From Tetrahymena thermophila SB210 (Eukaryota > Ciliophora > Oligohymenophorea > Hymenostomatida > Tetrahymenidae), in NCBI RefSeq assembly GCF_000189635.1, contig NW_002476174.1:186001-250000 (forward strand): DNA of 64,000 nucleotides. The letters are read 5' to 3'. A program made the position numbers and the translations under genes. Positions 1 through 64,000 of the stretch are shown piece after piece; the stretch's first letter is position 1, and every line of letters starts with the position of its first letter. Below the pieces are notes generated by a model. It did no database searches, was not told the origin of the DNA, and saw only the letters and a program-made list of their open reading frames with translations.

Positions 1-3000
1 CAAAAAATTTAGGTACAGTATTATTGCAAATTTTTGAGAATATTTTCAAGTAATAGAAAAAGATAAATAAATAAATTATATTTTTTGCTCCATTAATTTA
101 TCATTTACTAAAAATAAATATAAAAAAGATTAAAATTTAATTTTGCAGTAAGTCATTTAATTAATTAATAATCTTCAGTTGAACATTGATACGTTAGAAT
201 CAAACTCTTTATTTTTTATCAGATAAATTTATTATTTCATGATGGTAATAGACTTTGACCTAAATATGTAAGTGTCAATTATTTAATCGAAAAATTTAAA
301 ATTTAACTTTATCTCGTTGATGAATAATAAATACTATTTTAAAAGTTGCTTACATTTACAAAAATCACAACAAATAATAAATTTCTAACAAGCGATGTTA
401 AAATACCAATGTAAAATAAAAGCATAATAGCTATTGTGCAACAAAAACTATATTGGAAAAGGGATTATATATTCGCATTAAATTGATTTAAAATTCATTG
501 TATTTTTCTTTTGTTTACATATACTTTCTAAATTTGATGTTACTTGTATTATAATACAGATGGGGAGGAAAGTCCTAAATTTAATGTAAATTAATTAACT
601 TTTTATATTTGTATCAATAGAAGTAAAATGACTTGCTAGTAAAATTGTAATATAATTTTAAGGGAATAGTTAGTTCCTTTAAATAGAAAAACAAAGAATA
701 ACTTTAAACAAAACAAGGTTTATCAAATCAAATATATAAAATCGCATTTTTATTCCACAGTTTTATTTGTATCTCTTAATTATTATTGTAAGGATAAAGA
801 AAAATTAAAAAATTTACGCATTATCTATTCTTTAAAAACTAATAATTTGAATACTGTCAAGATATTTTAAGCTATTGCTTTTTTAATTAACAAAAATACC
901 AATATAAATTATTTTGTTTTTTTTTAATATGCATTTTATAAAATAAGTTTTTGCATTCTTTGTTTTGACCAATAACTAGTGAAAAAATTGTAGTTTTCTA
1001 CCTCTTCCATCTTTTAAGGGTCACATCTGATACTAAAAAAATTTACATTTTTATAATTTTTTGAATCAGATTTTATGTATTTGTTGTTTGAAATATTTAC
1101 TTTAATTGCTATTATATACAAACAAATGTAAAAACAAGTAACATTTCTGACAACTCGTTATTTAATCTATTCTGACAAAAGTTACAACTATAATACCTAT
1201 TTATCTTCTTTAATGAATTTAATTTTTGTATTTTGCTTGCTTATTCAATTTAAATCAAGGAATTTATCTCTAAATATACTTTAAAATTTTTATTCTTAAG
1301 GACAAGATTACAGTTTTGAATTTAGCCATCACATTGCAATGAGAAATGACTATTTTTCATACTTTTTTTTAAAAAAATTATTTTTAGGTTAATAAACAAG
1401 TAATTGTTACAGTCTAAAAATCTTTATTTAAATGTCTTGCTAAATACCCAAAAATTATTGAATTAATAAAAGTGAAATTTATGATTATAAATAGGAATAA
1501 AGTATTCATAAATTTTTATCAAAAGCAACTATTAGGAAATTTAACAAAATTTGATTCAATAAAAATTATGCTTACTAATAGCAATTTTAGAAAAATTTTT
1601 AAAGCATTTTCATTTTATTTTTTTTTTCTTTCTAAATTTATGAAAACATTTTTTAAAATGAGCTTTAAAAATGAATAAACCCTTTATTTAATTTATTTAC
1701 TTAGAAAAAATGAGGAAGTAACAAAAATGTTATTTACAAAAATTTATATTTTAAAAATACGAATAGCATGTAGTAGAAATCCTGTTATTGCATAAACTTA
1801 GATTGATTCAGTAGCGCCTGAAAATCGAATTGAGCTCTCAAAAGTTATTCATATTATTCAACAAATATTGTTAAGTATTTACAAAGTTATCAAACCATTT
1901 TTTTCTATATCTCTGAGCAAAAAAGACTGACTTTGAAATTGTTTTTATTACTGCTTATAACACTAAACATAACATCAGCAAATCTAAAAATAAGAGAATT
2001 TGTGTCAAATTTATGGGATGATAAATGGTTTCTTTTTTAAAAAAATTAGAATACGCTTAAGATACCTCTTATAAATACACTTACTCTTAATATTATTGCT
2101 AAGTACGCCGATTTATGAATCTACATTAGTAGACTGAAAATGTTAATTTACATTTCAAGAGTAAACCAATTGTTATTTTCCTATTTTATTTTCCCTAAGT
2201 AAGCATAGCCTTTGATTTTTAAAGAAAAAGAAAAATTTTTATTTTAGAAATTTCAACTTATTTATTAAAATTTTGCTAATATTTTTAAAAAATTTACAAA
2301 ATGACTTCTTTGCATTCAAAGATATAAAAAAATTTTTGAGATTTCTAATCTAAATGTTTGTTTTTGAAATATTCTTACAAATAAAATTAGAAAAGATTTT
2401 ATCATGAATTTATAGAAGTAGTAATAATCAATTGACAAATTTTTTTCAAACAATTTATCTATTAACCAATCTTTTTAATTAAATGATAGTAATTGATGTC
2501 AAATTTTTAGTGTAATAAATAAATTTGAATGATAAAAATCTTTGATTTTTTTCCTTAATTTCAAGCTATCTAGATAACTAATATTAAGCTGCTGTTTTAT
2601 ATATTATTACTTTTTTTACACAACATAACAGAAATAATTAGCAAGTACAAGAAATAAAAAAATATATTCATCAAAATATTATTCAAAATAGAATAACGTT
2701 GCAATTATTTATACAGTAAATTTAAAATCTTAAACAAAAAAGTTTTAATTCAATCCATTAAGCTAAACATACATTTTTTTAATTTTAAATTTCAGTCTCA
2801 AATAAAAAAATTCTATCCTATATATGATCCCAAAATTTGATTCATTCATTCATTTATGAATAAATTTAGGAATTATTTATTAGGATAATTAAAAGTGATT
2901 ATATTTTATTGTACTATTCAAGCAAATAATTTAAAATTCATAGATTAAAAATTATGAACGCTAAATAATTAAATAAATGCTTAGGAAAATCCAAAAAAAT

Positions 3001-3702
3001 AAACAAAAATGTGTTTTAATCATTGTAGCAATTATTTTATATTGAATTATTAAAAAATTCGACCATATGTTATAAAAATTTTTTGTACCCAAATTTTGTA
3101 AACATAGTTCTTTATTTTTTAGCATTAAATTTACAAGAAATCCTAAATTAAATTTAATTTAATTATAAGGTGAAAAAATTGCTAAGAAAAAAAAAGTTAC
3201 TCTAATAAACACAGAGGTATGTATGCATTCTTTTTAGGCTAGATTTAATCAATATAAAATATTATATGAAAATACTTCATTAATCAAGCAATTTTATAGT
3301 ATTTTATATTCGCTGCTTTTAAAATGTGTAAATCTAACTTGTAAAAGTAAGATTTCTTACAAGTCACTTTTTTTTAGGTTTGTGTGTTTTAAAGTAAGAA
3401 TTTATTTAAAGATTGAAGAAGTAAACATAAATAGACCAAGATAAATATAACAATAAAATATTATCATAAACATGAACTCATTCATGCTCTTCTTTTTGAA
3501 TATATTCTAATAAAAGTTAAATATCGTGCAAGTGTTGAAATTTTTGATTTGCTTAAATTTTAACCTATAATATGTCTATAAGTAGGATAAGTCGAATTCC
3601 CTATTTATATAAAAAATTAAGTAATGTTATTCTAATTAAATACGATTAGATATATTTCCTAGTTCGTTGTAAGCTTAAAAATTAAATAATAAATTAATTC
3701 CA

Positions 3703-3722
3703 GGGGATGGGATGGGATGGGG
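3703..3722 (+). repeat. G-quadruplex-type motif
   Basis: Four G-runs of 4, 3, 3 and 4 bases are separated by identical AT dinucleotides, followed directly by TT. The spacing fits the canonical four-run G-quadruplex rule with 2-nt loops. It sits alone in a region where runs of even two or three G are rare. It is not the ciliate telomere repeat (GGGGTT in Tetrahymena), although the final GGGGTT is one repeat unit. Function unknown. Confidence 0.75.
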
Positions 3723-5828
3723 TTATTTAGTTTGAAGAAAATAAGTAATATTAAAAAAAAATAACTAATACCTTATCTTTGAGTAATTGTATTTATCATT
3801 TTCACAAAACTGAAAATACTCGTCAAGGTATTTATAGATCTTATCTATGAAAGTTGATAGTTTTTGAAAGTGTATTTTTAATAAAATAATAGTTAGATAT
3901 TTATTAGTTATTTATTTATTATGTGAAAAAGGAATAAAAATTCGAATTTTAAAATAATTCTTTGTAAATTTGTACAAGCAACTTTCAAATTTTTAATTGT
4001 AAAGTTCAAATTAAAATTTTTGAATAAAAATCTATTACTTTATTTATATTTATGTTAAGATTTGGCTTATTATATCATTCATCAGGTTGAAGTTTTTTCC
4101 TAAAAGAAAGCATTAGAAGTATTTACATTTCAAATGGATCTTAATTCCAGGAGGGATTGTAAATAAAATATCTAATAAATTTAAAAATGTTGTTAAAACA
4201 TTTAAATTATCTTTTGAGAAAAAAATTATGTTTTCTATTTTCTTTTAGTTACAAATCCTAAAAATTTATTAGAATGATTTTGCTAAGAGCTTATCTAGAA
4301 TTTATGAATTGTATTAACTCATTTATCCAAAATTTTGCTTAAAAAAATTTGAACAAATTCTATGGAAATAGATAAATTTGAAGTATATCCTAATTCCCTT
4401 TCTTGAAAATTATTTAGATCTAAAGTTAGTTCCTTAAATTTTTTCTCTTTATAATCTATTTTTTAAAAACTCAGTTCGATATAAACAAATTTTTCTATAA
4501 GATTATTTATTTTATTATGCTTTCAAGTATATTATAGAGACTAAATCAGAAGATTATTATAAGATTCTATTGATTATTATAAAAAAAACATAAAAAAGTG
4601 ATTGGTAAGAAAATTTGCATTCATTAAAATCAAAAATTTGAGAATTTTATTGAAGAAATAAAGTTGACTTTTAGAAAAATGAAAGTTGGCTGGTTCTATT
4701 ATTTTGATGAATAGAATAAATAAGTATTTAATATGAAAAAATTTGAATAATCAGGCCCGTTTTATGAAGTAAGCTTGATAAATAATAATTAAATAACTCT
4801 AACTTAAATAAATACCAACCAAGTTTATAGGTACTAATTTAGCAGAAATAATCACTTTAGGAGATGTTAGCGAATTTTGTTTACTATCAAATTTATATTT
4901 GTTTACAAAAATAAAAAAAGAAGCTAAAGAGAGAGAAAAAAATCAAATATTGTTCATAAATCTAAAAGAAAATTGACTGAAAAATCCTAAATCACTTGAA
5001 ATCAAATTAGAGAAAATAAATTTAACTAATTGAGTAAAAGAAATTTTTCTTAAAATAAATAAGAGTATTATTTTTTAATAGAATAATACATTCTATGATT
5101 TATTTAGAATTCTACTTAATAAAACTATGTTTAAAAGATAATATTTCATTTTGTTTGTTAAAAAGAATTTATCATTTTCTATCAATTTCTTTATTAAAAA
5201 TAATAAAAAATGTTTAAATCAAATATCAAATTAGGAAAATCAAACATATTTATTTGAATCCACTTTTTATTATAAATTTCTAAAAATCTTTCATAAAAAC
5301 CATTAAATTTTTAATCAAATAAGGAATTTTAAATTTAGTTTATAATAGAGTCCTTACTTTTTAAAATTTTTATTATTGAATTTTACAATTTCTTACCTTT
5401 AAATAACTTACAAATTATTTTCACTATATTTATACTAAATCTTAGCACACTTCCTTCCTTCCTATCCATCTGTTTCTATAAGGTATAAATACCTTCTCTC
5501 ATAAATAATAAAAGCTAGCTTGAGTATTGAGGAAATTCATTTCAAATAATCCTTAAATTTAAAATAATTTTATTTAGCGTAGGAATAGCATAATGTTTGG
5601 GGTTTTGGTGCTTTTTTTTGAATATGTTTGAGTGGGTGAAATAAATTGAAATTTCAACAATACTTCAAAAAAAAAAATTCAATTATTTATACGATTGTAA
5701 TCAATATAGGATTTGGATAGAATAAAATTACAAACTCGAGTTGCGATAAACTGACATGAATTTAGAATTTTTGTAGAGCAAAATGCAAAGATTACAATGA
5801 CCTAAATTGTAATTAAAAATGAGGCTTA

Positions 5829-6458
5829 TCAAAATCTTGAAATTTTTAGAATTAAATAAATGATAAAAATAAATTAAGGTACTTTGATTTTGATGATGTT
5901 TTGAGAGAGGTAGTAATCATGAAAATTATATTAAAGTTAGAAAAAATAAATTACTTCATTTAATTAATTTGCAATATACATACATACATACTTACGTACG
6001 GGTGGGAGATGTTTTAAAAATTTTTAATTAAGTATAAAAAGTTGTCTTGCAAAAGAATTTAATAGAATTTGCACAAAGAAACTTTGAATATATAGTACTA
6101 ATTAATTTAAATTTATTAAAAGATGCTGTAAAAAAGACATCGAATAAAATAAAGCTCTTTCATAGACAGATTATGGAATAATTAATAGGGTGGGTGGAAA
6201 AATAAAATGGAATATAAGGGCTAGGTAATTTTTTTACAAATAAATCATTAATAACTACTAAATGTTAATTTTCATAGAAAATGCTGTACCATAAAGCTCA
6301 TGACCAATAGAGCTTGTGTTTATACCTTGGATGGAAACTTTTATTAATTACAGAGATTGTTATTTAGATACTGCATTTTACAATAATAAATGCCTTAATA
6401 AGTGTTTGGACTTTGAGGAGGTAAAAATGGTTGAAAGAGGTGAAAATTTAGATTCCAT
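5829..6458 (-). other. Weak open frame, 209 codons
   Basis: With the ciliate code a minus-strand frame opens at an ATG at 6458 and ends at a TGA at 5829. The first 80 or so residues look protein-like (Ser/Lys/Gln-rich), but the rest is the hydrophobic Ile/Phe/Leu/Tyr mix typical of translated AT-rich noncoding DNA. An open frame of this length is not improbable by chance when TGA is the only stop. I do not recognise the protein and list it only as a candidate. Confidence 0.15.
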
Positions 6459-7502
6459 TTTCAATTTTGATATTATTTTCATATATTAATGATTTATTAA
6501 GCTCTAAATTTTTTTAAAAGTAGTTTGTTTTCTAGAGATATAATTGAGTAATATTACCAGTCAATTCTTAATTATGGTAAACTATCATGAAAAATGATTA
6601 GTACTCCTAATATAAATTAAATTACTCGAGTAAATATAATACCTGCATTTTTTTGGCTTCTTAATTAATCTATCATTTAAATGGATTTTTACTTAATAAA
6701 TAGAAAACATCACTCTATAATTTCACTTTAATTTGATTAATAAATATTTATTTATTTATTTGCAAGTCTTTTTCTCATCAAAACGAATTAGAATCAATCA
6801 ATCATATCGTTATTAATAAAGTGTGGGGAAAGCTAATATCATAAAATATAAATATTAATAATTTGAAAAAATACACAATCTTAAGAAAAATAAAAAAATT
6901 TAAGATATCTCCCATAATATTTAATTTACTTTAAAATCTATCCATTAACCTATCTATCAATTTAGGCCAACTAATAGCAATATTAAGATACTCATAAATC
7001 TACTAATTCTACTTCACTACTGAAAAAACACCTTCGTTTCTTAGAGAGAAGAATTTAGAAAATACACTCACTTAAACTTATCTTATCCTTTTGTTCCAAA
7101 ACCTTTTGGTCTTCTATTCTATTTTTTATCGCTTATCAATCACATCAATCAAATCTATCTTTGGTTCTTTGAATAATCTTATTCAAATAAAAATTGAAGC
7201 ATAAACAATTCAAGATTAAACTAGTTAAGTATTTTTGTTTCTGATTTATTCAAGCGTATATACCTTACCATACCATACCGTCTGTCGATTACTCCAAAAA
7301 ATTATAAAATTTAAAATTCTAAAATTTTATAATTGATAACATAGTAATTCCAAGCTTACTCAAACTCCCTAAAAAAAATTCACTACAAAAAAAGCATTTG
7401 CTATTACCACCTCTAGCACGTACGTTTCTATCAAAAGTCTAGTTGTTATTTCTACAAGCTTATTACGCAAACAATATATACTCTTCACTTTTATTTACTA
7501 AA

Positions 7503-9926
7503 ATGAATTCATTTGACAAGGAAGAGCTTAGCTAAATTACTCCTCTTTTATAATCCTAAATCCCTGCTTCTCTTATCAGCGCTATTTAAGACTAAAACAA
7601 GTCTGCATCAAATAAAAAGAAAACTCAAATTGATTAAAAAACCAATAAAAAACTAGAATCTTAGGCAATTTTTAGCGAAGGAAACCATGACGACCAAGAA
7701 ATGAGCGAAAGCACATCTAAAAACAATGATTGCATTTCGTAAAACGAATAAAATTTTGTGGACAAATTATCTGAAATAAGAATTGAAAATCAAATTAAAT
7801 CGAACGAATTACTCACTTAAAAAGAAAGCTGCTCTATTATAAATCCTAACTGTGATTAGCCTACAATTACAATTAAATCAGATTAACAATATCCCAGCTG
7901 TTTAAATCAACTTCAATAAAAGTACAAGTCCATCCTTGATTTTAACGGAATCACAAGCGAACTTATTTAAAATATCGGAAACGAAATAATTAGACTCACT
8001 ACTGAATGGCAAGGAAAAAACATCAACACTTTAAATAAATAATTCCAAAATTCTGTAATGAATTATTTCCTTGAGTGCTATGTTTCAGAGCTCCTAGTTG
8101 GAGATTTCTAAGTTGAATTCAAGCGTGATGTTTTCAAATAGCTAACAAGCAAGATGGAACGTGAGGAAGGTAGCTAGCTTAAGAAGCGCTACATTACCCT
8201 CTTGAACTATTTCTTAGAGTCTCTTTAGGAGAAAAGAAAAATTTCTGGCTACGTTGAGCTTTTACTGAACATTATTCATGAAAATATCTAAGCTGAAAAA
8301 GACACTATTGATTATCAGACTTAGTATCGTAAGAAAATGACCGCCTTGCTTTTGTTAGAGCACTGCTTACATCCTGATCGTAAAACTAAATTTACAGACT
8401 TTTATTCTCTTTGGTCTCATGTCTTTTCTTTTTGCCCACTCAAAAGAAAGAAATCTAAGACCTCTGAAGGAAAACCTCGCAGAGCCCAAATTTCTCATTT
8501 GTAAAATCTGAACAACTCCTAATCAAAATATCTTTCTAAAGTTTATCAAAAGAACTTAGTCAATTCTGAAGTAGCCTCTAGCCAAACTTGCGCTGCATTC
8601 AAAGAGATTCCTTTACTGCCTGCTCTGACAATATAGTCTTCCTAATCTATGGGGTTGGTTGTTAACTCAGTACCTAAAAATTCATTAGAAAAAAAGTTTT
8701 TCGAGTCAATTAAAGATTCTCTTCCAAATTCATAATAATCTCTGACCATGATCTAGAAAAATATAAAAAAGTAAGAAAATGACATTTCACCTAAAATAGT
8801 AAGTAGTTCTCTTTCAAACATAACTCAGAATTAGCTAGATCATCAGCCATTCGAAGAGAGAAGCAAAGCTTAGAGCAGAGCTACAATTAGCAACGTAAAC
8901 ACCAACTACGTTCCTAAAAACATTGGAATAAAGCACGAAGATGACTGCTCCAACAGCCTCACTCAAGCCAGCAGTATTTACAAATCCCCAAAAACTGCAG
9001 AAGGAAATCTTATCTAACAAGAAAAATAAAAAAATAACATAAATTTCGATTTATAAATACCAAGCTTAAATGCTGCTAACACATAGTATGATTTGCTAAA
9101 TCAGGGAAATTCAAATAATATTTATGCCCCAGAATTAAGAAAGCAGATTAAAACAGGTGAAATAAATTAATCTCAGGTATTCATTCCTTAAGCTTCCCTT
9201 TAGATTAGCACTAATTAATTACTTTAATAATAATCATAATTGTAATAAACAAATCCTTTCCTTCAAAATACTATTATGATGAGTCCTCAACAATTAAATT
9301 CTTAATTCTTAAACTAACAAATCGGATCTGCATGCTAGGTTGATATGAATCAAGTACTTTTGCAAAATATTTAAATGTAATAACTGCAATAAAATCCTTA
9401 ATTAATGAATTAATTAAAATAACAATCATAAGTAAGTATTCCTTAATAACTATTAAATATCAATTACCCAGTCAATTTAAGTGTTATTTCATAATAATAG
9501 CAACAGCAATAATAACAAAATTATTAGATTATACAAACTCCACTCTTGCACCAAATGCCAAATTTAGTACCAAATCAATAAATTTTTTAATTTTAACAAT
9601 AACTATAGTAGCAAACTCAACAATAATAGTAGTGGCCCTAATAATAGCAAACTCCTTAGGTAATTCACGATGTAATTAGCAATGAAATTATAGTCCTCAA
9701 TCCATAAACAATGTAGTATGTGAGATACCAACCAAAATAAGAAATGATGCCCACAAATCCTTAAATAAATACTATTTCAATTAATCAAACACCTCAGTCA
9801 CTGTTCGAATCTATTCAATCTGGCATAATTGGATAATAAAGTTCTCCCCAAGAAAACTTTGCGCACATGCATTTACAACTCTAAAAGTAACAGCAATAAT
9901 AAAACATAAATTAGTTTTATCAGTGA
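7503..9926 (+). CDS. Gln-rich protein, 807 aa, single exon
   Basis: I do not recognise a family. The single uninterrupted frame runs from ATG at 7503 to TGA at 9924-9926. The N-terminal third is charged and probably disordered (Ser/Gln/Lys). Residues of about 140-310 form the most structured part: mixed-charge, likely helical segments including a Leu-rich stretch (ALLLLEHCL), then a basic patch (PLKRKKSK). The C-terminal 300 residues are dominated by Gln runs, mostly encoded by TAA/TAG, with Asn, Pro and Leu, giving a prion-like, low-complexity tail. C-ending codons are commoner than in the other genes here, which may point to strong expression. Such Gln-rich tails occur in transcription and RNA-granule proteins, but that is inference. 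The start is the first ATG after a noncoding-looking leader. The gene stands alone between two gene-poor regions. Confidence 0.85.
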
Positions 9927-11130
9927 TAATGAGGCAGACAGTCAGTCAGTCAATTAATAGATTTATAGAAATTAAATAATGAAAAACCTCTAACAAAACT
10001 TAACACTGTATATAAAAATAATAATTATAATAATATTAACCCAGTATAAAACTTAAATATAAATTAACAAAAATGAAATATAAATAAATACTAAATAATG
10101 ATAACAAATTAATAAAAGTAAAATAGTAAATCAGTAACATCATCAAAAAAATAAAATACTAAATGGATAGAAACGATAATTAGTGTAACAAAAGCCAATT
10201 AATTAATTTATTTATTTATAGAAGAAAAAAAATTTGTAAACTCATAAGAGGGTTTGCTTGGTTTATCTAACTATATACCTAATATTTATTTATTAATTGC
10301 TTCTTTTCTTAGCAGCAGTTCATTACTCCATTCTATTTCTTTCACACTTTGATAAAATATGAATTTTGGTAATTATAATAATAAATTATTGTAATCATAA
10401 AAAATATCCTAATTACAAGATTTGAAATTTAGTTCTAAATGTAAAAAAGGGAAATTAAAATTAGGATAAACAAGTAAATTAATTAATTTATTAATTCATA
10501 CTATTTATCTTCTATCAACTAGCTTCCCTTTTTCAAAAAAATTTAATATCGGTTCATTTAAAAAAAATAAAACACAACTACAATATATAGCAGCAACTTA
10601 CTTCAAATAATAAAATAAAATACCTTCCCTTCCTCTAATGCTTAAAAAAAACATACTAACAAACTATCTATCTTTATTTTTCATATTAGTTTATAAATTA
10701 TATAATAATAATTTAATCCTTAAACTCTTCGTCTCCTTTTATTTGTATTCTTTCTTTATTTATTTATCTTATATCTATCTATCTTATCTGTATTCTTCCA
10801 ATTGTTTTTATTTTAAATTACACCTTAAAATTGCAATAAACAATAAAGACTTATTAATCTTGTCTATGTTATTTTTGAAATTAGATTGGAGAATTCTAGC
10901 AAAAGCTTAAATTACAAGGATTAAATATTAAATTCAGTGAATATTTGAAACCTAGATGGTAAAAGCTAAAAAAGCTTTGCTCTAATGCTGAAAAGTAACT
11001 AATTATTACCTACAATCCATATACCGTACAAGTAAATAAGTAGTATTATTTAGACTTTAATTTTTATAGTATAGCCACTGGTTTTTTACAGTTGATCAAT
11101 AAAAAATAAAATTTAGAAAATAAGAATGTT

Positions 11131-11188
11131 TGTGTGTATGTATGTATGTACGTGTACAAGATAATCTTTACATGAATGAATGAATGAA
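11131..11188. repeat. TGTA and TGAA microsatellites
   Basis: Tandem TGTA units (about 11131-11155) are followed within 20 bases by four TGAA units (about 11172-11188). Both are simple sequence repeats in noncoding DNA. Confidence 0.8.
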
Positions 11189-11996
11189 AGAATACGCTGG
11201 CTAAAAAATGTATAATTAAAACAAATATTTTGAATTTATGAATTAATGAAAGCATTTATTAAATTACTACTTATTTTTGAAATCTAATATGAAAGTAAAA
11301 AATATATAATTTACTATTTTCTTAATATAAAGGTAATTTTTTTAATTACGCTGGGTGAGAAAACCATTGTTTATCATTTTACATTACTTTTTTTATATTA
11401 AAGTATTTAATTATTAGAACATTTAACATTCTTTAAATTATTGAGTGAATAAAGTCTTCTCTTTTATATATAATATAGATTGTTAGATATCTAAATAGAT
11501 TAATAATTAACTAGCTAATCAATCAGCCTAATCTTTCCTATCACTTTACTCAATTTGATTTTCATTTATTTTATACTTGTATTTTATTCATATAAGTTCT
11601 TAAGCTTTAATGCTTACTCATTTTATTTAATTAAAATCACTTAAAATAAATCTAATTAGACGAAAATATTTGGTTGCTAACACGCATCGACATTAAATGT
11701 TGTTTGTTAATATTTTTGATTTGTAACACTCTTCCTAATTTCAGATTTAGATAATAAGCAGTTATAGTTTCAAAAATAAACAAAATTTACTCTCAATATA
11801 AATTGATCTGAAATAGAATTTTATATATAATTCACCTTACAAGCTTTCATTACATAATTCAGTGAATGTACTGCTGATCTGGTGAAAACTCACTTCCAAG
11901 TAATCATTATTTACTGGGCGAAAATTCATGCGTTATGATATGATTGAAGTGATTTTATAAATTTGACAATCACACAGAAATATAATTTTGAAAAAA

Positions 11997-12317
11997 ATGA
12001 TACCTACAAGCATAAAACATATTGATTTGATATAACTAATTTACTTGACTGTGCCATCAATCAAACCATTAGATCTACGAATTAATATTAAATTTCACAT
12101 TTTATTAATCTTGCTTTAAAAATTTTTTCTCACGCTCTATCTAAGGCTGTATGAAAAATTTTTTTTACCTTTGATTAATGTTATTCTAAAAATAAAGGAC
12201 AACCGGATTATTCGGTAAATATTTTCTTTTAATAAGCCGATAATCGTGTTTCCTGAATTAACTGAAAATGAAGATAGATTAACGAAATAAACCTTAGAAG
12301 CAGCTATTTGCAGCTGA
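11997..12317 (+). other. Weak open frame, 106 codons
   Basis: An ATG-to-TGA frame (TAA/TAG read as Gln) encodes 106 residues. Near its end the segment KPIIVFPELT loosely resembles the FPEGT block of PlsC-type glycerolipid acyltransferases, but the conserved Gly-Thr is missing and no HX4D block is present. A second frame overlapping it looks equally plausible, which argues against real coding. It could be a decayed acyltransferase fragment or chance. Confidence 0.15.
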
Positions 12318-13574
12318 AGGACATATTAGATTTCTAATTTTTAAAATTCAAAAATGCACAAAGTTATATTCAATTTTAAGATAAAAAAAGTTATTGTCCC
12401 TAAATATTTTCAAAATCTGTTTTTTATTGGAATGCATTAAATCAAGAAAATAAAGAAGACAAAGAGAAAACTAACAAACAAAAGACTTAGAATAATTTTT
12501 GCAAGAGCGAAAGTATTTAAGCAAATATTTACCAAAAAAATTTTCTAAAATGCGCTTTTTAGGAAAAAGAGAGGAAGAATTGTCCACAAATTGAATAGAA
12601 TAAGAAAATTTAAAATAAATTTGAACTAAATGATTGGGAGATACATTTAGATTAATTTTATTTTCATTTTTTTATCTATTTTGATTCTTTCTAAAATAGA
12701 AGTTTAATGGAGCCAATTTTTTTACTTACAAATAATTTGGTCACGTATTAAATTAAAACATGAGAGATAACTATTTTCTATGATATTTTGACCCATGTCC
12801 AAAGTAGCGAGCTAAATTTTTTTCATTTTAAATTTAAATTTCTACTCTAATAGAAGCAATTTTGGTTATGGTATTTGCTAAATTGTTTTCTACACTTCCA
12901 AAATCTTAAAGTTAGCAAATAAATAAATATATTTGAGTTTATAGCAAAATTAAAAAAATAATTTACAGAAATAAGATAATTTAACTCTTGAAGGCGTTAA
13001 TTGAAAATATAAATTTGAAAAAAATAAAGTTACGTTAATAAACCTACCTACCTATCTTTGATTTTTCAAGAGTGGTTAATTCAATGATTGTAAATAAAAT
13101 TTATCTACTGGATCAATTTCTCTTTTTAGTTTTTTACTTAAACCTTTAATTTAGTTTATTCAAATTTAATAACTAATTAAGCCTTTATCCCTCTCTAAAT
13201 AACTCTCATTTGTTTTGAAACAACAGTTAAAATTTTCTTTTCAACAATGGGGTAAGTTAAGATTCATTATTTTTATTTAACATATTATGCATAACAAAAA
13301 TTGAAAATTTAAAGAAACTGAATGGATTTAAATTTTCTAAAAATGAATACATACTTAATAGCTAAAATTAGAAGTGAATAGAATAAATGACGATTATCCT
13401 AAAGATATGATTCGTAAGAATATTTATTTACACCTATAAAATTATTAGATTACTTTTTATCAATCCTAATTTATTGTCGACGAGCTTACATTATTTTGAT
13501 GTAGAGTATTTTGATTTCCTGCAGCAGATCATAAGAATTAAAATTATCAAATAGTAATTTGATTTCTTTCTCAG

Positions 13575-13593
13575 TTTTTTTTTTTTTTTTTTT
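13575..13593. repeat. Poly-T run
   Basis: Nineteen consecutive T in noncoding DNA; the longest homopolymer noticed in the window. Confidence 0.9.
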
Positions 13594-14715
13594 GAATCAG
13601 TAATTATTACAATTCATAAGAACAACCAAAATCATATTATATCGTTAGTTTACTGTTCAAGTGTTATTGTATTGTAATTACTTTATTGATTTTAAAAAAT
13701 ATATTTAAAGATGATTTTTTTTACTTCCTATGAGATTTGAATTATAAATCAGAGTGAGTATCTAAAGGTCATTAATTTGTATTGATTAATTTATAAAATT
13801 ATTAATATTAATAATCGAGTAAGTCGACGAAAAAACATCATCCATGCATATTCAAACATCATACATGATATTTTTTTAAACAATCTATTTTTATAACATA
13901 AAATTAAAAAAGAGATTTAGCCAAATAAAAATTTACTTTACATATTTAAAAAATTTATATTTGAATTAATGTAACTAATTATCAACGCAAATAATGCCAT
14001 CATCTAATAATGCTCAATCATTCATTTAGTAAGAAAAGGTTATTAATATTATTAAAAGTAAATTTAAAACCATGTATTTTGATGTTTCAACTGATAAAAT
14101 TTAGACTTTTTGGTATGAAATGTATTTGAAAAGTATCCACTTCCAATAAGAAAAATTGATAAATCTTTTTAATTGTGAAAGAATAATTAATACATACATA
14201 CCTGTTTTATCAATATCATATTTACCAAGTAAAAAAATAAAAAAATTTACTTTAATTTTTACATTCTTTTATTAATTAAAACATTAATATTTATTTCTTT
14301 TCTCTCAATTTTTGTTAAAATAAATAAATTTAAATAAATGAAGAACATGTAAAATGAATTAATGAGAGAGATTTTTTAAATCAATAAAATTGAAAGTAAA
14401 ACTCTAATAAAATAAAATATCCTAGTTTCAATAAATAAATAGATTCATGAAAAAATTAAACATAAATAATTGTTTTTATATTGATAAAATAATATAAATT
14501 TTGTTGGACTAATGTTTATTTCATGTAATCATTAAAAGGATATTGCATATGTTTAATTACATATTTAATAAAATGCTACAAAATATTTAAAAAATTAATA
14601 TTACTCAATTTCCACAAACAAAAAAATTTAATCGACAAACGGAAAAAGAATAAATGATTGATAGCTCGAATTTTTCTTCGTTTATATTTACTTTAAAAAC
14701 CAAATTTAAATTCAC

Positions 14716-17700
14716 TCACAGTTTAAATTTGCTTAAAGCTTATTAAACAAGCTTTTGTTTTTTATCGAAATCCATTTACTTTAAATCTCCTTCTTCTTCT
14801 GTGTGCAAGGGACTAAATACTTTTTCTGATAATTCATTATCTTTCTAGCGATGCGGAGTATATACACTTTCAAGATCATCGTCATCATCATTTGATTGCT
14901 AGTTTTGGTCACCCTTTAACTCTGGAATTGCTTTTAACATTATTAAAATTTAATTGAAATAAGAAAGTAACTTAATTCAAATATGCCTGATTTATTTTTA
15001 TATTTCTTTTTTTAAATTTTCATTGAAGTAATACATTCATTAAATTAAAAATAAATGTCTTATTTGAAAAATAAACTCTAGAAATAATCAATTAATTATA
15101 TGTTAAGAAAGAATTACATATTTGAGCTTTTCTCTTAGGGTTATTCATTTCTTCCATCAATTCTGTTATGGTCTTTTCTAATAGATATTTGAAAAAAGTA
15201 ATTAATTAGCTTAAGATTGGAGAGTGGAAAAATTTAGAAAAATTCAAGCTTTACTTTATAATAAAATTGTAAAAATAACAACTATTATTTATAATATGAG
15301 CAATAGAAAATATCTGTTCTCTAATTACTCTAATTATGGAAAGGGTAAAAGTGTATACAAAATCTATTAACTCAGCTTAGAAATCTAATTTAAAGAATTT
15401 ATTTTTGATTATCAAACGAATTAATGTAAATACCTTAAGAATTATTAAAGAAAGTAGGAATAAAATATAAATGTACTTTATTTTTAATTGATAATAGCTG
15501 GGGAATGTGAGTAAAAATAAATATCTTTTGCAAATCAACCAAATTAGCTTATATTTTTTCAAATTATAAATACCAAATATTAATTTTTCAATAACATTTT
15601 CTTGATAACTAACTAAATAACTAGCTAGCAATCAATCAATCAAATACTATTATTTATACAAAAATTGTATTACAAAGTTCAAAATATATCTTAACTAAAA
15701 ATGAAAGTCTAGGAATGCATAAAATGAACTCTAGTACATTTTAAGTAATAAGTGCTAATAAATTTTAGTTATATTCTAATAATTTCTGACAAAAAGTATG
15801 CTGTGTGTGAAAATTAATTGTAGCTAAAAATTTGTTCTAATCAAGAAATGCAAAAATAATCATTAAATTTGTCTTAATTATTTGCATAAACTACGGATCT
15901 ACTCTTTTAAACCAAAAATAAAAGGCTTTTAAAAACTATTTGTTTATTCTGTTAATTTCTTTAATTGATTTTTGTTATTTTAAATGAGATAAAAAATACA
16001 AATTTTCGTGCTTAGTACTATAATTTATCAGAACTACCTTACAGTTTTACAAAAGAAACAAAATCCTTGAAATATAACTGATTTATAAAACAAGAAATAA
16101 CAGCCTAAGATTTTGCACTTTCATGCTTCTTTATATTCCCTTTTAACAAACTAAAAAAATAATTGTTTGATACTTAATTTTATTAAAAATAAGTTGACAG
16201 TGCTATAAATTTTATATATATTTTTTTCCTTATTTTTTTGATGCTAATTTTTTTGTGATAAATTAAGTATTTAGAGCATAAATGTGTGTGATTAATATTT
16301 GCTAGCACAAATTTAGCACATATTACAAATAAAAAGTGTAAAGTACGATAATATTTTATCAAAAAATATTAGATGATTATAATAGTTGTTGATAAATGAG
16401 TTAGTACTCCAATCAGTTTTTAGTGACGCAACTTGAACTAAGTAGTGAAATAGATACATAATTTGATGTATCAAAAAGCAAACTGAAACAAAATTTAAAT
16501 TACATTTTTCTATAAAAATTTTTCAAGAGAAAAAGAATATTTCTATATTTAAATTAAAGGGGTAAGATTGATGATAGATTGATTGATTTTTTATATATTT
16601 ATTTATTTTTTTTCTTTATTCAATTGCTAATAAGATTAATTCCTTTTTGTCATAGCAAGTAAAGGGAAAAATTCTTTACTTATAAATAAATAAATAAATA
16701 TTTATTTATTTATTTTTGCTTGATTTTTGACAAAGAGGACATTGTAAAATAAGTTAGATCCAAATTTTCTAATTTAATATTTTATAACTGTGTAAATACT
16801 CTATTTTTTACACTTTTCACGAAATTTATACCATAAAAATTGACAAATTAAATTTCAAAAAACAAGCAAAAATCTTTCAGATTATTTGTCTTAAGTAAGC
16901 AATATGGAAATTGCTTTGAATTATTTATTATAAATAAAAAACTGTAAGCCTTGAAAAAAAAAAATAAAAAAAATCGTTTTTACTTGGCATAATAGGACTT
17001 ATATTTTCACCTCCTTCTTGGTTGTTTATATTTATATCATATAATTCTTCACACAAAGCTACAATTTGCCCATTTAAGGTATCAATGTTGTTTTCGTTTA
17101 TCTCTAGTTCTTACTAGGAAATTTATTTTAATTTGAGAGTAAGGATACCCTTTAATGCATTCTCTTTTTACAGCTTGTTTTTGATAATTAAATTTTCTTA
17201 AATGTAGTTTATAAGGATTTCCAAACATATTTAGTAGACTTTTGAATAGCTTTACTTTTTGTCAATTATGTATAACAAGTTTAGTATTTTATTTACTATG
17301 AACACGCCAAGTTATTTTTTGGATGTAACATCTTTCTTTGTAATTTCTTAAACAAGCTCCATTACCTTAAGCATATGCTCAGGAGAATTGGAATTTGTGC
17401 TTTTCATCAAATTGAATATTGTTTTCTTTTGGCTATTCTTTAATTGAGAAATTTCATTTTTTCTTACAATTTAGAGTAGCAAGCTCTCTATCTAAATTAA
17501 AGTATTCTCTTACACACTTATACCTTCAATTTCTTCTAAAATATAAATCAACTGCACTAATTTCTTAGTGATACCAAGTTTAATAAATATATCTAAACTG
17601 TTGATGAGTAGCTTTACAAGCTTTAGAATTATCTATATTTATTCTTGATCTATTATCGATAATGAATTTACCAGAATATGAGGACCGTCTTACTTAAGTA

Positions 17701-20700
17701 ATTCAAATTGGGGAAGTAAAGCCAAATTTTCATCACATAATATTATTTAGTAAATAGTAACAAAACACAATTTTACCAATCTCTAGTCAGCTTTTTCACA
17801 GATCTTTAGCAAGTCATAGATAAATCCTTTAAATAATTGCAATCTCATCTCTGTAGGCCTCTTATCAATACAATATTGATAAATACTTTAAACAGAGGCT
17901 ATTTGCAAATTGTAGTACTCACAATCAGTTCTCAAGAAATATTTGTAAATTTTGGTAATAACTTGAGGCTAATTAGACAAAAAAAAGATATCTAGAAGAG
18001 ATTAACTAGAAATGATAATATGCATAATCTCAATATTGAATTCATAACTTTGGGGTTACTCTGAGAAATTTTATAAATCGAATTAAAAATTAGTTTAGTG
18101 TTTTATCAAAAATAATTCATTCTTTTTCTACCCTGCATAGTTCATAGAAGGTTAAGAATTCCCTGAAATTAAGTTACCATTTCTTTCATCCATTTCTCCT
18201 TGTTATTCTATTTACTTTTCTCTCAGGCATAACATAAAAGAAATAAGTCTTGAAAAATAGTCTTCGTCATCATAAAGGCTTTCTAATAAATTAAGAAATT
18301 TCATCCTGGGAGTAATAGCTTAGTCAATACAGTATGCCATGAAAAATTAGAGTTTTTTTAACCAGTTTAGCCTTGTTTCTAAATTATTTACAAACATGGA
18401 CCTTTGCAAGAACTTCTCGACCATTTCAAAAGGAGTCAACTTACCATCTAGCTGCTCTATAAGTTCTTTATATTTAGAAAGTAATTCCTATTAATGAAAG
18501 AAAAAGTTCAAATATAATTTAATATTTTGAATGTAAGTAATATTCTTTGTAATATTTCAATTGCAAATTAAATCTCCTCTTTTTATATTATCATATAGAA
18601 ACATTTAAGGATATCTTATTACTTCAAATAAATATTTTTTGTAAGCTATTTAAGCAAAAAATATAATTAAATTCATGCAGCTAAGAATAATTTCACATAA
18701 TTTTCAAGCTTCCTATCAAAAATTTAATAAGCATATAACCAGAATGCTAATTAAACAGATTAATTAATTGATAAAACACTTAAAAAGGTTACAACTAATA
18801 GAAATTATTAAGGATTCCTTGTTTCTTTAATTGAAAATTGCTTAAAGTTAAAATCAAATATTTACTCTTTTATATGTAAGTATTTGAAAAATTTATGGTT
18901 TGAATTAAAAGACAGCTAGCTAGATGGTTTGCTGTTTAAGAAAAATATTTGTAACTAAATTTATTTTTAGAATTAATTTGAAGTATTTTATCATAAATAA
19001 AAATTATATTTCAACTTGTATGATAATATTTAGTGTTTCTCTAACTTAAACTAACCATTAAAAATTTTTGGATGTAACATAACTCGAATTATTTTTATTT
19101 ACCGTATTGAATTATTTTGCTTTTGTAAGTCCGTAATAAAAATTTATTTACAATGAAACATGCTCCTTAAAAAGTAATTAATGCATGATTATTTTTTTTA
19201 GAAAAAAAAAAAAAAGGCGAAATAAATAGTTTTGTAATATATTTTTGGACGGTGTTTAAAGGGTTGTAATATAGTAGTACTAAAATGCTTATTTTTGGTT
19301 GAAGAGTAATATTTGTTTGATAAATTATTCTACTATCCCTAATCTAAATCCCATAAAGAATTGTTTAGTTCTAATTTATTATTACTCCCACTGCTTACAA
19401 TCAAAAATTGATTTTTTTCAAAGAAATTTGATATAACATTTTCTTTAATATTTACTAATTAATTAATTTAATTTATCATACCTTGAGAGTTGGTTGATAG
19501 TATTGTCTTTGCATTTCTTCAAATATTTGTTCATCTTTCGATGATCTATATTTCATATTCTAAAGAATTGATATGATAAATGGTATACCAAACACTGTGA
19601 ATTGAGATATAAACTTGCAATGAGTACTAAGGTGATGATAATCATCGAAAGACTAAAATAAAAGTGAATCTAAAGATTATTAAATTATAGCCTCTTAATA
19701 ACTCTGTTCCATATGATGAGTAAATCTCGAATTATCGATTACAGTTGTAATTAATTAGAGCAGTTAATAAGGCTTAATTATACCTTAAGATAATTAAATA
19801 TCGTCATATTCTCCTTCGTGATCACCATAGATAATCATAAAATACTCTTGAAAAAATGCACATGCAGGTGGTAGGTAACTTTCTCTTATAATTATTAAAA
19901 AAATATCCCTATAAACAGTTCGAACTTGAATAATCCACCCATCGCTCTTACTAAAATTTTATTTGACAGATATATTATGTCTTTTACAATATGATCGACT
20001 CTATAATATTGTATATTCGTTAATTTCACCATGTTCTTCTAAATCTTTTATAATTGTTTTTTAAAATATTAATTCAGCATATGCTTAAAGATTTTATCTC
20101 TATCTTATCTCCTTCAAATATATTAGAGGTATTGGTTTGTTAACTTCAATATGAATACGTAGATTTTTAGATATTTTATGGTGAAAGTCATTCATACCTG
20201 TTCTTCTAAATGATTTATCTATTTAAAATATCATATTTTCAATCAAATATGAATTATGAAATTTTAAAGTCCATAAGTCGTTTCCTCCTACTGCTGCAAC
20301 ATCACTTGAAGGTGGTAAAAACTCATTTAATTTATTAAGAATTGCATTTTAACTTACAAGTTACATTCCACTGCTTTTTTAATATAAAGATTATATCCCT
20401 TCATTTTAGAGCTAGTAAGCTTTACTCTTTCCTGCTTTTACATATTTTAGTTTCATAATATCATATCTAAATATCTCTAAGCTTTTTACTTGAAAATTTT
20501 TAATCATATAATCTGTTTTCCAACTCATAGAAAGGTGATTTAAAAAATTTAAACGAGCCTATGTGAAAATAATAGGAGGTGATTAAAAAATTGAAGCATC
20601 AAGAACAGAATTCTTAAAAACCTGCTATTCTAAAGTAGATTTTGCATGTGTATCTTAAGCATAATTGAATAGAATCTAAAAACATTGTTCGTGGTTCATA

Positions 20701-20951
20701 TCTATTAATACTTTACTGATGTTGAGGTATTTAATTGAAGCAAATACTTTATCAAAACGTTCATCTACTAAATGTAATGATTCTTCGCAAAGAATGATAT
20801 AGCTTTTATAAACCTTTGGCAGTTAATCATCTTTTTACTTATTAGATGATTGAAGGACAAGCCAATGGCAGAGCGTTACATAAAGAACATCAGATTTTAA
20901 CAACTTTTTTATTGTATTAATTACTTCATTAGGTAATAATAAGCTATTCAT
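14716..20951 (-). CDS. Large alpha-helical protein, 1082 aa, very long introns
   Basis: Exons on the minus strand: 20951-19482, 18487-16984, 15177-15118, 14930-14716; phases are 0, 1, 1 and the total is 1083 codons including TGA at 14716-14718. The introns (994, 1806 and 187 nt) are GT...AG. No family is recognised. The middle and C-terminal halves are a long series of amphipathic Leu/Ile-rich helices of the kind seen in ARM/HEAT solenoids; the last 70 residues are acidic and low-complexity, with a run of five Asp. An ATG at 19556 could start a shorter protein, but the frame is open and coding-like for 465 more codons upstream to the ATG at 20951, so that longer start is chosen. Solenoids of this type usually act as scaffolds; this is inference. 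Small extra exons inside the two long introns cannot be excluded. Confidence 0.8.
16684..16715. repeat. Perfect 32-nt palindrome
   Basis: A run of AAAT units switches at its centre to TTTA units, giving a perfect 32-base inverted repeat without a loop. It lies inside the 1806-nt intron of the 14716-20951 gene and could extrude as a cruciform or form a hairpin in the pre-mRNA. Confidence 0.85.
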
Positions 20952-22306
20952 TTATGATTGTTAACCTAAATTATATTTTCAATATTTTATACAACCCTAT
21001 TTGTGTGTGTATTAATATCTTTAATGATATATTTTTAATTTAACTTATTGCAACTTCTCTAAAGATTTTTAAAGTTCTCTCCTTACTAACTTAAAACAAT
21101 AGCTACTTTTATAAATATTCTATTTTACTATTTCTAAGCTTCTATAAATTCTTATGGTTATGTTTAATTAATTTACTGAAAAATTCGTTTTTAAATGTAG
21201 ATATCTTAGTTTATAGATAAAAATAAAAATTTAATATCAAATTTGAAAATTATAGTTTTATGTTTAATCTAAAAAATAAATAAATATTTTTAATGATATT
21301 TTTAAGTTCAAAATATAATAAATGAATTTTTATCAATATATAATTCTATATTAAATTATAAAATTTAATGATTGATTAGGTATTCTTTGAATTATTTATC
21401 AATAATTTTTAATAATTTATCAATATGTAACAAGTAGTTAGTTTTTATAATAAGTAGTAACTATTTTATTTGGATTTTTATTAGATCAATAGAAGTATAA
21501 TCAATCACTCATATTTTTGATTTACAATTTAAATAAGAATTACATAATAGGTAAATATTTAAAGGTATGATTTATATATAAATGAAAGAATTATATTTCA
21601 AAAAAAAAAATATATGTCTCTACTAATCATCAAACATAATTATTTTATTATCAGTATGTATGAATGTATGTAATGTAATGAAACAGATAAATCAATTTTA
21701 TATTGATATTTGATAATCTTTAAATGTTTCTAGAATCGAATAGCATCAAAGTAAAATCATATTCTTTCTTATGCTTGACATCAATAAAATTATATTAACG
21801 ATCATAATATTTATTTCTTAATTTATTTAAATAACATCAATTGAAATATTTGATAAACACTCAGCATATCTTTTTATTATCTATTAATTAATAGAAAACA
21901 ATCAATTAATCAATAAATATTGAATAATTTATTATTTTTTTATTATAATGAGTTAGAAATAATAGATTTTAAACTGTCATATTGATGATTTTTTTTTTTA
22001 GCTGGATTTATTTATTTATGATGAAGTTTTCAAATTATTTTGATTTTTAATTAAAATCAAAGATTTATTTATAATTTTATTACCATTTATTAAAAGCATA
22101 TTTATAATTTTTTTCAAATAGTAAATAAGTTATAAATAGTAATACATAAAACGATTACTATCTTAAGACTAAAATCAAAAACTAAATATCAAATTAAAAA
22201 AATAATCAGCACTAGGTATAAATGTCATCTTAGGAAGAATGTAGTTTTATCTTAAAATAATATTAATATATTGCTGCTTTATTATCCCAATTATTTTCTT
22301 TTTTAA
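20952..22306. other. Divergent promoter region
   Basis: Very AT-rich spacer between the start codons of the minus-strand gene (20951) and the plus-strand gene (22307). It should hold both promoters. No gene or clear motif is seen. Confidence 0.6.
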
Positions 22307-23792
22307 ATGAAAATATTATTATAAAAAGAATTTAGAAGAAGTCATAACACATTCATGTAACAGGCCTATAACTTATAACATAATTAAGATAAAGAAGGAT
22401 TTTAAAGAACTATGAAAGATTATGAGAATTAGTATGATGCTTATTGACTTATTCAATCAAAAATATATTTAAAGATTACAAATAATGTTCTACAATTTTT
22501 ATCAATAAAAAATTAGATTTGTTCAAAATGAATTTTATTTAAACTAAACCTAATATTCGCCTCAAAATAGAATTAACAATAATTATCTACCTGCCTAAAA
22601 TACCCTTTCAGATAATTTTCTACAGCAAACATTTCTCTCTGATACAAAGTAAAGAAACATTTAAAAATAAATAAATTAAGTTATCAAAATTCAAAACTTC
22701 TAATTACAAAATGATATTTATTTATTGTTATTAATTTTAAATTAAAGCTCTTTCGTTCAATACTAAAGAATAGTCAACACAAACAACCCAAAATAAATGG
22801 AAGCACTCAATTAATATTAGTAAAGCTTGTCACCCTATCAAAAATAATATGTTAGACCAAACGCTAATATAGAATTTAAGGAAGAAGATTTGCCTCTATA
22901 ATACTAAAGGTTTATTTTTATTAAAAGAAATGATTTTCTAAAGTATTTTTTATTTAGATTTAGAGTTCCTAAAACCCCAAATAATGTGTAGGCAAATTAG
23001 TAAAATCCACTATTTGATCATGATACTACACTTTTTGGTAGAAATGTCTTAACTTGCTGTGAGAATTAGATTTAATAAACAACTCCTCAACACTTAAAGA
23101 ACTACATTGATGTTCTAGGTGGAATAGAAGATACCATAGCAAGTATTTTAACTAAATTAAATTAAAATCAAAATATATAAATTATTTAATTAATTAAAAA
23201 AGCTATGGAAAGTAGCTTGAAGTTAAGTGAACTCAAAAATCTTGAAGAAAAATATATAAATTACTATTCTCACCCATTAAATACACAAAATTAATATAAT
23301 AACTAAACATAAGTCCCTTAACCTATTCCTTAAGCTAATCCTTTTAGTAAAAAACCTTGTGAAAATCTCAATCGAAACATTCCTCTGGTGTAAGCAGCAT
23401 ACCCAGAATAACCTCATTTCTAAGGTAAAGATTTTCTAAATAAAATTATAATATTGATGAAAATATAAAAACTTAACAATGAAATAGTTTAATTACTTTA
23501 AAAAAAATCTACTATAAAATTTCTTATTGATTAAATAATTTTAATCAATTACCTTTTTCCAATATTAAATTTGATTTTGAAAAAATTTTAACTTAATAAA
23601 ATTTTAATTAAAAACAATGTATATTAAATTGAATCTTATCTAAAATAAAAATTAATAGACATATAAAGAGATGAGTTAGTTGATGATAATTAATATTCAT
23701 TTTAAAATGAAAAACCACGCCTTAACCCAATTATAGAATAAAGTAGGAAGTTAAGAGAAGAAAAAATGAAGTTTCTTCAAAAAATTAAATGA
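22307..23792 (+). CDS. Uncharacterised Gln/Asn-rich protein, about 351 aa
   Basis: Exons 22307-22431, 22517-22648, 22748-23424 and 23671-23792; introns are 85, 99 and 246 nt and phases 2, 2, 1 agree throughout, giving 352 codons with TGA. The segment 22910-22957 (48 nt, GT...AG, AT-rich) may be a further intron; it is divisible by three, so splicing it gives 335 aa in the same frame. No family is recognised. The first 130 residues are Gln/Asn/Tyr-rich and probably disordered. A predicted helix-rich block follows (containing DVLGGIEDTIASIL), then a Pro/Gln linker and a basic, helical C-terminus ending EEKMKFLQKIK. A later ATG at 22485 would give a shorter N-terminus but leaves the coding-like first exon unused. 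Confidence 0.7.
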
Positions 23793-24803
23793 TTTATTTA
23801 TCCTTTATCTAATTGTATTTTAATATTTTGAGAAAATTTAAATTTAAAAAATTTTTTAGATGTTTATAAATAAATAAAATAAATACTTTTGGTTAATAGG
23901 TTTTATTAAAATTTTAAAGGAATTTAAAAAATATTAAAAGCAAAAAAATAATGGCTTTTATTTAAGAATGAAATATTTAATTTATTTTTAGACAGCAAAA
24001 ATCAATCACTTTATTGTTCAAAAATGTATTTTTTAGATTTCTATTAATTTTTATCTGATTTTCTTTATTTGATTGGTAAAAAAATAAAATCAATAATAAA
24101 TCTAAAAAACAATAATGAATAATTAAATTTATTTTTTTCTTGTTGTTAAAATAAATTAAAAATATAAATGAAATTATTAATTTTTAAAATAATTAAAAAT
24201 TATTAAAAGTAAATTATTTTAATGAATTTATGGTTTAGAAATACTTTATAAAATTAAAAATTTTTAATTTTCAAGAAAAGAAAAAAATATAAGCAACAAA
24301 TAACTTGAGTTATTCAATTTATCACTAATATACAAATAGGGTAAAATCAGCTTTAATTACATGCCTAGATATTTTAAATTAATTTAGAGTGGCTGATTTA
24401 GAGAGACAAATTACGAAATTCAAGTACAAAGTTAACTTTACATGAATAATGAAAAAAATCATATGTAAATATATTTAATTGCATGTTTGATCAAATAAAA
24501 ATTATAATAAACGTAAAGAATACTAATTGCTTGCTATATCTATAGATTATTTTCATTTAATAATTATAAAAAAAAACAAATAAAAAGACATTATCGCTTT
24601 CTAAAGAAGAAAATTTAATTATAACAAAGAATAATAACAATCATACAATTGAATCAATAAAATTTTCAGGCAACGAAAAGTATTAGTAGTGTTATTAAAA
24701 AAATAGATAAATAGTCATCAAAAATTTAGTTAAGAATATTAAATCTATCTGAGTGAAAAATAAGATAGGTTAACAGGGAACTAATACTTAATAAGCAAAA
24801 TAT
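23793..24803. other. Intergenic spacer, tandem genes
   Basis: AT-rich spacer with the 3' flank of the upstream gene and the promoter of the kinase-like gene. Nothing else is seen. Confidence 0.6.
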
Positions 24804-27506
24804 ATGAATGTTAAAGATATATCTCATAGCTCAGGATAGTCCGGAACCACCGGATTGCTTTCGACAAAAAAGAAAAAGAATGCCATTTATATTAAGAATA
24901 TGTATCTGATTCGTGAATGCATATATAAAGGATAATTTCACAATACATATAAAGGTAATTAATTTAAATTTGATAAAAAATAATTGACAATGGCATCTAA
25001 TTATCAATATTTTGAATCTATTTTGCATTATTTTTGCGCTATTTTTACTTTATTTTAGACATTTTCTAATTTAATTTTTTTTATAACAATCTTAGGATTT
25101 AATAAAATTAATAAGTAGCCAGTGATTATAAAGATGGTAAACTTTTGTTAAAATTATTTAAGGAAAAAGATATATATAATAATGTATAATATAAATTAAT
25201 AATAGAGTAACCAGTATTATGACCATATTAGCAATGAAAATAAAATGGTTAAGCTACTGAAAGAAGGTAATGATAATTTACACTTTCTTCAATCATAACA
25301 TACAATTTTTTTAGCTCCTTACTTACTTCGATTTACTGAAATAGAATTATGTATATAAATACATATTGCTATAGAATTTATTTTAATAAATAGTATCATG
25401 CACGCCTAAAATTTTTCATGTAGGGGAAGAAAAAATAAATGGAACTAACTATTTTGTAAAGTAAGCTTTTAAAATTAATTTTCTCAACATACTTATTTTA
25501 GATAGTGTGTGCTAAACATTAGTATTTAAAATTTGCTTTCTTAATTTTTAAAAAAAATAAGCAAACAAAAATACTGCCTTGTTTTAAGAAGTTAAATAAA
25601 CAATATTTACTGTTTTTTCAATTAATAGAATCACAGAATCTTATGGCCCAAGTCTCAAAATTCTATTCTCACTCATGAAAAATAATTTATCTATAAGTAC
25701 AATTTGCATGTTTGGAATTGCAATGGTATAATTTAATCAAATTTTATAAAAAAATATTTATTAATTATCATCTAATTTATGTAATAGCTAAATGTTCTTG
25801 AAGAAATACATTCTGTCAATATAGTTCACCGTAATTTAAAGCCAAAAAAAATTGTCATTCATAATGATTTAAAAAGCACATAATTATATCTTATTGACTT
25901 TAAATATGCACGAAAATACAAGCACAAAAATGGCTAATTGGTTCGCTATAATGAAAATAATCGTATTATGAATAAAATTTTCTGCAACAAATTCTCTAGC
26001 ATTGGTACTCACCTTGGCATAAGTAATAAATTTTGCAATTATAATATAATTTTAAAACTCTAAAAGATAGTTTAAATTATTAATAATATTTTAACAAATA
26101 AATTAAAATAGCTCCATCTAGAAAGGATGACTTGGAATCTCTGGGTTACATATTAATTTATTTAACACGAAAAGGTATTTATTAAATCTTTTTATATTTT
26201 TTTGATATAAACTAAGTGTTAATCAAATACTGAATATACCTTACAGATTTAATCATTACTTTTATTCATTAATTTTCAATGAATTTTTTCAAAATGAAAT
26301 TTAAAAAAAGTATATTTATCTCTTCAAAATTTTTACATATGATAAACAATTATTTAATAAATTTGTCTATTATCAATAGGGAACTTGTTTGGTAGTAAAC
26401 ACTTTAAAACAAGAGAAGAGAAGCTAAAATATTATGAAGAGTAAAAGTTATCTCTTATTCCTGAGACTTTGGGAGATTTGCCTGCTGAATTTGTAAACTA
26501 TTTAAATTATATTAAGTCTATGAATATCATGGATCACCCTGAGTACGATGTTTGGAGAAAAATATTTAAGCAGCTATTCTTAAAATCTGGTGGATAACTA
26601 AATGATTACTAATTCGAATGGGTATGATTTACCTTGAAATTAGAGATCGCAGAATATTTTTAATTTGAATGGAAACTTCAAAATATATTCTAATATTTTT
26701 GGTTTACTTAATTTTACATTCATTTTTTTAATAGAATATTTTATTTAGAATATATTCTGTGAGATCATTGTTAAAATAAACATTTATTTATTTACTCTTT
26801 ATTTATTTAAAAGGCATTTAAAATAAAAAATGAAATGGTTTCCTAATATGGAAACTCTTTTCTTTAGGATTTAGACACCCCAAACGCTCTTTCAAACAAT
26901 TAAAAAGATGCAAATTCTAAATTTTCATAGAATTATAATGAAAATGAGGAAAAAAGCAAAGACGTTACATTGACAACAAATAATGCTAATCCAGAAGAGA
27001 CCACTGCATTTCAAACTAGAGAATTGAAGTAATCTGATACTACCATTAGTGCTCTACCTTAGAATCATAATACTTAGGAATAGGCTTAGAATAATCAGAA
27101 TTAGGTTACTAATGAAGCACAAGAATCATTAGGAGCAGGAGTATCCAATTACTACTATGGTCCAGTTGAAATAGATATTACTGATATTTAAGCCAAACAA
27201 ACAATTTAAAGTAATATGACATTTGGTCAAGACTCTGAAGTTAGAAATCAAGTATAGCAAAATAATAATAATGGTAACAATGGTTCTATCATTGATAATT
27301 TTAGTAATTATAATAAAAAATCTTAATTATAATCTTCATAACATTTGAATGCTTCTCAACATTAAATTAACAATTCTAATTACTCGACTGATGACTTAAG
27401 TATTTGCGATGATGAAACATAAAATAGTTTATACAGTTAGCTTTCACGGCACAATAATATCCTGATGCAGGAGCCATTCTTTTTTAAATTCAAGTAATAT
27501 GATTGA
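24804..27506 (+). CDS. CK1-family pseudokinase, 533 aa
   Basis: Ten exons: 24804-24954, 25096-25136, 25206-25266, 25315-25350, 25424-25460, 25629-25725, 25788-26022, 26112-26174, 26380-26621, 26868-27506; all phases agree (534 codons). The order of blocks is that of casein kinase 1: a degenerate glycine loop (YKGQFHNTYKG), the beta-3 Lys in VIIK (Lys63), GPSL (115-118), the catalytic loop, the activation segment THLGI, then RKDDLESLGYILIYL and a C-lobe ending YQFEW. Three catalytic features are lost: HRD is HRN (155-157), the loop K-P-E-N is K-P-K-K, and DFG is DFK (178-180). The beta-3 Lys and the DFG Asp remain. A 213-residue Gln/Asn/Ser-rich tail follows. It is therefore predicted to be inactive or strongly atypical, perhaps a scaffold or substrate-binding CK1 relative. 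CK1 families are greatly expanded in ciliates, which makes such divergence plausible. Confidence 0.88.
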
Positions 27507-28587
27507 TGATTTAAAAATAGACTAACTGAAACAAATTAATATCTCATATTTTATCCAAACTAGCCTTCTAGAATTGAGCCAAACAAAAAATCAGTTAGTT
27601 ACTTTAAAAAATAATTAAAATATAAAATTTTGAAGAAATAATAAATTCATATATACAATAACCATAAATAAATAATTATGTTGAACTTACCTACCTACTT
27701 ACCTACCATTAATAAATTATAAAATGAATTAAATTACATTTCAACAAAAAAAAAGGTCTTTAATACAGTGTCTTTCTGCTTATCTCAACTTCTATTATAA
27801 ATAAAGTTAAATAAAAAATGTAAATGTGGCATTTAACAAAATTTTAAGCAAATAAATTTCTTTCTGAATGATTAATCAGATTGACCCTGCATACATAGAT
27901 ACATACATACATACTGTGAGGTAAAAATTAATAAATTACTACTAATAACTAACTAATAAATCAAACAACATAAAGAATTTAAAAGGTTATAAAAATCTTT
28001 AGACATCTACAAAAAATTTCTATTTACATCAATATTAACCAACTAACTAACTATGTATATCTTCTCATTAATCTTTTTCTCTTTATATAAAAATTTTTCT
28101 CAACTTAATGTAAAAATCTGATTAAGTTTGTTTGTACTTTTACTTCTATGAATTTATATTATTAAATAAATAAATAAATAAATAAATAATTCAATCATGA
28201 AAACTAGAATTTCTTAAAAAATAAACTCGAAATTCTCATCATTTATTTTTTAATGTTCTCAAAAAATAAGAAAAAAAAATTTAATTAAGAGCAAATCTAC
28301 TTTTTTTTTACTCAAACCTTTAAATAAAAGTTTATTTCAAAAATAAAACGAAAGTGAATAAAAAAATAAAGTAGGGTTAAACAAATTCAAAAAATAAAAT
28401 TTATTTAAAAAAAAATTAAAAAAACTTTGATAACATTTTTTAATTATAAATAAATGAGCTTATTTTATAGATTTAAAAATAAAATTTATACTAAATAGAA
28501 CTATAAATTAATACTTACAAAAATTATAATTTAAATTGGATTAATGCATTTTTATTTATTGAAAACATTTTGAAATATATTATCTTC
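27507..28587. other. Convergent intergenic spacer
   Basis: 3' flanks of the kinase-like gene (+) and the PDI-like gene (-). AT-rich with short ACCT, ATAC and AAAT repeats; no gene seen. Confidence 0.6.
28163..28190. repeat. AAAT microsatellite
   Basis: About seven tandem AAAT units in the convergent spacer. Confidence 0.85.
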
Positions 28588-30626
28588 TCATAAATCTTGT
28601 TTTTAAGAGCCACCTAATGGTAAAGGTACGCTGATTTGAAGATCTCTGACCCATTGCTTTTTAAAATAAATGAAAATTATTAACTAAAATAAATTAAGTA
28701 ATTATATTTACATTTAAAAATTTAGAGATACTTTCAATCTTAAGAGGTCCTTTATAACCTTAAGGATTTTATTTATAATATTAAGGATAGACTACAAATT
28801 TAGGTGCTTAATCAATATTGAGATACTATACCTATATACATTTTTAATTGATAAATTTAACAGCTTTTTTTATAATTAAATTGTTACCTCATTTTTGTTA
28901 AGATCAAAAGTGGCGATTTTTAAAAGATGTTCATACTGAATAGCTGGTATCTCATTCACAAATTTTTTTAAGAAATCAAAGTATTATTTTGCTGAATTCT
29001 TATCCTTGCTATCCCAAAATAGTATAAAATAGCTAAACTTATCTTTAATTACTTTTTCTTTGAAGTTTTAACCAACTAACTTATAAATTTTATTCTGTTC
29101 TTATTATTTAAGCTATTCTTCAGTTGGAAGCTCTTCACTTCTTAAGTGGACTTCTATCACTTTTTTTCTAGCATCATCAATAAATTTATTAATATTTTCA
29201 GATACCATTTAATTTTATTTATCATAAATGTATTTAGTGATTCCAAAACTGTTGTAATCTAAAGTAGAAATTCCTATAAATGGAAGATCTTACACACCTC
29301 TAACATCATAAAGTTGAATGAACTCTTTTGTTTCGTCTGAGTAGTATTGGATAACGAAAACCATTCTTTCATATCTAAGTTCTAATTAATTATTATTTTG
29401 AAAATTTATTTAAAAAAAAATTCAACTTTTTGTGAAAAAATCAAAATTACCTTCTTCTTTGTTGTAAAGAGCAGCCTTACGGAACTCTTAAATTACTTGT
29501 GAGTTATCAACGTTGGGATCCAAAAATAAATGAATTTGACTTTCTACTGAGCTAGCAAAAACTCTAACATAGCTTTCAGCATTTAATTCTTCGACTAAAT
29601 TGATAGATTCAACTAAAACATAGTCCTTAATCCATTCAACATGATCAAAACTTCCTTCGTAGAAATGATAGTGTTTCTCTTCAGGGAATTAATTATTTTT
29701 GACAAAGCATACAAAAGGTAATTTTGAATCTTTTAATTCAGGAATTTGATTTAAGAGTGATTAATCAGTAATTAATCTAACTTCTTGAATATCCATGTTT
29801 GTAAATAATTCATAATTTTATTCTTTTTCTTGTAGTAAGTCAATGAATGTACTATTGTTGCTTCCTATCAAAACTTTCTTTTTTTCATTTACCTTCATAT
29901 ATTCTTTCAGTTCTTCCTAAATTAGGTTAATAAAATCATTTTTTAAAACTCAATAAAATAAAATCATTAAAAATATGATTTTTCTTCTTAAAAAAAGATT
30001 TACTTCAGTTTTTATTTCCTTTATAGAGTTTTCTATCTTGCCTTTGATGAATGAAAGGATTTATTCTTTGTTATATTCTCCTTCATAATTTATTTGATTT
30101 CCTTAAATAAATAGTATAAGTTAATGCTTTTGTTCGTTGCTATAAGATATTTTAAGGAAAGATAGAATTTCTTTGTCTTATGAGCTATCAACAGTTCCAA
30201 ATAAGGCAACTGGAAGCTATTTAGCTAATCTATACTCTGAGATTTCTTTAGCTGCTTCTCCTAAAATTTGTTCGATTTCTTGATTAATTTCACTACATTT
30301 TAAAAATAAAATTCATTTAATTAAATGAATATTCAAAGCTTTAACTAAAATACCCTTCATGGAGATAGACAACTACTAATTTTGATTACTATATGATAAG
30401 CTTTAGACTATTATATTCTAATTAAAATAATTGTTTATTATCTATCTCTTATTTGCTACTTTCTTCTTTTACTTCAGGTTCTACTTCTATTTAATATAAA
30501 ATGCATGGCTTAGTCATATTTTCTACGATTTTAAAACTTTAATTTACTTTCGACAACTTGTAAAAGCTAGGCTAATGGGAGCAAACAAATTATCAAGAGA
30601 ATTTGCAATTTATAATTAAATTTCAT
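28588..30626 (-). CDS. PDI-like ER protein lacking CXXC, about 559 aa
   Basis: Exons on the minus strand: 30626-30354 (containing a 25-nt insertion at 30547-30523, listed separately), 30292-30004, 29916-29451, 29381-28888, 28825-28712, 28656-28588. The N-terminus is a clear signal peptide (Lys, then a Leu/Ile-rich core, then Ala-Gln). The body has repeated thioredoxin-fold hallmarks: LVVVYLHEG, LPVALFGTVD, YFILFWDSKD and the late block APKFVVYPQYY...GYKGPL, the usual PDI beta-strand pattern ending in a tyrosine-rich strand and a FLN/FLE helix. The protein ends KQDL, a variant of the KDEL ER-retention signal. No CXXC active site exists anywhere, so it cannot act as a dithiol oxidoreductase; a chaperone or scaffold role like that of redox-inactive PDI relatives is inferred. 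It is divergently transcribed from the prenyltransferase gene. Confidence 0.82.
30523..30547 (-). other. Possible 25-nt intron or +1 frameshift
   Basis: The signal-peptide frame from ATG 30626 and the downstream PDI frame differ by one base. Removing a 25-nt segment that starts GTAAAT and ends CGTAG restores the frame exactly with phase 1 on both sides. Twenty-five nt is the Paramecium intron size and is far below the other introns here. The alternatives are a programmed or mutational +1 shift, or an assembly error. Confidence 0.5.
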
Positions 30627-31128
30627 TTTTTTAAAATTTTTTAAATATTAATACAGATTTTTTTGATAATAATTATTATTATTTAGATTTTATATAATCT
30701 TGTAAAGCTTTTAAATCTATATTTTGTTTGATGACTTATTTACGCGTATCTTTTAATTATAAATTGATTGTGAAATTAACTGCAAAATTTTTACGTGTTG
30801 ATAAAAGAAATAAATGATAATTGATTATAATTAATTATAATTGAGAAGAGTCTACTTTATAATAAAAAAATTTATATCTATTCTTTGATATTCTTTTTTA
30901 AAGAAATACAAATTTCAAAATTGTTATCAAAAAAAGTTTACTTAAAGAATATTCGAATTTATGTACAATTAATTCTTGGATATGCTTGATGGTTTATTTT
31001 ATTCCAGAAAAAAATTTTAACTTGTTTGATAAAAATAATATTCATTAAATTTTAATTAATTTACTTTAAATAAGCAAGCACTCTAAACACAAAATAAGCC
31101 CATTTGTAAATTTATAAAGTTTTAAGAA
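30627..31128. other. Divergent promoter region
   Basis: 502-base spacer between two divergent start codons; AT-rich. It must contain both promoters, but no individual site can be assigned. Confidence 0.6.
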
Positions 31129-33069
31129 ATGAGACAATTTTTAAAGAGTCTAGCAGTCCTATAAAAGTCCTCTAAATTAAATAGCAATTTTGGTAGTGTA
31201 AGAGAAAGCCAACCAAAAGAAAAACTGAGCGATTTTGAAAAATCTTAAAATGTATACTTTTATGATGAATGTAAATAGAAAAAGTATGATTCACCAAATT
31301 TAATTAAATAATTTAGGATAATATGATGAGACTTGTTGATGAACTTGATGAAATGCATTTAGGTATCTTATCTTGAGCTAAATTAGCCCTTATTTTACTA
31401 TTTTTTAAAGTTACTTCTAACATAAAATGCAAGGTATCAAAATATAAAAACAGCAGGGGCTAAAAACAAAAACAGATTACAGTAATGCAAATGAAGAGTT
31501 ATTTAAGCAATTTAAATCTAATTCAGCAAACGAGGCATTTAATCTTATTTAAGATCACTTAAAGATCTTTTATCAACAAATTAAGGAAGAAATAGTATAA
31601 ATTTATAGAATTATATTAAGCGAGCTTTATTCAAATTTATTTTTCAACATAAAAATTTAGCTTAAATCAGATCATGATTATGTGAATAAAATATCTGGAC
31701 ACTACTATTCAAAAGAAGGAAAGTTAGTGAGACCTTCACTCAATTTCTTATTATCTTAAATCTTGTTTGATGGCACAACATAAGAATTCTTTGAGAAAGT
31801 AATAAATAACAAATAATATTTAATTTCAATATCAATCAACACTTTCAAAATCAGTTTCTTTAAATTTACAATTATTATTTAAAATAAAGAAAGATTTAGT
31901 AGAAAAATAAAGACTTTGGGCTGCCGTTATTGAGGTATTTTTAAAGCAAATTGCATTAATTAAATGATTAATATTTAAATAAAATAGAATATTCACGTTT
32001 CATCTCTAGTGCATGATGATATTATAGGTAGATACATATAAGTATTACAAATAATTTAGAATAAAATAATATTCTTTATGTAGATAATGCATTTACAAGA
32101 AGAGGTTTAGAAACTGCTCATGTAAAATTTGGACATAGAGAAGCTGTTTTTTCAGGGGATTATATTATAGGAAGATCAGGACAATAAATTTCACGTTTTA
32201 ATGATATTAGGATGTATTAAATATATTCCCATATTATGGAAAACCTCACTCATGTAAATTCTTTTAAGTATTTTTATTGGTGGGTTATTCTAATCATAAA
32301 TAAAAAACATTTTTTAGGGTGAAATTAACTAAGCTAATTCAAAAAGAACCTATAAATATGATTTGGATGAAATAATTAACTAATACATATTAAAGACCTA
32401 TTACAAGACTGCTTCTTTAATGGCATTTAGTGCTTAAGGAGTTGGCATAATTTTGAATTAGGATTTCCATAACTAAGAATGCTTATTTAAGTTTGCTCAG
32501 CATCTAGGTATCAGCTTTTAATTAGCAGACGATATGCTTGATTATACTAGTGACTCTGCTTAACTAGGTAAAGCAGCTCTAGCTGATTTAAAAGAAGGTA
32601 ATGTAACAGGACCAGTGTTATTTGCCCTTGAAGAAATAGATGGTACTGAAGAACACAGATAAATAACAGCTATGCTTTAAAAGCATCCTAAAGGACTAGA
32701 TGATAACTAAGTTAAAATAGGTAGATATATACTTTAGCATTTAAACATACATTTATATTTATATTTTATAAATTTTTTAATGTTATAAAATAAACAAAAA
32801 ACATAAATTTTTCTTTCAATTACTGTAAAATTAAAAATTAAAAATTTTAAATTGAACAAAATTAAACTCATTTTTTATGCAACCAAATAGTTGACTAATT
32901 AGTTAAGAAAACATATGGCTTAGAAAAAACAACTAACTTAGCACTTATTCATAGTTAAAGAGCTTTAGAAAATCTTCAAAACTTGAAAGGAGTAAAAGAT
33001 ATTGAAAAAAAAGATGCTTATAAGAGCTTAAATTATTTGTTAATGAAGATCATAAAGAGAAAGAGTTGA
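31129..33069 (+). CDS. COQ1: Polyprenyl diphosphate synthase, 434 aa, probably mitochondrial
   Basis: Exons 31129-31251, 31317-31362, 31434-31594, 31661-31798, 31890-31934, 31988-32027, 32084-32253, 32318-32720 and 32891-33069; 435 codons with all phases consistent. It is a trans-isoprenyl diphosphate synthase, which chains isopentenyl diphosphate onto an allylic primer; in this family the long product is usually the ubiquinone side chain. Visible motifs: GHYYSKEGKLVRP near residue 125, the first Asp-rich motif DDIID (181-185) followed by NAFTRRG, the GDYIIGRS helix, and the second motif in FQLADDMLD (Asp312, 313, 316). The N-terminus (MRQFLKSLAVLQKSSK) is basic, hydroxylated and acid-free, as in mitochondrial presequences. 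An intron splits the first DDxxD codon. Length fits COQ1/PDSS1. The short-chain (geranylgeranyl) alternative is less likely given the N-terminal extension. Confidence 0.9.
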
Positions 33070-33541
33070 AAATGAGTAGTAGGTAGAAGTAAATTAGAGA
33101 GACAATATAAAAAATAACCTAATTACTTATCTTTATTTTAATTAAAATAGATAAGTAGTTAATTAATTAATTAATTAATTATTCAAATAAGTTTTTATCT
33201 TTTAATCAAACTTAAACATAAATAAATAAATTAATAAATAAATAATAAAATAAACAAATAATTAAAAAGTAACTTAAATACATAAATAAATATTAAAAAA
33301 CTTATTAAATAGAACAAAAAGTAAAGTGTTGTCTTTAACACAAAACTTAAAACAAACTTCTTTATCATTAATTTTAAAACGAAAAAATGGCTTTTTGAAA
33401 AATTTTGAGAATCTAATATTCTATTTATCAATCAATCTATTAATTTTATATACATTTATACATCAATATTTATTTAAAATCTATTAGGATAATATTTTTA
33501 ATTATTTAATTTACCAAATACAAATAAATAAACATGTTTAA
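33070..33541. other. Convergent intergenic spacer
   Basis: 3' flanks of the prenyltransferase (+) and the Ies2-like gene (-), with TTAA and AAAT simple repeats. No gene seen. Confidence 0.6.
33159..33182. repeat. TTAA tandem repeat
   Basis: Six tandem TTAA units; self-complementary, so it can also pair with itself. Confidence 0.85.
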
Positions 33542-35221
33542 TCAGCTTGATTCTTCCATTAATTTTGAACTATCTTCTTCAATTTCTTTTTTATTATTTA
33601 TGTCATTATTGTTACTTTCATTATCTTTTTGATCATTTTAACCACTTACAACATTTTATTATTAACTTAGATTTTAATCTTCATTTTAAATTGTTTAACT
33701 TTCTAGGTCTCCCATTAAGTTATTTTCAAAAACAACAGGGAAAGGATTCAACAAAGGATGAAACGCTGTCTTTGTTATACTTACTATAGAGCCTTAAGAG
33801 TTATTTAATATTCTTATGCGGGGCATGCCTTATGGTAATTTACGATACTGATGATTAATTTTATTGTCTTTTTCTATTTCTTCTTTTTCCTTTCTCTTCT
33901 TTTATTTTGTTCCTGCTTCATTAAGAATTTTATCAACAGTTTAACGTTTTAAATCTTCTATCTGTTTTTGCATTTAAGCTCTTCTTTTCTCCTCTTTTTC
34001 AATCTTTTTCATTTAATCCTCTTCAGTTACAAACTTATTTTTTTTTCTGCTTGACTTTTACCATTAAATTAATGTCCATAAAAATTTATTTTAATTAACT
34101 AAAAAATACTTAATTAGGTAGTTGAAGATACTCAGTTTCCACTTAACCTGACATATTATTTTTCACAATATTTTTTTATCTTTTAGTAAGCTTTTGATAG
34201 TTTGGGTCTTCAGAGAGATTTGAATCACTCAGATTTTCTAAATCTTTAAATCTTTAACTCAACTTAGCTATGGGTCTCTCATTAGTAGCATAACGTTCTA
34301 ACTTTTCTAATTCTTCATTTTCATCGTCTTCTTCAAAATTATCAACATCTTCACCATCCTCCTAAAATAAAAAAAGTTTTATTAAAACCAATATTTTAAT
34401 ATTTAAAATTTAATTAATTAGCAAAATTTCTGATTATTTTTTTAACAAGACTTTAATATCTAAAAATATTTATTACTCCTAAATGCGCTAATTCTTCTTC
34501 AAGTTCACCTTCTAATTCTAAAAGTTTTGCTTCGTCTTCACTTCCTTGCATCTCCTCTTCATCTTCTTCATCAGCTTCAATATCTGAATCAACAACTTAT
34601 TTTTTTCCTTTCTTGAGTTTCTTTTAGGGTTATTCTTCTTTGTATGGCTATTTACATTTTAGCGCCAACAAAATAAATATTAATTATTGTCAAAAATTAA
34701 TATTCATAAAGTAGCACGCAAAAAAAAATGAATTAAATGAGGAAGTTACTTTTTCGCTTTCTTCTTCTAACAAATCATCATCATGCTATCCTTTTCTTCT
34801 TCTTGAACTATATCTGCTTGCTATTTGACCTTTCTATTATTATTATTTTTATAATCATTTAACCACTTTCTTTTAAAATTTAAATAGAAATATTATTTAT
34901 TTACCTTTTAAGATTAAGGAGGAGGAGGTGGTGGAGGTTATGTTTTCTTGTTTTTGTTATTTTTAGATACTGCAGATTAACTCACTACAGGCACTTAGGG
35001 AGCAACAGCTCCCCTTTTTCCAGGCTTTCTTCCTCTTGTTTTATTTTGCTAATTATTTTATTCCTGCAATTACTCCTAAATAAAATATTTATTTTAAATG
35101 CATAAATAAGCTGGTAGAAATACTATAAATTAAAAGTAACTACTTCCTCTTCTAAAGCAGGTAGATCAACATCCGCTTCGAATGCTACTTCTCCTCTTAA
35201 TACAAACTCTACTCTATACAT
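33542..35221 (-). CDS. Ies2/INO80B-like (PAPA-1) chromatin subunit, 422 aa
   Basis: Exons on the minus strand: 35221-35144, 35075-34905, 34833-34750, 34647-34477, 34361-34110, 34054-33542; all introns are phase 0, 423 codons in all. The first donor could lie 3 nt further on. An AT-hook (RGRKP, residues 40-44) and a Pro-run of seven are followed by a long acidic region rich in Asp/Glu. The core matches the INO80 complex subunit B pattern: LTKRQ (226-230), the YLQLP block just before the fourth intron junction, then a basic, charged helix of the PAPA-1 type (276-300). The C-terminal MPRIRILNNSQGSIVSI segment resembles the final strand region of Ies2. INO80B usually ends in an HIT zinc finger, but no Cys/His cluster is seen here. 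Role inferred: nuclear DNA-binding subunit of an INO80-type nucleosome remodeller. Confidence 0.7.
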
Positions 35222-37134
35222 TTTTAACCTAAAACTATTTATTTATTTTAAATATCAAGAAGTTCTGATATGGAAAAATATGAGCTCTCCTAAAAAGTTT
35301 TGATAAAAATTAAATAATTTTTTTGCAATCGTATCTTGTATACTTGCTTTTCTCTCAGGATAAGTAAGATTCTAATAATTTATTTCCTCTAAAATCAAAA
35401 ATAAATTTTATTTTGAAATAATTTTAAAAATGATAAAAAGTAAATATAACAAAAAATATCTTGCTTCTTTTGAATAAAATCAAAAATTAAAATATTTATT
35501 TATTTATAAATTCTTTATGTAAACTTAATTATTAAATTTTATAAAATTCTAAAATGACATTTGAGCTAAATTAGATTAATATTTAATTATATTCATAATT
35601 TATTTAAAAAACATTTCCAAAAAAAAATAATTCGTATTTTGAGCTAAAATTAAAATAATGATTTTTTTTAATTATAAAAGTTTTCCTTTTAAAATAATTA
35701 AAAAATATTTTAATAAAAAATCGATTCAATTAAAAATCAATTTTTAAATCTTTAATATAAAATAAAATTTTAAGTTTGAAAAATCAAATTCAACTAGAAA
35801 TATTAAAGTAGAATGTAGTTTTTATTGCTGTTAATTTTAAATTTATAAAATAAATAAAAAAACAAAAATTTTTTTTAGTTTTTAAATATTGATTTCTAAT
35901 TAATTTAATTTACAGAATATTAAATTTAATAAAAATTCAATATTTTTAATTTATCAAACAAATTTCTTTTATTAGAAATAAAATTAATAAATTTTAAGTT
36001 TATTTCTAGAAATCATACTATTTAGAGAAAAAATAGATAATAAGTAAATACCACTTTTATTTAAATCAACCTTTTTATATTTAAGAAATTTAATTCAGGC
36101 TTTAAATGCAAAATAAATCGATAAATTAGGCATAATCTTACTTTTTAAATTTATTTTTTGATATTTTTTTCTAAATAAAGCTTTAAACTTTAAATTTAAA
36201 AAATATCAAAGTAAAATTCCTTCGACAAGTAAGTTTTAAATTTTACATCAAACCATATACTAAAATACACAAACTAACCCTTTACCAATGAATATTAAAA
36301 TTAATACTTTTTATTTATTTAAAATACCATAATGTTTTATTAGAGTAACTTTTACTAGTTAAAGGAATAAATTTACTTTATCAATAATAAAAAAGTTAAA
36401 AAAATTAGTTTTCATAAGAAAAAAAAACTATTTTTAAGTTTTTATAATCTAATGTGACGAAATTTTTTGAATATGAGATATGATTTATTTGATATATCAA
36501 TTATTTTAGAAAATAATTAAAAAGATAGTTGCTTGTTTATAAACTGGTAAAAAAGTAAGTATCTTTATTTATTTAATTTTGGAATCAATTTTGTAATTTG
36601 ATTTTAGAAAGAATACGTAATATTTAATTAAAAAAGTCATCTTTACTTTCCTTACACCTATTCTGTCTTGGTATGATTGTTAATGATGTAAAATGTTTTA
36701 AGCTAGTAAAATATAACTAAATTTATGTAAGATCGAAGAAGTAACAAAGAGAGACTAAAAGATATAGTGCTATATGCTCTAAATGATAAGTATGTTAAAA
36801 AAAAATAGTTCAAATTGTCTATGACCAAGTAAACATACTTATTTGAGATAAAACATAGGTATACATGAGCTTGTTAATATGTATAATTTTATTGTATGGC
36901 GATTAATCTTACTAAATTGAAAAAACAACAATATTTTGATAATAAATGTAATATCATTAGATATTAAATGTAAATTATTCATTTATTCATTCTAAGAAAT
37001 TATAATAAAAAAATTTAAAAAATATAATCTTCTCTTATTAATTAAACTATCACAAAAAAAAAAAGAAACAAAGAAAGAAAGTAAAAATTATAATAAAAGA
37101 ATTCTTTTGATATCTATTTTTCAAGACATTTTAA
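35222..37134. other. Divergent intergenic region, 1.9 kb
   Basis: Spacer between the Ies2-like (-) and E2 (+) start codons, among the most AT-rich stretches of the window. No gene supported on either strand; presumably promoters and untranslated leaders. Confidence 0.6.
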
Positions 37135-38712
37135 ATGGGTTAGAGTGCTTGCTGCATAAAAAATAATGACGATGAAAACCTTAATAAACAGAAAAAGAAG
37201 AATTTAAATCCTTAAAGTAAAGAGAAAAATGATGCTAGTGATTTAATGAAAAACAAACATGCCAAGTAGAGTCTTTCATAATCTTATGATTGTAATATAC
37301 CAGTGTATGAGAGGATAAGTGAAATAGAAACGAAAGAAGCACCCACTGCTAGCAAAACTTAAAATATAAAGAGTTAAAAAAAGAATAGCCCATATAATTA
37401 TACAGCTCATTATTCCTCTGAAGGAAACATACCAGATATGCAAATTGATAGCTAAGAAAATTATAAGGATTAGCTGATTGAAGATCCAAATAATTCTCCT
37501 GCTACTGCTGCTTTAGGATAAACTACTCCAAGAAATTATAGGAGAGATATTTAAGGGAATTAGAATTTTAAAACATTAAACCCTGAAAGAGTTTTAGATT
37601 TAAGTAATAATGCTAATAATCACCCCAACTCTTATAATAATTAAACTTTTTAGCACAATTAGCTTAGTCAAAGTAATATTTCTGACCCAACTGCTACCTA
37701 AAATTATAATGTAGCTAAACCTAAGAGCCCGTATACTATTAAAATGGAAGAATTTTAAAGGGTAAACTTAAAAAATATAAATAACCACTACTTAAATTTA
37801 AAAAATAGTGTTAGTAAATCAAAGTAAAGCTAGTAAAAAAGGCTATCTGACGCTCAACATTAAAATTTGTAAAAAAGAATAGAAAGAGAATTGGCTAGTA
37901 TTGTCAAGTCTATTGAATGTGATGAAGAAAAAGGAGGTGTTTTTTTTGCTTATGATGAATCAAATCTCTAATATATAAAAATTTTGATCACAGGAGCAGC
38001 TAACACTCCCTTTGCATATGGAATTTATGTTTTTGATATGTTCATCCCTGATGATTACCCTATTAATCCTCCAAAACTTAATTTCTAATCAACCTCAAAA
38101 GGTACTATAAGATTTTCTCCTCTACTACCCACAGACGGTAGAGTGTGCTTGAGTCTACTTAATATACATAATGGATAATAATTAATAGAGTCGGAGTAAT
38201 GGAGTGAATACACCTCTAACTTAACACAGGTGATACAAACAATTTAAAATGATATTCTCAATAGTGACTTATACTATTAAGAGCCAACCACTAACTACAA
38301 CCCTAATAAAAATAATAACGATTCAAGTTTAAATGTAAGTGACATGTACAACTAAGGATATTAAAATGTAGTTAGATACGCAAATATAGTTCATGCAATG
38401 GAAGAGTCGATTAAGTAGACTGATGGAAATTTTAAGGAATTTTCTAAATTGATTCAAACCCATTTCTCTCTTTTACAAAGCTAAATTATAGCCTAAATAA
38501 ATAAGTGGATAAATGAACAGTAAAATATAAATGAAGAAGATATAAAGCCTCTTTACACAGGAATAGTTTCTTAGCATAATCCAGAGATAGCTAAATCATT
38601 GCAAAATAATGGATTTAGTAAATAGGCATAAAACTAGCTTAAAAATTTATAGCAATAATTCAAGAAATTGAATTCAACCTTTAAAGAAGGTAAATAGTCT
38701 GTACTCAGTTGA
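37135..38712 (+). CDS. UBE2O/BIRC6-like ubiquitin-conjugating enzyme, 525 aa
   Basis: Single exon, ATG 37135 to TGA 38710-38712. Residues 1-245 are Ser/Asn/Gln-rich and probably disordered. The protein starts MGQSACCIK: Gly2 with a nearby Ser and two Cys is a good N-myristoylation plus palmitoylation signature, suggesting membrane anchoring. A UBC domain spans about 250-405: an N-terminal helix (RELASIVKS), the strand-rich core with YGIYVFDMFIPDDYP and PPKLNF, then the active-site segment GRVCLSLL with catalytic Cys338 and a downstream W..W-type helix region. The HPN motif of classical E2s is replaced (RFSPLL), as in the UBE2O/BIRC6 class, whose RFNPN/KVCLS block it resembles. It should accept ubiquitin from E1 as a thioester. 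A helical tail rich in Gln follows. It is convergent with the coiled-coil gene downstream. Confidence 0.88.
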
Positions 38713-39793
38713 GCCATAAACTGAAATAAATTTTCTATATTATTGATTTATTTATTTATTCTCCTAACATTTGATTAATTAAAAATTCCTTTGATGATAT
38801 TAAAAAAATTAGATTGCTTATAAGAATTTACTCATTAATTATTCTCCTCTTAACATAAAAAAATTAACTACACTTTAACCATTATTTAAGATATATTTAT
38901 TAATTAATTAATTTCTTCTCAATTTGATAATCCTATAAAACTCTCTTTGATTTAAAATAAATAAAACAAGTATAAAACTAAATATCTAAGGTAACAGTAC
39001 ATTTTTTATGCTAATAAAAAAAGGCTAAATTTAATAAATAAACAAATAAATTAAATCTTTGATAATAAACTAAACCAAACAATCAAACAAACACTTAGAA
39101 AAATGAATTTTTCTATATTTATTGTTTGATTGATATAATATATATTATAATAAGCTATTTTAACAAATATTTAATAAATAAAACAAATAAACTAACTAAC
39201 TAACTAACTATGTAATTTATTCATATGTTTTTCACTCTTTTACAAATTTTACTTCTTATTCAAAACTATTTTATTTAAACCAAAATAATTCAAAGTTTAA
39301 TTTATGTTATTAAATATAATATAAAAAAATTTTTGTTTAAACTAGAAAAATATGTTTTACTGCATCTTCAAATAAAAATAAAATTAAACACCTTTTCCAC
39401 GATTGGTTCAAAATAATCAATTTTTACTAATTTTCAAATTTTATAATATTTTCTTTCTACCGTATCTTTTTGTTTAGATTCTTCTTAAAGTAGTTCAAAA
39501 TATTATAAATTTTAATTTTTAAAATTTATTTTTGTTTTATTTAAATTTTTTATGAATGATTAATAATTTTAATTGTATTTACAATAGAGATAATCGATAC
39601 AATATTTATCAATTAATTATATAAGATAAAAATGTAAGTTTATTTAATACTTATTTATATTGATTTTGATATATATTTTTTGCATTTTTTTTAGTGTTTA
39701 TGTTTATTATAATTTTAATTTTAATTAGGATTTATTAATCGCGTATTTTAATTAATTTTATTTTTTAATCTTTTTTAAAATTAAAATTGAAAA
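38713..39793. other. Convergent intergenic spacer
   Basis: 3' flanks of the E2 gene (+) and the coiled-coil gene (-); AT-rich, with an ACTA tandem repeat at about 39190-39211. No gene seen. Confidence 0.6.
39190..39211. repeat. ACTA tandem repeat
   Basis: Five to six tandem ACTA units in noncoding DNA. Confidence 0.8.
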
Positions 39794-42700
39794 TCATTTT
39801 TTTTCATCATTATTTATTGCTTGTAAACTAGCTTTGAGATTCTCAATCACCAAGTAGAGTTTTTATATGCTTTAATCCTTATTTTTAAAAAAATTTTAAA
39901 TTAAATTTGAAAATTTGCTCATTTTTTACTTTTTTTTCTATTGTATAGCGAATGTTCTCTTCATACTTACAAAATTCTAATTAGTGCTTTTCTTTTAGCT
40001 GCTTAATTTCATCTTCATATTTACTTTTTAATTTATCATGAGCTTCTTTCATTAACTTTACCATTTCACAAGCTATTTTTAAAAAGTAAAAATAATTAAT
40101 ATATCTGAAAAAATAACTTAAATAATTTCTTACCTTATTTTCTCTCTTCTTCCATCTAAGAAATAAGAGTTTCCAATTCATTTATTTTTACACTATCAAA
40201 TTCATTTTAATTTCTACTACCTTCTTTTTGGCAGCTCTTTGACTAATTATCTATTAACTGCTGCTTTAGCATTTTATTTTCAGTTCTTAGCTGATTAACA
40301 ATCTCATTTCCATCAAATTTTGATGAGTGCAAAAGCTTATTCACATTTTCTCTTTCCTATTCAAGCTAGTTTTGCAATTCTTCAACCTTTTTTATTTTTA
40401 AAATGTTTTTTTAATTTTAATCTGTTGGATTTTTAAAAAACGAAATAAATACCTTTTCCGAAATTTCACTAACAAATTGTTGTTTAAAATTTTCAAACTC
40501 TTAATCATAGTCTTTTGGTAAAAACTATTTATTTAATTCATGGTTGGTTTTAGTATTTGATTGATTTATTTAGGATTGAAGTTCTTCGTTTTACTGTCTT
40601 TCCTCTTACAATTAAGAATTTAACTGTTCAATTTAATTTTGCAGATACTCAATCAAATCATCTTTGCATTAATCATCATCATTATTGCTCTTTTGTTAAT
40701 TATTTTATGAAACATTAATTTTTTGTAGCTTTTAAACCAACTCTTCATTCTCTTTTTATAGTTTCAGAATAAATTCTTGCTATTTAACAAATGAATCATA
40801 TATCTTTTCATTTTCGATTTGTGTATTTTTTAGCTTTTCTAACAGTTAATCATTATAATTAGACTCATCCTACTTACTGTCCAACTCTGCTGTAAGGAAC
40901 TACTCGTTGACATTCTAAACTACCTTTTTTTCAGATTGATTATGCTCCTTCTTTAATATATTTTTCTAGATTAAAAATCTACACAAACAAAAGTCTATTT
41001 AAAAATTTACCTTTTCAATTTATTAAAGTAATTGCTAATTCTCTTATAGGAGGTTATCGCATTTTTTAGTAAGCTCTTTTTTATCAGTCATTATTTTTTC
41101 AATAAATTATAAGTACTCATCATTTATTGTTTTCATTTAATTTTTTTATTACACGAGTCCTTCTTCTAATTGGCTCTTCCTAAATTAATTGTTTGAATAA
41201 ATTTATTATATATTTATTTTTTAAAATTTTACATGTCTAACTTCATTTGATACATCATTTTCTTGAGCTTAGTGTTTTCCTGTTTCAAGGTTTCAATAGA
41301 ATGATGATGAGAAGAAGAAGCTGAAGTCGTTGATTATTAACTTTCAGGTTTATAGCTTTACTAACACTAAATCTATAAGAGATTTTCTTTATCATTAATA
41401 TCTAACTTAGTTTTAAACTAATTTTCATTTTATTACTAAGAAATAGAATTCAAAAATTAGTTATCTACATTAACAGGAAACTTAGGAGAGTTTTGGGTTA
41501 TTTTTTAATTTTAATAATTTGAAAATGATTCTTATTTCTTTAGTTTTGTTTATTAATTATTTTAATTGTTTTACTTTTGCATTTCGCTTGAATTATACTA
41601 TTAATTGGTACATTGCTAATTTACATCTTCTTCTTAATCAAATCTGCCTTAAATATTATCAATATCAACGCTTTACAGCCTTTATAGTGAATTAATCTGC
41701 TATTCAAAACCACCACTAGATTGAATATAGGTTATACCAGGATAGTGATGAAAGGGAGTTTATATATTGTCATCATCATCGCCAACTTCATCTACTTCTT
41801 CTTCAACTTCTTCTACTTCTTCGAAAGTTTAATTTTAATATGATTAACGCTGATACCCTAAATCAATTTGCTAGCTACTATTTTTATCGCTAGGTTAATA
41901 CAAATTGTCTTTTTATCCAAAAGAAACGACCTCAAAGTTAAAAGAATTACTTACGTTATTCATATTTGACATATTATCCTACTACTATTAATATGAATTT
42001 ATAAAAGTGCTTCCATTATTATTTTGTACACTGTTTCTTCTTTCACATATTTAAGATTGTTGCTTAAGATTATTTTAATGCACTTTTCCTTATTATAAAT
42101 TATGCTCTACTCTTATTTGTCTTTAATAATTTTAAGCCTAGTTGAGTCTTTACTAGATTTAGATGCATTTGTTTTTAAAAAATCTTTAAATTCTAACTAT
42201 GTGATGCATGTTCAATAAGTAATACTAGTTTAAACCATAAGAAGCTAAACTAAAATTCCCATCTGCGATACTTTAAGTAGAATAATGCTAATTACTTTAC
42301 AACATCGACTATACAGAATTAAGTGCTAGAGAATATCCTTTATTATTGGTTTGTAAACCTTTTATTTTATCTAAATTATTCACACTGCTATTGCTACTAA
42401 CTCTCTCTTAATAATCTGTTTACTGGCAGTTAAAATTTTTATTATTTCCATTCTATATTGATTTTTAAGTATTTCTTAGATCTAAACTTTCTTCAGTATC
42501 ATAATTAATTAAATATTTCTTCTAAATCATCTATTTTTGTGTAATTTTATCATCATAGTTTTGAACATCGCTAGTATTGTTTTAATTTTTACTAGACTGT
42601 TTATTCATCTATGTATTATTATTCTAGCTTTTCTTAATGTTGTATGTGTTTAAGTAAGAATTAGTTCTTTTTTTATCTTAATCTTAATGCTCTTATTAGT

Positions 42701-43459
42701 TCAAGTAAAGTTAATTGTTTTGGAGAGGCATTACATTCTAGCTATGCTAGCTGATTACCTTTTTCTAAGGTAAATTTTTCTAAAGTATTTGGAATTGTAT
42801 TTATGAATTTATGCTATTTCTAAATGAATTTAATGTAATATTGTTAGGCTGTATTGTATTTAAATCACTCATGCTCAAACTCAAAGTTTCTTCCAGTTAA
42901 GATTGTTGTGTATTTTCATCTGTGTACAAAGTATTTGATTGTTTTTAAAATCCTCGCTATTAAAATCTTTAGCTTTATTTCAAATTATTTTCTTTCTGGC
43001 ATTGCTAAGATTCTTCTTTTAATGGGCCTATATTTTTTTAAAACGTTAGATTCAGAAAAATTGATTTTTTTATTGATTATTAGCTCTTTTATCTTAAATT
43101 ACTGCAACTTAGCAAAATGAAAACATGATAAGTAAATAAATATTACAAGAATTAGGACTGTTTGGAGAGTTGACATATACAAAAAATTTCTACTGATTTT
43201 ATTTAGAAGCAATGTTTTTATTAAGTAAATTAGTGTTCAATGTAGGGGTATTATCATTATGTAGATTTTATTTATTTTCATTACTTGAATCTCTTGAGCT
43301 ATTCCTAATTTATTTCTTTAATAATAATAAATAATGTTTTCATATATAATTTTAAAATCAATAAGCAATTTTAAAATATAATTATACTTTTATATTTTTA
43401 AAAAGCGGTTAATGATTCTCTTAAAACGTTTTTTTGAATTCCTCGATCATAAAACTCAT
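39794..43459 (-). CDS. Large coiled-coil protein, about 1065 aa
   Basis: Exons on the minus strand: 43459-43388, 43315-43147, 43027-41233, 41179-41011, 40965-40453, 40386-40134, 40072-39930, 39877-39794; phases agree and give 1066 codons. Exons 1 and 2 are the least certain part; their junctions were chosen because they keep phase and leave out AT-only sequence. Residues up to about 650 are Asn/Gln/Ser-rich and low-complexity, with an acidic patch (EEVEEVEEEVDEV then four Asp). The C-terminal 380 residues are charged heptad-type coiled coil (for example ETLKQENTKLKKMMYQMK and repeated LQ/LE/QE blocks). No enzyme motif or membrane segment is seen. Such architecture is common in basal-body, cytoskeletal and tethering proteins of ciliates, but the function is unknown. 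Confidence 0.75.
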
Positions 43460-45370
43460 AATTTAATTGAGTTTACAATAATTTGATAATATGTTATTTC
43501 CTTTATGAAAATTTATTCCTTTGTTTTGTTAGTTTTGATTTATTTTGTTTGTTTGTTTATTTGTTTTTTGATTGATTAATAGATAGATAAATAAATAAAT
43601 TAATGCAAACGAAATAGAAGTTGAAAAATAGCTGTTAATTGCTTATTAAATTAATAAAAAATTTGATTTGATTTGATTTTATCTATCTATCTATGATAAA
43701 CATTAATTACGCCTCTCTTTAGCTCATTCACCCAAATTAAGAAATTAGTTATTATTAGAAATAATTCATCAAACAATATCATAGAAATTTAGTAAATACT
43801 ATTTATTTATTTAGTAAATAAATTATTTTCAAATTTAACAATATTAACTACTCTTTTAGTTATAACTCTTAAGTCATAGATTTTTAGAACCATAAATTAA
43901 ATATTATTTACAGTTGAATATTTAGATAGATCAAGGTCTATTGATTTTTTTAGTAATAAGTAATCTTAAATTATTACTTATCTGTTATTATTGAGTTATA
44001 TTTTTTAAATTATTAAATATATTATAAATTCTTATTTGACCAATTTCAATCTAAATATTTTCATAAAGTTTCTTAGTTAACTTTTTAGATGAAAAACTAA
44101 TTAGTTATTTGTTCTTTTAATATGTAAAATATTTTATAAAAATCTTTCTATATTATTTTTTAACAAATCTGATATATAAAAAGAAAATATTTTAATAATT
44201 ATGATAAAAATTTAGATAAAATTATTCAAAAAGTTACAATTATTTCTATTATAATTAATTAAACCAAAATATGGTGTTTTCTTATACATTAAAATTCCAA
44301 TTGTTATTTTAATTATTTATTTATTTAAATAAGATAAATTAATACTATAAATATACAGCTTGTACTGTTGAATGAGAATCATTTTTTAAATTATTTTTGA
44401 AAAATAAATCTTTTCTAATTTAAAAATTTTTTTAATTTTTTTTATAAATTAAGTATAATGATTTGTAATAAATTTTATACTATATTTTATACAATTAATT
44501 TTATTTTATCATATTATTTTTAAAATTAAACAATTAAAAATTAAATTTAAATCAATATTTAATTTGAAGATATTTTAGGTTTCATTAAAATTTATTTAAA
44601 GAAGGCAAATAAATTTTTTTAAAAGCTAATTTAATTTAAGAATGAAAGGATTTAAAATAGAAAAAATTTGTAATTGATTTTAATTTAATAAAATTTGACA
44701 TCCTTTTGCTTTTATTTCTATCTCTATAAATTATGAAATGATCAATTTTGAGTAATTAATTATAGAGCAATCTTCATTTTCAATAAAAATGACTACGCTG
44801 TCTTCTTTTTTTCATAAAAAACGGTAAAAAGGCAAACTAAGGATAGTGCAACAAAAAGATTTAAAATTTTTTATTTTCTATTATAAAATATAAAATTTTT
44901 AAAGATGGTATTTAAGACATCTACTTATTTATTACTTTGTAATAAGGAGGATAATTTTAGATAAAAATCAAAAAACGTATTTTTATTAATTTATCTATGC
45001 TTAAATTAAATTAATAAAATCTGCTATTTATCATAATATGTTAAAGAATCAGCATATGTCAATTAAGTATTTCAATTAAATTATCACTTAGCTTAGACAT
45101 TGTAAATATTAATTAAGTGATGAAAGTTTGGAGTCCAAAGAAAGAATACAGATAAAATTAATTTCATAGCATGAAGAAAGAACATATTTTAAAAAATAAA
45201 TACTATGAAATATACGTTTTAATTAAATTCATGGACAATCAGTCAGTCAATACTTTAAGTATATCTATCATTTTTGTATAATGACTTATTAATAAGGAAA
45301 CTATGGATATAGTTAAACAAAAAACGAGTAAATTATTAATTTGACTTAATAAAGGTCAATACAAAAGTTA
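43460..45370. other. Divergent intergenic region with microsatellites
   Basis: Spacer between the coiled-coil (-) and DHHC (+) start codons. It contains TTTG, GATA, ATTTG and ATCT simple repeats (about 43540-43694) and otherwise featureless AT-rich DNA. Confidence 0.6.
43661..43694. repeat. ATTTG and ATCT microsatellites
   Basis: Four ATTTG units directly abut three to four ATCT units. Confidence 0.8.
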
Positions 45371-47365
45371 ATGCAAAGATAAAAGGGGAAATGTAGGTAA
45401 AATGAAGTTAATGTAGAAAAGGAATTCATTTACTATTTAGCTTCTCTTTTACCTAAGTGTCTGATGATACTTATGCTCATTTTTTTTTATTTCACATACT
45501 TTATAGTAAACTAATTTTCATTATATCTTAAAACATTTTCATACTTTCTTTTTTATTGTAGACATATTTGTATCCATTAATTGCGGGAGAAATCAAGTCT
45601 TAGTCCCAAATAAAAAATTTAGCACTCAATAGCTTTCACACCTCTTTGGTATAAATAGCTTCTTACAATGACTCAATCATTTCTAAATTACAATTATCAG
45701 GCTATCTCACTAATAATTAGTAATACGCCATCATATTAGCTCTAATTGTTAATGTTATTGCTGCTTTAATTATTATTTCTTTCTACAAAGTAACTGCAAC
45801 CCATCCTGGAAGAGTCACAAAAGTAACAAAATCTTTTAAACTTAAAATTAAAATTTAATTGTAACCAACCAAATAATGTTTTATTTTTTTAGGAATGGAT
45901 TCAAAAGATTCAAAAATACATTGATGAGAAAGTTTACCAAGAAAAAATTTTCAGAGAAAATATTAGACTAAATTAGCACCAATAAGCTGTTTGTTAAAAG
46001 CAAGAAAGTAAATTAATAGATATTCTATTTAATACCATAGATAATTTATAATAATATTTTTATGCTTTTAAAAATTAGTATTTAGCCCAATGAAGCAAAA
46101 TGAATAAATCTAAGATATTTACGTTTTTACAGATAACTCTGAGGATGAAGATGATGAAGAGTTCAAAAAAAACTTCTAATTCGATTACAGCTCTAATAAC
46201 ACAGAGCCTATTATATTTTATTAAGCAGATGGTTTACTATTGGGCAATAATACATCATGCCCAGCTCAAATAGAAAATTAAAAGATTAACTACTCGATAG
46301 ACTAAGAAGACATAGAAGAAAACAAATATTTGCTTTAACAATTAAATGAAAAATTAAATCTAACATTTGGAAAGGATTAAAAAGATTGTAAAAGTAATTA
46401 AAGTAAGCACTCATAGAGTTGTGTTAGTGTTGATTATGCTTTTGAACAAAACCTACATAAAAATCAAATAAATAATTAGCTTGATGTTGCAAAAGCTGAT
46501 TCAATGTACGATAGAGATGAAAGGGCATAATTAGAAGAAATTAGAATGTTTAATATGATTATTGAAGATCTTGAGCAAAAAGGAATAAGATTTTGCAAAA
46601 AATGCGAGTAATTTTATATAAATCATGAATTTTAATTTTAAATTACAAAACATAAATAGAAATTTTAAACCTCCAAGAACTCATCACTGCAGCTAATGCA
46701 GATAGTGTATATCAAAAATGGATCATCATTGCTAATGGTTAAATACATGCATTGGATTAAAAAATTACAAATATTTCTTACTCATAATTCTTTACTCAAG
46801 TAAGTTAATTTTTTCAAAAAAAGTTATAATTAGTTATTTATTATAGTATTAATTCTTGCAATCATGTGTTTTACATATACTGGCAGATACGTCTAATAGA
46901 TTTAGGATTAAAATGCTACTTTGTTTATGGATTTTTTAATTTCGTTTTTCTTTTACTTTGCCTTAGTTATGGAAGCATTGCTTATTTGCTTTGGTTTCTA
47001 TCATTTCCAGTAAATCTTTAATTTTAAAAGTTAATAAAAATTAAATTCAATAAAATAATTAATTAATTATAGAATTACTAGTCAAAATATTACTACAATA
47101 GAGTACTGCGAAAAAAAAAAAGACAATGGAGTATAATTTAATTTTTAAATAAACTAAAACCTAATTTAATATATTTATTAGTAATATAACAGTGGGTTTA
47201 AATAGAACTTCAAATAGGCATTTGGTGATAATTTGTGGTGCTGGTTTTTACCAACAAGTAATTAAATATAATTAGATTTTTTGTAATTATTTTATTTAAT
47301 ATTTAATAAAAGCTCCAATATATATTCAACAAAAAGAAACACATACTTTAGAACAAATCAAATGA
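45371..47365 (+). CDS. DHHC palmitoyltransferase, 491 aa
   Basis: Nine exons: 45371-45505, 45562-45822, 45893-46007, 46133-46607, 46660-46799, 46847-47009, 47073-47130, 47182-47257, 47313-47365; 492 codons. It transfers palmitate from CoA to cysteines of target proteins at membranes. The cysteine-rich domain runs FCKKCENFKPPRTHHCSQC...DHHC (350-353) followed by QWLNTCIG; the DHHC Cys353 carries the acyl intermediate. Four membrane segments are visible: residues about 25-50, 100-120, 376-392 and 405-430. THPGRV after TM2 matches the DPG motif and TTIE after TM4 the TTxE motif. Unusually, about 200 mostly acidic, Gln/Asn-rich residues separate TM2 from the cysteine-rich domain. The last exon was chosen by phase and its charged sequence; reading through 47257 would add a hydrophobic AT-rich tail instead. 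Confidence 0.9.
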
Positions 47366-48313
47366 TGAAATTGTTTAAATCATAATCAGCATATTTATTT
47401 ATATTATGCAATATATGTAATTATTGTGTTAATATTAAAAAATTTAATAATATTTTAACGAGAAAACTAACTAAGTGATATTAAAAATTAATATTTTCCT
47501 TTATATCTTTTTAATAAGATAGTCCTTAACTTTTAATTGACTTCAATTTATTTGCTTAAGTTAATTTGTATGTTCAAATAAATTTACATACTTTTTTAAT
47601 AAATATTTATTGTAATCTTTGATTTTTTATAATAGATGGCGAGGAAATATTTATTAAAATCAGTCATCCCTAAATTAATTTTATTTAAAAAAGTATTTGA
47701 TTTATTTATTTTTTCTCGGCATTAATTTAAAATAAATAAATTAATAAATATTAGAAAACTTAAATATTAGATAAAGAAAAAAAAGAATATTACTCTTAGT
47801 AATATTATAAGCTATAAAGTCTGCTGATAAAATATTTAAAATCTTATTTAGTATTTTTCCAAAATAATTTAAGTTATTAGTGGATTGAAAAAGCGAATAA
47901 AGTATTCTTGTTGAATAATTATTAATAAAATTTAGATAAATTATAGACAATTAACTAACTTTATCACATACAGAGAAAATTTTTATATAATTTATTGTTT
48001 AAAATTTATGATTTTTATTCAATTTAATGTTTTTTGCAATAAAAAATTGTTGAGAAAGTATATATTCTCAAATACTATATTTTTTATTTAAAATTTATAC
48101 TTAATAAAGTGTTAGAAATTAAGCAGACTTTAAAGAATAAAAATGTTTTAAAAATTAAAATTCATTTTCCTTTAAGTAAAAAAGAATCATCTAACATATT
48201 TACAGAATATCAAACAAAAGTAACTAAATAAGATAATCAATTATTAATCTTAAAATATTCTATATTATATAAATTCTTTCATACTTGCTAATTTTCAAAA
48301 TACTCATTTTTTT
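47366..48313. other. Convergent intergenic spacer
   Basis: 3' flanks of the DHHC gene (+) and the aldo-keto reductase (-). AT-rich; nothing else seen. Confidence 0.6.
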
Positions 48314-49366
48314 TCATCTTCTTGGAGGAAAAGGTGTAAAAGTTTTGAAGTTGATGCCTTGGTCAGGTGTATTACCAAGTATTTCATTGATTCTTTTTTC
48401 AACTTCTGGAGTAATCTTTTTGTAAAGTTGAACACTTTTTACTGACTCATCTAATTACTCTACTCTTGAGCATCCTGTTATGGCAGTAGAAACATCTTTA
48501 TTAGCGATAACCCAACTCATGGCTAGCTGTGTTTAAGACATTCCTAATTCCTTAGCCAAAGCTTCAAGGTTTCTTAAAGCCTGTAATGTTTTTTCTCTTT
48601 TTCCTTCTCCGAAGAACTGATCCCATGCAATATCAACAAAATCTTAAAAATTAGAAGAAGCCTTTCTAGATCCTTAAGGGATATTGCCATCATTGTACTT
48701 TCCTGTGAGGAAGCCATAAGCTAAAGGACTCCAAATAGCAGCACCCATTTTATGTTTATCGAAGAGACGAACAAAATCTGCTTCAAATCTATCTCTGACA
48801 AGCATATTGTACTAAGGTTATTCAACTGAGGGTTTGATAAGATTTTTTTCAGCACAAACTTCTCTGACTTCATAGATTTAAGCAGCACTCCATTCAGAAG
48901 TACCCCAATAGTGAATGTAACCTTCTTAAATTAACTCTGTAAAAGTACGAGCAACTTCTTCAAGAGGTGTTTCATGATCAAATCTATGGCAAAAAACTAC
49001 ATCTGCATAGTCTAATTAGAGTCTCTTTAGTGAATTCTTTACACCTTCTTTGATGTGCTTTCTACTTAAACCTATTTGATTCACTTTAACCTTATGTCCA
49101 AATTCAGCACCCAAAAAAATCTTAGTAGAAACAACTAAATCTTCTCTAGGAACATCGAGAGCTTTAATAGCAACTCCGAGCTACTTTTCAGCTTCGCCAA
49201 GTCCATAAAACTCTGCAGTATCAAAGAAATTAATACCCAAATCCCAAGCTTTTTTGACACTTTCAGTGGTTAACTTTTACTAATCGGGATTTGCACTTGA
49301 AAATCCATTACCAAAACTTATCACTGAAACTTTCAATCCAGTGTTACCTAATAATCTATACTCCAT
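48314..49366 (-). CDS. Aldo-keto reductase, Kv-beta (AKR6)-like, 350 aa
   Basis: Single exon, ATG at 49366, TGA at 48314-48316; length is typical of the family. It is an NADPH-dependent TIM-barrel oxidoreductase. The start MEYRLLGNTGLKVS is the standard first strand. The catalytic tetrad is complete: Asp49 and Tyr54 in FFDTAEFYGLGEAE, Lys82 in STKIF, and His127 in VVFCHR. The sequences LSRKHIKEGVKNSLKRLQLDY, YWGTSEWSAAQI, WSPLAYGFLTGKY and ITGCSRVEQL match the AKR6 (voltage-gated K+ channel beta subunit) group more closely than other AKRs. Animal Kv-beta proteins have Asn where this has His127, so here ordinary reductase activity is expected. Whether it docks on a channel cannot be told from sequence. 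G+C and codon use are higher than average for the window, suggesting good expression. Confidence 0.93.
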
Positions 49367-50496
49367 TTTTATTTAAATTGCTTTTTTTATAATTTCTTTT
49401 TTATTTATTTATTCTTTTAAATAATTATCAAATCAACATTTTTATAATTAGGATTTATACTGAGTCAAGTTAGAATTGAAAAATAGCATATTCATTACAA
49501 AAATAAGAGTGTTACAATTTAATAAAATTTACTTATTCAATTTATTTTTCCAGAAAGATTTTTTTTTTGATTTTATAAACTGATAAAATTTAAATCTGAT
49601 AAAATATAATCTTAATTAAATGCAAATAATTAATACATTACTTATACTGTTTACCTCAATAATTAAAAAATAGACAATAATAAATCCACCTAAAACAGCA
49701 TTGAATTTTACCACAAAGAATCAAATTAATTGAAAAAGACTAATTGGTCAAAACAAGGAAAAATTAGTAAATAATTTTGTAACAAAATTTTATAATAAAT
49801 TGTAAAATATTAATAATAATTACAAATTTTTTAATAAGATTTGATAAGAAAATTTATTTTTTATACTGAAAATATATAAATTTAAAGAGTAAAAAGACAT
49901 TGTAAATTAAAAATTCTAAAATATCTGGTTTTCTATAATAATTTTTAATTATAAATGTATTTAAAATTATTTTAGAATATTTAATGCTTAATCATTTTTT
50001 ATTTTATTCAAAATATTTTTTATCAAATAAGGAAGAAAATATATATACTGGAAATGTTCAATAATTAAGACCAACCCAACTCCTAACTTTTTTAATATTT
50101 TGGTTGGCATTAATTTTACTTAAATTAATAAAACCTAGGTAACTTAAATCGCTAGCCTATTAGAAGGACTATGGTAATAAATATTATTGTTAAGAGTAAA
50201 ATTTAAGCTAATAAACTAATTTATTTCTATTCTGAATTAATTTGTGATTAGTATTAAAATATATCTTAAAAAATTGTATACCAGATTAAAATGTTTTCAA
50301 TTTGATTGGTTTATTAGTTAATATATATTTTTATAACAATATGGATAAAGTAGATTATATATAGACAGACATATTATATTTATTAATTAAGTTATTTATA
50401 AATATATATTTATATATTTTTTAATTTAATTCAAAATAATATATATTTTGAAAAATCATTTAGTTTTATACAAATAAATGAAAGGAAAATTTTATT

Positions 50497-50527
<31 letters not shown>

Positions 50528-50535
50528 TTAATTTA
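49367..50535. other. Intergenic spacer, tandem minus-strand genes
   Basis: Promoter side of the reductase and 3' flank of the next minus-strand gene. Very AT-rich, ending in a TTTA repeat at 50496-50529 next to the stop codon of the upstream gene. Confidence 0.6.
50496..50529. repeat. TTTA microsatellite
   Basis: About eight tandem TTTA units (AAAT on the other strand) a few bases beyond the stop codon at 50536, within the 3' untranslated region of that gene. Confidence 0.85.
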
Positions 50536-52665
50536 TCAATTAAAATTCTAAGTATTATTTTTTTTTTGAAGAAGTTTAAGCTCATCTTTAAGACATGAAA
50601 TCAAAATTTTTTGTTTTTAACGTATGAGCTCACATTTTTCAAAGTTATGATAGCACTAATCATATTCACTCATATGCAAGTCTTATTCTTTTTTAAGTTT
50701 TATTAATTTATTAGCTTGCTTTTTTAGTTTTTAAAGCTTACTATTATTTCTATTGTTGTTTTCCTACATGTGTTATAGCTATTGTCTTTATTTGTCTCTT
50801 CTTTATTCCCACATTTAATATTCTTTTTACAAGGCTTTTATCTCTTCTGAATACATATTTTTTTCTTCATTGTTTTAGAAAGGCGAAGTTTATTATTTAT
50901 TTGTATTTTAAGTAGATGAAGGTTATATATTGTATGAAAAAGGAGGTAAAGATGAATTATTTTTTCTGTTTGGAGTTTTGAACCTAATTTGTTTAGATTT
51001 TTGAGTTGTTTCTTCTTTAAAATCTTTAGAATCATTCAAAATTTGAACTTTAAGCTATTTTATATACTTTTTACTACTCTCTGTAGTTTCATTTAAATTT
51101 TTTGGTTTAAGACCTGAGTCATCATTATCACTATTAGTTTCACTTCTTTTAGTAGAAGTTTTTGACTTTTTCTTTTTACCAGAACTTGATTTTTGTTATT
51201 GACTTTGTTTACTTTGAATTTGGTTGTTATGTTTTGGAGAAATATCTTTTGACTGCTTATCTTATTGCTAAAAAAATATTGAATCCTGAATATTAAACCT
51301 TGGAGATATTTAATTATGGTAAATTGAGTTATTCATTTAAGTTTGTTTAATTGTAGGATTAGTGAATATTGAAATGTCAGCTTTGCCTTTATTTTAAGCA
51401 ACTGGATATTCATTACTTTCCTAAAATGGACTTACTCCATTTTATAAAGAAACTATTGAATTATTTTCTTAAGAAAAACCTCCAAGTTATTGATTTTTTT
51501 TTTCTGTAATTTTTAATTTATCTTCTAGAGCTTGTATTTTATTTTAGATACTTTCAAATTCCTTTTAGAATTATTTTCTTTTTTCTTCAGATGACAAAGT
51601 AGTTGAGTCATATTATTGATTTATTGAATATGATAATTAATGAGATTATCCAAAATTAGTATCAAATGACTAATTTTACTTGTACTAGCTTTAATCCTAA
51701 TAGTTCTGATATGATAATTTTTGTTATCTTTAAGAATGATTTATGTTAGATAAAGATGAGTTGTTATTTGAAGATAAAGATTTTCCTTTATTCGGAGAAA
51801 AGGAGCTGCCACTAATTTATTTCTTCATGTTATCTAGTTAATAATATGCTTATGCTGCGATAGGATTACTTACTTTTGGAATTTCATTAATTTACTATTG
51901 ATTTAGTAAAACAGCATCTGGAGAATGCTCAGCGTTTCTGTTATTGTATTTATTGTTTTGAAATGGGCTGAATCCACTACTTTAATTTATACTATTCTAT
52001 AGTGCTCCTCTATCATTTCTAGAGTAATTTGTTATACTATTTTCTAATTAATTTTTTTATGAACTTTCACCTGCATATTACTTCTATTTATAGCTATCAG
52101 GGGTTTGTCTAACATAATATTTACTGTTGCTTATAAATGAACTATCGTTTCCTGAGTTTCCATTATTTTATCTGAAACTGTTTCTGTTATTTGAAGAGCT
52201 TAATTCTTAATTTGTCATCTGGGCCTTAGCTTAATTATCTTAATTTATATTATTCTCGAAAAGGTTGTTTTAAAAAATATGGGCTTTCTAATCAAACTTT
52301 TGTTGAGGATAATTTTGCTGCATAGGAAGTTAATTAAGAAAATCAGATTTCTTCTACTTTTCATATTTTTTATTATCTTCATAGCTAACTTCTGTCAAGC
52401 TTTTATTATTACTAACATTATTCAGCATATAAGAATTGTTAGCTGTGCTATTTTCAAGAGTTTCATTTTGAATGTTAAAATTTTAGAGATTGTCTAACTT
52501 TTATTAAGATTAATCTTGATTGTTTTAACTTGTACTTAAATTAGATTTGTGCACATTAGTTAAAAATGAGTTCCTTGAATCAGTAAATGATAGCGATCTA
52601 TTTTTTGCTATCTCAATCTCCTTATCAAGAAGAGAATTAAGAAATTCATATTTGTTTTTATCCAT
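50536..52665 (-). CDS. Ser/Gln/Asn-rich protein with coiled-coil ends, 709 aa
   Basis: One uninterrupted minus-strand frame from ATG 52665 to TGA 50536-50538 (710 codons). I do not recognise a family. Most of the protein is low-complexity Ser, Gln and Asn, with many short SPF/PFQ-type motifs that could be phosphorylation or docking sites. A short coiled coil sits near the middle (KEFESIQNKIQALEDKLKI), a Lys/Ser-rich basic patch (SGKKKKSKTSTKRS) near residue 490, and the C-terminal 130 residues are a charged helix beginning MYSEEIKALQKEYQMWEQRR. No membrane segment or enzyme motif is seen. It is divergent from the 53277 gene. A cytoskeletal or regulatory adaptor would fit, but this is a guess. 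Confidence 0.82.
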
Positions 52666-53276
52666 TTATACTTCCTAAATTTACTTAGCGTACCTTCAGC
52701 TATTTCAGATAAATCTTGCTTAAAGTTTTTACTCAAAAATTATTGATTAAATATTTTGAATTTGATTTTATTAACAAGATTAATTCAAAAATCTTATTAA
52801 AATAACAACTTGTTTTTAGATAAATAAATAGATAGATAGATATTAGTGTTCACCAAATATCATTTAAATAAATACTTAATCAATCAAACCATCCAAACAA
52901 AATTAAAGATTTTCACATAAAATTTAATAAATCAGATTAAATTAAAAAATCATTTTAAATATTAGAAAAAAATTTTTTTTTAAATAAAAGATAATTTTAA
53001 AATTATTTTAAATGAATAAATAAAAATAAAAGATAGATCTTTTATTTGGTAATTTTATTGATAAAATTTATATAATGTTAAATTAATTAATTTGTAAACA
53101 GAAAATCAAGCATGTAATTAGCTAAACTAGTAATTTAAACTGGTTCAAAGAAGATATATAGATGCTAAACGAATATTTATTATTTGATTGTAATTTGAAG
53201 AAACAAAATATTATTTATTATTAGTAGAGTTAAATAATAAAACAGATAATTATTTCTAATTAATAACTATCAAAAT
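52666..53276. other. Divergent promoter region
   Basis: 611-base AT-rich spacer between divergent start codons, with a GATA-type short repeat near 52830. Promoters of both genes must lie here; no site is assigned. Confidence 0.6.
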
Positions 53277-56200
53277 ATGATGATAAGCAATACTAATTCT
53301 GTAGTCTATAATATTTATTATCTTCTTTGGATCAAAGACTCTGGTTTACAGGTAATTCTTAAGAAATTCTTTTTTAACATAGTTCTTATTTACTTAATTT
53401 GTTTGATGGGTTTACTAAAATCTGATTTAAATATTTTTTATATTCATTTTATGTTTATTTTTAATAAAGGAATCTAAATTTCCAGTTAGAATCCCTGATA
53501 CGATTATTATTAATGGCAGATAGATTTCAAATTGGTTTTTTACTGGCAGCAATGACTAGGTTTTGAAAAAAAAAGTAAATCATTTATTGCCTGAGGCGAT
53601 ATTTGACTCTTTTACAAAAAGAGATGTTAAATCTGGGATAGTGGCATAGATTATATAAGGAGAATAAAAGGGAGAAAAACTTACAAAAATTTAGTAAAAG
53701 GCTCAGCAATCTCACCTTTTGATGGCTCATGAAGACGAAAAAGTTATGATTAGATATTTAACTGTTGATTAGTTACATAAATTTTTGTTTGAAGATTTAA
53801 ATGAATTAAATTTAGATGAATCTTTAATTTTATAAAAATTTATCAACCCATATGGAGAACACAACAATAATGTTTAGGCTCTTTGGTCGCCAAGTACTTG
53901 CGTCTTTAATAAAAGAATTAATAACAAAAAATTAAATGATACTTAATATGATTCTTATGAGAGAGCTGTCACATTTGATGGTCCTGAAATATTATCAAAG
54001 GCAGTCTGCTTAAAAGGAAAACAAATTTCTGGAGAAATAAGAAAATTGTGTGAATTCATTGTAAAACGTATAGCTCACGTCACTTATGAAAGGACTATGA
54101 TAAATAGAATGGTTCTCTATTTCAAAGCTGATAAAGATAATAAATTATTTTTTCAATACTGTACAAGTCTTCGTTTGAAAGATGAAATCAAAAATGTAGT
54201 GAAGAGAAGAGAAACTGATCCTGAAAAGTACATGTTTAATAACACTCCTTTGGTTATTGAAAGCAATTTTTAGAAACCTGCAAACATTAAAAATACATAC
54301 TCGATTTCAAACTCGAGACCAATGAGAATGGAAAATAATTTGGCTTGCTTGAGTTGTGATATGAAATATTAATTTTAAGATATGATGGAAATTCCTTTTA
54401 GTTTTTTACTTAAATTTGAGAATTTTAGTAAAGATTAAAATATTATAAAGCCTCATTATTTAGAGGACGGAATGATGATTGATGTAGAAAATTAATAGAA
54501 AATATCTTAAAAAAGAAATAATAAAAAAAATTAAGTTGAGGTGTAGCTTACTAATTAATAAGTGATGGAATTCATGAATTCTGATAATGAGTTTAACTTT
54601 GATGAAACTAAATTATATGTTGGTGCAAATTAAGCACCTCCTCATCCACTGTTAGCTAAAATATATCCGAAAATGTCAAAAGAAAATTATGTTCAATTTA
54701 AAGAGAAGGGATACTTTGATAATTTGTATATCAAAATGTGCCATAATTGCTATTATTATTACACATAGAATTAAGTTATTTCTGGAGCTCCTTTGCTACC
54801 TAACGAAAATGTATTAGAAATAAAACGCAACTTAGCTTAAAAAGGCAGTTAGCTTTTTACTCCAAAGATGCATAAAATAGCCTTGGAAAAAAATCTAGAG
54901 TTAGCTCTCGAGTATGATTATGCCAAGCACTTAAATCCAACAATTTATCAGCAAAGACTTGAAATACTCTAAAGAAATAATTAATTTGTAATGCAACAAA
55001 AACAATAATCACCTTTGAAAAATGATTTAGCAAATACTGAAAATACGATTTAAAAATAAAATAGTGATTATTTAGCTTTCAAAAATAATTTAAGAAGACA
55101 TTCTGAAGAAAATTTAAATAAAATTCAACAAAAATAAAATCTTATTTAAACAGCTAGATAAGAAAAAGTTTCTGGTCAGGAAAAATAAATTAATTTATAA
55201 AGAGAGAACATTCAGATACTTCCTTTGACAAACAAAAACAAAAAAGATATTGATAGTTTTATAAATTCATCTAAAGCGAGTACTGCAAGACCTCTAACAA
55301 CGAAAATGTTTTCTACAATGGACAGTGCATTAAAAAGCCAAAAAAGATTTGAAATCTTAATAAATCTTGCATAAAAAGGAATTAAGTCAAGAATAGTCGA
55401 TGGAAATAATTTAAATTAAATTTCATCTCCTTCCGTTATCAAGTAAAAAATAGAGACACCATTCATGATTTATAGAGATAGTAATAAGAATTCTAATAAT
55501 TAATATTCAAAACACACTTCCACTACAAACGATGATAGCTTTACAAAATAGAAGGAGTAAGTTTTAGAAATGTATGTTAGTGAATATGATAAAAATAACA
55601 AATTTGAATATGTTAAATTAAACAAAGATGATGAATATCAAAAAGATAATATCTCATAAGAGTAATCAAAGCAAAATATACTTGACAAAAAGCAATCTAT
55701 TTAAACTAGATATTCAATAAATAACTCAAAGAATTCAATATAAGAAAGTAAAACTGAGAGATCTTCAAACTCTGCTAACATGACTGATATTGAAAAATCA
55801 TCTTAAAAACTTTTTATTTCTTAAAAAAATTCTAATTAGTAGAGTTATTTTAAGTACAGAAACCCATCTCTTAAAGGAAACTTTTAGTAGAACAATTTTA
55901 TGAATTTTTAGAGCAGTCAAACAGATTCTACAGAGCTTTCTTTAAATTCTCTACAAACATATAGACCCAATACTACTTAAAATTCTGCTAATCGACTACA
56001 TACAATTAAGGAGATCAATTAAATTTAAAGTTCATCTTAAATAAAACCTTTTATCAGTCCATATTTAAGTCATAGGAGCTAACATAAATTTTAAATTAGC
56101 TATCCAAAGTATTTAAACAAAAAATTAAAAGAAAGAAATTAAAACTCCGAAGGTATGACTGATATAAGAGATCTAAAATCATATACATCACATTCCTCTA

Positions 56201-56709
56201 GAGCGAAATTTATAAGTACTAGCAGTAATAAAAATATAGATAGTCCATAACCTAAAGATAAAAAAGGTAGTAATACAAAAAATAAAAATGATATATTACT
56301 AACTGAAAGCAGTTATTAAGTTACTAATACAAATTTAAATACCTCAATTAATTAGTAAATATCTCCAAATCATAATATTCTAGATTTAAAATTCAGTCAG
56401 ATTTAAAGTAACTCTGCTTAAAATTTACTAACAAACAGGACAGATGAGTTTTAGATAGGAACTGCAACAACTAATCATTATGATAAAACTGAAAATAATG
56501 GTACTACTATCGATTAGAAATCAAATGACTAATACTCTTAACAAAATGAAAATCTCAACTTCCAAAATAAAGATTAAAATGCTTTGAATGAAGAAGAGTT
56601 AAAGACAAATACTTAATAACTTCAAATTAATAAATATTTTGCTTCTGAAAGTGATTATAATAAAAAAATTTAAGAAATTATTTAAGATTATTAAGATCAA
56701 AAAGACTGA
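53277..56709 (+). CDS. Large uncharacterised protein with two CxxC pairs, 1104 aa
   Basis: Exons 53277-53351 and 53470-56709 (118-nt intron, phase 0), 1105 codons. A second ATG follows the first directly. I do not recognise a family. Residues 1-470 look globular and well composed: IRKLCEFIVKRIAHVTYERT followed by a strand-like RMVLYFKADKDNKLFFQY, then CLSC at 318-321 and CHNC at 449-452. Two CxxC pairs 127 residues apart could together bind a zinc ion. The remaining 630 residues are Ser/Asn/Gln/Lys-rich and probably disordered, with repeated short Ser-Asn motifs and an acidic C-terminus. The globular N-terminal part with a long disordered tail suggests a conserved ciliate or wider eukaryotic domain awaiting identification. 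Confidence 0.8.
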
Positions 56710-57661
56710 GGGAGTATTAATCCTGAATTAATAATTAAAAAATTGTCTATGTAAAGTAATTTTATTTTATATATCCAATACTGGTTTTAAAATATAAATT
56801 TTATGAATTAGATTCAATTTATTCATTTAATAGCATCATTCAATTTTAACTAATTGTTCTATCAAATTTTAAGAAATATTTCTAATTTTTAATGCTCATT
56901 TTCTAATTAATTTTTAGTGTAAAAAACTATTTTTTTTACATATTTTCGAAAAAAAGAATTTTCTGCACCACATACCAAGATAAATGAAAAAAAATTATTT
57001 ATTATTTTTTTCTCAATTAATTTGTTAATCTTAACTTCTGATTTTTTCTAAAAAAATCGATTTAGCTAATTTTTTTTTTTTTTAAAAACTAGGTTATAGA
57101 TTAATTTTGTATTATTCAATATATATTATAAAAATAATAAAAATTTATATTGTTTTATCTCTAAAAACATTAATGATAATGAATGATATATAGTATAAAA
57201 TGATGATTATATTTATTTTTGATAAAATAATAAACTTTAATATTATATCAAACATTCAGTATGAAATCAATTCTAAAAAATTATTTATTATGCAATTCTT
57301 TCATGTGACACAGAAATTAAAAAATAGTTTTAATTTAAAAAAAATAGAAATGATATTTAAAGTAGTGTGTTGTAAATTAATTTAATTTATCAGAAAAATT
57401 AAAAAATACAATTAATTATTCCTTTAGATGAAATATCATTTTTAACTTGAATATAAATGATAATTTGCATAATTAAAAAAATTTTTTTAAAGTATTTTTA
57501 ATATTTGTGATGATAAATTATGACAATAAAACCGCGCATAGAAATTAAATATAAATAGATTCTACTAAATTAAAGATTCATTTATAATTTGGCTAACTAA
57601 ATTATTTGTTATCAATTATAATTTATAAAAGTAGAAAAGAGCAGATTTTTAAATTAGAAAA
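56710..57661. other. Intergenic spacer, tandem plus-strand genes
   Basis: 3' flank of the 53277 gene and promoter of MCM9. Very AT-rich with several T-runs. No supported gene. Confidence 0.6.
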
Positions 57662-60240
<2,579 letters not shown>

Positions 60241-61367
60241 TAATAAATTAATGAATCAAAATATATTTTAATTAGCAATACAAATATTTTACTTTTAAAC
60301 TTGAAATAAAATAAATAATTCCCAATCAGCTCTACAAAACATTAATAAAATGTTGATAAAAATATACTAAATCTTAATTTATCTGCTACATCAAAAGTAT
60401 GTAAAAATGTTAAATTAAATAAATTACTAAATATAAAATGTGCAAGTTTTAAATAGTTATTCATAAATTTTAGCAATTATTTTGTCATTTGTTAAAAGCT
60501 TTGTAAATAAATATAAATTTTATCTAACACTTGCTTGTAATATTAAATTTGGTTGTGTAAAAATCTTAAAATAAAATAATTTAACTTGAAATAAATATTT
60601 TTAAATTTTAAATAATTATTATTGATAAATAATAGAATATTTTTTGTTTATCTTGAAAATTCATTTTTATAAAACTTCTTATTTATTTTTATGTTAGTAT
60701 CTATTAATTTAAGTTTATATTGAAACAATTTTTAAATACCTATAATCCTCTAAGTTAAGGAAATAAAAAATAATTTTATACAAAGATTCTGAACTTAATT
60801 TTTTGTAACCTTAAAATTTGTTTTGATTTAATTTAATTCGACCTTAACTTAGAGAGTAGCCGATATATTTTATCTATATTTATTTTAAAATTAGATAAAG
60901 CTTAAAATATTAAAAATCTATAAATGTAAATCTTAGAATTATTTTTAATTGACATTATAGCTTTTTTGCTTGTTTGTTAGCTTCAATATACATTTTTATA
61001 AATTTAAAATCAAGTTATTAAGCTTATTTGTAAATTTTAAATTGGTTTTTAGAAAATAAGATTTATTTTGTATTATTTATGAATTTATAGCATTCAATAA
61101 AATTTAGAAAATAAACTTCTTTTATTTTTAAAATTTTAATGTTTATTATTAGCTGGATCTATATTTTATTAAAGCTGATTTGTTAGTTAAATCATTTATT
61201 TTTAATAATTGAAGTTTCTAATAAAATTAATATAAATCAATCTGATAATATTGACGACAAAAACATATAAATGGATATTATTGAATGGAACAATTATTAA
61301 ATTATTTCACAAATATTATTATCAAAGTATTCATTAAGTATAGGTTATTAGTTGTTAGCTCATAATT
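60241..61367. other. Convergent intergenic spacer with inverted repeat
   Basis: 3' flanks of MCM9 (+) and the EF-hand gene (-). AT-rich. A 13-base perfect inverted repeat (60748-60760 against 60842-60854) is the only structure noticed. Confidence 0.6.
60748..60854. repeat. 13-bp inverted repeat with 81-nt spacer
   Basis: CTCTAAGTTAAGG at 60748-60760 is the exact reverse complement of 60842-60854. The arms hold several G/C bases, which is unusual for this spacer. It could be the ends of a tiny nonautonomous element or a stem in a 3' untranslated RNA; no target-site duplication is evident. Confidence 0.6.
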
Positions 61368-63684
61368 TCAAAATTGCTTAACAGGAGATTTAGGAGTAAG
61401 TTCATTCATAAATTCAGGGAAAGTGACTCTATTGTCTTGGTTCTTATCGTATCTCTTGATTAGAGTTTATAAGTCATTTGTAGAGACAAAAATACCATAA
61501 TCTTAGAGGATAGCCTTAAAATCATTAAGAGTGATGAAGCCATTTTCAAGGTTATCAATAGCCAAAAATGCATCGTATAAAGAAAACAAAGGTCTTCTGG
61601 AAAGCTTTTAACGGATATATTCAGCTTCGATTTCAGCTTGGAAAATCTTATTCAAAAGTTTTTTGTAAAGTCTTCTGGTTTCAAGAGAGAAATTAATCAA
61701 ACCATCATCGGGATTGAGATAGTTTGGAACTCTGCTCTTGCTCAAGGCAGCATATTCAATGCTAGCAGGTGTAACTAATTCAGAGAAATCGCTGAATTTT
61801 AATAATCCATCATTATCTCTATCATATCTCTTGTAGAATAAGTGTAACTCGTCCTTGGTTGGGTAGATACCTATTTATAATTTAATTTTTATTTTCTACA
61901 GGTTTACTTGTTTGAATTTTATTTTGTAATCTATTTGTTAGCTTAATTCTAGCTAGATTATTCTAATTTATTAAAATAATTTTTATTACCGATGTCGTTA
62001 AGAGAAAGTTCAAATTCAAATTTAGAAATGTATCCTCTTGCTTTCTTGTCGAAAATTCTGAAGGCATCTTCAGCATTGAAGTCGTGTCTAAAAGATAATT
62101 GATTCTTCAATTCTTCTACATCTCTATCAAGTACAATTTATTCTTTCAAGGCTCTGACAAGGTGTTCTTCTTCATTTCCTCTCATAGGTGATTTAGAAAT
62201 GTTAAGGTTAGAAGTGGCTGTTTAGTGGAATCCCTTTGAAGCACTTCCGTACATGCTTTGGGTAAGAGCAAGGTCTTTGCTGGGAGTATGGTAAGGAGAT
62301 CTTTATTAGGTGGTATATCTAACAGGAGAGCCATAGTTAGATCTTCTAGCAGGTGAGTAGTGACTGTTTCTAAGCTTTTCTAAGCTAGCAGATCTTGCAA
62401 GATAGTCTTGATATCCGATGTCCTTTTCAGCATCTTAGAAAGCTTTGCTAGAAGTCAATCTTGATGGAGTGTTATAAATGCTTCCTATAAAAATTGAAAA
62501 AGGAGTAATTTTTATAGTTTCAATTAAATTTTTCTATAAAAAATTTACTGTTTAAGTTAGATTGTCTGAAACCACGAGAAGAAGAACCAAGACGTGAGCT
62601 GTTAGCAATGTAAGAAGGAGAGGGTTCAACAGGAGTAATGATTTCTACGAATTGAGGATAGCTAATAACGTTAGTGTTGCTAACTCTTCTGAAGAAAGCA
62701 AGTAATTAATCTTGGCTCAATACTTTACCTTGAGATCTCATAAATTCATCAACGCTATTTATATAAAATTCAGTTAAATTATCATTTTTTTTGCATTCAA
62801 TCATAAAATAACTAAAAATTTATTTTATCTGCTTTAAAAAAATGTTAATTTTTTCATATTTAATGGCTAATTAGTTAAGTAATGCTAAATAAAACATTTC
62901 ATCTTAGTCTTTTTAAAAAGTTTTTATTCTGAATTTCTAATTAAATAAGTTATAAAAAAATTACGCAGAGATTGTAAGGGAGCCAGTGCGGACATCATCA
63001 ATAGCATTGAATAAATCAAGCTTGTTGAAATCGTAAGAACTGCACAAGATGTCCTTCAATGATTCTATATTTCTATAATTCTTGACTTCCTATTCAAGGA
63101 CTCTGGCGAGAGACCATTCAGCTTCATAACTATTTGAATTGCAAAATAAAATTTAATGCAAATACTGAGTATTTAATTTAGTAAAAACAAAGGAAACTAT
63201 TTAATTTACGGTAAACTTTCACCATCTTCTAAGTAATAGCCTTCTCTTAAATTGGCAATTTACTTGAGTCTGGCATCTTCTTAAGGCAAAATGCTTTCTG
63301 CAAAACTATTTTTAAGAAAAAAATTAATTAATTTTCTTGATAAATAAAGCAATAGAGATTTTGAAAGGAGAGTTCATTTATGAAATTGAAAATATTTAAT
63401 TACTCTGCATAAGTGACACGACCATCACCATTAAGATCAAGGATGCGAAGGAGTTAAATAGCTTCTTTGTGGCTGACCAAAATTTTGTTTTGTTCTAAGA
63501 AGTCAATTAAATCAGTGGCAGAGAGTTAGCCAGTCTTAGTTTGGTCGAGTCTACGGAAAGCGGATTAAGGCTCAAAGTGTCTTTGCTCAGCGAGGACTTA
63601 ACGAATAACTTCAGTCTTCTATTCACCTTCTGCAACGGCCTAAATTAAGTTAGATAACCTGTTCAAAGTGCGATATTATAACAT
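61368..63684 (-). CDS. EF-hand multi-module protein, 581 aa
   Basis: Exons on the minus strand: 63684-63404, 63305-63210, 63129-62965, 62754-62549, 62484-61990, 61870-61368; 582 codons, phases consistent. Four related modules can be traced, each opening with a short helix block of the LxxxLxxxxxF type and closing with an (I/V/L)TP or ILP end. EF-hand loops: 47-58 (DQTKTG...), 83-94 (DLNGDGRVTYAD, canonical), a degenerate pair in module two, FDKKARG and 431-442 (DRDNDGLLKFSD, canonical) in module three, and DNLENG plus 556-567 (DKNQDNRVTFPE) in module four. Only two loops carry a full acidic set, so calcium binding is probably limited. Arrays of degenerate EF-hand pairs occur in axonemal microtubule inner proteins such as CFAP115, a possible but unproven relation. 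G+C and codon use are high, as in abundant proteins. Confidence 0.85.
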
Positions 63685-64000
63685 TTATTTTTCTTCTTCA
63701 AAATCTAAAAAGTAATTTTTGTAGGTTTATTTATTTTTTATTATTGCTTGATAATTATTGATGCAAATAAAATTTTATTTATCTAAATTGATCTTGATTT
63801 TGACTGGCCTGCTTTAAAATAACTAAAGATCTTCAAAATTAATGAATTTTGACAAATAGATAATATCATTTGTATAAATGATATTGATTAGAATTCACTA
63901 AAATTTATCATTATTAAATTATTCAAACTAAATTAACAAGCAAGCATCAATCAATTGAAAAATGCACTGCAATCTTTTCTATTCGCTGGGGATAATTATT
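63685..64000. other. 5' flank of the EF-hand gene
   Basis: AT-rich sequence upstream of the EF-hand start codon to the window edge. Promoter expected; no gene seen. Confidence 0.55.

Follow-up and report, generated by a model that had tools for sequence, protein, structure and literature searches.

A pair of Tetrahymena thermophila genes probably encodes catalytically dead CK1-type pseudokinases with a basic active site

The gene CKW, located at positions 24804-27506 on the plus strand of the 64-kb stretch of Tetrahymena thermophila DNA analyzed here (the window), consists of nine exons and encodes a predicted CK1-type pseudokinase of 531 aa. Judging from the sequences, CKW is probably (rough probability 0.68) one of an old, selected pair of catalytically dead CK1-type pseudokinases, which lost catalysis before the two genes split and have been kept since; the claim of a selected pseudokinase is based on two genes of one genome, CKW and its paralogue CKX. 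The CKW product is probably a binding or regulatory protein.

CKW was read using code 6, in which TAA and TAG encode Gln and TGA is the single stop codon, also used by CKW. The coding length is 1596 bases including the stop, and the exons, all on the plus strand, are linked by eight GT-AG introns. Exon 1 (24804-24954) encodes the N-terminus and the glycine loop, exon 2 (25096-25136) the beta-3 strand VIIKM, exon 3 (25206-25266) helix aC, exon 4 (25394-25460) beta-4/beta-5, and exon 5 (25629-25725) the hinge and GPSL. The catalytic loop, the DFG position, and the activation segment are located in exon 6 (25788-26022), exon 7 (26112-26174) carries the kept CK1 motif RKDDLESLGYILIYL, and exon 8 (26380-26621) encodes the C-lobe as far as FEW, where the kinase domain ends. 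Exon 9 (26868-27506) contains the stop codon and the tail, residues 320-531, in which N, Q, S, and T together make up 47%. The preliminary description of this DNA had given a low-complexity tail of 213 residues; the N/Q/S/T-rich tail is present, its length is 212 residues, and "low-complexity" is a slightly strong term for a sequence with 29% N+Q and an entropy of 3.86 bits. The GC content is 22-33% in the exons and 10-20% in the introns of CKW, and 22.8% in the window, where no ATG-started ORFs of at least 150 codons occur under the standard code and 95 occur under code 6. Rfam and tRNA scans of the 64-kb window gave no matches.

A first, hand-made model of CKW (566 aa) was rejected because two AT-rich stretches between beta-3 and beta-4 did not fit CK1. 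With 25137-25205 and 25267-25393 spliced out, the frame is kept, the alignment with CK1 has few gaps, and the intron positions match ones seen in other CK1s of this genome. A splice search reproduces the revised model, with a query that was itself derived from it. When the paralogue was used as the query, the seven introns modeled within the domain were all recovered, exon 3 included. With human CK1 delta as the query, five of the seven were unchanged and the beta-3/aC stretch was joined otherwise; exon 3 was omitted, and Glu52 with it, which makes the region between beta-3 and aC the least secure part of the model. The splice models require GT-AG, and the presence of these sites is therefore no independent evidence.

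According to the phmmer analysis against the PDB, the best matches of CKW are rice CK1 (E 7e-43) and human CK1 delta (3.6e-42), with VRK1 (2.6e-20), TTBK1 (3.8e-16), and VRK3 (1.4e-07) so far behind that VRK and TTBK proteins were rejected as close kin. The CK1 hallmarks GPSL (25645-25656, plus strand) and RxDDLES are present. Both the span and the CK1 fold given in the preliminary description were thus confirmed, with nine exons under code 6, a CK1 as the top PDB match, and GPSL, THLGI, and RKDDLES in place. The sequence is nevertheless distant: its identity to human CK1 delta, to rice CK1, and to each of 20 further CK1s of T. thermophila does not exceed 33%, and the activation segment has a 3-residue insert relative to CK1s. 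Instead of SIN, which CK1 has at the APE position, SIG is found in CKW (25998-26006, plus strand) and SLG in the paralogue, while Asn occupies the last position in 16 of the 20 other CK1 genes. The Pfam Pkinase score of the spliced protein is 33.9 bits at a cut-off of 31.7, which suggests that kinome counts made from Pfam scores may miss such genes. Intron positions (25,1), (39,0), ~(61,1), (112,0), and (188,1) are those of the CK1 gene L061 (one of them lies one residue off in the alignment), and four of these five also occur in L044, L045, L049, and L051. The introns common to CKW and CK1 genes favor descent from an intron-rich CK1 gene.

The functional roles of the positions numbered below are presumed ones, assigned from known CK1 structures. 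Three altered motifs had been named in the preliminary description, and all of them, HRN for HRD, KPKK for KPEN, and DFK for DFG, are present in the spliced model. HRNLKPKK is encoded at 25827-25850, with Asp128 replaced by Asn at 25833-25835 and the Mg-binding Asn133 by Lys at 25848-25850; in DFK (25896-25904), Lys occupies the Gly151 position. The number of changed features had been set too low, since the glycine loop, SIN, and positions 36, 85, 171, 178, and 213 are also altered, and the CK1 motif is better given as KPDN/KPEN (Asp in 10 and Glu in 8 of the 20 other CK1 genes). The glycine loop is degraded to YKGQFH (24924-24941; GSGSFG in CK1), and YKGxF is also found in the paralogue. In CK1 delta numbering, the alignment shows the N-lobe changes Gly16 to Tyr, Gly21 to His, Ala36 to Ile, and Leu85 to Tyr, of which positions 36 and 85 belong to the adenine pocket. 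Asp128 to Asn, Asp132 to Lys, Asn133 to Lys, and Gly151 to Lys follow in the catalytic and DFG region, and Lys171 to Asn, Arg178 to Lys, Asn183 to Gly, and Trp213 to Phe further on. The beta-3 Lys and the DFG Asp had correctly been described as retained: Lys38 (25131-25133) and Asp149 are present in the alignment, together with Gly18, Phe20, the aC Glu52 (25236-25238), His126, Arg127, Lys130, Phe150, Ser181, and Asp194/195 (all features on the plus strand). Of the HRD Asp, the KPxN Asn, and the DFG that mark an active CK1, CKW has Asn, Lys, and DFK, respectively. A pseudokinase is defined by the loss of at least one of the beta-3 Lys, the HRD Asp, and the DFG Asp (as worded in PMC4718504), and in CKW the HRD Asp is Asn.

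The window is part of contig C318 of a genome of 101 Mb in 445 contigs, taken as that of T. thermophila; a piece of its telomerase matches the chain of PDB 6d6v, a T. thermophila structure, at 124 of 124 residues. This genome was searched for relatives, and a single close one, CKX, is located on contig G000:C283 at 33.0-35.6 kb on the minus strand. Modeled by the same splice rules, CKX is open throughout, encodes 644 aa, and has seven GT-AG introns; its six domain introns are identical with either CKW or human CK1 delta as the query, and both queries find the exon matching exon 3 of CKW. Its motifs are YKGNFY, VVIK, HRN, RPRK, DFK, and SLG. Relatives with intact HRD and DFG had been named as evidence that would point to sequencing errors and refute the idea; in the one genome checked, the nearest relative carries HRN, xPxK, and DFK. 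The kinase domains of CKW and CKX are identical at 147 of 293 positions (50%), the N-termini at 12 of 26, and the tails at 50 of 206 aligned residues. Five of the eight CKW introns lie at the same domain place in CKX, one is three residues off, one is located just after the domain, and the remaining one (25461-25628) is missing in CKX; the in-domain intron position (208,1) is shared by the two genes and absent from the 20 other CK1 genes.

Over the 293 aligned domain codons, CKW and CKX differ at codon positions 1, 2, and 3 in 122, 85, and 171 cases, a coding-type pattern, with pS 0.77 (saturated) and pN 0.35. Because synonymous sites are saturated and non-synonymous ones are not, neither sequencing error nor fresh decay is likely; sequencing error or recent decay of CKW was rejected, as CKX is open with the same losses and coding-type substitutions. 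The same changes in a distant second copy indicate that CKW is probably functional, though not as an enzyme, and not a broken gene, although with synonymous sites saturated the pairwise comparison cannot prove present-day constraint on each copy. It is also highly improbable that both genes are decaying or unexpressed pseudogenes whose stops are still to come. The long stem of the pair in the tree (1.54 changes per column) and the fast tails would agree with decay, and with the one stop codon of code 6 open frames persist more easily. Against it, both kinase domains are free of TGA from end to end through introns at matching places, the codon-position differences are of the coding type at saturated synonymous sites, and shuffling of the first 319 codons of CKW left only 8 of 2000 sequences free of in-frame TGA, with a mean TGA count of 6.15.

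For comparison, 20 CK1 loci were modeled from 83 genome matches, and L015 and the gene of the window were added; the remaining match rows were further exons of modeled genes, the window gene, or matches with E 1.6e-10 and worse. At least 22 CK1-type genes (the 20, CKX, and CKW) are therefore counted, as a lower bound, with many weak rows coinciding with Pkinase places, vs. the published number of 19 CK1 kinases for T. thermophila given in the consulted part of PMC3341644. The HRD Asp, the KPxN Asn, the DFG Asp, and the DFG Gly are each present in 19 of the 20 other genes, and the beta-3 Lys and the aC Glu in all 20. The preliminary description had called CKW dead or non-canonical as a kinase, with its fold conserved, and this reading is supported, CKX having the same HRN/xPxK/DFK and 19 of the 20 other CK1s keeping the HRD Asp.

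The sole HRD exception among the 20 is L043 (L019; G000:C176, ~799.7-801.0 kb, plus strand), a CK1-type gene with CRN for HRD, NPGN for KPDN, and GLG for DFG. It is closest to the canonical L039 (61% identical), and the first tree places it in the L039/L052/L055 group; the AU test did not reject its grouping with the CKW/CKX pair (p 0.138). L043 is possibly an independent second loss of catalysis. Other deviations were observed in single genes. L049 (L035; G000:C283, ~46.8-47.9 kb, minus strand), which lies ~11 kb from CKX, has KPSD (Asp for the Mg-binding Asn), a GQGSFC loop, and THLE, and keeps HRD; L040 has DLG and L052 has DFA for DFG, and both keep HRD and KPDN. A weak CK1 delta match at G000:C322:458269-458688 (plus strand; 28% over residues 108-244, E 1.6e-10) is perhaps a divergent CK1-like gene.

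In the phylogenetic tree, CKW and CKX form a pair with support of 100/100, and this also holds after removal of 43 active-site columns, when the stem is 1.37 changes per column. The base of the tree is not resolved and no outside kinase group is included, so the tree does not settle whether the stem lies within or beside CK1. The branch lengths are 0.78 for CKX and 0.39 for CKW, i.e., CKX evolves ~2 times faster, which was counted against the main explanation.

The active site was compared at 43 ATP/catalytic-site positions, chosen by us from general knowledge of CK1 structures. Over these positions the net charge is +5 in CKW and +7 in CKX, and the 22 other CK1 rows compared (the 20 genes of the genome plus human and rice CK1) range from -5 to 0, while over the rest of the domain the pair (+11 and +9) lies within the range of other CK1s (+6 to +17). 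Random sets of 43 positions matched the charge shift in 62 (CKW) and 15 (CKX) of 5000 trials; with a stricter set of 17 motif positions (glycine loop, HRDxKPxN, DFG), random sets of 17 matched its shift in 9 and 11 of 5000, respectively. The shift of the whole CKW domain (7.55) is close to that of the site (7.5). Residues common to CKW and CKX and absent from the 22 other rows occupy 35 positions, seven of them in the site (G16Y, S17K, I23T, M80K, D91I, N133K, and G151K), vs. 5.2 expected (p 0.24). No significant excess of CKW/CKX identity was found in the site, 24/43 (0.56) vs. 115/235 elsewhere (Fisher p 0.51); this value is at the low end of the range 0.53-0.79 seen in 44 pairs of similar overall identity among 19 genes without L043, and six further pairs involving L043 give 0.40-0.62. 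As neither site identity nor pair-specific residues are in excess, it is the charge that stands out and not special conservation. By these measures, the site of the pair is neither decaying faster nor retained better than the rest of the domain.

The charge raises the doubtful, though not negligible, alternative that the pocket is conserved as a basic phosphate receptor, in which lysines at Asn133 and the DFG Gly, with Lys17 and Lys80, replace Mg2+. On binding its ligand, which could be a nucleotide free of metal, a phosphorylated segment, or an inositol phosphate, the protein would switch its shape. Consistent with this, Lys17, Lys80, Lys133, and Lys151 are identical in CKW and CKX and found in none of the 22 other CK1 rows, the site charge of +5/+7 compares with -5 to 0 and accounts for a shift about as large as that of the whole CKW domain, and human MLKL, which binds ATP solely in the absence of cations, can draw on a Lys of its HGK motif for this (from the available text of PMC4718504). 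The adenine pocket, on the other hand, looks filled (A36I/V, L85Y/M, G16Y, G21H/Y), the lysines may merely pair with Asp149 and Glu52 and stabilize the fold, and the pair-specific residues are not enriched in the site. The basic pocket in two copies thus has two readings, a lock formed by lysines paired with Asp149 and Glu52 or a metal-free site for a phosphorylated ligand; a dead, folded regulator or scaffold is favored.

The pseudokinases SelO and SidJ have acquired new chemistry. A polyglutamylating bacterial pseudokinase is named in a title cited in PMC7586955. That CKW is a non-canonical active enzyme, either a weak kinase or a transferase of other chemistry on the kinase fold, is nonetheless improbable. 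Lys38, Glu52, and the DFG Asp149 are retained, and HER3 with Asn at HRD autophosphorylates in vitro according to the excerpted text of PMC4718504; that pseudokinases with Asn at HRD may keep weak activity was counted against the main explanation. In CKW, however, the catalytic Asp, the Mg-binding Asn, and two glycines of the loop (Gly1/Gly3) are lost jointly, which argues against phosphotransfer, and degraded glycine loops are taken to support predictions of inactivity in the VRK3 paper (PMC2639636, in the part drawn on here).

For the favored pair of dead pseudokinases, the following course can be proposed. The ancestor of CKW and CKX would have been an intron-rich ciliate CK1 gene that lost catalysis ahead of the split, both copies being retained afterwards. 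The two proteins would perform no phosphotransfer, and canonical Mg-ATP binding would be lost as well, given the bulky Tyr16, Ile/Val36, and Tyr/Met85 and the missing Asn133. That the domain is folded is supported by the retained Lys38-Glu52 pair and by the conservation of the C-lobe; this pair and the new lysines near the DFG Asp may hold the domain closed, much as in an active kinase. Held in this way, the domain could serve as a binding surface, and the protein could compete with active CK1s or their substrates, anchor them, or be their allosteric partner. The tail of CKW might direct localization.

Among 20 neighboring ORFs of the window scanned against Pfam, five gave matches: a polyprenyl synthetase (31964-32986, plus strand), a ubiquitin-conjugating enzyme (37135-38712, plus), an aldo/keto reductase (48314-49366, minus), and pieces of an MCM helicase (57662-60240, plus). 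None of these Pfam-matched ORFs hints at a pathway shared with the pseudokinase.

CK1 is generally regarded as a constantly active kinase. To our knowledge, the CK1-group pseudokinase with a solved structure is the vertebrate VRK3. Among the matches listed in the literature search, no title or abstract opening described a ciliate CK1 pseudokinase; the subscription literature lies mostly outside, so that absence is unproven. One CK1-type enzyme of Tetrahymena is reported with radial spoke 3 in the accessible part of PMC12399478, and no link to CKW was seen here. If the main explanation is true, CKW and CKX are a second case of a CK1-group pseudokinase, in two copies with the same altered site, in a genetically tractable ciliate. 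They would form a natural experiment on a CK1 fold without catalysis, with the charge-swapped pocket as either a stabilizing lock or a new ligand site.

With the CK1 family, CKW shares the fold (by sequence), GPSL, THLGI, RKDDLES, the C-lobe, and intron positions, and it differs from the family by HRN/KPKK/DFK/YKGQFH/SIG, the changed W213 and R178, and the basic active site. MLKL belongs to a kinase family other than CK1. Like CKW, it has a catalytic-loop Lys and altered metal ligands and offers a precedent for metal-free ATP binding (excerpt of PMC4718504), but its Lys is that of HGK, whereas the Lys of CKW replaces the Asn of KPDN. HER3 (ErbB3) has the same replacement of the HRD Asp by Asn and thereby also counts as a pseudokinase under the PMC4718504 definition; it is a receptor tyrosine kinase that keeps the Mg-binding Asn and the DFG Asp, is without the aC Glu, and binds ATP with one Mg, as far as the consulted part of PMC4718504 describes it, whereas CKW has Lys for that Asn and keeps the Glu. 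The precedent within the CK1 group is the pseudokinase VRK3, which has Asn at HRD, keeps its Lys-Glu pair, fails to bind ATP, and has been proposed to provide a binding surface (in the part of PMC2639636 drawn on); the bulky pocket residues of CKW suggest a similar mode of action. CKW shares with it the Asn at the HRD Asp, the degraded glycine loop, the Lys-Glu pair, and the kinase fold (same excerpts, PMC2639636 and PMC4718504). The pocket of VRK3 is acidic (PMC2639636, in part) and that of CKW basic, and the match of CKW to VRK3 (E 1.4e-07 vs. 7e-43 for CK1) places it away from the VRKs; the two pseudokinases are probably of separate origin.
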